This document shows, one piece after another, positions 1-40,142 of a stretch of DNA of 40,142 nucleotides (positions within the stretch are counted from its first letter, which is position 1; each line of letters begins with the position of its first letter). A program made the translations under genes and the position numbers. Source of the stretch: a virus. Where the stretch lies: positions 1 through 40,142 of IMG/VR virus record IMGVR_UViG_3300009149_007388; one strand, written 5' to 3'. The notes under the pieces were generated by a model that worked only from the letters and a program-made list of their open reading frames with translations, did not search any database and was not told where the DNA came from.

Positions 1-63
1 TCCACCTATCTTAGTGGTCGATATGACATACAGAATGCTTTTCACTTCAGATTTAGTCTCCAT
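1..63 (-). CDS. Partial CDS running off the left edge, unknown function
   Basis: An ATG at 63 opens a frame that stays open to the window edge; the visible 21 residues (METKSEVKSIL...) show no recognisable domain. It follows the fibre-like gene ending at 159 by 95 bases, in which only very short frames are seen. No good ribosome binding site is visible. It could be a further tail fibre or accessory gene; call it tentative. Confidence 0.4.
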   Translation of the reverse strand, partial: METKSEVKSILYVISTTKIGG

Positions 64-158
64 TTCTTAACCCAACGTTTTCTTCATCGTTTCTGTTTAG
101 ATTAGAAGTTGAGGAGCCGCGCCCAGAGGCTGTACTAGTAAACTATCATTGTTTTCAC

Positions 159-944
159 CTAGATCTGATTCTCGAATATAACTGCTGTAGAGGATTTAAT
201 TCGCATCTCCTTAGTTTCTGTGACGTTATTAGAATAAGCGTCCTCACTTTTGATGTATATCTGGTAAAGATCATCCGTGGTAAAGGACAGGTCTTCTACA
301 TAAGTCTGAAAGACGCCCGCTTGTGTGAGATATCTTTCTGTGCCATGTATCACACCATTCTTTCGTATCTGTGCCCAGGAGTGATGTGTTGAACCGTAGG
401 GAGCAAACGCGAAGGACGTTCTTAGTGTTTTTACCCCTATCAGGTTCCATAGTTTAATTTGTTTGTTTAATATCCAGTTAGTGCTTGCAGGGCTTTGTTT
501 TATTGCGTCATGGGCGTGTAGGATGTTATCTCCTAGAGTGGCGTCTATTGATACCCATCTAGTCCCCGTCTTGCGGGCGCCGCCGACTGCGTAAAATGTT
601 TTACCAGTCTTTACGTCTGTCACTAAAGCGTCAGCATCAGATACGTCTCGAACGTCAGTTGAACCCACCTTACCAAATATTGTAACTCCTGACTTGATGT
701 TACCAGCCGCCAGGTCGGCGTCAACTGCACTAAGGGTAGTAGCTGCATAGTAACCGGCTGGCACGTTCTCGTTGGCCGGGTTCAACGTCTTCGTTCCGGA
801 CCCCGTTAACAATGTGGTGCTGCCGGCGTAGAACTTGGAACCCGTCTTAACCTCGCCCACCACCGCATCTCCGAGCACGATGAGGTCGGCACCCATCAGC
901 TTGGCTAGGTCGTCATAGTTTGCGCCCATAATTTTACCGCTCAT
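159..944 (-). CDS. Tail fibre-like structural protein
   Basis: 261 residues. The N-terminal half carries imperfect repeats of the kind VKTGxxFYAxGxxxKTGT (about residues 31-48 and 110-127) around a segment NVPAGYYAATTL that is common in phage tail fibre and baseplate appendage proteins. The C-terminal half (about 130-261) is a separate region rich in aromatic and polar residues and probably forms the exposed tip. It is translated one base after the stop of the neighbouring fibre-like gene and lies at the distal end of the tail module, where host-recognition genes usually sit. Receptor binding is inferred from position and repeat type, not from a recognised catalytic or binding site. Confidence 0.6.
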   Translation of the reverse strand: MSGKIMGANYDDLAKLMGADLIVLGDAVVGEVKTGSKFYAGSTTLLTGSGTKTLNPANENVPAGYYAATTLSAVDADLAAGNIKSGVTIFGKVGSTDVRDVSDADALVTDVKTGKTFYAVGGARKTGTRWVSIDATLGDNILHAHDAIKQSPASTNWILNKQIKLWNLIGVKTLRTSFAFAPYGSTHHSWAQIRKNGVIHGTERYLTQAGVFQTYVEDLSFTTDDLYQIYIKSEDAYSNNVTETKEMRIKSSTAVIFENQI

Positions 945-945
945 T

Positions 946-1749
946 TTAGACTATCTCCGCTAATACTAGGCTCGGGTTGAAGAACACGATGTCAGCCGTC
1001 ACCACGTACCCGACGACCTGAAGCTGATCACCGCTGCCCGCCGGCTTATTCGCCAGCTGCACGATGTCCCCGGCCGTTGTATGTACGTACAGCAGGTTGG
1101 CCGCCCCGTTGCCGACCGTCCAGTTCCACCGGCTGTCCTCCCTATAGTAGCCCATGTGGAGTAGCTCAACCGTGGCATCCGCTGCCCCACCCGCCATAGC
1201 CATGACCACCGCCGGCATCGTCGCCGCCGCATCGGCATCTGCTTTCCAGTACTTGCCGTCAGCCTTCATATAGAGCACGTCACCGGCGATAACGATCTCC
1301 CCCACCACATCCTTCGTAGTGATCCCGTTACCCGTGTCCGTGGCGTCCGGCGCGTTATCCAGCTCAGTAGCCCACACCCACGTGGGACTGGCGCCGGCGC
1401 CCCCAGTCCTGAGCATCTGCCCGGCGGTCCCCACGGCCAGCGCCTCCCAGTCCGCGGCGCCCCGAATAATGACGTTGCCCTGAACACCGACCGCCAAGTC
1501 CGTCAGCGGCAGCGTATCGGTGTGCGGCCCCGTGGTCGCGAGCACGTGGGCAGTGGGAGCGTCCCCCACCTTCATAACCGTAGTCCAAGCAGCGTTCGCT
1601 GCATTCCTTTCATAGAGAGTGTCGTCATCTGTGTCGAGCCAAAGCATCCCAGCATACATAATCGCGGGCTGTGCCGCCAGCACTATGAGGGTCTTCTGAT
1701 TCATCCTGGCGAACGTGATGATGTCGCCCGTAATCCACTTCGTACCCAT
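946..1749 (-). CDS. Tail fibre or appendage protein, Ala/Gly/Thr-rich
   Basis: 267 residues. Residues about 25-60 (MYAGMLWLDTDDDTLYERN) match the short segment seen in many phage fibre proteins just before a shaft, and the middle (VLATTGPHTDTLPLTDLAVGVQGNVIIRG, then GTAGQMLRTGG) is typical of trimeric beta-stranded fibre shafts. The C-terminal part is a beta-rich low-charge domain. No signal peptide or membrane segment. It ends TAA one base before the ATG of the next fibre-like gene, so the two are likely co-translated. The role, a virion appendage, is inferred from family resemblance and position after the tail hub. Confidence 0.6.
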   Translation of the reverse strand: MGTKWITGDIITFARMNQKTLIVLAAQPAIMYAGMLWLDTDDDTLYERNAANAAWTTVMKVGDAPTAHVLATTGPHTDTLPLTDLAVGVQGNVIIRGAADWEALAVGTAGQMLRTGGAGASPTWVWATELDNAPDATDTGNGITTKDVVGEIVIAGDVLYMKADGKYWKADADAAATMPAVVMAMAGGAADATVELLHMGYYREDSRWNWTVGNGAANLLYVHTTAGDIVQLANKPAGSGDQLQVVGYVVTADIVFFNPSLVLAEIV

Positions 1750-1750
1750 T

Positions 1751-2116
1751 CTACTCGTCCTCCCTGTGAATTATGATCTGGTAAAGAAACTGATCCGGCT
1801 GGAGCGCGGAGGACAGGATCAGCCTCTCCTGGTCGGGGTCCTTCACCGAGGGCTCTTTACTTTGTTTGAGTATACCTTTGTCACACATTTTGAACAGGAA
1901 CTCCGTCATCGGCTTGATTCCGACGCCGAACACGCCGCCTGCCGTGACATAGTCATACGCCCCGTCGACGGTCATGGCCGCCCCGTATATGAGGAACTCG
2001 CGAACGAGGGCTGCCTGCCAGCCGCTGAAGTCGTGCACGACGCCGTCTATATTCAGCTTGATCTCTATGGAGTCCCAGAACTCGGGTTCCGTTTTATCCC
2101 CTATTTTCTTGCTCAT
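1751..2116 (-). CDS. Small tail-module protein, unknown function
   Basis: 121 residues, no family recognised. The sequence has a beta-like start (IEIKLNIDGVVHDFSGW), a helical middle and a charged end. It is packed between two appendage-type genes with one-base or no spacing, so it belongs to the distal tail block. It could be a fibre chaperone or a baseplate component; nothing in the sequence decides between these. Confidence 0.5.
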   Translation of the reverse strand: MSKKIGDKTEPEFWDSIEIKLNIDGVVHDFSGWQAALVREFLIYGAAMTVDGAYDYVTAGGVFGVGIKPMTEFLFKMCDKGILKQSKEPSVKDPDQERLILSSALQPDQFLYQIIIHREDE

Positions 2117-2581
2117 TTAGGCACCTGCCATTATCAGTTCATGATCTACGGTCACGGTTTTAGTCGCGTCCTTGACGATCGGCGCCGCGAAGAGTGTGTG
2201 GGTCACCAATGTGCCGGCGACGGCGGCGTTAAGGAGGCCCTCCTCCTCCCAGTTACCGTTGCAGTCAGCAATGCCGAAGAAAGTGCTGTATGTGATCGTA
2301 GTCGTCACCCTCGTCTGATCCGTTATCAGGATTCTGCCGATCTCGGCGGTCAGTGCGTGGTCGCCCTCGGCGGGGGCTGTGTTGTCGGAGCCGACGGCGC
2401 AGTAGGTGATGAAGTTTGGCGCCTCGCCGTTCATCCACTTCATGAAGAGCTCCTCGCCGTCGTCGGTGACGAGGTTCTTCCCGTGGATTATCTCAAGTAT
2501 TTCTCCTGTCTTGGCGTCCCTGACGGTGGCCGTGACGCGGCCCCTGATTCTCATTTTGTCTTTTAATTTTATCTTTTCCAT
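2117..2581 (-). CDS. Baseplate/tail appendage protein
   Basis: About 154 residues from the ATG at 2581. A GTG at 2590 overlaps the hub stop codon, but GGTGA sits six bases before the ATG, so I prefer the ATG. Residues near the N-terminus (RGRVTATVRDAKTG, then KNLVTDDGEELF) followed by AVGSDNTAPAEGDHALTAEI form a pattern that recurs in phage tail structural proteins of unknown exact role: a small beta domain, then a conserved GSxxTAPAxGDxAL segment. It lies immediately after the hub gene and before the fibre genes. Confidence 0.55.
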   Translation of the reverse strand: MEKIKLKDKMRIRGRVTATVRDAKTGEILEIIHGKNLVTDDGEELFMKWMNGEAPNFITYCAVGSDNTAPAEGDHALTAEIGRILITDQTRVTTTITYSTFFGIADCNGNWEEEGLLNAAVAGTLVTHTLFAAPIVKDATKTVTVDHELIMAGA

Positions 2582-2586
2582 CCCGG

Positions 2587-4926
2587 TCACCCGATGTCGC
2601 TGAAGTCGATGCGCGCTGTGTCTATGAGAAACGTTCCAGTGTTCTGTACTGTCCCGACGAGATTGGCGTCGGTGGCATCCGCTGTGTCCGAGAAATTCCG
2701 TACTAAGTTTATCAAACCTCGATCAACGCCGTAGGCCCCCACCTTCGTCCGGTCCACCTCTGCTTTGAGTTCGTGAAGCCACTCAGCGAGTTCGGATGCC
2801 TCGCGGCCTAGCCGGAGGTTTATCCGGAAGGTGCCGTGTTCGCCGCCCTTGAATTTTATGGTTGCCTCCTTCGCCACGTATTGGACGGCGCTTACGCCTA
2901 GGTTTGTGAGGGTGATTGTGACGAGTTTGCCGAGCTCGGGGATGCCGTTTGCGTCGCCTATGATTATTTCGCGGATCTGTGCGGTCATGTCCTTGAGGTT
3001 GCTCAGCTTGGTCTGCGCCGTCTCGCGGGCGAGTGTCCGCGACATGATGCTCTTGTCCTCGAATACGGTTTCCCGCCACTTGTAGGTGGCGCTGTGCTCG
3101 TAGTCGCTCGCGACCGAAATAATCGGGACGGCGTAATGTGTCTTATAGGTGAGTTGGATTTCGCCGCCGTTATGGACCACCCACGGGGGCACCCCGTCGG
3201 CGTCCGTCGCGTACTCCCCGTCCCCGGCGGCGCCGTTGTCATGATACCACTGGTAGTTGTTGGCGCCGTCCCCCGTCTTCTTCAAGACTATCCAGTATTT
3301 TTCGTCGATGAGAAGCCGCGCGTCGACAGTGACGGGCCGCCAGCTCTCCGTCGTTCCTATGAAGTCCTTATCGATGATGAACGTGGCGACGATCTCATCC
3401 GGCCCGTTGCCGGGATCATCAGTCCGTATCTCGCCCTCCAGGTTCGCAGGGTCACCCGTCCGTTTAAGGTAGAGGCTCACCTGGTCGAGGTCGCTCCGAG
3501 CCGGTGTGAAACTCTGCGCGTACCATTCGACATTCGTGTCCTTCGGCGCACCTGCATGCGTGGTCTTCTCCTGGTCTACCTGCATATAGTTGCCGCCGAG
3601 GACGTAGACCCGGTTCTTGATGGGCAGCAGGGTCTCGAGTACCTCGGGCGTCGTCTCGATGTTCGCCTCGGTGTACGTATAGCCGCTGGGCTCCGAGGCC
3701 TCCACTTTCCAGATGATCACGGTGTTCGGGTTTCCTCGGTAGGTGTAGCCGCTGAGGTTGGCCAGCTCGTCAAGACACTCCCTCAGCGGCCGGTATGGGA
3801 AACGGATGTCCTCGGGCGTCGTCGTGGTCACGTCGATGTCGTGAAGATAAGGATGGTCGTAAAACGACTTCCTCTCTCCTGTGCTGAGGGTACGATTTAA
3901 GATGCGAAACTCGTCTATGATTTCATCTGAAAAATTAGTGTACAAAGGCGAAGTTGGGGGCCATACGGGGCAAAGGGCACCCAAACTCAAAGAGTTTACA
4001 TCACATGTTATGGTGCTAAAAACAGTGCTTGAAGAATCATCCAGTGAATCATCTACATAGAGCTCTACCGAGTTATTGACATTATCAACAATAAAAACAA
4101 CGAAATGCCAGTCGTCATCGGCCACAACGGTGGTTCCAACGAAGTTGGCGGCAACTGTCGCATCGTCGTCCCTTACATAGGCCCTAAGTTTGTTAGCACT
4201 CCAGTTAAGCTGGATTCTGTTCCAAGGCAACCACGGCGGGCTCTTCCCGATTCCCATAATTACACCCGCGGCCCCGGGAGAAGCTTTAATCCAAAAAATA
4301 AAAGCCATAACATCTGCATCGGTCAGGGTGAAAGTGTAGTTAGTATCCAGATAATCGTCTCCGCCGTCGAAGCTCAGCGCCTTCCCATACTTTCCGTCCA
4401 CCCAAGTCGGCGCAGCAGCTCCCGCTCCGAGCGTGCCATCGTTTCCGTATATGCTCTCGTCATGTGCTATCGACCCCGCGTTCTCGTAGAAGCTCATGGC
4501 GATCTTTGTGTCGTCTCCGTAGGGCGGATAACTATTCATGAGATCATGGACGATGGCGCTTACCTCGGTGTCCAGGTAAGTCTCGGTGACTATCCGGCTG
4601 TTTATCACGACGTGGAAGACTTCGCGGCCGCTCGCCTCCAAAAGCACGAAATCCGGCACCGGCTGAATAAGCGTAACCTCCTCCACCATGCCATTAAGCT
4701 TCAGCGTGGTAGGCGGGCTGCTCGTGTCGATGTAAATCTTCGCGACGCAGCCCCGCTTCAGCCAGTCCTTGACGGTGCCGGTTTTGTCCCCGATCTTGAA
4801 AACGAAGTCGTCGGCGGCCTTATGCGCGAACCCGACGTTTAGGACGTCAGTGTCCCCCATGCCTGAAGGCGTTATTGTGTGCTCGACGCCGTCGAGGTCA
4901 GTAATCACTACACTGGCGTATAGCAT
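2587..4926 (-). CDS. Tail hub protein with inserted LamG-like lectin domain
   Basis: 779 residues from the ATG at 4926, which overlaps the tape-measure stop as TAATG; the frame stays open further upstream but that part only shadows the tape measure. Residues 1-140 and about 358-460 look like the split halves of a tail hub/baseplate protein of the gpD or gp27-like sort (RECLDELANLSGYTY, then a segment ending NRVYVLGG). Between them, about 145-357, is a concanavalin/LamG-like jelly roll (GNDGTLGA, GKALSFDGGDDYL, FWIKASP, VELYVDD, IIDEFRILNRTLS). A second beta domain, about 465-600 (QSFTPARSDLDQVSLYLKR, KYWIVLKKTGD), resembles a carbohydrate-binding-like fold. The C-terminal 180 residues finish the hub. 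The lectin-like part could bind host surface sugars. The LamG DNA is visibly more AT-rich than the rest. Confidence 0.7.
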   Translation of the reverse strand: MLYASVVITDLDGVEHTITPSGMGDTDVLNVGFAHKAADDFVFKIGDKTGTVKDWLKRGCVAKIYIDTSSPPTTLKLNGMVEEVTLIQPVPDFVLLEASGREVFHVVINSRIVTETYLDTEVSAIVHDLMNSYPPYGDDTKIAMSFYENAGSIAHDESIYGNDGTLGAGAAAPTWVDGKYGKALSFDGGDDYLDTNYTFTLTDADVMAFIFWIKASPGAAGVIMGIGKSPPWLPWNRIQLNWSANKLRAYVRDDDATVAANFVGTTVVADDDWHFVVFIVDNVNNSVELYVDDSLDDSSSTVFSTITCDVNSLSLGALCPVWPPTSPLYTNFSDEIIDEFRILNRTLSTGERKSFYDHPYLHDIDVTTTTPEDIRFPYRPLRECLDELANLSGYTYRGNPNTVIIWKVEASEPSGYTYTEANIETTPEVLETLLPIKNRVYVLGGNYMQVDQEKTTHAGAPKDTNVEWYAQSFTPARSDLDQVSLYLKRTGDPANLEGEIRTDDPGNGPDEIVATFIIDKDFIGTTESWRPVTVDARLLIDEKYWIVLKKTGDGANNYQWYHDNGAAGDGEYATDADGVPPWVVHNGGEIQLTYKTHYAVPIISVASDYEHSATYKWRETVFEDKSIMSRTLARETAQTKLSNLKDMTAQIREIIIGDANGIPELGKLVTITLTNLGVSAVQYVAKEATIKFKGGEHGTFRINLRLGREASELAEWLHELKAEVDRTKVGAYGVDRGLINLVRNFSDTADATDANLVGTVQNTGTFLIDTARIDFSDIG

Positions 4927-7298
4927 TAAACGTACTTCCTCAACTGCTTCATGACGAGACTGGACGCTAGCCGGGCCGTCGCCTCGTCGGCGTTCCCCAT
5001 GATCTGGATGAGGGGACCGTGAATGACTAGCTGGCGACCCCCCTGCCCCCGGGGGGTGATGCTCACATATTCGGGGCCTGCCTCGCCTGCACCGAAGAGA
5101 GTTGGCTGGGTGACTAGGCCCTCGAAGCCCTGCTGTCTCCACACAGATCCACCTCCACCCCAACGTCCACCGCCTCCTCCTGGGGGTGGTGGTGGCAGGG
5201 GTGGCCCCAGCGGTGGTTCGGGCTCCGGTGGCTCAGGTTCAGGTGGTTCAGGCGCAGGTGGCGCCGGCTCAGGTGGCTCTGGTTCACCGTCCAAGGGAGG
5301 TGGCGGTGTAGGTGACGGAGCCGGCGCAGGCGGCTTAGGCTGTGTAGGCACCTCTATATCCTTGAGGCCGAGCATCTTCTTCAGCCAGTTCGGCATCCAG
5401 TCGAGAAACGTTTCCGAGGCGCTCTTAAGGGTGATGAATATGCCGTCCCCGACGGCGCCGAACACTTCCCCCCAGTCTATCGTTTTGAGATACTTGGTCA
5501 TATTGACGCCGAGGTCTGTCGGGGCCCTACCGATCTGTTGGACGAGCCATATAGGAAGTCTGACGGCGAACTCCCCTAGGCTCTTGAAGACAGACTCCCA
5601 GTCGACGGTGCCCACCCATTCACTGAAGGCCGTCTGTACGTCCGGCACCGCCTGGTTGAAGAGCCAGTCATAGAAGCCGTCCATCCAGTCACTCAGTTTA
5701 CTGAATACGGTTGACCACTCGATTTCTCCGAACCAGTTGAAGAAGGCGGCGCCTATGTCCCCCGCCCAACCCATTACTTTATCCCATAGGACTGAAACAT
5801 AGTTTTTTAGGCCTGACCATACTTCGTCCCAGTTCGTGGCGTTCCACCAATCAACGAAGAACTGGGCAATGTTACCCGCCCATACCTCAATTTTATCGAA
5901 CAGATCCTCAGTGAAAGATTGAAGTTCACCCCAGACGGCGGCCCAGTCAATTGTCTTCCACCAACCCAGGAAGAATAGGGATATGTCCCCAGCCCATATC
6001 ATGAACTTGTCATAGAGGGTTTTGAGAAATGCTTTGGCTTTAGACCATACTTTATCCCAGTTGATCTCATGGAACCAGTCCACGAATTTCGTTGATATGT
6101 CGCTGTAGATATCCTCGATAATATCAAACGCCGCATCCCAGTCACCCTCCGCAAGCGCGCTCGCCACATCAAAGATTTTGGTCGTGAATGTCCCGAATTC
6201 GGTGATGAGGCCGCCGATCACAGGCATCAAATTCTCGAAGGCCCCCAGCACACCCTCGGCGTAGGGCATTAACTGCTCCCCCAGACTTATGGACATCGCC
6301 TGAATACGGGTCTTCGCCGTCTGCACGCGCCCCGCGAATGTGTCGAGGATTGTGTTGACCTTGTTTTGAGCCGTCTGCATGTTCTCAAGGTATAGCTCGG
6401 TGTCAGAGATGGTCTCATCGTAGCCCGCGAGACCGAGAATAGCTTTCTGAGCCCTAACGTCGAACTTCCCCAGCCACATGTTGACGGATTCTTGATCGTC
6501 TCCAAAGCCCTGGAGAACCGTGCGGACCTGCCCAATGATCTTGTCCAGACTCTTCATCGAGCCGTCCACGTTGTAGAGTTCGAGGCCGGCGTCCTCTGCC
6601 TTCTTGCTCATATCGAGGAGCATCCGGTTGAGGAACGTGCCGCCTTCCTGTGCGCTTCCAAACGTGTTGTCAAGCTGGACGAGCGCAGCCATAGTCTCAT
6701 CCATGCTGAGACCCATGCTCGCCGCCGTGGCTCCGACGTTGGCGAGGCCGTTGGCGTAGTCTCCGGCGGTGCCTATGCCCGCGTCGGAGGCGGCCGAGAA
6801 AGAGTCAATGATCTTGCTTGCGTCCTCGGCTTCGATGCCGAACATCGTCATCGCCTGCACAAGCATGTTGGCCGCCTCAGCCGTGCTTAGACCCTCAAGG
6901 GCCGCAAGCTGCAGTGATCCCGTAAGGGCTGTTATAGCGTCCTCCCCCTCAAGACCGGCTTTCACAAGGGACTCAAGCGCACCAACGGCGTTTGTCGCGC
7001 TTATTCCGAACTCGGGCCCCAAGGTCATAGCTGCATCGGATAAAGCGTTTTCAAGGTTCTCCGCCGCTTCCCCGGTTTTTCCTGACGCCGCTATAATCCG
7101 GGCGAGGGCCTGCTCAAACTCTGCCGCAGACTTGATGGATAACCCTATCCCCGCCACGGCGGCGGCCCCGGCGACCATGGCGCCTTTAGCGATGACGCTG
7201 AAGGCCGAGCCAATCTTGCTCTTAATCGAAGTTAAAGCTGTCCCTGTCTCATCCTTAAGCCGCAAACGGCCGGTGATTATCGGACCTTCACTCAACAC
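4926..7298 (-). CDS. Tail tape measure protein
   Basis: 790 residues, GTG start overlapping the end of the gp10-like gene. Residues about 60-340 match the TP901-type tape-measure core (FEQALARIIAASGKTGEAAENL, GISATNAVGALESLVKAG, the SMGLSMDETMAALVQLDNTFGSAQEGGT segment split over 195-221). Hydrophobic stretches at 35-58 and 345-365 could serve in DNA injection. Residues about 405-615 contain six Trp-rich repeats of 38-42 residues centred on I(N/D/E)WxxVW/F. A Pro-rich linker (about 651-713) and a short Gly-rich stretch lead to a globular end with a GAGEAGPEYV motif seen at the ends of many tape measures. Length sets tail length; simple scaling suggests roughly 100 nm or a little less. Confidence 0.9.
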   Translation of the reverse strand: MLSEGPIITGRLRLKDETGTALTSIKSKIGSAFSVIAKGAMVAGAAAVAGIGLSIKSAAEFEQALARIIAASGKTGEAAENLENALSDAAMTLGPEFGISATNAVGALESLVKAGLEGEDAITALTGSLQLAALEGLSTAEAANMLVQAMTMFGIEAEDASKIIDSFSAASDAGIGTAGDYANGLANVGATAASMGLSMDETMAALVQLDNTFGSAQEGGTFLNRMLLDMSKKAEDAGLELYNVDGSMKSLDKIIGQVRTVLQGFGDDQESVNMWLGKFDVRAQKAILGLAGYDETISDTELYLENMQTAQNKVNTILDTFAGRVQTAKTRIQAMSISLGEQLMPYAEGVLGAFENLMPVIGGLITEFGTFTTKIFDVASALAEGDWDAAFDIIEDIYSDISTKFVDWFHEINWDKVWSKAKAFLKTLYDKFMIWAGDISLFFLGWWKTIDWAAVWGELQSFTEDLFDKIEVWAGNIAQFFVDWWNATNWDEVWSGLKNYVSVLWDKVMGWAGDIGAAFFNWFGEIEWSTVFSKLSDWMDGFYDWLFNQAVPDVQTAFSEWVGTVDWESVFKSLGEFAVRLPIWLVQQIGRAPTDLGVNMTKYLKTIDWGEVFGAVGDGIFITLKSASETFLDWMPNWLKKMLGLKDIEVPTQPKPPAPAPSPTPPPPLDGEPEPPEPAPPAPEPPEPEPPEPEPPLGPPLPPPPPGGGGGRWGGGGSVWRQQGFEGLVTQPTLFGAGEAGPEYVSITPRGQGGRQLVIHGPLIQIMGNADEATARLASSLVMKQLRKYV

Positions 7299-7704
7299 GA
7301 ACCCGCCTGCTTAAAGCCTTCCAGAAGTATCCCTCAATTCTCCGTGAAGCCCATATCAGAGCCGGTCTCATGTATGGCTGTGGCCTTTGTCTGCTTGTGC
7401 CATACTCGACGTAAGCCGCATAGTCTACTATGCGTCCAGTCTTGGGGTTAACGACGTATCCGCCGGCCCTGATCCCCCTGTAATGAATGTTTCCGGCGGG
7501 TCTGGCGTAACTCTCTTTGCGGATGCTCTTCTGGAGGCTTCTCGTGTCCACGGAGACAAGCTGCTTAGCTCTGTCCCTAGCGTCGTCCGCGGTCTTATCG
7601 AGGGCCTCATCCATCGATTCCTCGAACTCCTTAGGCATAGCCGAAGCTAGGTATCGCCTGTAGTTGTCGAGGTTTTCCCAATTTAAAGAAAATCTGAGGC
7701 TCAC
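7288..7704 (-). CDS. HK97 gp10-like head-tail/tail completion protein
   Basis: 138 residues, GTG start. The hallmark order of this family is present: an N-terminal helix, VDTRSLQKSIRKE (about 51-63), then YAAYVEYGTSRQRPQPYMRPAL (split over about 96-117) and a basic C-terminal helix. Such proteins join or complete the tail near the neck. Here the gene lies between the tail chaperone pair and the tape measure, later than in most siphoviruses. The end overlaps the tape-measure start by 11 bases. Confidence 0.8.
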   Translation of the reverse strand: MSLRFSLNWENLDNYRRYLASAMPKEFEESMDEALDKTADDARDRAKQLVSVDTRSLQKSIRKESYARPAGNIHYRGIRAGGYVVNPKTGRIVDYAAYVEYGTSRQRPQPYMRPALIWASRRIEGYFWKALSRRVRVE

Positions 7705-7707
7705 TGG

Positions 7708-7881
7708 TTATCTTCCCTTTTTTCTAAGACGCTCATTGAGGCGCCTGTTGCGTTCTGCGAGGGCTTCTTCAAAGAACTCGTATTGTTCGGGGTCACTATG
7801 TTTTAGCTCCCCGAGTTCGCGGAGAGTCATGCCGGTGACGACACATAGTTCCAGGTAAAACTGACCGACGTTACTTCTTGC
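7708..7881 (-). CDS. Tail assembly chaperone gpT-like extension, reached by +1 frameshift
   Basis: No usable independent start is seen, but this frame continues from the gpG frame just before the gpG stop. It encodes 57 residues beginning ARSNVGQFYLELC and including TGMTLRELGEL and an acidic-basic helical tail, the usual content of gpT-type extensions before tape-measure genes. The frames overlap in only about ten codons (between a TAG in the +1 frame and the gpG TAA). The best slip site there is TCC TTT CGC at 7888-7880, where tRNA-Phe can move from TTT to TTC. The fused gpGT would be about 208 residues. The role is to load onto the tape measure during tail assembly. Confidence 0.7.
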   Translation of the reverse strand, partial: ARSNVGQFYLELCVVTGMTLRELGELKHSDPEQYEFFEEALAERNRRLNERLRKKGR

Positions 7882-8335
7882 GAAAGGATGTGGTCGATTC
7901 TCCTACCTTTTCAAGGGTTCCGTAGACCGTTCTTAGCACCATTGCGACGAGAACGTCGTCACTAACGTCATCTGATCTCAGGTACTCGTCCAGCCCCGGT
8001 GTCACACATATTTCCGCGGCAAGATCCTTCAACCCGTTTATGGCGTCCTCGTATTTGGTGAGGTCTTCCTGTCCCTGTCCGAGCATCTGATTAAGTTTTA
8101 ACGCTTTCATGCGTTCGCTGCTAGTCATCAGCCGGGTCTCAACGGCGAATTCTCCGAGATCGTCCTCGAACATCGTCTCGAACGTCGTCTTCTCGGCCCG
8201 CCGCATTAACCGGTCTCGAATGGTTAACTGCGTAGCTAAGTCGATTGACTCTTTTTCCTCAATTTTCGCCTCGACACCCTTGAGCCGCTCGAGTGTCTCG
8301 ATGTTCCGGTCTCTAAGACTCTTTGGTTCTTCCAA
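7871..8335 (-). CDS. Tail assembly chaperone gpG-like
   Basis: 154 residues; TTG start with GAGGT eight bases upstream. The protein is almost all charged helix (KSLRDRNIETLERLKGVEAKIEEK) with a C-terminal part (GLDEYLRSDDVSDDVLVAMVLRTVYG) of the type found in gpG-like chaperones. Position directly before the tape-measure block, plus the frameshift extension at its 3-prime end, support the call more than primary sequence does. Made in excess as gpG and at a lower level as the gpGT fusion in known systems. Confidence 0.75.
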   Translation of the reverse strand: MEEPKSLRDRNIETLERLKGVEAKIEEKESIDLATQLTIRDRLMRRAEKTTFETMFEDDLGEFAVETRLMTSSERMKALKLNQMLGQGQEDLTKYEDAINGLKDLAAEICVTPGLDEYLRSDDVSDDVLVAMVLRTVYGTLEKVGESTTSFRKK

Positions 8336-8336
8336 A

Positions 8337-8606
8337 CTATTTTACCTCTCTTCTCTCATTTTTCCATTCTAGGAATTTCTCGTATTCCTCCACTTTCACG
8401 ATACGCAGGTGCACCGTGGTCAGTGTATGGTAGACGAGCTTGAACTCCGCCATCGCGCCGATCCGCTTCTTCAAACGCATCAAGTCAAGCATCGTGCCAC
8501 CTACGACTAGACCCAGCGTCGTGTTCATGAGGAGATCCTCCTCCTCCATCTCACTCTTCAGCTCCTCAAAGGTGTATTTCCGGACTTTTCCCTCTAAACT
8601 CTCCAC
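8337..8606 (-). CDS. Small tail-module protein, unknown function
   Basis: 89 residues; GTG start preceded by GGAGAT at six bases. Charged helices flank a short hydrophobic middle (TLGLVVGGTMLDLM). It sits between the tail-terminator candidate and gpG, spaced one base from gpG, so it is translated with the tail genes. No family recognised; possibly another tail-assembly factor. Confidence 0.55.
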   Translation of the reverse strand: MESLEGKVRKYTFEELKSEMEEEDLLMNTTLGLVVGGTMLDLMRLKKRIGAMAEFKLVYHTLTTVHLRIVKVEEYEKFLEWKNERREVK

Positions 8607-8617
8607 TCTCTTATCTC

Positions 8618-9070
8618 CTAAAGGTCCCTCGTCGCCATCAAGGTGATCTCGTAACGCATAATCCTGGGCGTCACGATCAACTCGTGGAGCGGGCGCCCCT
8701 CATCGAGGGGTATGCAGATCCGACCGGCGCCGGCGAAGATGAGTCGCCACCCTGCTTGGACAACGCGAATCACCTCATTCCGCATAGCGTCGATGCTCCC
8801 CATGTTCAGGGTCCCGAGCTCGCCTCGGGGCTCCCTGTACCAACAGTTCACGAGGAACCGGGGATACGTTCGCGAGTACAGTGTACAACCGGTGGTGAAC
8901 ATCTGCCCCACGGGTCGAATGAAGTCGGTCACAGTTATCTGGGCGAGAGGCCCCATGCCCTTCTTCGCGTCGAACCAGCTCTCGTGAAAAATGATCTCGC
9001 TGAGCGCCGGCGATATGCCGGCTCCCCAGTTCGCCTGGAGGTAGTCTAGGATCGTGCCCCCTAGCGTCAT
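8618..9070 (-). CDS. Tail terminator / tail completion candidate
   Basis: 150 residues from the ATG at 9070, which overlaps the adaptor stop as ATGA. A longer frame upstream only shadows the adaptor gene. The pattern FLVNCWYREPRGELGT, then MRNEVIRVVQ, then an ITLMATRDL end recalls tail-terminator or neck proteins, in which a beta sheet with a conserved aromatic-Arg stretch precedes a helix. Its place after the adaptor and before the tail chaperones fits. The assignment is by pattern and position. Confidence 0.55.
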   Translation of the reverse strand: MTLGGTILDYLQANWGAGISPALSEIIFHESWFDAKKGMGPLAQITVTDFIRPVGQMFTTGCTLYSRTYPRFLVNCWYREPRGELGTLNMGSIDAMRNEVIRVVQAGWRLIFAGAGRICIPLDEGRPLHELIVTPRIMRYEITLMATRDL

Positions 9071-9705
9071 CCTACGGCATACTCCCGGAATCTGTATCGG
9101 TCTAGGATCTCCTTCTCGTTCTGTGTGAGAACCTTCGGGGAACTGAAGAGTACGCCGACATCGCCACCGCCCGTAAGGACGGGTGTGATCAGGTCGGGGA
9201 GCATCCGGCGGCGGATTATCTCCGTCACGGCGTTGCTGCATATCTGGGCTGTGACGTATTGGATGTCGTGGGGGATGGTTCTGTAACCCCAGTCGCATAC
9301 GATGTCAACGTTTTGCCGTCCATTGTTGAAGCAGTTGTTTTCGTAGGTTACTATCTCGTCGTAGACTTGGAAGTCCGTGACCGTCTTGGCGACGCTGTCA
9401 ACGGTGACCGCAAAGATGGAGAGCATTGGGACGGGCATCAGGCGGGGAGGAAGAAAAGGTCCGCCAGTACCCACTAGCCCCACACGGGAGATGTGTTGCG
9501 CCTCTTTTCCCGAGCCATCGAGTCTGATTGTGCCATCATTCCACTGGAAGTTGTGACCGACGTAGTTGTCGATCATATCCATAGCCTTTGGGATAAGCGT
9601 CCCAGCCACCCAGTTGTTATAAAACGCTAAGGAGGCGAACCCCATTTGCCGGTACTCGACCTGACCGAAGGTTGCGACGTCAAACGTCCCACAGTATAGA
9701 CTCAT
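9067..9705 (-). CDS. Head-tail connector (adaptor) protein
   Basis: 212 residues. The order of an HK97 gp6-like adaptor is visible: an N-terminal helical part ending MDMIDNYVGHNFQW, a beta segment with DGSG, PVPMLSIFAVTVD, FQVYDEIVTYENN, a DWGYRTIPHDIQYVTAQICSNA(helix) segment and a charged C-terminal helix. The IP-x-DIQ-x-V helix start is characteristic. It binds the portal ring and forms the DNA exit channel. Its start overlaps the stop of the epimerase gene as TAATG, so the neck gene is translationally coupled to the sugar cassette. Confidence 0.75.
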   Translation of the reverse strand: MSLYCGTFDVATFGQVEYRQMGFASLAFYNNWVAGTLIPKAMDMIDNYVGHNFQWNDGTIRLDGSGKEAQHISRVGLVGTGGPFLPPRLMPVPMLSIFAVTVDSVAKTVTDFQVYDEIVTYENNCFNNGRQNVDIVCDWGYRTIPHDIQYVTAQICSNAVTEIIRRRMLPDLITPVLTGGGDVGVLFSSPKVLTQNEKEILDRYRFREYAVG

Positions 9706-10631
9706 TATTCTTCACTATTCCTGAAATACTTCACGGTAGCCTGAAGCCCCTCACGGAAGCCGACTGTGGGCACCCACCCGAGAAGACGCCGCGCCTTGTC
9801 GGCGTCTCCGCGGCTCTTCCAGAGCTCACCGGGGCGAGCAGGCGCATGCTCGATTTCATGTTTCGACCCCGTTATCTCCAATACAGCCTTGACGATCTCG
9901 TTCACCGTGACCGTCTTCCCCGAGGCGAGGTTGATTATCTCGCCGCCGAGGCCCTCCGTCAGGGTGGCTTCGATGACGCCCCGCGCCGTGTCCTTCACGT
10001 AGACGTAGTCGCGGCACTGCTCCCCACTGCCGAATACCACTGGCGGCTTCCCCATGAGGGCGAGGGTGGTGAATATCGCTATGACGGCGCCCTTAGATCC
10101 GTAGGATTGCCGGGGCCCGTACATGTTGAAGCCCCGGATTATCGTGATCTCTGGCTCGCCGTAGGTATAGTAGTAGCTCAGGCAGTACCGTTCGCCGGCG
10201 TATTTCGAGGCCGCGTAGGGGCTCCGCGTGTCGCAGAGGGCGGTCTCCTTCAGAATGCCCTCGCTGGACCCGTAGACCTCCGCCGTCGACATGTAGACAA
10301 GCTTCTTCACTGACGGCTCAACACGGGCCGCCTCAAGCAGGTTCATCGTGCCCCGGACGTTCGTCTCGTAGAACTCCAGCGGCTCCCGCCGAGAATGATC
10401 GACGTTGATCAATGCGGCTAAGTGAATTATGGCGTCGACGTCCTGGACGGCTTCGCGGCAGTCCTCGAGCTTCCGGAGGTCTCCGCACACGAACCCTATT
10501 TCATCGATCAGGTGCCTTACCTTGCCGGGTCGCATGCGATCAAGAACCCTGACCGTGTGTCCCTTCGCGAGCAGCATCTCGACGATGTGGCTTCCGAGAA
10601 AACCGGCGCCGCCGGTTACAAGTACCTTCAT
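9705..10631 (-). CDS. NAD-dependent sugar epimerase/dehydratase (extended SDR)
   Basis: 308 residues. The Rossmann motif GGAGFLGS (7-14), the dinucleotide-binding sequence continuing to HLAALINV, an STAEVYG segment and the active-site pair YAASK (Tyr and Lys spaced by three) are all present, followed by the GFNMYGPRQ and RDYVYVKD signatures of UDP-glucose 4-epimerase-like enzymes. It should convert a nucleotide sugar in the cytoplasm. It is the last gene of the glycosylation cassette and overlaps both neighbours (ATGA upstream, TAATG downstream). The exact substrate cannot be read from sequence. Confidence 0.85.
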   Translation of the reverse strand: MKVLVTGGAGFLGSHIVEMLLAKGHTVRVLDRMRPGKVRHLIDEIGFVCGDLRKLEDCREAVQDVDAIIHLAALINVDHSRREPLEFYETNVRGTMNLLEAARVEPSVKKLVYMSTAEVYGSSEGILKETALCDTRSPYAASKYAGERYCLSYYYTYGEPEITIIRGFNMYGPRQSYGSKGAVIAIFTTLALMGKPPVVFGSGEQCRDYVYVKDTARGVIEATLTEGLGGEIINLASGKTVTVNEIVKAVLEITGSKHEIEHAPARPGELWKSRGDADKARRLLGWVPTVGFREGLQATVKYFRNSEE

Positions 10632-11551
10632 TTAATTGATTTCATCCAAAAACTAATCGTCTTTTTCAGGCCCTCTTCTAAGGTATATTGCGGGCGCCAC
10701 CCCAAGACCGCTTCAGCTTTTTCATATGATCCTATTAGGACATCGATGTCTAGGGGTCGTCTGGGTTTAGTTCCCCACTCGATTTCACCTTCGAAGCCAG
10801 TGAGTCTTTTAATTAAGTGTACCAGTTCCTCGATTTTGACTCCCATCCCGGTGCAGAAGTTAAACGACTCCCCGATGGCCAGTGGATTATCTAGGCAGGC
10901 GAGATAGGCGCCCACATGGTCGTCCACGTACATGAAGTCCCTCGTGGGGGAGAGGTCGCCCATACTACAGGTCTTCTCGGTCAGCATCTTCATTATAGCG
11001 TGCTCGACGACGAAGTGATAGTCCCTCTTCCGCCCATAGGTGTTGAACGGTCTTAGAAGGGTCACGGGGAAGCCGTACCCGGCGCCCATGTATAGGAGGT
11101 ATTTCTCGGCGGCAAGCTTGCTTACGGCGTAAGGCGAGTTGGGGTTCTGGGGCGTACTCTCTGTCTTGATGTCGGGCCCGTTGCCGTATGTCTCGCTCGT
11201 CGAGGCGTAAAGGAATTGTTTAAAGTGAGGCACCTCCCTCATGCAGGCCTCGGCTAGGTTGACCGTTCCCTTCAGGTTTGTGTCAAGGACCTCGATCGGG
11301 TGTTCATAGCTGTATGACACGGGGCTTATCGCGGCTAGGTGTATGACGAAGTCTGGCTGGACCTGGCGGACGATGTTCTTCATGGCGAAGTATTCGCGCA
11401 GGTCAGCGAACACGGTCTTAACGTTCTTAGGCTTGGCAGGTCGCCCTGTCACGTATCGCTCCAGTGCCCAGACATCATACCCTTTCTCTGTCAGGCGAGG
11501 TATGATGTGGCTCCCGATGAAGCCGGAAGCCCCGGTTACTAGAACCTTCAT
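10628..11551 (-). CDS. NAD(P)-dependent nucleotide-sugar dehydratase/epimerase
   Basis: 307 residues of the same extended SDR family as the next gene but clearly divergent. Motifs: GASGFIGS (7-14), HLAAISPV, STSETYG, YAVSK active-site pair, RPFNTYG, RDFMYVDD. The TSETYG and early RYVTGRP residues lean toward GDP-mannose 4,6-dehydratase or a related dTDP/UDP-sugar dehydratase. Two such enzymes in a row suggest that the virus makes an unusual sugar, for example a deoxy or epimerised hexose, for use by the glycosyltransferases upstream. Coupled by ATGA overlaps on both sides. Confidence 0.85.
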   Translation of the reverse strand: MKVLVTGASGFIGSHIIPRLTEKGYDVWALERYVTGRPAKPKNVKTVFADLREYFAMKNIVRQVQPDFVIHLAAISPVSYSYEHPIEVLDTNLKGTVNLAEACMREVPHFKQFLYASTSETYGNGPDIKTESTPQNPNSPYAVSKLAAEKYLLYMGAGYGFPVTLLRPFNTYGRKRDYHFVVEHAIMKMLTEKTCSMGDLSPTRDFMYVDDHVGAYLACLDNPLAIGESFNFCTGMGVKIEELVHLIKRLTGFEGEIEWGTKPRRPLDIDVLIGSYEKAEAVLGWRPQYTLEEGLKKTISFWMKSIK

Positions 11552-12744
11552 TTACCTCTGTTCTCCTCAACTACGCGACTAATTTCTTCCTTGAAGCTCA
11601 TCCACCCCGGATCCTTCTCGTCGGGGTAGAAGTAGCTCTGGTGGACTTGGGCTATCCCGTATTTTTCGGGACTTGTCCACATGTCACTCCCAGGCAGGAG
11701 CGTGAACTTTGAAAGCGTGAATTTATCCGGTTTTATCTTTCTGATCATCTTGAGGGTGTCTTCCCGGTCTTTCTGTGTCTCCGTCGGGAAGTCGTACATG
11801 AGGAACGGCTTGAAGAGCATGTCTGCTTTCCTTATTTTCTCGGAGGCCTTGATGTAGGATTCGACTGTCTCGTTCTTGTTCATCAGTTTGAGGAGTCTCT
11901 CGGAGCCGGTTTCGACGCCTATGTTGACCTCGATGCACCCAGCTTTTTTCATGCCTGTAAGCATTTCGTCGTCTATGTGGTCGGCCCTCGTTATGCAGGC
12001 CCACGTTATTCCTAGGTCTTTTATTTCGGCGCACAGGTCTAGGACACGCTTCTTGATCAGGGTGAATGTGTCGTCAAGTATTCTGACGTGCTGGACTCCG
12101 TAGTCCTCTACTAGGAGGGCGAGTTCTTCCCTGATGTTTTCCGCTGATCTGTATCTGAACCTGGTGAACATTTCGTGGGCTTTCACGCAGAAGCTACAGC
12201 GGTAGGGGCAGCCTCTGGCGGTGATGATGGAGGACGCGGCGACGCCTTTCTCGCACCCGAGTATCCCGTCCATGTTGACCACCTCGTTATATGGGAAGAG
12301 GTGCCTCGCTGGGAACGGCAGAGAGTCTAGGTCTTCTATTACCCCGCCCTCGAGTATCCTGCCCTTCGGCTCGATGCAGCCGGACACCAAGTCCCTGAAG
12401 ACGTAGTCGCCTTCGCCGGTGACCACGAAGTCCGCTCCCGTGTCCTTAAGGGTCTGCTCTGGCTCGACGGTCGGGTGTACGCCACCTACGACGATCTTCC
12501 CGTCGATGAGTTTGCAGAGCTCAATCACCGGCTCGTAGGTCGCGGAGACGCAGGTTATGCCGTACCAGTCCGCGTCCGGTATCTTCACGTTCTCTAGGCT
12601 GTTGACGTCTGAAAGGTTCAGGATCTTCGTGTCGATGCCCGAGTTTAGAAGAGTCGAGGCGAGGTACGCCAGCCCGAGGGGCATGTACGCCTTGGGCGCC
12701 CTGAGCTCCGTCTGAGGCGGGTTTATGAGACATACTTTAGTCAT
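11548..12744 (-). CDS. B12-binding-domain radical SAM enzyme
   Basis: 398 residues. Residues about 1-130 form a cobalamin-binding-like domain (VCLINPPQTELRAPKAYMPLG, split at 4-24, and GGVHPTVEP) without the DxHxxG base-on motif. The radical SAM core follows with the cluster motif CPYRCSFC near residue 179, GITWACITRADHI, and GVETGSERLL (SAM ribose contact). Family members methylate or rearrange unactivated carbons in lipids, antibiotics and sugars. In this cassette it may modify the glycan or its lipid or nucleotide carrier; that is inference. The gene overlaps LicD-like and dehydratase genes by ATGA. Confidence 0.85.
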   Translation of the reverse strand: MTKVCLINPPQTELRAPKAYMPLGLAYLASTLLNSGIDTKILNLSDVNSLENVKIPDADWYGITCVSATYEPVIELCKLIDGKIVVGGVHPTVEPEQTLKDTGADFVVTGEGDYVFRDLVSGCIEPKGRILEGGVIEDLDSLPFPARHLFPYNEVVNMDGILGCEKGVAASSIITARGCPYRCSFCVKAHEMFTRFRYRSAENIREELALLVEDYGVQHVRILDDTFTLIKKRVLDLCAEIKDLGITWACITRADHIDDEMLTGMKKAGCIEVNIGVETGSERLLKLMNKNETVESYIKASEKIRKADMLFKPFLMYDFPTETQKDREDTLKMIRKIKPDKFTLSKFTLLPGSDMWTSPEKYGIAQVHQSYFYPDEKDPGWMSFKEEISRVVEENRGK

Positions 12745-13259
12745 AGCATAACGGGTCCTTTACTCGTATAGTCGCATGCGCTTCGTTTAGCCTTCCCCAG
12801 CCATGACCCGTCTGCGGCCTTAGCGTTGTACTCGGTGGGGGTTCTCCAGTCAAAGTAGAGGAACTCCAGATAGCCCTCTATTGGAGACGGGGTGTTGTAC
12901 GTTCTCCCCTCGTAAACGATGGTGTCGAATTTTCTAAAGTACTCATGGTGGAGTGGGCCGAACTTGTGCCACACATCCAGAAGCATACCGTCTCTCCCGA
13001 AGTTGATGTTAGCGAATAGGCGGCCGCCATCCGCGATTCCCTTCTTAAGCAGACCTGCGGCTAGTTCCTCTACCCTCTGGGGATCGCATAGCACGCCTAC
13101 GTCTATATCAGAATCGGATTCAATGTATCCCTTATCCCGGTGGAAACCCAGACAAGTCCCCATGACGAGGAAGTGGGGAATGTTCAGTTCGGTGCATACA
13201 TCGTCCCAGTCCTCAAGCAGCTTATCCGCCTTTTCCTTTGCCGTGAATGGATGTATCAT
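12741..13259 (-). CDS. LicD-like nucleotidyltransferase-fold enzyme
   Basis: 172 residues from the ATG at 13259. The core FLVMGTCLGFHRDKGYI followed by SDSDIDVGV is the LicD/fukutin-like signature: a glycine-rich turn, a basic residue, then the metal-binding DxD-type aspartates. LicD-type enzymes transfer phosphocholine or similar phospho-groups to surface sugars. Substrate is unknown here. It lies between the FkbM methyltransferase and the radical SAM gene, so addition of a phospho-substituent to the virus-directed glycan is a fair inference. A longer open frame upstream lacks conserved residues. Confidence 0.75.
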   Translation of the reverse strand: MIHPFTAKEKADKLLEDWDDVCTELNIPHFLVMGTCLGFHRDKGYIESDSDIDVGVLCDPQRVEELAAGLLKKGIADGGRLFANINFGRDGMLLDVWHKFGPLHHEYFRKFDTIVYEGRTYNTPSPIEGYLEFLYFDWRTPTEYNAKAADGSWLGKAKRSACDYTSKGPVML

Positions 13260-13294
13260 CGTTATACATTTCCTTCTACTATGCCTTTTTCGTG

Positions 13295-13972
13295 TTAATG
13301 GACGACTTTGTATTCCTTTTTGTCCGGCAGCTTTAACCATGTCTCGCCTTCATCTTTTCTTTCCGGTAAACGCTCCGCATATACTAGGTTCTCTTTTTGA
13401 TGGACTACTCTATACCCCTTTTCGTCGAGTAGCCTTAACAGTTGATTCCGGTCAATCCCGAAGCGGCTATGCTCGTCGATTACCATCTTATCGGGAAACA
13501 TCTTAGTCATGCCTTCGAGAAACTGTATCTCCGCTCCCTCCACGTTTACCTTTGCCAGCTCGACGCTTCGCAGCGTAAGTGTATCGACGAGGTCGTCCCA
13601 AGAGATCACTGGGACGATCCTTTTCCCGAATAGTAGGCGGGATCCTGTTAAGACCGTTGAGTGGGCGTTTTCTCCGCCCAAGTTTAGATAGGTCCTACCT
13701 GTCTCCTTTCCTATCGCCATGAAAAGCGGGACGACGTTGCTGAGCTTGTAATGTATTAACTTGTCCATTAGCCGGCGGAAGTTCCATATCTCAGGCTCCA
13801 AGGCGATGACAACCCCGGCCTTCCCCACCTTCTGGGAGAAGAAGAAGGTAGCCTCCCCGATGAAGGCGCCGAGGTCGATTACGACGTCGCCGTAGTCAAC
13901 GGGGAAGTAGTCAAACCACTTTGTCACCGGTCTCCAACTCCCCGACCCACTTCGGCATGGGAATCCCTTCAT
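13295..13972 (-). CDS. FkbM-family SAM methyltransferase
   Basis: 225 residues if the ATG at 13972 is used, but that overlaps the upstream glycosyltransferase by 62 bases; a GTG at 13927 with GGAG just upstream would give 210 residues and keep all motifs. Motif I VVIDLGAFIGEAT, the acidic loop VIALEPEIWNFRRL, and the late signature SWDDLVDTL then LAKVNVEGAEIQFLEGM are typical of FkbM O-methyltransferases acting on sugars. It probably methylates a glycan hydroxyl in the cassette pathway. Confidence 0.8.
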   Translation of the reverse strand: MKGFPCRSGSGSWRPVTKWFDYFPVDYGDVVIDLGAFIGEATFFFSQKVGKAGVVIALEPEIWNFRRLMDKLIHYKLSNVVPLFMAIGKETGRTYLNLGGENAHSTVLTGSRLLFGKRIVPVISWDDLVDTLTLRSVELAKVNVEGAEIQFLEGMTKMFPDKMVIDEHSRFGIDRNQLLRLLDEKGYRVVHQKENLVYAERLPERKDEGETWLKLPDKKEYKVVH

Positions 13973-14714
13973 GATCGCACATCAGTTTTAAAACACGGTC
14001 ACGGCCTATTATCTGCTCAGCCCTATATACATCGCTTAATTGACGTTTATGAAGTCTAAGGGCGGCGGTTATCTTATCAACATACCTTATCCTGTAGCCG
14101 TTGATGAGGAACCGATACCAAAGCTCTAGGTCTTGACAATAGTCGTAGTCAGAGTCGACGTTGAAGTAGAAGCCGGTAAGCTCCTTCAGTTTTTTGAACG
14201 CCGACATCCTTATTAGGACGGTGGGCTGGCAGACCGTGTTCCCATATGTTCCGAGATATTTTAGGCCGAAATATCGTTGTGTCCCGTAGACTGTTCTGCC
14301 TTTCGCTGTCCCTATGATTTTGGCGTCAGAGCAGATCAACGCTACGTCGGGGGGCTCCTTTTTCAGTTGATTTGACATCACGTAGAACCAGTAATCCTGG
14401 TAGTAGTCGTCGGCGTTGATCCACCCTAAGTGCGTCGTGTCGGGATATTCTTCTTCGATGATCTTCATGGCGTGGTTAATGGCAGGCGTCTGCCCCTCAC
14501 CCGGCACTATGTGTTGAATAATTTTATCCGCGTGGCGCCTTAGAACGGAGAGTGTCTCATCCGTCGAGCCGCCGTCCATAACCAGGTGGTTCACCTTGAG
14601 GAGCCCATGCCGCTGTTTGTCGATGGACAATATGCATTCCTCAATGTATCGCCCGAGGTTCATAGAGGTCGTTATCACGGAGAGCTCTGTAGGCCTCAAG
14701 TCTTGTCGCCTCAC
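13911..14714 (-). CDS. GT2-family glycosyltransferase
   Basis: 267 residues, GTG start overlapping the upstream stop as GTGA, with GAGGT close upstream. GT-A fold motifs are clear: SVITTSMNLGRYIEECILS at the N-terminus, VMDGGSTDETLS, GEGQTPAINHAM, and the metal-binding triplet in LGWINADDYY, then DLELWYRFL (catalytic base region). It should transfer a sugar from a nucleotide donor to a growing glycan in the cytoplasm. Confidence 0.85.
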   Translation of the reverse strand: MRRQDLRPTELSVITTSMNLGRYIEECILSIDKQRHGLLKVNHLVMDGGSTDETLSVLRRHADKIIQHIVPGEGQTPAINHAMKIIEEEYPDTTHLGWINADDYYQDYWFYVMSNQLKKEPPDVALICSDAKIIGTAKGRTVYGTQRYFGLKYLGTYGNTVCQPTVLIRMSAFKKLKELTGFYFNVDSDYDYCQDLELWYRFLINGYRIRYVDKITAALRLHKRQLSDVYRAEQIIGRDRVLKLMCDHEGIPMPKWVGELETGDKVV

Positions 14715-16780
14715 GTTACCTCGGCTATAACTTCACGGAGGACGCCGAGCATGTGGTCATATGAATAACACTCTCGAATCGTCTTCGCCGCGGAGTCGCC
14801 CATCGCCTCCCAGTTCTTAAGCAGTTCACCGGTCTGCTCCGCGATGCTCTCCGGCGTAGGGTCGGCGATTAGCCCGTTGACCCCGGGGGTTATCATGTTC
14901 AGCGTGCCGTGGCAGTCGCTGAGTACCAGCATAGAAAGGCCGCAGGCCATCATCCCCTTCTGAGCTACAGAGCCGCCTTCCCACTGTGAAGTCAGGAATC
15001 CTATCTTAGCCTTGTTGATTAGACCGGGAACCTCGGAGTACTGGCATCCGTTTATGAAGTCTATACGGTCACTAATGTCTAGTTTCTCGGCGAGGGCTAT
15101 GCACTCTTCGTGGTAGCTTGGCGGTAGGGATCGCTCGAACCGGCCTAGCAATAGGAGGCGGCCGGGGATGTCCTTCCATGCCTCGATAAGCAGGTGTTGT
15201 CTCTTAATCCTCTTTCTGAAATCCGCTACCATTATTCCCGTGTATGTCTTCTCGGTATGTAACGGCTTGAACATGTCTAGTTTAACGCCGTAGGGTAGAA
15301 CCTTAATCCGGTCGAGCGGGATGCTGCTTATCTTCGACGCTGGGCGCATGAGATACTCCTGCTGGAAGAACATCATGTCGATGTCCTGGACGATGGAGGT
15401 CGTCAGCGATATGTTGCCGAAGTGCATGATTGACTTCCACGTATCCGGGAAGGACCTGACGATATGCGCCCATAGGGGGCTCTCAAAGGAGTGCAGCAGG
15501 ATCATGTCGGGGGCGAAGCGCTTCAGCTGTATTATGACATCTTTGTAATGTCCGAACCTGTAGAACTGTATGTTTTGTCCGCCGTATATCTTCCGTGTCG
15601 CAACGTCCCTGTCGGTGGGCGCGAATAACTGCACCACACATTCTTTTGAGAGCTCAGAGACGGCGTGTTGGTGGCTGTCCTGCTTGTTCTCCCAGAAACC
15701 CTTATGGAAGTCAGGGTATCCCCATATGAAGGCTAGTCGGGGCTGACCTTCATGACTCCCGACTGTATCATACAGGAACTCGTACTTCTTGACTGACTGG
15801 TCGACTGTGAATCCTTCGAGGATAGTCTGACGGGCGTTATCCGCGACGGCTATGTCGACGCCCGGAAGGTTTTCGCTCACCCAGTCAACGAGGTTCACGC
15901 CCTCTGGGATGAGGTGGCCGTTGAAGCCGTCCTCGATGACGTATGGAGTGTCTCCGACGCTCTCGGAGACGACGCAACACCCGCACGACATCGCCTCAAG
16001 GATCGTGAGCGGCATCGCCTCGCTTATCGATGTGAACAGGAAGTATTGAGAGGTAGATAGTAACTCTGCCACCTCTTTCTCGGATAGCCCTGTCTTGACC
16101 TTCAGGTTCGTAGGCAGATCCCGGATTATCTCCTCGTAAGTATCGGTCTTGCCGTCACCGATCATGGTGAAGCTGTATTTCGGTAGCCGGCGGGCGATCT
16201 CGGGGATGAGGCTGGCGCGCTTCCCCGGGTGCATTCGTCCCACCCATGCGACGGTTTTAGGTGTCTTCGGGGCTGGTTTGAATATGTCCGGTGAGACGCC
16301 GTTTCTGATTACTGTGACGTCAGGCAGAGCCTTCCGGTTTACCTCTGCGTCTGTCACCGACGCCCATAATCGGGGTTGCACCTTCTCCAAGAACTGGATT
16401 TCCCGGGGATAGGAGTCGCGGTGATAGTTTATGTCTACGCATAGTGTCGTCATTATTTTTAGCTTAGGGAAGACCCGTCTTAGCCGTGGGATGATGTCGT
16501 ATAGGCCCCACAGGTTGAAGAAGTGAACGACATCGTATCCGTGCTCCCTGATCACGGTGAATATGGCGCCGTAGAGGTCCCGCTCTTCCATCATGCCCTG
16601 GGCGTAGAAGAGGTTGTCGCTGTACCGTTCGTATTCGCCGTGAAGGGAGCCCCGCTTATGGGTCATGAGGACGTCCTTCCGGAAGCGGGTGTCGTCCATG
16701 TTCTTCAGCAGCCGTTTTAGTACAATCTCTTGGCCGCCGATGGTAGTGTTAGCCGAGACGAATAGTATTCGCGTCTTCAT
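14711..16780 (-). CDS. Tandem GT4-type glycosyltransferase (two GT-B domains)
   Basis: 689 residues from the ATG at 16780, one base after the preceding stop. Two complete GT-B domains are fused. Domain 1 (about 1-340): SANTTIGGQEIVLKRLLKN acceptor loop, VAWVGRMHPGKRAS, then SEAMPLTILEAMSCGCCVV with the E-x7-E motif. Domain 2 (about 345-689): RLAFIWGYPDFHKGFW, a second Rossmann half IMVADFRKRIKRQHLLIEAW, and SQWEGGSVAQKGMMACGLS, in which the second Glu of E-x7-E is missing. Domain 2 may therefore have altered donor binding or low activity. Two linkages, or one plus a binding role, are possible. Confidence 0.85.
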   Translation of the reverse strand: MKTRILFVSANTTIGGQEIVLKRLLKNMDDTRFRKDVLMTHKRGSLHGEYERYSDNLFYAQGMMEERDLYGAIFTVIREHGYDVVHFFNLWGLYDIIPRLRRVFPKLKIMTTLCVDINYHRDSYPREIQFLEKVQPRLWASVTDAEVNRKALPDVTVIRNGVSPDIFKPAPKTPKTVAWVGRMHPGKRASLIPEIARRLPKYSFTMIGDGKTDTYEEIIRDLPTNLKVKTGLSEKEVAELLSTSQYFLFTSISEAMPLTILEAMSCGCCVVSESVGDTPYVIEDGFNGHLIPEGVNLVDWVSENLPGVDIAVADNARQTILEGFTVDQSVKKYEFLYDTVGSHEGQPRLAFIWGYPDFHKGFWENKQDSHQHAVSELSKECVVQLFAPTDRDVATRKIYGGQNIQFYRFGHYKDVIIQLKRFAPDMILLHSFESPLWAHIVRSFPDTWKSIMHFGNISLTTSIVQDIDMMFFQQEYLMRPASKISSIPLDRIKVLPYGVKLDMFKPLHTEKTYTGIMVADFRKRIKRQHLLIEAWKDIPGRLLLLGRFERSLPPSYHEECIALAEKLDISDRIDFINGCQYSEVPGLINKAKIGFLTSQWEGGSVAQKGMMACGLSMLVLSDCHGTLNMITPGVNGLIADPTPESIAEQTGELLKNWEAMGDSAAKTIRECYSYDHMLGVLREVIAEVT

Positions 16781-16781
16781 T

Positions 16782-17567
16782 TTAGACGCGGCCCCAGACA
16801 AAAGCATCTACGTATTCTTTTGGCATTGAGTTTGTGGTTACGATGGTGTCGTCAGATTTGATGTACGACGTGTTGTCCGGAGGTCTTCCCTGTATAGCCT
16901 CAAGTGGAATCTGGTGCAGGCCGAATGGCTTGGTATCTAGGTGGTAGACGCTGATCCTCGGGTCGGCCCATATCTTGAAGCCCTTGGCCCGTGCGTTGTT
17001 GCAGAATGTCCGGTCTGGATAGGGATTGTTGATCTCCGTTTCCGTGAAAGACTCGCGTGTGGCTAGCCAACAGGTGCCGACGGAGTCTACCTCGAAAGTT
17101 ATCCCCGGTTTAGGTGGATCGAATGGATGGAAGCGCAGGCCCTTGTACCGGAAGACGTCCGTGTCACGGAAGGTGAGCGGCTTCTGCGCCTCGACCCATA
17201 CGTAGGGGGCGATGACGTCTTTTTTCTGCTTCTTCAATGACGTGATGAGTGTTTTCGGCAGCTTCACGACGTCGGCGTCGACCGACAGGAAATGCGTCTC
17301 GTCGCCTTCCCGCATTATCTCTTGGAGCTCCTTGTAGACGGGGGCGATCTGGGCGCTTGACAAGGCCTGCATCGGGGGCTCTCTGTATATCTCGACTGTG
17401 AGGGGGGCCTCTTCCTCCCAGTCCTTCAACAGGTTAAGTGTTTCATCCACGCTCGGCCCATAATAGAAGACGGCTCTGGAGACGCCTTTCAGCTGCCCTA
17501 GGCCTTCGAGGAATCGTTTCAGCCAGATTTCGGCGTTCTTAACGGGGACCCCGACGAGTGTGCTCAT
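16782..17567 (-). CDS. GT-A-type glycosyltransferase (GT2-like, DxD)
   Basis: 261 residues. GVPVKNAEIWLKRFLEGL at the N-terminus, FYYGPSVDETLNLLKDW, and the metal-binding HFLSVDADVVKLP define a GT-A fold; VDSVGTCWLATRESF and the later DPRISVYHLD complete it. The pattern resembles glycosyltransferases of the Anp1/mannosyltransferase type as well as GT2. The start ATG overlaps the stop of the methyltransferase-glycosyltransferase fusion (TAATG), and the stop is one base before the tandem GT4 start. Confidence 0.75.
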   Translation of the reverse strand: MSTLVGVPVKNAEIWLKRFLEGLGQLKGVSRAVFYYGPSVDETLNLLKDWEEEAPLTVEIYREPPMQALSSAQIAPVYKELQEIMREGDETHFLSVDADVVKLPKTLITSLKKQKKDVIAPYVWVEAQKPLTFRDTDVFRYKGLRFHPFDPPKPGITFEVDSVGTCWLATRESFTETEINNPYPDRTFCNNARAKGFKIWADPRISVYHLDTKPFGLHQIPLEAIQGRPPDNTSYIKSDDTIVTTNSMPKEYVDAFVWGRV

Positions 17568-19645
17568 TAAAGTATCCTCCTCTCAGCCCGGGTCTTCGGG
17601 CGCAGGTCCTCCCTGAGCTCCTCGATCAGTTTGAACCATAGGGGAACCACCACCTTTTTCCAGTCGTAGTTTAACGAGAACTCCCTTGCCTTCTCGCCGT
17701 ATTGTCTCATTTTGTCGGGGTTGTTGTAGGCGTCCTCGAGGGCCTCGGCGATCTCATACTCGTCCGGGATGGCCCACTTGCTCATAAGGATCGTCGTCTT
17801 GTATGAGTCGAAGCCGCCGGCGTTCTTCAGCGTGTTGACTAGCCATCCGTGTCCCTCGATAAGCTCCGTCATGGAGGTGAAGCGGGTTCCGATGGTCGGC
17901 ACTCCGCAGGCGCCGGCCTCGATGATGGGTATGCCGAAGCCCTCGGCTTGGCTGGCGTTCAGCAGCACGTCGAAGGCGCCGTACATCTTGGATAGGTCTG
18001 CCGAGATCATGCCGCAGTACATGGAAAACGGGTTCGTGACCCGTATGTACTGGGAGACGTTGTGTATCTGCGCTAGGTGTCCCAGCGGGTACGCGCCGGG
18101 GAAGTTCTTGTTGGCGTGAATGTGCATACGGGTGTCCCCACGGGCGTCGGGGTTCTGGTCTAAGAATATCTCAAGCGCCACGAAGTCCCGGTCGAAGCCT
18201 TTGCGCAGGGTGTCCTTATTGGACGCGACTTTGCCGATGATGAAGGAGCCCTCAGGCCAATCCAATCCCTCGTTCGGCATAAGCGTCTCGGAGAGTTTAA
18301 AGAGATCCTTGCTGTCCCGCACCTTATCTTCAGACGGGAGGAAGACCTCGGTGTCGACGCCGTGGGGGATGTACTCAGTCGGGATGCCCTCCATCTCAAG
18401 TTGGCGGCGACCGAACTGGCTCATGGCCACGCATTGGTACGCCTGCCTCGCCTGGTTGATTGTCGGCGGCGGTATTGGGTCATGGTCGACAGGGAAATAC
18501 GCGACCCATTTAGGGTTGATCTTCGTGAACCAGTTCCGCTCCCCGGCGAGTAGTGGGGAGTCCCCGATCCAGATGTCGAAGAGCGTGATCATGATGTCGG
18601 GTCTCCAGTACCGGTGGACGAGTTTGGCGGCGTCTATACCGTAGGGGTCGAACATCCTAGGATAACAGATTAGGTTATTGAATCCGAGGGCGGCGCCCTC
18701 AAGGCCATAGTAAGAGAGAGCCCGAACATCGTAGTGCTCGTTGAGCGGGTAGACGACGCCCTTGGTGCCGACGCCGTAACCTGTCGGCGCCCACGGGCTG
18801 TTACTCCACCAGAGAATCTTGAAGTCCTTACCGCCTGGTTTAATCGTGACAGGGACGACAGTGTCGACGGTCGGAGGGAGACGTGTCTCCCGGAGGTACA
18901 TTGTGACGCCGTGGTCGTGCTTGTCAGGCCACCGGCTGTCGTATTTAACTTCGGGGTAGATGAACTCGTTTATGCGGATCGGGTCGAAGCCGCGGCGCAG
19001 GAACTCGGTTATCCACCACTCCTTTGAGTAGATTGAGACGTGAGTCGCATCGGTGCCGTGGCTCTGGTCAGGCTGCGTGTCGTCGATGTCAATGGGGGTA
19101 TCAAAGACGATTACTTTACCGACTCTGCATCCTTCATCTATCGCATGGTAGAGGTCGGGGACGCGGATGTGTTCCCAGATGTCTAGGGCGATGACGACGT
19201 CGAACTCCTTGTCACCCCACATTCTGAGGTCGCATACGTCGCCGCAGTAAAGTTGGTCTAGGACGGGCTCGGCGCCGTGCTCGATCGCCCACTCGCTTAT
19301 ATCCACGCCGACGGCGTTGACGCCCCGCTCTTGAAACGCCTGAACCATGTAGCCCCTGGCGCAGCCGAGGACTATGGCGCTCTTTATTCCCTTAAGGGAG
19401 TTCAGAATGGTATTGACTAGATTTCTGTCTCTTTCGAGGTAGAACTCTTCCGTGTAGGGAGTGAATAGCATCTTATCGGTCACCGGGTCTCGGCGGCCGT
19501 AGTTGCTGCCCTCGGCGCGGAGGAAGTAGCCTTCACCGAATATCTCAGAGGGGGCGCTTCCCGCGAACTTTTTTTCACTAGAACGTTTTACTTGACTTTT
19601 TTCTTTCTCCAAATTCAATGTCTCCAGAATCGGTTTATACTCCAA
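17567..19645 (-). CDS. Fused SAM methyltransferase and GT4 glycosyltransferase
   Basis: 692 residues; TTG start with no strong ribosome binding site, so the exact start is uncertain. Residues about 75-250 are a class I methyltransferase (AIVLGCARGYMVQAF, GVDISEWAIEHG, FDVVIALDIWEHI). Residues about 275-690 are a GT-B glycosyltransferase (WWSNSPWAPTGYGVGT, a PTEYIPHGVDTEVF linker, GKVASNKDTLRKGFD, ASQAEGFGIPIIEAGACGVP with intact E-x7-E). This is the first gene of the cassette, 52 bases after the capsid gene; a small hairpin lies in between. The fusion could cap or methylate a sugar and extend it. Confidence 0.85.
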   Translation of the reverse strand: MEYKPILETLNLEKEKSQVKRSSEKKFAGSAPSEIFGEGYFLRAEGSNYGRRDPVTDKMLFTPYTEEFYLERDRNLVNTILNSLKGIKSAIVLGCARGYMVQAFQERGVNAVGVDISEWAIEHGAEPVLDQLYCGDVCDLRMWGDKEFDVVIALDIWEHIRVPDLYHAIDEGCRVGKVIVFDTPIDIDDTQPDQSHGTDATHVSIYSKEWWITEFLRRGFDPIRINEFIYPEVKYDSRWPDKHDHGVTMYLRETRLPPTVDTVVPVTIKPGGKDFKILWWSNSPWAPTGYGVGTKGVVYPLNEHYDVRALSYYGLEGAALGFNNLICYPRMFDPYGIDAAKLVHRYWRPDIMITLFDIWIGDSPLLAGERNWFTKINPKWVAYFPVDHDPIPPPTINQARQAYQCVAMSQFGRRQLEMEGIPTEYIPHGVDTEVFLPSEDKVRDSKDLFKLSETLMPNEGLDWPEGSFIIGKVASNKDTLRKGFDRDFVALEIFLDQNPDARGDTRMHIHANKNFPGAYPLGHLAQIHNVSQYIRVTNPFSMYCGMISADLSKMYGAFDVLLNASQAEGFGIPIIEAGACGVPTIGTRFTSMTELIEGHGWLVNTLKNAGGFDSYKTTILMSKWAIPDEYEIAEALEDAYNNPDKMRQYGEKAREFSLNYDWKKVVVPLWFKLIEELREDLRPKTRAERRIL

Positions 19646-19651
19646 GACTAT

Positions 19652-19666
19652 CCCGTAAAAAGCCGG
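19652..19666 (-). other. Small hairpin between capsid gene and sugar cassette
   Basis: On the transcribed strand CCCG GCTTTTTA(C) CGGG can form a 4-bp stem in the 52-base gap after the capsid stop. It is too weak to call a terminator. It may mark an mRNA processing or attenuation point that keeps cassette expression below capsid expression. Low confidence. Confidence 0.25.
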
Positions 19667-19697
19667 GAGGAAAGAAGGTAGAATTTACTTAGAAGGG

Positions 19698-20927
19698 CTA
19701 ACCTTCGAAGGTGTGTATCCAGAAGATACCGTCAGGGTGTAGACAGACTCCGCCGTACTTGATGTCGGCGAGAACCCAGCGCTTTTGCAGGCGTGGGCTG
19801 TACTCAGTCTCGATCGTTATGCCGTGCTTCAAGGCGCCGGCTAGGGCGCCCTTCGCGAGCAGCAACGTCCTGTAGGTTCCGCCTGTGCCGGTGAGTTGCA
19901 GGGTGCCCTTCGGCGTGACGTTAATCTCCATGCCGTAGGCGGTTTCTAGCCGTCCGCCGGTGACGACGTCACGGGCGCCGAACTGGTTGGCGTACCTGAA
20001 GTTGGTGTCCTGCATCAGCGATATGTGGGGTATTGGGTGCATGATCACTTTGACTGGGTCGTAAGTTCCAGCCTGCATGCTCCCCATTGCCTCAAGCAGC
20101 AGAGAGCCGGACATTGCTCCGGTGTGTGTCATCGTTCCAGCGTTATCGCAGCTTAGGGCAATGCCGAAGAAATAGTTGTCAACACAGACTTCTAGGCAGC
20201 TTCCAAGCGACTCGTTGATGGCGTCAACGAGGCCGTACTGTACGGTCTCGATGTCGTTCTTACAGATCGCATAGGCACAGACGTCGTGTTCGAGCTCGAT
20301 ATAGGGGCACGCGATGACCGGGGCCACGGTGTCCGGCTCGTCACATTCTAGGTCTACGCAGAGCGCAGGTGCAACCCGGGGAATGTATATCTTGGCGCCG
20401 GGCCTTCCCTGTATCTCGGTGTACCAGTTCATGAAGCTGGCGCCTAGGAACACCGAGCCGGGGTAGACGTGATCGCGCTCGATCTTGTCGCTCCACACCT
20501 CGGGGATTGCGCAGTTGTTTCCGCCCTGGGCAATGGTTCCGATGGCTTCGGTGAGGCTCTCGTTGAGCTTCAGATTATACGTGGTTTCCTGCGTCTCCTT
20601 ATCGTAACCTCGAATGACGATGTCCTCGACGAGTCTCTGGTTATTCCTTAGATCGTCGCTTTTCCGTAGTTTGTAGTCGTCTGATGTAATCATTCTGGCG
20701 CCGCGGCTGGTTTCCCTGAGCATCTCCTCGATGGGAGCTCGCCAGTCCCAGTCCTCGACTATGTGGCCGAATTCGCCGATGCTCTCCGTGAGGCCGGTTG
20801 TCTCCTTCTTCGGTGTAAGGCGTTCCTCTAGGGCTTTGAACTCTTCCTCGATCTTTGCATGTATGTCTCCGGTAAATTTTGACAGGTTGATCTTGACGGT
20901 AGTTCCTTCTAATTCTTGGTCAGACAA
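19698..20927 (-). CDS. Major capsid protein (HK97-fold candidate)
   Basis: 409 residues from a TTG at 20927. I choose this start because GAGGTG lies six bases upstream and the protein then begins MSDQELEGTTV; an upstream GTG at 21017 would translate hairpin repeats and has no ribosome binding site. The N-terminal 100 residues are charged and helical, as expected for a delta/scaffold-like region. The rest (FGHIVEDW, AIPEVWSDKIERDHVYPGSVF, GASFMNWYTEIQGRPGAKIYIPR, YGLVDAINESLGS, then VKVIMHPIPHISLMQD and the DVVTGGRLETAYGMEINVTP segment) has the domain order of capsid proteins: E-loop and P-domain, then A-domain with a position-fixing His-Pro segment. It follows protease-scaffold and tail-tube genes. 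Confidence 0.8.
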   Translation of the reverse strand: MSDQELEGTTVKINLSKFTGDIHAKIEEEFKALEERLTPKKETTGLTESIGEFGHIVEDWDWRAPIEEMLRETSRGARMITSDDYKLRKSDDLRNNQRLVEDIVIRGYDKETQETTYNLKLNESLTEAIGTIAQGGNNCAIPEVWSDKIERDHVYPGSVFLGASFMNWYTEIQGRPGAKIYIPRVAPALCVDLECDEPDTVAPVIACPYIELEHDVCAYAICKNDIETVQYGLVDAINESLGSCLEVCVDNYFFGIALSCDNAGTMTHTGAMSGSLLLEAMGSMQAGTYDPVKVIMHPIPHISLMQDTNFRYANQFGARDVVTGGRLETAYGMEINVTPKGTLQLTGTGGTYRTLLLAKGALAGALKHGITIETEYSPRLQKRWVLADIKYGGVCLHPDGIFWIHTFEG

Positions 20928-21000
20928 TAATAACACCTCTTGTGTTTGGGCGTAGTTTAACGGCGGCATGCCCGATTCTAGTCCGCCGGCAACCGGAATG

Positions 21001-21099
21001 TTTAGCCTCCAGGTCACTGTGGAGGATCGACCGAAGTTTTTAGCTTCCAGGTCGTTTAGAAGACCGACCGAAATGTTTAGCCTCCAGGTCGTTTGGAGG
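21001..21099 (-). repeat. Three tandem ~38-base hairpin repeats in the capsid mRNA leader
   Basis: Three copies start at 21001, 21039 and 21076 (TTTAGCCTCCAGGTC and variants). Each forms a stem with a 9-10 base loop: CCTCC/GGAGG at 21006-21010 with 21021-21025, CTTC/GAAG at 21044-21047 with 21059-21062, CCTCC/GGAGG at 21081-21085 with 21095-21099. The middle copy replaces a C-G pair by U-A, so pairing is kept. The spacer CGACCGAA is shared. In the leftward RNA these lie 75 to 170 bases before the capsid start and pair an SD-like GGAGG with CCUCC. A role in capsid translation, stability or protein binding is inferred. Confidence 0.7.
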
Positions 21100-21143
21100 G
21101 TCAGCTAGTGACTTTGAAGGCTCCATTCTATCGCTACAATATT

Positions 21144-21164
21144 CCGCCTTTGAAAAAACGGCGG
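21144..21164 (-). terminator. Hairpin with A/U-rich loop after tail-tube gene
   Basis: CCGCC at 21144-21148 pairs with GGCGG at 21160-21164 around an A/T-rich loop, 36 bases beyond the tail-tube stop. In the leftward transcript the stem is followed by AAUAUUG. It could be a terminator, a processing site or part of the structured capsid leader. No clear T tract follows, so termination is uncertain. Confidence 0.35.
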
Positions 21165-21199
21165 AGGATAAGATTACGGGTTCAACTTGGTTTGGGGGA

Positions 21200-21616
21200 T
21201 TAAGGCGTGGTTACGGCGTACATGTCGAAGGTTATCTCTTCGATCACGGCAGCCTCGGACTCTGTCTCCATGCCGGTGATGCTATAGCTTTTTATCGCTA
21301 GACTTCCGGTGATGAATCCACAAGCTGGTGTGGTGGTTCCGCAGATGGTCTGGCCGCGCGGGTAGATCGTCGCGGAGTAGACGGTACAGTTCACCATGAA
21401 ATTGTCGAGCCAGTCACCACACAGATATGCTTTCCGTGCGGCGCCTTCGTAGTTTCGTCGCCCTAGGAGTATCTGTGTAGGGTCGTAGGATCCCATCGCC
21501 CTCCACGGGGTCTGGGCTCTGTCACCCGAGAACTCGATTCCCGTGAGGAAGGCGATCATGGTGCCGCCTATGCCTAGTTCGCCTATCAGCCCCTCAATTG
21601 CACTAGATGCTGACAT
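21200..21616 (-). CDS. Major tail tube protein candidate
   Basis: 138 residues; ATG preceded by AGGTGAA. The order GGTMIAFLTGIEFSGDRAQTPW, GSYDPTQILLGRRNYEG, WLDNFMVNCTVY, IKSYSITGMETESEAAVIEE and ITFDMYAV is the strand pattern of tail tube subunits: a GT-x-I strand, a Q-TP-x-x-x-GS-xP loop, then an ITG strand and a closing EEITF strand. The tube call is by fold pattern, not by close homology. Unusually, it lies between protease-scaffold and capsid genes, ten kilobases away from the tail module. Confidence 0.65.
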   Translation of the reverse strand: MSASSAIEGLIGELGIGGTMIAFLTGIEFSGDRAQTPWRAMGSYDPTQILLGRRNYEGAARKAYLCGDWLDNFMVNCTVYSATIYPRGQTICGTTTPACGFITGSLAIKSYSITGMETESEAAVIEEITFDMYAVTTP

Positions 21617-21626
21617 TCGGGTTCAC

Positions 21627-22283
21627 CTACTCGATTATTATCTCCTTAGGTGTCTTCGAGATGCGTCGCTTAAGGCTCCGGATGGTGTTAGTCATTTCCT
21701 CGATTTTTTCGCGTAGTTCCTTGACCAGCTTCTGGCTGCTAAGGTTGCTCCTTGCCGACTCCGCCCGTATCAGGGCGGTATCGCTGACCTCTCTTGTCAA
21801 CTCCGATACGCGCTCTGTGAGCTCGGCGACTTCCCTACTGAGGCGGCCTTTCTCACGTTCGGCGTTTGTGGCTTCCTGTACGGCGGTTGCTCGCTTGGTG
21901 GACTCCTCGTTCATCTTCGTCAGTGTTCTGGTAAGCTCATCCTTCGCTTCGGCGAGGTCTTTCTTCTGTACCGCGAACTTCTCTTCAGCAGATTTTATCG
22001 CTTCCTTGTAGAAGATGAGGTCGCCTTCGGCAGAGACGAGGCGAACCTCCAGCTCTGGGATTCTATTCAAGGCTATTTCTAGTTTCCCGCTGAGTTCTCT
22101 AGCGTTTTCTCGGATCCTGACGTTCTTGTTCTGCTCGACTGCGAGTTCTTGTGTGACGCGTGTTATCTTGTCTGTTGCTTCCGTGAGGTCCATCTTCGTC
22201 TTGACGTGATCATCTATTTCCCGGTTCTTTGCCTGTTCAGCCCGTAGGACTTTCTCTTCTAGTTCGTTTATCTTATCTTTCAT
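21627..22283 (-). CDS. Nested scaffold protein from internal start
   Basis: Inside the protease-scaffold gene, GGAG at 22295-22292 lies eight bases before an in-frame ATG at 22283, exactly where the coiled coil begins (KDKINELEEKVLRAEQ). The product would be 218 residues of almost pure coiled coil. Lambda makes its Nu3 scaffold this way inside gene C; the same design here is inferred from the ribosome binding site and the domain border. Confidence 0.5.
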   Translation of the reverse strand: MKDKINELEEKVLRAEQAKNREIDDHVKTKMDLTEATDKITRVTQELAVEQNKNVRIRENARELSGKLEIALNRIPELEVRLVSAEGDLIFYKEAIKSAEEKFAVQKKDLAEAKDELTRTLTKMNEESTKRATAVQEATNAEREKGRLSREVAELTERVSELTREVSDTALIRAESARSNLSSQKLVKELREKIEEMTNTIRSLKRRISKTPKEIIIE

Positions 22284-23948
22284 TACCATTTCTCCTATGT
22301 TTTCCTTGGTTCTGTCTAGATCGGTTGCCCGCTCCCTGGGACGTGCATCGGTGCAGGCAGAGTCGTTCTTGCGTACCAGCTTCTCAGTGATGGAACAACG
22401 TCCCACACCAGAGCCGATGGCGCCCCGGGAGATGGAGACTTCGACGTCGGTAGCTTCACCCGTCACGGCGGATTTCGTCACCGTGGTGTCGCTTAGATCC
22501 GCGAAGAACCTGCATTGTCCGCAGACGTCGACACCGTAGACGCCTTTGGTTTCTTCTGTGAGTGCCCCCTCCTTCCACGGAGCGGTCTCATCGAACTCTC
22601 CATAGTGACTCGCAATGTGGCGCATCGACTTGGCTTTATCCTCGGAGCCTAGGCTAACTCCACCACGGCCGCCTCGTAGTACGGCAGCCGCGGCGGCGAC
22701 GCCTCGCCAGACGAGTGTTCCGCCGTGAGTTTTCCCGTCTCCGGGAAGATGGTGCGGCAGGCGACAGTCGGCCTTGGTTTCTCCGTCGCCGGTTACGACG
22801 GCGGAGGCGTATCTTAGCTGTTCGAGGGAGTAGTCTGCGCGGTTTAGTTCCCAGGGGGTGTCCTTCGCTGCTTTGCTGTATTCCTTAATCCCTTTTTCTG
22901 TTTGGGACATTTCTGTTTCCTTTTCTATGTCTCTCTCCATACTCAGGCTCTCCGCTAGACTCCGCCCCAGAGACTCGTTAAAAATCAACGGCTCGAAGCC
23001 GTATGTCGCTGGAACGCCTGGTAGCGTAACTCCCTTCTCTAAGAGCGCTAGCTCCGTAAAGTTGTACCAAAACGGCACTTTGCGCCCGTCTTTTGTCCTA
23101 TACCCGCCTCGGGGTTCCCCCTCGATGCTTGGGTTGACTATGTCTCCCTCCTCTATCGCCCGCTGAACGTCGGTCTGGCTGTTGTGTATGCGTATGATGC
23201 ACTCGACGGCGTTATCCTCGAACTCGGCCCAGTCCACCCGGCTCTCGGGGAAGGGCAGCCTCCTATTATGGTCATGGTTGAGGTTCAGCGGACGCCATGT
23301 CAGTGTGCGAGCGGATCTCTCCAGCTCCTCAATGTTCGTGTAGTCTGCCTTATTCATCGATACGACGGCCGCGAGGGCCCGTACCTTCCAGTACTTCGCC
23401 TCGTCGTCTTCCCGCAGGTATTTGATGAGCGGCCTCGCCCAGTTATACGCCTCGCATATGCCGCCCCAGCACTCCTTGAGCTGAGCCTGGTTGCTGTACG
23501 GCTTCTCGATGTCAAGCCCGTAGGATGACACCATATCATCGAATTTCAGGCGCCCTTTCACGTCACCGAAGATTCTTATGAAGTCACTCAGGACTTTGAC
23601 GAAGTCGGCGTGCACCGCTTCGGATATGTCCTCGGTCGGGGATTTATGTCGGTACATGTGCTCCGCCCCACATTTTGGACACTTTATGTCGACGCAGTGT
23701 TCAGACGGGTTTTCTAGGACATAGCCGCAGTTCCGGCAGTAACATCTTTCAGGTATTGGAGTCGTCCCCTTATCGGGCGCCGGCGGGATTACGACGCCGA
23801 TCTGTTCATGGCTCCGTCGCCACGTCGAGTAACACATGGCTATTATCTGGTCGTCCGTCCGATCCGGGTCGGTTTTATGCAGTGCGCTGATGCAGCGACC
23901 GATGAAGTCGCTCTCGGACTCGCCGCTACGTGGCTCAGGAACCGGCAA
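21627..23948 (-). CDS. Prohead protease fused to scaffold domain
   Basis: 773 residues; TTG start with a near-perfect GGAGTGA seven bases upstream, overlapping the previous gene by 14 bases. Domains: 1-46, a small conserved phage segment (SESDFIGRC, AMCYSTWRRS); 69-93, a zinc ribbon (CYCRNCG, then CVDIKCPKCG); about 170-325, an HK97-like serine protease with His225/His227 (LNHDH) and Ser274 (NPSIEG), 49 and 47 residues apart; about 365-450, the KADCRLPHH...RGV...HYGEF segment often fused to phage proteases; 476-532, a Cys motif (CGQC, RCSI, ACTD); 556-760, long coiled coil acting as scaffold. It should guide capsid assembly and then cleave the scaffold and the capsid N-terminus. Confidence 0.85.
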   Translation of the reverse strand: MPVPEPRSGESESDFIGRCISALHKTDPDRTDDQIIAMCYSTWRRSHEQIGVVIPPAPDKGTTPIPERCYCRNCGYVLENPSEHCVDIKCPKCGAEHMYRHKSPTEDISEAVHADFVKVLSDFIRIFGDVKGRLKFDDMVSSYGLDIEKPYSNQAQLKECWGGICEAYNWARPLIKYLREDDEAKYWKVRALAAVVSMNKADYTNIEELERSARTLTWRPLNLNHDHNRRLPFPESRVDWAEFEDNAVECIIRIHNSQTDVQRAIEEGDIVNPSIEGEPRGGYRTKDGRKVPFWYNFTELALLEKGVTLPGVPATYGFEPLIFNESLGRSLAESLSMERDIEKETEMSQTEKGIKEYSKAAKDTPWELNRADYSLEQLRYASAVVTGDGETKADCRLPHHLPGDGKTHGGTLVWRGVAAAAAVLRGGRGGVSLGSEDKAKSMRHIASHYGEFDETAPWKEGALTEETKGVYGVDVCGQCRFFADLSDTTVTKSAVTGEATDVEVSISRGAIGSGVGRCSITEKLVRKNDSACTDARPRERATDLDRTKENIGEMVMKDKINELEEKVLRAEQAKNREIDDHVKTKMDLTEATDKITRVTQELAVEQNKNVRIRENARELSGKLEIALNRIPELEVRLVSAEGDLIFYKEAIKSAEEKFAVQKKDLAEAKDELTRTLTKMNEESTKRATAVQEATNAEREKGRLSREVAELTERVSELTREVSDTALIRAESARSNLSSQKLVKELREKIEEMTNTIRSLKRRISKTPKEIIIE

Positions 23949-24486
23949 CAGTTTTCACTCCTTGTCGGGCGGCCTTAAAGAACCGCCTGCACTCGTGCCA
24001 TGACGGGGGGCTTCTACAGATCCTGTAGCTTCTCAGCGGAACGTTTATGGCGTGACACCAGAACCCGCTGCAGCCCGCCGCGCCGACCGGGACAGGGCCC
24101 AGATAGGGACAGTCGTCCCGTGGAGGCGTTGGCGCTGCTGGCCGTTTAACCGTTTTCCGAGACGTTCCCGGCGGCGACAGGACACCGATCCCTGTGAGTT
24201 TAACCGTGGGAGTAGGTTCGAAAACAACTTTGATTGTCTCCATATCAGCCCCAATAACGGTGGTGACTTCCTCAGTGGGCGGCAGCTCTACGACTTCTTC
24301 CTCTGGCTCAGGCTCTTTGGCTGTTCCAATTTTCGTCGTGTACCGCGTACAATCAAGCCACTCCGCGTTTACCTTGCACATCGAGATGTCGGTCAGCTTC
24401 TTCTTACGGCCGAAAACGACGCAGAACCAGCCCGTGCAGGCCGCACAGTGAGAAGCCTCGTAGATCAGGTAGGGACAGTTGACCAT
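23935..24486 (-). CDS. Duplicated Cys-motif protein
   Basis: About 183 residues; GAGGTG lies six bases before the ATG at 24486 (an ATG at 24489 is also possible), overlapping the previous stop. The protein has two related metal-binding-like modules at its ends: CPYLIYEASHCAACTGWFC...C...WLDCTRY and CPYLGPVPVGAAGCSGFWC...C...WHECRRF. Both read CPYL-x(5-9)-C-x(0-3)-G-(W/F)-(F/W)-C-x(13)-C-x(5-6)-W-x-x-C. A Pro/Glu/Val-rich linker joins them. It sits between a membrane-anchored coil and the protease. Function unknown; a virion or assembly role is inferred. Confidence 0.6.
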   Translation of the reverse strand: MVNCPYLIYEASHCAACTGWFCVVFGRKKKLTDISMCKVNAEWLDCTRYTTKIGTAKEPEPEEEVVELPPTEEVTTVIGADMETIKVVFEPTPTVKLTGIGVLSPPGTSRKTVKRPAAPTPPRDDCPYLGPVPVGAAGCSGFWCHAINVPLRSYRICRSPPSWHECRRFFKAARQGVKTVAGS

Positions 24487-24725
24487 CATACCCACCTCAT
24501 GTGCTCAGCGATTTTCCAGAGAAACATAACAGCCGCCATCACGAAGGTCGGCGATAGCAGCCACCTCACGAGTCTCATCGTAACCTGAATCTCTGTTTTC
24601 AGCTCTAAGAACTGCCTCTCAAGTTTGGCGTGGCTCTCGTTGAGGACCCGGTAGGACTCCGCCAGATCGGCTAGACGATCGCCTTGCATCTCTATTAGTT
24701 TCAATATCTTTTGGTTTTCACTCAT
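24486..24725 (-). CDS. Small coiled-coil protein with C-terminal membrane segment
   Basis: 79 residues from the ATG at 24725 (GAGTG six bases upstream). Residues about 5-50 are heptad-like (LIEMQGDRLADLAESYRVL), followed by one hydrophobic segment (LLSPTFVMAAVMFLWKIA) near the end. The form recalls XhlA-type lysis accessories or small virion membrane proteins. It is located in the head gene block rather than beside the holin-like gene, so its role is open. Confidence 0.5.
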   Translation of the reverse strand: MSENQKILKLIEMQGDRLADLAESYRVLNESHAKLERQFLELKTEIQVTMRLVRWLLSPTFVMAAVMFLWKIAEHMRWV

Positions 24726-24778
24726 GTGAAACACTCTTTACGTTATTCTACCGTCTACAGGTTGCTCTCTACAATTTC

Positions 24779-25102
24779 TTATACTACATACGACGGGATT
24801 TCCTTGGGATCGAACATGAGTTCCCACTCGCACACACAGTTGCTATGGGCGGGAAGTGAAGGCAGAAATTGTCCACGCCGGTATATGCGCCCGTTCTGCG
24901 AGTCACAGTACGCGCACGGCCCCGAACGGCTCGCCCCCGGGTTCGTGGCCCATCGCCACCGCGTTATCCCGCCGGCGGTGCCATAGGCGATGAGGCCATT
25001 GTTGACGACTTTGTAAGTGAAGCTCTGTGAGAGCATGTTGATGCGCTGCATTATCCCCTCTGGGGAGCGCCAGTACTTCGACGCTCGGGCTTCACTTAAC
25101 AT
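24779..25102 (-). CDS. MuF-like minor head protein, C-terminal part
   Basis: 107 residues. The signature of the SPP1 gp7/Mu F head morphogenesis family is at the C-terminus: CAYCDSQNGRIYRRG, then FLPSLPAHSNCVCEWE. The preceding WRWATNPGASRSGP fits too. The N-terminal helical part of this family is missing here and may be supplied by the preceding gene, which overlaps by 11 bases in another frame. Such proteins bind the portal inside the procapsid and may be ejected with DNA. Confidence 0.7.
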   Translation of the reverse strand: MLSEARASKYWRSPEGIMQRINMLSQSFTYKVVNNGLIAYGTAGGITRWRWATNPGASRSGPCAYCDSQNGRIYRRGQFLPSLPAHSNCVCEWELMFDPKEIPSYVV

Positions 25103-25394
25103 CGTCTACTATCCCATAGAAGTCCTTGACGTAGTCGTCTCTCCACCGTTCCAGCCGGCGCCGCTCCTCCGGCGGCAGCTCGACGGGGCGCTTCAATGTC
25201 CAGCGGACGCGGTCACGGCTCAGCCGGAGGAGCGCCTCAAACTCGTCCTCTATGGCCGCCTTCCCCCGCTCCTTCGCGACCGCCTTAGGGTAGAAGTCGT
25301 GGCGGTAGCTGATGACGATGGCTTTGAGTCTACGGTTGATGTCGGCGGCGAACCTGTCGCTGGCACCCCTTCCGACACGTATTCTGCGGCTCAT
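25092..25394 (-). CDS. Probable N-terminal partner of the MuF-like protein
   Basis: 100 residues, strongly basic and helical (INRRLKAIVISYRHDFYPKA, RVRWTLKRPVELPPEERRRL). Its start ATG touches the stop of the decoration-like gene and its end overlaps the MuF-like gene in the next frame. In relatives the two parts are often one polypeptide, so this is either a natural split or a frameshifted gene. Alone it has no recognised motif. Confidence 0.55.
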   Translation of the reverse strand: MSRRIRVGRGASDRFAADINRRLKAIVISYRHDFYPKAVAKERGKAAIEDEFEALLRLSRDRVRWTLKRPVELPPEERRRLERWRDDYVKDFYGIVDDVK

Positions 25395-25969
25395 TAGACT
25401 TCATACCACGTGAGGACTATGGCTACCTCTGTGTTATCGGCGTCGACGGTGACCTTGACTAGGTAGTCCTCGCCTTGCTTGAGTATCCATTCCTCCCGGT
25501 CGGCCATGTTACCTGCGAAGCGGGTCCGGGATACGCCGGTTCCGCCGATTCTACCTGCAAAGAGTAAGGTTCCGTCATTATTGGGGGCCTGAATGGTAGT
25601 ATCCTCGAAGGCTGTCGCCGTAGCGACGTTGACGGAGTTACGGTTGTTATTATTCTCAGCGAGGGCGGTCCCGCCGGCGAGGATTGTGGGATCCTCGTAG
25701 AGTTCTGCGAGGGAGGCTCCGTCTGCGGATACAACGCCCATGAAATGTATTCTTTTGGCGGTATCCGGCGCGGTGAGTCTCACGTACTTCGGTCCTGCGA
25801 TGTCTACATCTGTGTCCACGACGGCGACGGTGTAGTGGTTACCTTCATGGACCTCGTGGTGTTGAAAGGCGATTGTGACTCTGGCATTCTCCTGGGAATC
25901 TACGGCGTTTAAGTAGCCCATCCAGTCAATTAGGCTTCTAAGGTTCTCACTTTTTTCTGGTTTGCTCAT
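25394..25969 (-). CDS. Capsid decoration / head-fibre-like protein
   Basis: 191 residues. The segment FQHHEVHEGNHYTVAVVD, then NNNRNSVNVA, TLLFAGRIGGTG and EWILKQGEDYLVKVT ending WYEV is a pattern I recognise from phage head-associated structural proteins of unknown exact role. Residues 1-20 (MSKPEKSENLRSLIDWMG) belong to the N-terminal peptide shared with several upstream genes. The rest is beta-rich. It probably binds the outside of the head through its N-terminal peptide. Confidence 0.65.
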   Translation of the reverse strand: MSKPEKSENLRSLIDWMGYLNAVDSQENARVTIAFQHHEVHEGNHYTVAVVDTDVDIAGPKYVRLTAPDTAKRIHFMGVVSADGASLAELYEDPTILAGGTALAENNNNRNSVNVATATAFEDTTIQAPNNDGTLLFAGRIGGTGVSRTRFAGNMADREEWILKQGEDYLVKVTVDADNTEVAIVLTWYEV

Positions 25970-26052
25970 TCCATCAACTTCTCTATTTCTTTATCCTCTT
26001 CTTTCTCGTGTATCGCCGCCACTATACGGTTTGCGATTTCCATTAAGTTCAT
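25966..26052 (-). CDS. 28-residue peptide with shared N-terminal motif
   Basis: ATG at 26052, TGA overlapping the next ATG as ATGA, which supports translation. The sequence MNLMEIANRIVAAIHEKEED is one more variant of the NLMSVADxxxxA peptide found in neighbouring genes. It could be a competitor or adaptor peptide, a decayed attachment domain, or simply a leader coupling translation of the decoration protein. Confidence 0.55.
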   Translation of the reverse strand: MNLMEIANRIVAAIHEKEEDKEIEKLME

Positions 26053-26163
26053 TTTAGCTTCACTTTTCACGGTCTCTAGTTTTTTTCATACAGTTTAGAT
26101 ATGCCAATTTTTCTGGGATAAGATATGGGTCATGCAACTGCGAAGAAAAAGGAATAAAGAAAA

Positions 26164-27246
26164 CTATACTTCTATATTGTTATCCTTAAGGACATTCGTA
26201 ACCCCGACTTCTGCGTTGTATGTTGCGGTTACACATTGGTTTATGCTGTTTCCTAGTACTAATATTCTGTCGGTTGAATCTTCGAGAGAAACGCCGTATT
26301 TAGCTCTATTATCTCCATCAATACGGTTTCCCCTGATTTCGATCCATTGACATTTATCGCCGGCAGCGTCTCCATCTCCGACCCTGATCCCGTTAGAGGT
26401 GTCATTGGTTTCGTCACTGGGCCTGAAGATTGAGTTGTTAACTATTTTTATGTTATAACAATTCTTCCATAGTTGGATACAGTTTTTGGCCATAGTGAAG
26501 AAGTGGTTTCCTATGATGTCGATGTATTCGGCGGTTCCACCTTCTTCAAGAAACTGCTGTATGTTTATCCCTAGTTCGTTGTTAAAGAAATAGTTGTTTA
26601 GTATATGCGTTTTTACGATGTCATGGTCTGCTTGATCGATTCTTATTCCATGGTTAGTTAAGTTTTCGAAGAGACAGTCCTCAATCCAGAGATTCCACAT
26701 ATCAAACTCTGTGCCCTCTAAACTGATTCCATGTTGGCCTCCCTGATTGAGATACAGTCTTTCAAAGTGGGCGTCTGCCAAGCTTTTGATGTAAATCGAG
26801 TCTAACCCATGTTGGTTATAAATTGTTAAATCATATATTCCAGCAAAATGTATTCTTTCCGCTTCATCAAAAGAGAATACAGGTTTACCGGCGATATCTG
26901 CAACAGTGCCAATACAGGTTCCCCTATTTTGTCCGTGCCATGTCATCCCGCTTCCATGAATATAGGTGTGTTTTACATCAACAGTATCCGCATAATAGTA
27001 TAATCCTTTATCAACGCAAACTCTTCCCCCACCCAAAGCCTCAACATAATCTACAGCAGCCTGTGTCTCCACATCATCAGCCACGCCATCACAGAAAAAG
27101 TAGTTATCAAAATGATCTTTCTGTTCGTCAAACCCGATGAAGGCAGTTGCACCTACAAGGGTACTCCCTATCCCATAGGCATTCGCCGCCCAGACGATCG
27201 TGTCTTGAAGTGACATAAGGCTCTCTAGGTTTGGTGGTCTACTCAC
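26164..27246 (-). CDS. Right-handed beta-helix (pectate-lyase-like) spike protein
   Basis: 360 residues; GTG start with GGAGTGA six bases upstream. Residues 1-24 carry the shared peptide (MSRPPNLESLMSLQDTIVWA). Residues about 52-90 (CDGVADDVETQAAVDYVEA, GGGRVCVDKGLYYY) are the typical entry to pectate-lyase-3-like helices, and the rest shows repeated NN/GN/GI turns (LNNYFFNNELGI, IGNHFF, VNNSIF, IRGNRI) of a beta helix. Likely a virion-bound spike that binds or cuts host surface sugars; catalytic residues cannot be assigned. The gene is AT-rich compared with its neighbours, suggesting exchange. Confidence 0.75.
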   Translation of the reverse strand: MSRPPNLESLMSLQDTIVWAANAYGIGSTLVGATAFIGFDEQKDHFDNYFFCDGVADDVETQAAVDYVEALGGGRVCVDKGLYYYADTVDVKHTYIHGSGMTWHGQNRGTCIGTVADIAGKPVFSFDEAERIHFAGIYDLTIYNQHGLDSIYIKSLADAHFERLYLNQGGQHGISLEGTEFDMWNLWIEDCLFENLTNHGIRIDQADHDIVKTHILNNYFFNNELGINIQQFLEEGGTAEYIDIIGNHFFTMAKNCIQLWKNCYNIKIVNNSIFRPSDETNDTSNGIRVGDGDAAGDKCQWIEIRGNRIDGDNRAKYGVSLEDSTDRILVLGNSINQCVTATYNAEVGVTNVLKDNNIEV

Positions 27247-27258
27247 AATATGTCACTC

Positions 27259-27423
27259 CTATATCCACGCATACGCAATCGTGTCAGCGACGCTCGTTAT
27301 TTTCTCCTTATTATCTGGTCGGGTTCCGGTCATTGACCCTCGGGGGGATCCGTATGTCTGGAACGCCCATACCACTGTGTCCGCGACGCTCATGAGGTTC
27401 TCCAGGTTTTCAGGTCTACTCAT
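27259..27423 (-). CDS. 54-residue peptide with two copies of the shared motif
   Basis: ATG at 27423, five bases after... the preceding TAG (27416-27418) which it overlaps closely; TAG stop at 27259. It starts MSRPENLENLMSVADTVVWA and, after a 20-residue linker, has a second copy (KITSVADTIAYAW). The gene ends just before the GGAGTGA of the beta-helix gene. At DNA level the first 60 bases resemble the start of the beta-helix gene, so one arose from the other by duplication. Confidence 0.6.
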   Translation of the reverse strand: MSRPENLENLMSVADTVVWAFQTYGSPRGSMTGTRPDNKEKITSVADTIAYAWI

Positions 27424-27496
27424 AGGGTATCTCCGCCATCGCCTCGATTAATCTGTCCGCAACGGACATCAGGTTCTCCCGGGGATAGTCGCTCAT
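27416..27496 (-). CDS. 26-residue peptide with shared motif
   Basis: The ATG at 27496 overlaps the portal stop as ATGA. It encodes MSDYPRENLMSVADRLIEAM plus six residues, again the shared peptide. Close coupling to the portal and conservation of the motif argue that it is translated. Function unknown; attachment near the portal or capsid vertex is a possibility. Confidence 0.55.
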   Translation of the reverse strand: MSDYPRENLMSVADRLIEAMAEIPYE

Positions 27497-28764
27497 CCAA
27501 ACAGCCTCTCGATCTTGTCTTCCCCTTCTTCAGGCTCTTCCTCGGGCTCAACCTCTATGGGCGGCTTCTCCTCCGGCGGAGCTTCGCCGCCGTAGCCGAG
27601 CTTACCCACGTCGATGCCGCCCATCGTGAGGAGCGCCTGAAGGTTAGCTTCGTTGAACATGCCGATCTGCATGGCGGTTGAGATGATGTTCTCGAGCTGA
27701 ATGTCCTCTATGCCGGTCTTCTCGACGCCCCAGTTCAGCCGTGGCAGCACGTCTATATTGTTGGCGTCCATGAGGCGCTGATATAGGCCGGCTTCTATGC
27801 CCCTCTTCATGCTTCTCTGTATGGCGCGGACGTTGCGGTCCACCATATCGGAGAGGACGCGGGCGGACGCCTCGGTGGCGTTCCGCCAGTAGTAGAGGTT
27901 CGGCGCGTAGAGGCCGATATAGATGAGCTGGTCGATGTAGCTGATGAACTCGGTGAACCGGGCCTCGCCGCTGATCTCGATGGGTTGGGCGACGTCCTTT
28001 ATTTCGTCGGGGTGTAGGTTGCCGAGGTAGATGTCCTCGTCGGCTTCCCGCTCCTCTATGGCGGCCTTCAGCCCGGCGATGCTCTGGGTGCTCTTAAAGA
28101 TAATGAGGGGGGCGAGGTAGCGGTCGATGATCTTCCCCATGTTGGTGACGGCGGCTTCCTTTATGGCGAGCAGCTTCGATACGGGTTTGATGATGCTCTT
28201 ACCTTGCCGGTCGTTGCCGATCTGGTTGTTCACGAACCATGCGAGGTTCTCGCCCTTGATCGTCACCGGCTTCTTATTGCCTACCTTCTGTACTATGGAT
28301 TCGATGCCGTGGTACTCGTCGCCGCCGAGAACGATGTCCTTCACGGTCTCCGGGTGGATGACCTTGATCGCGCACTTCGAAGGGAACTTTTCGATCTGGA
28401 CCTCGACGGGGCAGAACCCTGCGATGAGCATGTTGCGGCAGATGTTCGGCGTCACCGAGTCTAGTTGAAGCTCCTTACCGAGTTCGTTGACGAGTTCTAC
28501 CGGCTTAGGGATCTCGTCGCCTTCCTGCTTGTACCCTTTAGGCATATTGTTATAGTAGCCCAGGCCGGTGGCGGCCTCGCTGAGCCCGTTGACCGAGGAG
28601 AATACGACGCCGTCGTTCTCGTACCAGGCATAGTAGCCGGAGATGCTCCTCGGCTGGCTGATCTCCTTGCCTCGGGTGAACAGGCCGGCGCCGGCGCTGG
28701 CGTCGAGGCTTATGATGGCCTCGTCTATTCTCTCCTGGATGATAGGGGACTTGACGAATGGCAT
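27493..28764 (-). CDS. Portal protein
   Basis: 423 residues. Portal features in order: ISGYYAWYENDGVVFSSVN near the N-terminus, NICRNMLIAGFCPVEVQIEK, IHPETVKDIVLGGDEYHGIE, a stem/clip region, GENLAWFVNNQIGNDRQGKSIIKPVSKLLAIKEAA (split over about 170-205), then the long helix with TEFISYIDQLIYIGLYAPN and SARVLSDMVDRNVRAIQRSM, and an acidic Pro/Glu-rich tail (about 392-416). It forms the dodecameric DNA gate. The position after terminase and before head genes fits. Starts one base after the stop of a 56-residue gene. Confidence 0.85.
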   Translation of the reverse strand: MPFVKSPIIQERIDEAIISLDASAGAGLFTRGKEISQPRSISGYYAWYENDGVVFSSVNGLSEAATGLGYYNNMPKGYKQEGDEIPKPVELVNELGKELQLDSVTPNICRNMLIAGFCPVEVQIEKFPSKCAIKVIHPETVKDIVLGGDEYHGIESIVQKVGNKKPVTIKGENLAWFVNNQIGNDRQGKSIIKPVSKLLAIKEAAVTNMGKIIDRYLAPLIIFKSTQSIAGLKAAIEEREADEDIYLGNLHPDEIKDVAQPIEISGEARFTEFISYIDQLIYIGLYAPNLYYWRNATEASARVLSDMVDRNVRAIQRSMKRGIEAGLYQRLMDANNIDVLPRLNWGVEKTGIEDIQLENIISTAMQIGMFNEANLQALLTMGGIDVGKLGYGGEAPPEEKPPIEVEPEEEPEEGEDKIERLFG

Positions 28765-28765
28765 G

Positions 28766-28936
28766 TTAAAGTACCTTAACTATCTTCAGGCTGGTGATCT
28801 TCATGGTCCGGTTGACATCTACGCCGTTGACGTAGATCTTCAGCGCCTCAATGGGTACGTCAAGCAGGACGCCGATAGCTTTGACCGTCTCCTCGTCGAT
28901 GTCTATCTCGAACAGCACTTCCTCTGGTTCACTCAT
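28766..28936 (-). CDS. Small acidic protein before portal, unknown function
   Basis: 56 residues; the ATG at 28936 lies within the end of the Zn-ribbon gene (8-base overlap), and the TAA is one base before the portal ATG. The sequence runs acidic helix (EEVLFEIDIDEET), short loop, then beta hairpin (IYVNGVDVNRTMKITSLK). No family recognised. Confidence 0.6.
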   Translation of the reverse strand: MSEPEEVLFEIDIDEETVKAIGVLLDVPIEALKIYVNGVDVNRTMKITSLKIVKVL

Positions 28937-29123
28937 CTTCCTTTCTCACCGTTTGATTAAAAGTCCGAATATTCCGAAAAATCATCATGTGTGGAAAAAA
29001 CCGGTTTCCACAACTATTACATTCGTAGATTGGATCGCCTGCTTCGGTTCCAAGATATTTTGAATCTACGGAACCACATTCTGGACAATCGCTGTATAAA
29101 TCACCAGTTATTTTTTCGCTCAT
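28929..29123 (-). CDS. Single zinc-ribbon protein
   Basis: 64 residues with CPECGSVDSKYLG...YECNSCGNRFF, a classical two-knuckle zinc ribbon at about 13-41. It is the last of three small ribbon proteins encoded in a row between terminase and portal, so it may act in late transcription or packaging. That role is inference. Confidence 0.65.
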   Translation of the reverse strand: MSEKITGDLYSDCPECGSVDSKYLGTEAGDPIYECNSCGNRFFPHMMIFRNIRTFNQTVRKEDE

Positions 29124-29281
29124 TTTCTTCTACTCCGTTCTTTCAAAATTGCGTCCATCTGATCCTTCGCCATCGGCTCTATCAGGCACTCCGCGCCGCA
29201 GTACGGGCAGTTGATGACTTGAGGCGGGCACGACGGGCACCCCTCTGGGAGCCGGGCGCCGCACCCGGGACATGTCCCCAT
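29120..29281 (-). CDS. Double-knuckle zinc-ribbon protein
   Basis: 53 residues from the ATG at 29281, which overlaps the previous TAA (TAATG). Cys pairs CPGCG, CPSC and CPYCG (about 4-35) suggest one or two zinc sites. The C-terminal helix is charged. A longer frame upstream only shadows the previous gene. Function unknown. Confidence 0.6.
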   Translation of the reverse strand: MGTCPGCGARLPEGCPSCPPQVINCPYCGAECLIEPMAKDQMDAILKERSRRK

Positions 29282-29460
29282 TACGGGTGCTCTCCATGCG
29301 CCTCGCGCCACGTCTCGCCCTTCGACTTGAACACTGTCCCGCACTCGAGGCACCTGATCTGACGGCTGTCCTTGACGCACTTCACGCCGACGGGTCCGTC
29401 GCGCTCTAGTTGAAATTGCTCCTTGCATTTCGGGCAGCATACGAATGAAAAACTTGCCAT
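29281..29460 (-). CDS. Zinc-ribbon protein
   Basis: 59 residues from the ATG at 29460: MASFSFVCCPKCKEQF, then IRCLECGTVFKSKGE, a treble-clef-like zinc ribbon with CPKC and CLEC. The first of the three ribbon proteins. The frame is open upstream to 29556 but that part lies in the preceding gene and lacks motifs. Confidence 0.6.
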   Translation of the reverse strand: MASFSFVCCPKCKEQFQLERDGPVGVKCVKDSRQIRCLECGTVFKSKGETWREAHGEHP

Positions 29461-29471
29461 ATCAGAACCAG

Positions 29472-29948
29472 CTAGTTTCGAGGTATCTTTGAAAGACACT
29501 CGTAGGTATTTCGTGAATAAGCAAGGGATTCTTCCAGATAGGTGAATCCTAGACAATTCATCAGATAATGAATGTACAGGCTCATTTCGTGCCAGTTGTA
29601 TTTTGTCTCGAAGTTGAATAGGCGTATCGCCGTAAGACAGGCGTCAGCCTTTATGTCTGAGACGCGATTGTAGAAATCGTCGTCTTCCGTCCAGGATTCC
29701 TTTATCGGATCCCAGGCGTTAACATCGTGGTCTGGTAGGAGTAACTTGAGTTTATCTAGTATGCACCCCCCCGTTTTTACACCCCACCGAAGACGGTGAT
29801 AATCAACGCCGAAATAGCCATTCCAGAAGAAGCTGTTTTTATCCATCTCGGTGTAGAGCTTTTTGACTATTTCTATTTCCTCTATGTATAACCGATCAAC
29901 GTCATCTGACGGCGTAAGCTCGATCTCGTATTCCAACCACGCTTTCAT
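29472..29948 (-). CDS. Hypothetical protein, AT-rich gene
   Basis: 158 residues. Acidic and aromatic-rich, with helices (RLYIEEIEIVKKLYTEMDKN, split at 19-38) and a C-terminal part LYIHYLMNCLGFTYLEESLA. No family recognised. The gene is more AT-rich than the packaging genes around it and may be a recently acquired accessory gene between terminase and portal. Confidence 0.6.
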   Translation of the reverse strand: MKAWLEYEIELTPSDDVDRLYIEEIEIVKKLYTEMDKNSFFWNGYFGVDYHRLRWGVKTGGCILDKLKLLLPDHDVNAWDPIKESWTEDDDFYNRVSDIKADACLTAIRLFNFETKYNWHEMSLYIHYLMNCLGFTYLEESLAYSRNTYECLSKIPRN

Positions 29949-29959
29949 TTTTCTACCTT

Positions 29960-30112
29960 CTAGTATGGGTTAACTTTTCCGTTTATCGGGTGCGAACACA
30001 TTCCCCCGGAATAGTCTTTGCATTCAACCCCGGGACTAGGCCAGGTGCCGGACAGCCGGTAAAGCGTACATTCAAATCGTCTACATTTACTCTCTTTCTT
30101 CGTTCTCTCCAC
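29960..30112 (-). CDS. Small Cys-containing protein after TerL
   Basis: 50 residues from a GTG at 30112, TAG stop. Cys at 10, 15, 31 and 40 (KCRRFECTLYRLSGTWP, VECKDYSGGMCSHP) may bind a metal or form disulfides. GGAG lies right after the TerL stop but only one base from the GTG, so the start is doubtful. No family recognised. Confidence 0.4.
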   Translation of the reverse strand: MERTKKESKCRRFECTLYRLSGTWPSPGVECKDYSGGMCSHPINGKVNPY

Positions 30113-30117
30113 TCTCC

Positions 30118-31509
30118 TTATCTTGGTCTTCTCCCTGTTAGGGCCTCTACGGTTCCACGGCGTGCCAGCATCCTATGGGCTCCGCTGCTGGCGTCGACCC
30201 TGTCCTTATGACCCGCCTCTGGGAAGGACTCCATCTCGTCCAGGTAGCCCCCTATGTCCCATGCCCCGGGGACCAGGTAGACGTTGCCGGCTTCGGCGGC
30301 GGAGCTCAGAGGGGTAGCCCTTTCGGCTTTGGAGCCCGTCACCTTGTCCCGGTAGAACGGGAAGCCCACCAGAACCTTGCGAGCGTAGTGGTCAATGACG
30401 TCGACGCCGCTGCTTCCGGGCTCTTGCTCCAGGTAGATCCGGACGCTGCGGAGCTCCCCCCTGTTCACTCTCATGCGGTCTAGCTCAGCCGTCTGCTTGA
30501 TGAGGGACTCGATGACTCCCGGGGTGCCCCGTGTGTGCCGGATGTCGAGGACGTAGAAGCGGCCCTCGTCGTCCATGGCCATGAGGACGCCGGCTGTGTA
30601 GTCGGGGTCGGTGCCTGGCTTCTCCTCTGAGGCGGCCTTGTCCCAGTATCGGATGGCCTTGCAGCCGGCGGGTATGGATAACTGGATTGTGAGCCAGCTT
30701 CTTCGGAACATTCTGCCTACGTTCCTGATGTCCCAGTTGCCGTCCATGAGGCGGGCCCGGGTGACCGGTTCGAGGTGCATGAGGCTCTTGATGTAGGTCT
30801 CCTGGTCGAGGCCGGGGTTGTCCTCTATCTTCGCGGGTATGAAGGGGGCGACGGCGGTCTTGTGATCGACATATCGTCTCTTCACCCATTGGACGTAGGG
30901 TCCGTCGGGGTTGCCGGCGTTCCTCATCCGTAGGGGGACGTTGTAATCCTTGAGTCTCTCTGTTCGTCTGAGCCGGCTGAACAGGTACCGAACCTGGGAT
31001 TCCCTGTGCTGGGGAACCTCGTCGAAACCTGTGTATTGGTAGGCGCTGCTCTGGTACCGGAGGTGGTCGAGGGGTGAGTCCATGTAGCCGAAGGTGACCG
31101 ATGAGCCGGCGGGGAAGTGGTATGTGTTGGTGTCTCCCTTCCACCGGGCCTTGCCTGACCACCATTCGTGGGCTCTGGGTATAAGCCCCTCTGGAAGCTG
31201 GTGATCCCGTAGGGTCTTCCTGAAGAGGATGGCTGCGTAGCCTGGGATATGGCAGAACATGACGGCGCCCATAAGTAGGGCGTCGCTCTTTCCTCCTCCA
31301 GCCGCGCCCCCGTAGAAGGCCTCAAAGTCGGGTAGGAGTAGGAACTGAAGTTGTTTGGTGGAGGGTCTTAGACCGTTATCTCGGGGTATCCACCTCATCC
31401 TCAGGGCGTTCTTCAGCGCCGAGTACATTACCTGACTCTGCTTGACGTAGTCTTCTCGCCTCGTCCTCCATGAAGTTCTGGACGATTGCTCCGACTGCGT
31501 CTTCGTCAA
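30118..31509 (-). CDS. Large terminase subunit (TerL)
   Basis: Up to 463 residues; the frame overlaps TerS by 134 bases, so the true start is probably a later ATG (31428 or 31398). ATPase: Walker A GGAAGGGKSDALL (about 67-79), LFRKTLRDHQ, Walker B-like YTGFDEVP (about 160). Nuclease: RYWDKAASEE plus DPDYTAGVLMA, YLEQEPGSSG and DRVDASSGAH supply the three acidic positions of the RNase H-like fold. Drives DNA into the procapsid and cuts it. Followed closely by small Cys-rich genes. Confidence 0.9.
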   Translation of the reverse strand: MTKTQSEQSSRTSWRTRREDYVKQSQVMYSALKNALRMRWIPRDNGLRPSTKQLQFLLLPDFEAFYGGAAGGGKSDALLMGAVMFCHIPGYAAILFRKTLRDHQLPEGLIPRAHEWWSGKARWKGDTNTYHFPAGSSVTFGYMDSPLDHLRYQSSAYQYTGFDEVPQHRESQVRYLFSRLRRTERLKDYNVPLRMRNAGNPDGPYVQWVKRRYVDHKTAVAPFIPAKIEDNPGLDQETYIKSLMHLEPVTRARLMDGNWDIRNVGRMFRRSWLTIQLSIPAGCKAIRYWDKAASEEKPGTDPDYTAGVLMAMDDEGRFYVLDIRHTRGTPGVIESLIKQTAELDRMRVNRGELRSVRIYLEQEPGSSGVDVIDHYARKVLVGFPFYRDKVTGSKAERATPLSSAAEAGNVYLVPGAWDIGGYLDEMESFPEAGHKDRVDASSGAHRMLARRGTVEALTGRRPR

Positions 31510-31849
31510 GTCCTTTAAGTTCAGGGAACTTTACCTCCTGCTTTAATTCTCCAGACAACTTCTGCTCAACCTTCCTAGGCATCAACTTCTCAAGCATCTT
31601 ATCCCGGTACTTTAACCGAATTGGGCTATCGGCTGTCGTTATGTCTCGGAGTTGCAGCCGCTTCAGCTCCTCTGTTATCCGCTCATCAGATACGTTGTTC
31701 AGAATTCTGTTAATGGTTCTAAAGCTGACGTACTGATAGCCCTCATCCATCATTCTGGCGCTTATCTCCTTATCGGTGAGGCCCTTGCATTTCAGTTCTA
31801 TGGCTCTTTCCAGGCGAGCCCGCCGGCCGATAATGTTATTTTGCGCCAA
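31376..31849 (-). CDS. Small terminase subunit candidate (TerS)
   Basis: 157 residues; TTG start. Residues about 8-50 look like a helix-turn-helix (RLERAIELKCKGLTDKEISARM, split), then FRTINRILNNVSDERITEEL. The rest is charged helix with an acidic tail. It lies directly before TerL with a 134-base overlap with the longest TerL frame. DNA recognition for packaging is inferred from position and the HTH-like start. Confidence 0.65.
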   Translation of the reverse strand: MAQNNIIGRRARLERAIELKCKGLTDKEISARMMDEGYQYVSFRTINRILNNVSDERITEELKRLQLRDITTADSPIRLKYRDKMLEKLMPRKVEQKLSGELKQEVKFPELKGLDEDAVGAIVQNFMEDEARRLRQAESGNVLGAEERPEDEVDTPR

Positions 31850-31861
31850 CTTACGCCAACC

Positions 31862-32346
31862 TCATCCACGTTTAGGGACATATCTCATGCTGATGGTGAT
31901 TCTCTGCCTGCTGCCGGATCTCGATAAATTTCTGATGTTTTTACGGTATTTGGCTCCGCTATGGCTTCCTTTATGTCCGATTCTGGTGATTATCCAGTCC
32001 GGGATTTTTGAGTGTATGAACTGGGGGTTGCTTGTCACCATCGTGAGGGGTAGTTTACCCTGTTCTGAGTAGTGTTCGCCGATGAATTTCATAAGGGATT
32101 TGGCGACTCCGATTCCCTGGTAGTCGGGTATGGTCACGATGCGGCTTATTCTATAGTAAAGTGTTTTTCCTATTCCGTGTGTGACGGCGATGAACCCTAT
32201 GGGCTGATCCTTATAGACGGCGGCGTAACAGTCGACGGTTCGGGGGAGCTCGTGGCTCAGATAGTGATACTCCTTAAAGTAATTCCAGAGACGAGCGCTG
32301 CAGGGCCGGATATTGATCTCGATAGGGGGGTGCCGCCTTTTTTTTT
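31862..32346 (-). CDS. GNAT acyltransferase half of an ABC-GNAT enzyme
   Basis: This frame continues the ABC ATPase in the -1 frame. It reads RRHPPIEINIRPCSARLW, NYFKEYHYLSHELPRTVDCY, AAVYKDQPIGFIAVTHG, IVTIPDYQGIGVAKSLM and TSNPQFIHSK: the acetyl-CoA-binding GNAT motif (Q-G-x-G-x-A) is intact. There is no standard start at its beginning, so it needs a -1 shift on the nine-A run (T run 32338-32346 on the + strand) or a repaired sequence. I know this fold pairing from phage proteins in which an ABC ATPase is fused to a GNAT domain. Confidence 0.75.
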
Positions 32347-32937
32347 GTCGAAGCTCATGTCGTCCGTGCAGAGGACCCAGTTGGGCTCCAGGTAGTCGAC
32401 GACGTCGTAGTGACAGGTTACGGCGATGAACTTCTTGTCTGTTCGCCTTATGGCTTTCTGTATGGCATAGCTACTGATCTTGGCGATCTCCCTGTCGACT
32501 ACGCTGGTGAACTCGTCGAAGACGATTAGGGGCTCCTCAAGGAGTAGGGCTCGGGCGATTTCTACGCGCATCTTCTCTCCCTGGCTCAACTGGTCATAGC
32601 TTTTCAGCCAGTCGGGTGGAGAGCTGAATCCTACGCTGCCGAGGGCCTTGGTGATGTCGGTTGTGGGGAGGTGTTCGGGGAAGTCGTCGAGGATGCTCTG
32701 CTCCTTGTACGTGAATCCTCGGATGTAGGCGTCAGGGAAGAGGGTTTTGGCGATGGTTGTTTTTCCGGTGCCGCTGCGGCCCACTATGACGCCTATATGC
32801 CAGTCCTCGTCCTCGATGTCTATACTACCCTTGAAGACTTTTTCCAGTTTAACGTCGTGGAGGGTGAACTGGCCTATGACGCTTTCCACCCTGAAGCTCT
32901 GGGGCTTCCCCCAGCTCCTTGTTATGTTGAACTTCAT
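32257..32937 (-). CDS. ABC-type ATPase half of an ABC-GNAT enzyme
   Basis: As read, 226 residues, of which about the first 205 are genuine. Walker A GRSGTGKTT (about 53-61), signature LSQGEKMRVEIARAL, Walker B PLIVFDEFTSVVD, and switch His in AVTCHYDVVDYLEPNW are intact, so it is a soluble ABC ATPase with no membrane segments. After FDKKK the frame runs into non-conserved sequence, while the -1 frame continues into GNAT. Full fusion, about 358 residues. It is encoded next to a ParB-like protein and before TerS. A DNA-modification or DNA-marking role is possible but unproven. Confidence 0.8.
   Translation of the reverse strand: MKFNITRSWGKPQSFRVESVIGQFTLHDVKLEKVFKGSIDIEDEDWHIGVIVGRSGTGKTTIAKTLFPDAYIRGFTYKEQSILDDFPEHLPTTDITKALGSVGFSSPPDWLKSYDQLSQGEKMRVEIARALLLEEPLIVFDEFTSVVDREIAKISSYAIQKAIRRTDKKFIAVTCHYDVVDYLEPNWVLCTDDMSFDKKKGGTPLSRSISGPAALVSGITLRSITI
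32338..32346 (-). other. Slippery nine-A run (-1 frameshift site)
   Basis: In the gene strand the codons are GAC AAA AAA AAA GGC. This contains A AAA AAA in the zero frame, a classical -1 slip heptamer, and a -1 shift gives the conserved continuation KKRRHPPIEI. A run of six C follows seven bases later. Either programmed frameshifting, a phase-variable run, or an indel error in a homopolymer. Confidence 0.6.
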
Positions 32938-32946
32938 GTAGGCTTC

Positions 32947-33492
32947 TCATATCGTTATGACTTTGCACTTGTAGCCCATCTGGGTGAGTTTCTGGTAGCC
33001 CTCTTTTTGATTCTCCTCGTTGTCGAACTCTATCAGGAGCTCGTACTTATTCTCGAAGTCTATTGACTCCTGGTCCTCTAGGGCTTTTTCGAGGTCCTTG
33101 TCGCTTAGGATTAGGAACTCTTTCAAGTCGTCCTCTCTGCCCTCTTCTATGATCCTGATATACTCGGCTTGATCAAGTTCCTTTACGTGGCTACCTTTAA
33201 GCTTGTTAAGGATCTGGCGGATTATGCGTCGATCCACGTCCTCGACGTCAAGGCGGATGACGGGAACCTGCTTCATACCAAGTTCCTTTGCCACGGTGAG
33301 GCGCTGCTCCCCGTCGGCCACTAGGAGATCCCTGTTGGTTACTATGGGGACGATGAAGCCAAACCTCTGAATCGCTTTACGGAGAGCACTGAGCTGGTTC
33401 TTCTTCATCTTGTTGGGGTTTTCTCCGTCCAACTGAAGTTTTTCGATATCTATGATCTCAGCTTCAGGTATCTCTATACCCGATTTTTTCAT
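32947..33492 (-). CDS. ParB/Srx-like nuclease-domain protein
   Basis: 181 residues. The ParB-like core is at about 14-100: LQLDGENPNKMKKNQLSALR, split, FGFIVPIVTNRDLLVADGEQRLTVAKEL, VPVIRLDVEDVDRRIIRQILNKLKG. DGEQR is the typical catalytic/nucleotide-binding motif. The C-terminal part is acidic helix. No HTH partitioning domain, so this is the short phage type that usually accompanies modification or DNA-processing genes. No ribosome binding site visible before the ATG. Confidence 0.8.
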   Translation of the reverse strand: MKKSGIEIPEAEIIDIEKLQLDGENPNKMKKNQLSALRKAIQRFGFIVPIVTNRDLLVADGEQRLTVAKELGMKQVPVIRLDVEDVDRRIIRQILNKLKGSHVKELDQAEYIRIIEEGREDDLKEFLILSDKDLEKALEDQESIDFENKYELLIEFDNEENQKEGYQKLTQMGYKCKVITI

Positions 33493-33520
33493 GATCGTGA
33501 AAAAAAAGATGATACTTAAC

Positions 33521-33856
33521 TCATGTTAGACGGCTCTGTCTTTGTGAAGAGTCGGCGAGTTCGAAGTCGTAGACGACGACCTCCATATCTGGGTCCCAGC
33601 TTCCGTTTATCCTGATCCAGGCCTGGCGGAACTCTTCTATGCTTCTGAAGCCTTCCTTCTCCGCCTCGTCCTTGGTTATGTCTCCTAGTCTCTGATGTGC
33701 GACTCTGGTTATCTTGATGTATTCTCCGGTGTTTTTATACCAGTTCTTTTTAAGAGTGTAGATTTGCCCCTCCTTTAGAGTGTGTTTGTGAAGCCTCCGT
33801 GTCTGAGTCTTGAGGCCGGAGAGAACCAATTCGAGGAGGTTCCTCTTGAACATCAT
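33521..33856 (-). CDS. ASCH-domain protein
   Basis: 111 residues from an ATG at 33856 with GGAGTG six bases upstream. The ASCH (PUA-like) pattern is clear: FKRNLLELVLSGLKTQTRRL, then EGQIYTLKKNW, YIKITRVAHQRLGDITKDEAEKEGF (split), and a final WDPDMEVVVYDFEL strand. ASCH proteins bind or process RNA or modified nucleosides. It lies between a small hypothetical gene and the ParB-like gene. Confidence 0.75.
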   Translation of the reverse strand: MMFKRNLLELVLSGLKTQTRRLHKHTLKEGQIYTLKKNWYKNTGEYIKITRVAHQRLGDITKDEAEKEGFRSIEEFRQAWIRINGSWDPDMEVVVYDFELADSSQRQSRLT

Positions 33857-33857
33857 G

Positions 33858-34076
33858 TCAGACACTCCTGTTCATGCCGCTTCTATTTACTTCGCGAAGT
33901 ACTATTAGCTTTGCGTCGTAGAAGTATCCGCCTTCTCGTAACTCTTTCCTGGTTGGCTGGGTAATGTTCTCGTCGTGGTTAGTGTAGAAGTCTTCGGCGT
34001 GTAGTTCTTCCGCCTTCTCCCAGATGAGCTCGCGTACCCAGGGCCAGAACTTTCCCGTAATTCTACGCTTGACCAT
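33858..34076 (-). CDS. Small hypothetical protein (KFWPW family)
   Basis: 72 residues from the ATG at 34076. It begins MVKRRITGKFWPWVRELIWE and is basic with a YFYDAKLIVLREVN strand near the end. No family known to me. A truncated duplicate of its start (MAGKFWPWVHSRR) is found at 35406-35447. Overlaps the region just before the ASCH gene. Confidence 0.55.
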   Translation of the reverse strand: MVKRRITGKFWPWVRELIWEKAEELHAEDFYTNHDENITQPTRKELREGGYFYDAKLIVLREVNRSGMNRSV

Positions 34077-34087
34077 GGGTGCCACCT

Positions 34088-34303
34088 TTATTGTGCCGCC
34101 CTGATCATCTCGATTGTGTTGGCCGATACGAAGGCTTTGCATATGGTGGCGAGGTCCTCGGGATCGAAGGGTCTGTTATCGTCCTCCCATCCATTGGAGA
34201 GGAGAGGTCCTATGGCTCTGAAGACGGCGCAGACTTCGACATGTCCGCATCCACTGCATTTCTGTTCGAAGATATCCTTGACGTTCCCGACCCCATTGAA
34301 CAT
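34088..34303 (-). CDS. Small Cys-containing protein
   Basis: 71 residues; ATG with AAGGAGG upstream, inside the end of the DUF932-like gene. A possible zinc site: FEQKCSGCGHVEVC near residues 13-25, plus Cys at about 55. The Cys-x2-Cys-x5-Cys plus late Cys spacing resembles small Fe-S or zinc binding segments. Function unknown. Confidence 0.6.
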   Translation of the reverse strand: MFNGVGNVKDIFEQKCSGCGHVEVCAVFRAIGPLLSNGWEDDNRPFDPEDLATICKAFVSANTIEMIRAAQ

Positions 34304-34305
34304 GT

Positions 34306-35109
34306 TTAGATCCTCCTTGGGGCCAGGGGTACTATGTTGTGGAGAGTGTTAAACTGGAAGGTCTTAGTATGGAGGCCTGTCTTCTCGTTGTGCCAGATAA
34401 GCTCCGTTATGTCGTTGTAGAGCTGCCACTCTGTTATGTCCGGGATTGTTGCTTCCTCTTCCTGTAGGTAGTCGGGTAATATACGTGCTGGGAGTCGGCT
34501 TTTGAGTATCTTTTCTACGAAGGCATTCGTGATCTTCTGCTTGGCCATCTGCCTGTATTTGTCTACTATTGACGAGCCGTGCTCCATGATTAGGACCATC
34601 TTGTTCTTCATGTCCTCTATGTGTGTCTGGAGGCCCTTGGTGTGGCTTCTTCTCATGTGCATGATTTCCTCGTAGCCGAAGATTACTCCGTTTCCGCAGA
34701 TTTGTCTGAAGGTGAAGATTCCGACTCCGAAGCTGCTTGACCCGTCTATAGCGTTAAAGACGTTAACTCCGACGTTGACTTCTTCTCCGTTGACTTTCTC
34801 TATCTTGCCTGGTGTGTAGATCGCCCTCATCTTGGTCTCTTGCGCGTTGTATAGAACATGGTCCTCGTTTTTTATCCCGTATGTATCGGGGGCGAAGGGT
34901 TCCAAGCCCGCTAATGAGGCTGCCCTGTCCGCGATCTTGAGAGCTTCCTCGTTAGGGAAGAGTAAGTAGTCTTTTCCGAGAACTTTGACGAGGATGTTGT
35001 TCCTGAAGATGGCTTTGTATCTTGTGTCTTCTCCATTTATCTGGATTGGGATTTGCTCGAGCCCGTACTGTTGCCAAGTCTTGTTTGACTCTCCGAAATT
35101 GATCTCTAT
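34306..35109 (-). CDS. DUF932-like protein with a non-standard start
   Basis: About 267 residues if read from ATA at 35109. The frame has no ATG/GTG/TTG before residue 69 (a TTG at 34905), yet the part before it is clearly domain sequence (YGLEQIPIQINGEDTRYKAIFRNN, KVLGKDYLLFPNEEALKIAD). A perfect GGAGGTG ends six bases before ATA. The frame is also continuous, through one TAG, with a 32-residue upstream gene. The later part (NVFNAIDGSSSFGVGIFTF, RQICGNGVIFGYEE, HTKGL) matches DUF932 phage/plasmid proteins of unknown function. Confidence 0.65.
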   Translation of the reverse strand: MEINFGESNKTWQQYGLEQIPIQINGEDTRYKAIFRNNILVKVLGKDYLLFPNEEALKIADRAASLAGLEPFAPDTYGIKNEDHVLYNAQETKMRAIYTPGKIEKVNGEEVNVGVNVFNAIDGSSSFGVGIFTFRQICGNGVIFGYEEIMHMRRSHTKGLQTHIEDMKNKMVLIMEHGSSIVDKYRQMAKQKITNAFVEKILKSRLPARILPDYLQEEEATIPDITEWQLYNDITELIWHNEKTGLHTKTFQFNTLHNIVPLAPRRI

Positions 35110-35208
35110 CTAGTCCACCTCCTGGGCTTGCTCTGCCTGCTCGAGGAAATGGTCGCTGCTGATCCGTAGGACGTATCCGTCCATTGATCTTACTTTTTGG
35201 GTTTCCAT
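35110..35208 (-). CDS. 32-residue protein with GYVLRISSD segment
   Basis: ATG at 35208, TAG at 35112-35110. It reads METQKVRSMDGYVLRISSDH and an acidic-Gln helix. The GYVLRISSD segment and about 28 bases of its DNA recur at the start of the PUA-like gene at 36686. It is in frame with the DUF932-like gene across the TAG, so it may be its leader, a stand-alone peptide, or the N-terminus if the amber codon is read through. Confidence 0.5.
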   Translation of the reverse strand: METQKVRSMDGYVLRISSDHFLEQAEQAQEVD

Positions 35209-35295
35209 TTTTGCTCAAGTAAAGAGGGGTTCAGAGACAATTGAATGTTTGTTAGTGTATCCGTTCAAAGAGAATGTGTCAAATATAGGCGTATT

Positions 35296-35307
35296 CACGA
35301 ATTCGTG
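35296..35307. promoter_or_regulatory. Perfect 12-base palindrome upstream of the DUF932 operon
   Basis: CACGAATTCGTG reads the same on both strands, in the 230-base AT-rich gap between the remnant at 35406 and the gene at 35208. Leftward TATA-like CCTATATTTG (35280-35289 region) lies next to it. It may be an operator. The remaining gap (35209-35405) shows no other feature I can support. Confidence 0.35.
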
Positions 35308-35405
35308 CCTAAATAATTCATAATTCTTCAAATTATAGTGATTTACGGAGACGTTATTAGTTGTTCGGTGTGAATACATCCTTCTTCAATGAGTCCCTGG
35401 TAATC

Positions 35406-35447
35406 CTATCTTCTGCTGTGAACCCAGGGCCAGAACTTTCCGGCCAT
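35406..35447 (-). pseudogene. Truncated duplicate of KFWPW gene start
   Basis: A 13-codon frame, MAGKFWPWVHSRR then TAG. Twenty bases (35422-35441) are identical to 34036-34055 in the KFWPW gene. The frame stops after this, so it is a fragment left by duplication or recombination. Confidence 0.5.
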
Positions 35448-35451
35448 CAAA

Positions 35452-35622
35452 TTACTCCTGGGCTAATAAAGCTTTAATTAGAGACAGCTGCTCCTCAAGG
35501 ACCTCTATGTTTGCCTCTGCTCTCTGTGTCGTTAAAAGAATTAAGGAGGTTCTGGAGATATTCCCAGCCAGGTAATTCTTGATCTCCTCCTCCTCCCGGT
35601 TCGTAAGTATGTAGGTTCTCAC
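35452..35622 (-). CDS. Small helical protein, unknown function
   Basis: 56 residues from GTG at 35622 (GGGAGAT seven bases upstream). It begins VRTYILTNREEEEIKNYLAG and continues as a leucine-rich coiled helix (NIEVLEEQLSLIKALLAQ). Small proteins of the form (M/V)R-x-Y-(I/V)-L-T-x-RE followed by a helix are common in phages and archaeal viruses. Probably a dimeric regulator or assembly helper; not certain. Confidence 0.6.
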   Translation of the reverse strand: MRTYILTNREEEEIKNYLAGNISRTSLILLTTQRAEANIEVLEEQLSLIKALLAQE

Positions 35623-35626
35623 TGTA

Positions 35627-36244
35627 CTATCTCCCGTAAGAGTCGATACATAAAATCGTGTTCAAACCATTTAGGTTCCGATTTTCAATGTTCCAGAGCG
35701 GGTATAGATGACAGCCAAGATACTCATCTGCCACATCTTTCAATTCTTTTATGCGTTGCTTGATTGATTCGGGGTTTTTAAGATTGTGTGGTTTATTTTC
35801 TTTTGAGTAACGTTCAATAAAGGTAAGTACCCTGCTGTCATTTTCGTATTTTAGTTCTATTCGTGTCATCTTTCCCTCTGTTTCTGGGGGGATTATCCGT
35901 ATGTTTGCCTTTATACGACCATTGGTTCTTATCCATTCGTCACCTATTTTTTTATCCCAGTAACTGCTTTCCACGTTTTCAGTGAATCCCCATTCGTTGA
36001 AACCAGACTCGTTAGCTACGCGGTCAAGATATTCACTGTGAAATTGACAGTATTTAATTTCGTTCTCTAAGGCAGATTTCATGTTCTTGATTAACTCTTC
36101 GTTAATTAATGCCGTTCTAATCGTCCAAGTATCTTCCAGTGCTTTAAGTTTCTCTTGTAACGCTTTTTCATAGTCTGAATAGTCACCATCCGTTGGATCC
36201 AACCATCTACGGCTGATAGTTAAATCAAAAAAAAGTATTATCAT
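35627..36244 (-). CDS. Hypothetical protein, AT-rich
   Basis: 205 residues; ATG with GGAGAGG just upstream, TAG stop. Starts with a beta strand (MIILFFDLTISRRWLDP), then long charged helices and a beta part (IKANIRIIPPETEGKMTRIEL). No family recognised. AT-rich compared with neighbours; may be an accessory gene of foreign origin. Confidence 0.55.
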   Translation of the reverse strand: MIILFFDLTISRRWLDPTDGDYSDYEKALQEKLKALEDTWTIRTALINEELIKNMKSALENEIKYCQFHSEYLDRVANESGFNEWGFTENVESSYWDKKIGDEWIRTNGRIKANIRIIPPETEGKMTRIELKYENDSRVLTFIERYSKENKPHNLKNPESIKQRIKELKDVADEYLGCHLYPLWNIENRNLNGLNTILCIDSYGR

Positions 36245-36263
36245 TATCCTCTCCTTTTGTTTT

Positions 36264-36686
36264 CTAGGCCTCTTCCGAGGCCTTGTTTGCGTAGTCTTCC
36301 GCTGTTTCTAGGAGTTCGGCGACTTGGTTCTCTGTCAGCTTTATCCCGTGTAGGAACATGCCTTTTCTCTTGTCGTCTTTTAGAAAGGTCTCCTTGAGTG
36401 GGAGAGGGTTCTCGTACATGACTAAGGGCATGAAGGTTAGGGCTTGTTTCCACTTGTTCTGTCGGCAGTAGTCTTCTTCTTCGGGCGTCATCTCCCACAG
36501 CATTTCGACTTTTTCGACTATGCCGTGGCCGACGAAGCTGTCCACCTTGACCTTCTTGGCGAAGAGGATCGGTGTGCCCTTGCGCCAGTGTCTCTGTATG
36601 CCGGGGTAGTATTTCTTGATCTCCTTAAGCTGTAGGAGATACTCGTCGCTACTGATCCGTAGGACGTATCCAGGTGTTTCTTCCAT
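36264..36686 (-). CDS. PUA/EVE-like protein
   Basis: 140 residues. GYVLRISSDEYLLQL, then GTPILFAKKVKVDSFVGHGIV and MTPEEEDYCRQNKWKQALTF, MPLVMYENPLPLKETFL, GMFLHGIKLTENQVAELLE. The FAKK-x-K-x-DSFVGxG strand pair followed by a W/F-rich helix and a PLP-loop is typical of PUA-like barrels including EVE domains, which bind modified bases. The exact family is not certain. Its first residues are duplicated in the 35110 gene. Confidence 0.5.
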   Translation of the reverse strand: MEETPGYVLRISSDEYLLQLKEIKKYYPGIQRHWRKGTPILFAKKVKVDSFVGHGIVEKVEMLWEMTPEEEDYCRQNKWKQALTFMPLVMYENPLPLKETFLKDDKRKGMFLHGIKLTENQVAELLETAEDYANKASEEA

Positions 36687-36750
36687 TTCTTTACACCATG
36701 TTATACTGGTACAGTAGCAGTATATATGGCTTGGGTGGCGAGAATCTAAC

Positions 36751-37026
36751 TCAGGACTTGACAGTTAAACGAGTTAGGTTCACATTCTGCTGTGAGCCCT
36801 GTCCGCGGCTATCGGATATGATCTCGCCTCTATCGAACATTTTCGAGACAGGTAAGAGCCAGGAAGTCTTGTAATCAGGCAGTTTCTCGATAAGCTCTTT
36901 GAGGACTTGTCCATGTGAGATGACGTTAATGCTCTCCGACTTGATCATATCCCGGTGAGAGTTCTGGCTGACGATTCGGGCTGTTGTCCGCCTTATGCGG
37001 GCTTCTCGGCTTCTTTTATGCGTCAT
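36751..37026 (-). CDS. Basic hypothetical protein
   Basis: 91 residues, ATG start. Strongly basic N-terminus (MTHKRSREARIRRTTAR), then a region that could be a winged helix (QVLKELIEKLPDYKTSWLLPV and SKMFDRGEIISDSRGQG). DNA binding is a guess from charge and layout. It precedes the PUA-like gene with a 64-base gap that shows nothing else. Confidence 0.5.
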   Translation of the reverse strand: MTHKRSREARIRRTTARIVSQNSHRDMIKSESINVISHGQVLKELIEKLPDYKTSWLLPVSKMFDRGEIISDSRGQGSQQNVNLTRLTVKS

Positions 37027-37071
37027 TGATAGAAACCTCTAGGGCCACACTCGCGACGACGTCGGAGGCGG

Positions 37072-37344
37072 CTATTTGCTTATTTGGTCGATGGCTCCGC
37101 TGAGCCGGTGACCTGAGACGTCTATGCCTGCTCCTACGAGGATGGCTGAGACGTAGGTCCAGATGTTTGGATCCTTTGTGCCTTGAAATATGAGTGCTGA
37201 GACGAGGCCTCCGAGGATGGCTCTTTCTATGCTGGCCGCGAATTTTCTGTTGTCGAAGTTTTCTCCGGATTCTATCCAGCCGAGTATGGCGACGGATATG
37301 GCTCCGACTACGGTTAGCAGAATTAGTATGATATGTGGATCCAT
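37072..37344 (-). CDS. Holin-like membrane protein
   Basis: 90 residues with three likely membrane segments: IILILLTVVGAISVAILGWI (about 5-24), AILGGLVSALIFQ (43-55) and IWTYVSAILVGAGIDVSG (61-78). The layout M-x-hydrophobic, GWI-x-SGExFDxRKF, then GAGIDVSGHRLSGA at the end recurs in small phage/archaeal virus proteins annotated as holins. It would form membrane lesions at the end of infection. A leftward promoter lies 40 bases upstream. Confidence 0.6.
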   Translation of the reverse strand: MDPHIILILLTVVGAISVAILGWIESGENFDNRKFAASIERAILGGLVSALIFQGTKDPNIWTYVSAILVGAGIDVSGHRLSGAIDQISK

Positions 37345-37383
37345 TATGTTACTCTAAAAGTGGAATTAGTTATTATCTCTATA

Positions 37384-37390
37384 CTTAAAC
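37384..37390 (-). promoter_or_regulatory. TATA-type promoter of the holin-like gene
   Basis: On the gene strand GTTTAAGTATAG lies about 26 bases before a likely transcript start near 37361 and 40 bases before the ATG at 37344. The TTTAAG core resembles the other promoters of this window. Confidence 0.45.
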
Positions 37391-37425
37391 AAAATGGGTT
37401 TAATTAGTGTCGAGGCATAAGGATA

Positions 37426-37713
37426 TTATTCAGTGACATCCGTTTCCCTACACCGTTTCATATCATCAGTCTTGTCTATCTTATGGGTGTCAGGTTTTAT
37501 TATGTCCGATATTTCCTCGACGCTGAGATCGACGTTCCCTGTAGACAATGTCTTGTTTAGTCTCTCAATCCCCTCATCAAGAGACTTCGTGAAGCAGGGA
37601 AAACATAGATAGTGTTTTGGTGGGTACGGGAAAATCACTCTCTGGCCTTTATCATTTTTAGTGTATGGTTCACCGCATAGTGTACAATTATCAGGTATCT
37701 TTCTTTCAACCAT
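37426..37713 (-). CDS. Zinc-ribbon protein
   Basis: 95 residues. NCTLCGEPYTK and YLCFPCFTK supply four Cys (9, 12, 36, 39) of a zinc ribbon; the C-terminal half is acidic helix ending CRETDV. Its start overlaps the end of the preceding Cys-rich gene by eight bases. Function unknown; probable regulator or adaptor. Confidence 0.65.
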   Translation of the reverse strand: MVERKIPDNCTLCGEPYTKNDKGQRVIFPYPPKHYLCFPCFTKSLDEGIERLNKTLSTGNVDLSVEEISDIIKPDTHKIDKTDDMKRCRETDVTE

Positions 37714-37888
37714 CGTCCTTCTCCTCGTTTGGATTATGTATGCCCTCTGTTACGCAGCACCTTTTCCTGTTTTTCCTCCGGTTAGGATTATCCACGGAGA
37801 TACAGAATATACATTCAAGGGGTAAGTAACGGTAGCATCTCTGGGCCGTCTCACATTTCTCTGGGAACTTAGGGCACGGCAGAGGCAT
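37706..37888 (-). CDS. Cys-rich small protein
   Basis: 60 residues with eight Cys: MPLPCPKFPEKCETAQRCYRYL, split, then LECIFCISV and KRCCVTEG. The C-x6-C-x5-C-x7-C-x2-C spacing suggests one or two metal sites. Preceded by a TATA-like promoter. No family recognised. Confidence 0.6.
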   Translation of the reverse strand: MPLPCPKFPEKCETAQRCYRYLPLECIFCISVDNPNRRKNRKRCCVTEGIHNPNEEKDDG

Positions 37889-37930
37889 CTTATTTATCGT
37901 CCATTATCATGTATTCCTAAAATTCCTTCA

Positions 37931-37938
37931 TTATATAG
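37931..37938 (-). promoter_or_regulatory. TATA-type promoter for the Cys-rich gene pair
   Basis: CTATATAA on the gene strand (centre about 37934) lies about 46 bases before the ATG at 37888, allowing a transcript start near 37908. It follows the AbrB-like stop, so the two Cys-rich genes may have separate control. Confidence 0.4.
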
Positions 37939-37978
37939 AGATAATGTTGGTCGGAACCTATGTTCAGCCCTTATGAAA

Positions 37979-38131
37979 CTAGGATTCGTCCTTCCTTATC
38001 TTTATCCTCACGGGGGTTCCCTGCTTCAGGTTAAGCCTCTTCCTGTACGCTAGAGGGACGGTGACCCTGCCCCCCTGGCAGATGTTGGCTAGGAACTCCT
38101 CCTCTATAATCTTCTCCAAGACCATCTCCAT
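37979..38131 (-). CDS. AbrB/SpoVT-type transcription regulator
   Basis: 50 residues from the second of two ATGs, TAG stop. LANICQGGRVTVPLAYRKRL and NLKQGTPVRIKIRK form the swapped-hairpin AbrB fold: a GRVTVP strand-turn, the YRKRLNLKQG helix and a final VRIKI strand. Such dimers bind DNA near promoters. It is first in the leftward block, its promoter faces the rightward TRAM promoter, and operator-like CCCATTAAATGG sites lie at both, so autoregulation is likely. Confidence 0.7.
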   Translation of the reverse strand: MEMVLEKIIEEEFLANICQGGRVTVPLAYRKRLNLKQGTPVRIKIRKDES

Positions 38132-38139
38132 TTAATGGG
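38128..38139 (-). promoter_or_regulatory. Operator-like site at the AbrB-gene start
   Basis: CCCATTAAATGG on the gene strand covers the ATG. Its centre is about 20 bases after a TATA-like TTTTTATT (38151-38159), giving a leaderless or nearly leaderless mRNA. The identical sequence sits in the same place after the opposite promoter. Confidence 0.6.
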
Positions 38140-38203
38140 ATTACTTGGTGAATAAAAATGTGCGTATTCGCTACACTTAGGATACATATATGCACACATA
38201 ACC

Positions 38204-38232
38204 TTTAAGCGGCGATGCAACCCATTAAATGG
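38204..38232 (+). promoter_or_regulatory. Promoter P1 with operator-like site, rightward block
   Basis: TTTAA at 38204-38208 in ACCTTTAAGCGGCGATGCAA, followed by CCCATTAAATGG at 38221-38232, where the transcript start is expected. The TATA-to-operator spacing (15 bases from TATA centre) equals that of the opposite AbrB promoter. A bound dimer would block both promoters. Confidence 0.65.
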
Positions 38233-38273
38233 CTGTAAGAAGGAGTTGAAGTTAGTTATGAGAGGTATGTTTT

Positions 38274-38699
38274 TTGAGTGAATTAAAACAACTACGTTTA
38301 GGAGATAAGATAACCGTCCACACGGTGCCTGGGAGAGATGGTAAGCCAATAGGTCGGCTATCAGATGGATGTATAATATTATTCGACCAGGAAAACCAAT
38401 ATTTCAGAATGCTGGCTCCAGGCCAGTCTGTGGAATGCCATGTGACAGTCATAAGCGAAAAATATGTCATCGTGAGCCCCATAAGCGAGCCCGAGCCGGA
38501 GGTTATCGAAACTTATCCAGAAGAAGATTTCCCAGAGATCGATGTTGATGACATCGTAAATGATCTGGAGAAAATGGTAAAAAAGTTATCCAAGAAATCC
38601 GGGAACGCAAAAGTTATCCCCAACGCCCTTCTACACGTAATCCGGCTTGAACAGCTAATTATAAAGATTCTAAAAGGTAAAAAATACGAAAAATACTGA
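38274..38699 (+). CDS. TRAM-domain RNA-binding protein with helical tail
   Basis: 141 residues; TTG start with GAGGT seven bases upstream. Residues about 5-70 form an OB-like TRAM barrel: LRLGDKITVHTVPGRDGKPIG, split, GCIILFDQENQY, LAPGQSVECHVTVISEKYVI. Then an acidic linker (EPEPEVIETYPEEDFPEIDV, split) and two charged helices. Small TRAM proteins act as RNA chaperones in archaea. It is transcribed from P1 and precedes the first ncRNA copy, so RNA binding to those transcripts is a testable idea, not a fact. Confidence 0.65.
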   Translation: MSELKQLRLGDKITVHTVPGRDGKPIGRLSDGCIILFDQENQYFRMLAPGQSVECHVTVISEKYVIVSPISEPEPEVIETYPEEDFPEIDVDDIVNDLEKMVKKLSKKSGNAKVIPNALLHVIRLEQLIIKILKGKKYEKY

Positions 38700-38714
38700 A
38701 CAACTTATAATAAA

Positions 38715-38722
38715 CTTTAAGC
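38715..38722 (+). promoter_or_regulatory. Promoter P2 of ncRNA copy 1
   Basis: CTTTAAGCGGTGTTGCA in which TTTAA (38716-38720) lies 25 bases before the first G of the ncRNA closing stem at 38743. It is preceded by an AT-rich stretch and the stop of the TRAM gene (38699). Confidence 0.6.
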
Positions 38723-38742
38723 GGTGTTGCACTCCATGTTTT

Positions 38743-38904
38743 GGTGGGGAGGGCTATGGGCCTAATGGAGACATGTGATCCTGGATGTCGGGTAAATCGT
38801 TGCAGGGAGGGGCTTGTAATCGCCCTTTTCATGACTCGGCCAGGCGAGTACCTGCTCCCGGGTTTTTACACCCCTTGCTCCAGGGCCGGCAACACTCCCC
38901 AACC
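38743..38904 (+). ncRNA. Structured ncRNA candidate, copy 1
   Basis: About 162 bases with no convincing coding frame. Closing stem GGTGGGGAG (38743-38751) with CTCCCCAACC (38895-38904, one bulge). Second helix GGCC...TGGAG (38759-38770) with CTCCA...GGCC (38878-38887). A hairpin ACTCG-GCCAGG-CGAGT (38834-38849) whose loop can pair with CCTGG at 38780-38784 as a pseudoknot. A variable GGGC/GCCC hairpin between. Own TATA promoter; the 5-prime stem begins at the expected start. Closely related to copy 2 at 39163. Family unknown to me. Confidence 0.65.
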
Positions 38905-38916
38905 CGTCACACAACC

Positions 38917-38921
38917 TTTAA
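38917..38921 (+). promoter_or_regulatory. Promoter P3 of the 58-residue gene
   Basis: ACCTTTAAGCGGCGATTAATACC just after the ncRNA copy 1 end; TATA centre about 45 bases before the ATG at 38964, leaving a short leader with GAGGAAG. Confidence 0.6.
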
Positions 38922-38963
38922 GCGGCGATTAATACCATCCTACAACTGTGAGGAAGCAAGAAT

Positions 38964-39140
38964 ATGGGTAAGGATACTATAATCGTTCTACCAGACGGCT
39001 CTAAGTGCGAAATAACTCCAAAGGGAATAAAATTCATAGAGGATATAGAGAAGTTCTTCGCGGAACTGGGCATACCCAAAGAAGACATTCCCTCATACTT
39101 GGGGAAACTAGCAGACCCCGAGCGAGCAAGTAACTTTTAA
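38964..39140 (+). CDS. 58-residue protein, unknown function
   Basis: MGKDTIIVLPDGSKCEITPK, then a helix pair (GIKFIEDIEKFFAELGIP, EDIPSYLGKLADPERAS). ATG with GAGGAAG eight bases upstream; the TAA overlaps the TATA box of promoter P4. Beta-hairpin then helices; no family recognised. It lies between the two ncRNA copies. Confidence 0.6.
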   Translation: MGKDTIIVLPDGSKCEITPKGIKFIEDIEKFFAELGIPKEDIPSYLGKLADPERASNF

Positions 39141-39141
39141 G
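39135..39141 (+). promoter_or_regulatory. Promoter P4 of ncRNA copy 2
   Basis: TTTTAAGCTGTGACACTAACC; TATA centre about 26 bases before the first G of the copy 2 stem (39163). It overlaps the preceding stop codon. Confidence 0.55.
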
Positions 39142-39162
39142 CTGTGACACTAACCATGGTTT

Positions 39163-39308
39163 GGTGGGGAGGGCTAGAGGCCTAATGGAGCCAGCGGAAC
39201 CTGGATGTCGGGGAATCGTTGCAGGGAGAATGACATTGACTCGGCCAGGCGGGTCCCTGCTCCCGGGGATTTTCACCCCTTGCTCCAGGGCCGGCAACAC
39301 TCCCCACC
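39163..39308 (+). ncRNA. Structured ncRNA candidate, copy 2
   Basis: About 146 bases, closely similar to copy 1 apart from a 16-base shorter variable loop (AATGACATT in place of the GGGC hairpin). Closing stem GGTGGGGAG (39163-39171) with CTCCCCACC (39300-39308) is perfect here. Helix two GGCC/TGGAG (39179-39190) with CTCCA/GGCC (39283-39292). Hairpin GACTCG-GCCAGG-CGGGTC (39238-39255), where U-A of copy 1 becomes U-G, keeping the stem; loop again complementary to CCTGG (39200-39204). Confidence 0.65.
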
Positions 39309-39319
39309 CTCTCGTAACC

Positions 39320-39324
39320 TTTAA
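39320..39324 (+). promoter_or_regulatory. Promoter P5 of the right-end gene group
   Basis: ACCTTTAAGCGGTGATTCATACC; TATA centre about 25 bases before the GTG/TTG at 39345/39348, so the first mRNA may be leaderless. Confidence 0.6.
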
Positions 39325-39344
39325 GCGGTGATTCATACCTTTTA

Positions 39345-39428
39345 GTGTTGAGTGATAAACTCGATGCGAAGAAGGAGGCTAAGACAAGGTGGAATCAGAA
39401 AAGCTTTCCGATAGGGTCACCAGTGTGA
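39345..39428 (+). CDS. 27-residue leader-like peptide
   Basis: GTG at 39345 (or TTG at 39348) opens MLSDKLDAKKEAKTRWNQK, ending TGA at 39428 after a basic stretch. It contains the GGAGG that serves the next gene at 39389 and overlaps its start, so translation of this peptide may control that gene. Could be non-functional. Confidence 0.4.
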   Translation: MLSDKLDAKKEAKTRWNQKSFPIGSPV

Positions 39429-39589
39429 CAAGATCCATCCTAGAGCGCGGCCTAAACAACATCATGTTCATTCTTACCATGACCATCCACGCGGTTACCC
39501 CGAGGGACATAGAGATCATAGTCAAAGACATCCTAGAGTACCTGGATAAGACGAAGCTCTTCAAGGATAAGAAGGAGACTGAGGCCTAA
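39389..39589 (+). CDS. 66-residue helical protein, unknown
   Basis: GTG start with GGAGG about ten bases upstream. Amphipathic helices with a hydrophobic middle (NNIMFILTMTIHAVTPRDIEII). Could be a small membrane-associated or dimeric regulator. No family recognised. Confidence 0.55.
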   Translation: MESEKLSDRVTSVTRSILERGLNNIMFILTMTIHAVTPRDIEIIVKDILEYLDKTKLFKDKKETEA

Positions 39590-39604
39590 TCCCTCGAAAC
39601 AAGA

Positions 39605-39657
39605 AGCTGTCAAAAAAGAGTAAGAAAAAGAGGCATAAGAAAAAGAGAATGAGATAA
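39605..39657 (+). other. Lys/Arg-rich reading frame without a standard start
   Basis: Between two genes lies a frame reading RNKKLSKKSKKKRHKKKRMR then TAA at 39657. No ATG/GTG/TTG precedes it after the TGA, only CTG and ATC. Such basic peptides bind nucleic acid, but without a start this is only a curiosity. Confidence 0.2.
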
Positions 39658-39658
39658 A

Positions 39659-39865
39659 ATGGCTGAAGCCCCTGAGGTCTATTGCCCAAAAGAGAGAAAA
39701 AAGGTTCCTATCTGGTGGTGCCTAGGAAGCTTCATGCAGCAGAGGCCTATGTGCCCAGAGCTACTGGAGGCCACGGTTAAGATCACTGAAGACTACGCCG
39801 AGGTCAAATGCAAGGCACAGAAACCTAAAGAAAATAGAAAAGAGCAAGAGAAGAGTACGACATGA
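39659..39865 (+). CDS. Small Cys-containing protein
   Basis: 68 residues. VYCPKERKKVPIWWCLGSFM and MCPELL give a C-x11-C-x9-C pattern with a later Cys (KCKAQ), a likely metal-binding segment. The rest is charged. Overlaps the next gene by ATGA. Function unknown. Confidence 0.6.
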   Translation: MAEAPEVYCPKERKKVPIWWCLGSFMQQRPMCPELLEATVKITEDYAEVKCKAQKPKENRKEQEKSTT

Positions 39866-40077
39866 ATCTATGGCAGAGGCTCGTGTTCAAACTCACTGGC
39901 CGACTCTACATAGGCCATAAGACACGTGAAGGCTGGAAGGGCTCCCTGCCCCACTACATCATAGAGTGCCCCGTACATGGCAGGGTGGTTACATACCCAC
40001 ACGGCTACTCGATGAGGCTGGAATGTCCAAGATGCCAAGAGGAGGAGAGGAAGAATAGTTCCAGAGCAGAAGATTAA
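39862..40077 (+). CDS. Zinc-ribbon-like protein
   Basis: 71 residues. IIECPVHGRVVTYPHG then LECPRCQEEE gives CPVH and CPRC, a Cys2-His-Cys type zinc ribbon at about 35-58. Basic N-terminus (WQRLVFKLTGRLY). Coupled to the previous gene (ATGA). Confidence 0.65.
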   Translation: MNLWQRLVFKLTGRLYIGHKTREGWKGSLPHYIIECPVHGRVVTYPHGYSMRLECPRCQEEERKNSSRAED

Positions 40078-40081
40078 TAGC

Positions 40082-40142
40082 GTGGACATACGCTTGGAGG
40101 GCTTCACCATGGAGGAGCTCAAGGACGTAATAGGGTACATAA
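40082..40142 (+). CDS. Partial CDS at right edge, unknown
   Basis: A GTG at 40082 opens a frame (MDIRLEGFTMEELKDVIGYI) that continues past the window. Looks like a beta strand then helix; nothing more can be said. Confidence 0.4.
   Translation, partial: MDIRLEGFTMEELKDVIGYI

Follow-up and report, generated by a model that had tools for sequence, protein, structure and literature searches.

A covarying RNA family with two copies in a virus genome and further copies in chromosomes of one Bathyarchaeia family

Related RNAs and known families

Omega RNA and HEARO RNA, the guide RNAs of IscB and TnpB, are structured and pseudoknotted and sometimes occur as many standalone copies. GOLLD and ROOL are large structured RNAs of phages and bacteria, of unknown function, which are found in host and virus genomes. 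To our knowledge, few structured regulatory RNAs beyond the universal ones are known in archaea, and few in archaeal viruses. The RNA described here has two copies in the window, which is the whole stretch of DNA analysed, the 40,142-base IMG/VR virus record IMGVR_UViG_3300009149_007388 with tailed-virus genes including those for terminase and a tape-measure-like protein. Like omega RNA and HEARO RNA, the viral and archaeal RNA is structured, pseudoknotted, and multicopy at standalone loci; however, it has a terminal closing stem without an evident guide, it has no match in Rfam, and G001, the genome richest in copies, has no TnpB domain. It resembles GOLLD and ROOL as a structured RNA present in host genomes and a virus, but it is much shorter, has no Rfam match, and is multicopy in one archaeal family. 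The bacterial sRNA LhrC of Listeria (PMC4132741) likewise has more than one copy per genome, while the present RNA is pseudoknotted, archaeal, and virus-borne. TRAM0076 of Methanococcus is reported to be an RNA chaperone (PMC6705878), and the protein linked to the present RNA is predicted to have an OB fold like that of TRAM0076 and could be RNA-binding; unlike TRAM0076, the viral protein has a C-terminal helical region and adjoins a dedicated structured RNA, and the abstract of PMC6705878 mentions no such RNA partner.

Rfam 15, which includes SRP RNA, RNase P RNA, ribozymes, and riboswitches, gave no match at gathering scores, and a search with a permissive filter gave only a spurious snoRNA match (E 4.8). 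ARAGORN recognised neither viral copy as tRNA or tmRNA. A sequence-only reading of the window had proposed an undescribed structured ncRNA that is not SRP RNA, RNase P RNA, or tRNA; these searches agree on what the RNA is not, and the absence of an Rfam match together with covarying homologues bears out the rest. Nothing similar to either copy was found in phage and plasmid collections, none of the other IMG/VR contigs matched the five patterns tried, and no description of the RNA family was found in the open-licence literature. No described family fits, and “categorically new” is meant in that sense, with no claim of a new biochemical principle.

Fold of the RNA and its covariation

The RNA copies, their helices, the promoter motifs, the TRAM-like gene, and the 58-aa ORF described below all lie on the plus strand of the window. 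Copy 1 is a long-hairpin subtype of approximately 162 nt (38742–38904), found by alignments and by a covariance-model match of 170.2 bits, and copy 2 is a short subtype of approximately 146 nt (39162–39308, or to 39309 by the covariance model) with a match of 161.7 bits and 41 of 41 model pairs formed. The sequence-only reading had placed two near-identical copies here, and both were located by the model. The details it gave are also present in the copies, namely a closing stem that is perfect in copy 2 and has one bulge in copy 1, the hairpin loop GCCAGG with a CCUGG partner, and a change from U-A to U-G. The size difference, which it had confined to one variable hairpin, lies mostly in that region, but there are single-base indels elsewhere too.

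Single-sequence folding of the two viral copies gave z values of -1.9 and -2.1 against shuffles, and because this gain is modest the two copies alone are insufficient proof of structure. Covariation was examined in 20 full copies with a fold of 41 pairs (the model fold plus two pseudoknots) that comprises the closing stem, inner helices, hairpin, and loop pseudoknot. In this fold 95.8% of cells are paired, and both partners are changed in 11 of the 41 pairs and in 15 cells; 0 of 500 shuffles equal these values or the covariation score, and pairing falls to 41–56% when the partners are slid by 1–3 columns. Homologues of the viral copies thus covary above shuffles, as would be expected from the earlier reading.

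In copy 1, the 5′ strand of the closing stem P1 (38743–38751) pairs with 38895–38904, with one A bulged and four of nine pairs changed on both sides; P1 is shorter by one base per side in L049. The 5′ strand of P2 (38759–38763) pairs with 38883–38887, and two of its five pairs are changed on both sides, with GGCC/GGCC becoming GACC/GGUC in L018 and AGCC/GGCU in L011. P2b, which follows this strand (38766–38770), pairs with 38878–38882. The P7 hairpin CUCG[GCCAGG]CGAG (38835–38848) has 98.8% of cells paired and two of four pairs changed on both sides, as in L009, where CUCG/CGAG is replaced by UCUG/CGGA. The CCUGG at 38780–38784 pairs with CCAGG of the P7 loop (38840–38844), and this pairing is kept as ACUGG/CCAGU in L016 and as CCUAG/CUAGG in L018 and broken in a few copies; taken alone, the loop pseudoknot has both-sided changes in two of five pairs and a covariation score equalled by 6 of 500 shuffles. 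A possible second pseudoknot between GUUGC (38799–38803) and GCAAC (38889–38893), with one compensatory copy (L043, A-U), was set aside as weak because 49 of 500 shuffles were as good. The helices have 43 G-U against 17 A-C combinations, a difference whose significance is indicative only since the copies are related, and this excess favours action of this strand as RNA. The family is very probably a conserved structured RNA.

Promoter motif, distribution, and the viral block

In 14 of 20 copies a TATA-bearing TTTAAGCGGTGAT-like motif starts 25–28 nt before the RNA, most often at exactly 26 nt, as an archaeal TATA element should. Approximately six of the 20 have no recognisable promoter motif. 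The motifs of the viral copies, TTTAAGCGGTGTTGC for copy 1 (38716–38730) and TTTAAGCTGTGACAC for copy 2 (39136–39150), both have their first T at -26, in agreement with the earlier claim that each copy has its own promoter. The same motif is found upstream of the TRAM-like gene (38204–38218), and close matches on the viral plus strand cluster at 38.2–39.3 kb. Unexpectedly, the motif also occurs directly downstream of the RNA, within approximately 12 nt in 11 of 20 copies and at 30 nt in a twelfth, compared with an expectation of approximately 0.06 per such stretch. In the window these downstream motifs are at 38917–38929 for copy 1, which is also a promoter position for a 58-aa ORF between the two copies (38964–39140, no family match), and at 39320–39332 for copy 2, also a promoter position for the next small ORF. 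Other examples are in the flanks of L014, L007, and L012, and at some loci the gene beyond the downstream motif is convergent, which leaves the motif with no obvious gene to drive.

In G001 there are 21 exact matches to the 15-mer, and most of them are on contigs that also carry RNA copies or fragments. G008, a complete genome of 1.5 Mb, has eight occurrences (with at most two mismatches) at six separate sites, three of which are no more than 2.5 kb from its single RNA relic; 0 of 200,000 random placements do so. A genome-wide promoter was considered and rejected, since the motif is concentrated around RNA loci instead. The extended TATA-type motif TTTAAGCGGTGATGC, which frequently occurs as two tandem copies, is seen at window 38204–39332, at G008:C1 941682–945334, and on contigs C48, C72, and C99 of G001. 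Clustering of TTTAAGCGGTGATGC near RNA loci and a limited gene set may reflect a dedicated promoter class.

A 27-base stretch of the 3′ end led to four contigs of two Bathyarchaeota MAGs, and homologues were then collected by DNA search (G001, G002), by GTDB family searches (G009, G020, G007, and relics), and by the covariance model. There are 12 full copies in G001 (QDN_4), four in G009, and one each in G002, G007, and G020. With the covariance model, five of 257 genomes of the class have full copies, all in one GTDB family, and the 252 others have none. Several fragments accompany the full copies of G001 in the DNA search, partial copies accompany that of G020, and short relics are found in G006 and in G008, which is complete and has no diverged full copies. 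The 12 copies per cell in G001 are an upper figure, because this 3.1 Mb MAG has near-duplicate segments and may mix strains. Archaeal copies have ordinary chromosomal neighbours, such as genes for transporters, hydrolases, a ParB-like protein, and TBP (names read from sequence, with only TBP matched to PF00352), and the G001 C156 and G002 loci have the same downstream gene, so some loci look inherited with their neighbours. The RNA is missing in most genomes of the GTDB family and is thus not essential. It is highly likely that the RNA belongs mainly to the host lineage. Use of the copies as marks of rearrangement was rejected: their neighbours often differ from those in G008, but so do most adjacencies.

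The viral RNAs and the TRAM-like gene form an accessory block. A contig that is 99.5% identical (L087) ends inside the RNA block, and related viruses are syntenic up to approximately window 37350. The covariance model found no RNA in the parts of related viruses examined, of which only L094 covers the corresponding region, and L094 does not have the accessory block at its syntenic end. Among the archaeal copies, the viral pair is split between branches, with weak support, and this separation favours uptake from a host rather than duplication inside the virus. Because the RNA is present up to approximately a dozen-fold in related archaeal chromosomes, it looks like host RNA machinery picked up by the virus. 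The window virus is inferred to be a tailed virus of Bathyarchaeia from the RNA, motif, and protein in common. Tailed viruses of Bathyarchaeia have been published (PMC10848311), in a text without the words “noncoding” or “promoter.” The window also has many genes for glycosyltransferases, NAD-dependent epimerases, and radical SAM/B12 proteins (9705–20000), and a small AbrB/MazE-like ORF (37979–38131) that adjoins the RNA block has distant relatives on RNA-bearing contigs (L028, L136).

The TRAM-like protein and explanations for the RNA

The gene directly upstream of copy 1 (38274–38699) encodes a 141-aa TRAM/OB-fold-like protein, the proposed partner of the RNA, with bathyarchaeal homologues that are 35–58% identical. 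The window protein has no Pfam match, and its G009 homologue has a weak match to Pfam TRAM (E 0.038). The predicted N-terminal fold (mean pLDDT 78.8), which is followed by a C-terminal helical region, matches TRAM/OB RNA-binding domains, among them that of the TRAM protein MMP0076 (1yvc), with an rmsd of 2.3 Å over 67 columns and a Foldseek E of 3.8e-3. G009 has the closest homologue of the viral gene, with two motif copies upstream, on a contig other than those bearing the RNA. None of six orthologues checked, from G001 and five genomes without full RNA copies, has the motif upstream, and G001 has only an ordinary TRAM-like protein without the motif. In the complete genome G008 the sole RNA relic adjoins a decayed TRAM-like gene with an internal stop. 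The ribonucleoprotein proposal comes mainly from this linkage in the virus and G008, and from the apparent joint decay in G008, at few loci.

In the preferred explanation, some Bathyarchaeia have a structured ncRNA family of approximately 150 nt as a native part of their chromosomes. The majority of copies would each have a separate transcript from the TATA promoter, and the fixed spacing suggests that it starts where the 5′ strand of the closing stem begins. The RNA folds into the stem-closed core with a loop pseudoknot, as covariation shows. The RNA probably acts in trans as half of a ribonucleoprotein whose other half, judging by gene linkage, would be the TRAM-like OB-fold protein, with a promoter motif in common between the two genes. 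The virus would have taken two divergent copies and the TRAM-like gene from a host as an accessory block, presumably supplying or rewiring host machinery. That the RNA works with the TRAM-like protein is a tentative proposal from sequence, and the fuller account of a lineage-restricted host structural or regulatory RNA, probably in such a complex and acquired by the virus, is put forward just as tentatively. A new archaeal class of ribonucleoprotein, with multicopy RNA and TRAM-like protein under one dedicated promoter class and captured by a virus for host control, would be unlikely on these sequences. An RNA family that covaries strongly, reaches up to a dozen copies in one MAG, has a promoter class to itself, and also exists in viral form would amount to a new RNA system in Bathyarchaeia, an abundant and largely uncultured class, and a promoter and RNA common to virus and archaea would help to connect viruses with their hosts.

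The strongest competing explanation is a dispersed selfish element resembling a SINE or MITE, in which a promoter-RNA unit spreads via chromosomes and viruses and the structure serves its own propagation. Such an element would account for the presence of 12 full copies, along with fragments, in a single MAG, the patchy distribution, the truncated relics and inverted-repeat ends, the motif on both sides of many copies, and the two separate viral copies. Against it, the RNA fold is under selection in most copies, as the compensatory changes and the G-U bias show, some loci (G001 C156, G002) seem inherited alongside their neighbours, no target-site duplication was seen by eye, and no mobilising enzyme is linked. 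A selfish repeat is possible but rather unlikely. Insertion sites compared with G008 are too diverged to show empty sites.

An improbable alternative is a viral effector RNA for anti-defence, decoy, or packaging, with the archaeal copies as remnants of related viruses. The two copies with their own promoters in a viral accessory block are consistent with this, but the archaeal copies lie among ordinary chromosomal genes, the five patterns tried matched no further contig in IMG/VR, and the related viruses examined do not have the RNA. The suggestion in the sequence-only reading of a virus-specific packaging or anti-defence RNA does not hold for a family that is mainly chromosomal, multicopy in one Bathyarchaeia family, and absent from those viruses; nothing here points to an anti-defence role of the viral copies.

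A cis-acting leader controlling the gene behind it is quite improbable. At two paralogous G001 loci the RNA, which has no promoter of its own there, precedes a TBP start codon by approximately 25 nt, and 5′ fragments precede ORFs at several loci; against a leader or riboswitch, there is no constant downstream gene except at those two loci, the next gene is convergent at several loci, and most copies have their own promoter. Still less can be said for a standalone omega RNA guiding a TnpB/IscB/Cas12-type nuclease, which is very improbable: the RNA is pseudoknotted, GC-rich, and multicopy at standalone loci, but the TnpB-type domain PF07282 is absent from G001 with its 12 copies, G007, and G020 and is found in G009 and G002 only on contigs other than those of the RNA, and many copies have the promoter motif as their 3′ flank, with no evident guide. 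A small protein gene starting at the conserved AUGGAG, with a 55-aa ORF in one viral copy and a 48-aa ORF in the other, is refuted as the main explanation, since three of 14 copies stop after 16–18 codons in this frame, the conserved 3′ blocks occupy all three frames across copies, and conservation follows the helices.

RNA copies or relics lie beside TBP genes in varied orientation at G001:C48 17368–18111, G001:C65 1837–2617, G001:C71 2495–3551, and G009:C5 1274–2302. RNA-bearing genomes tend toward several TBP genes, but more than one is also found in several genomes without the RNA, so TBP copy number was rejected as a marker of the RNA, and the adjacency at four loci remains. At L019, L020, L021, L023, and L024 the promoter and first 30–40 nt of the RNA occur alone; several of these fragments directly precede an ORF, and the AUG of UAAUGGAG is a possible start codon.
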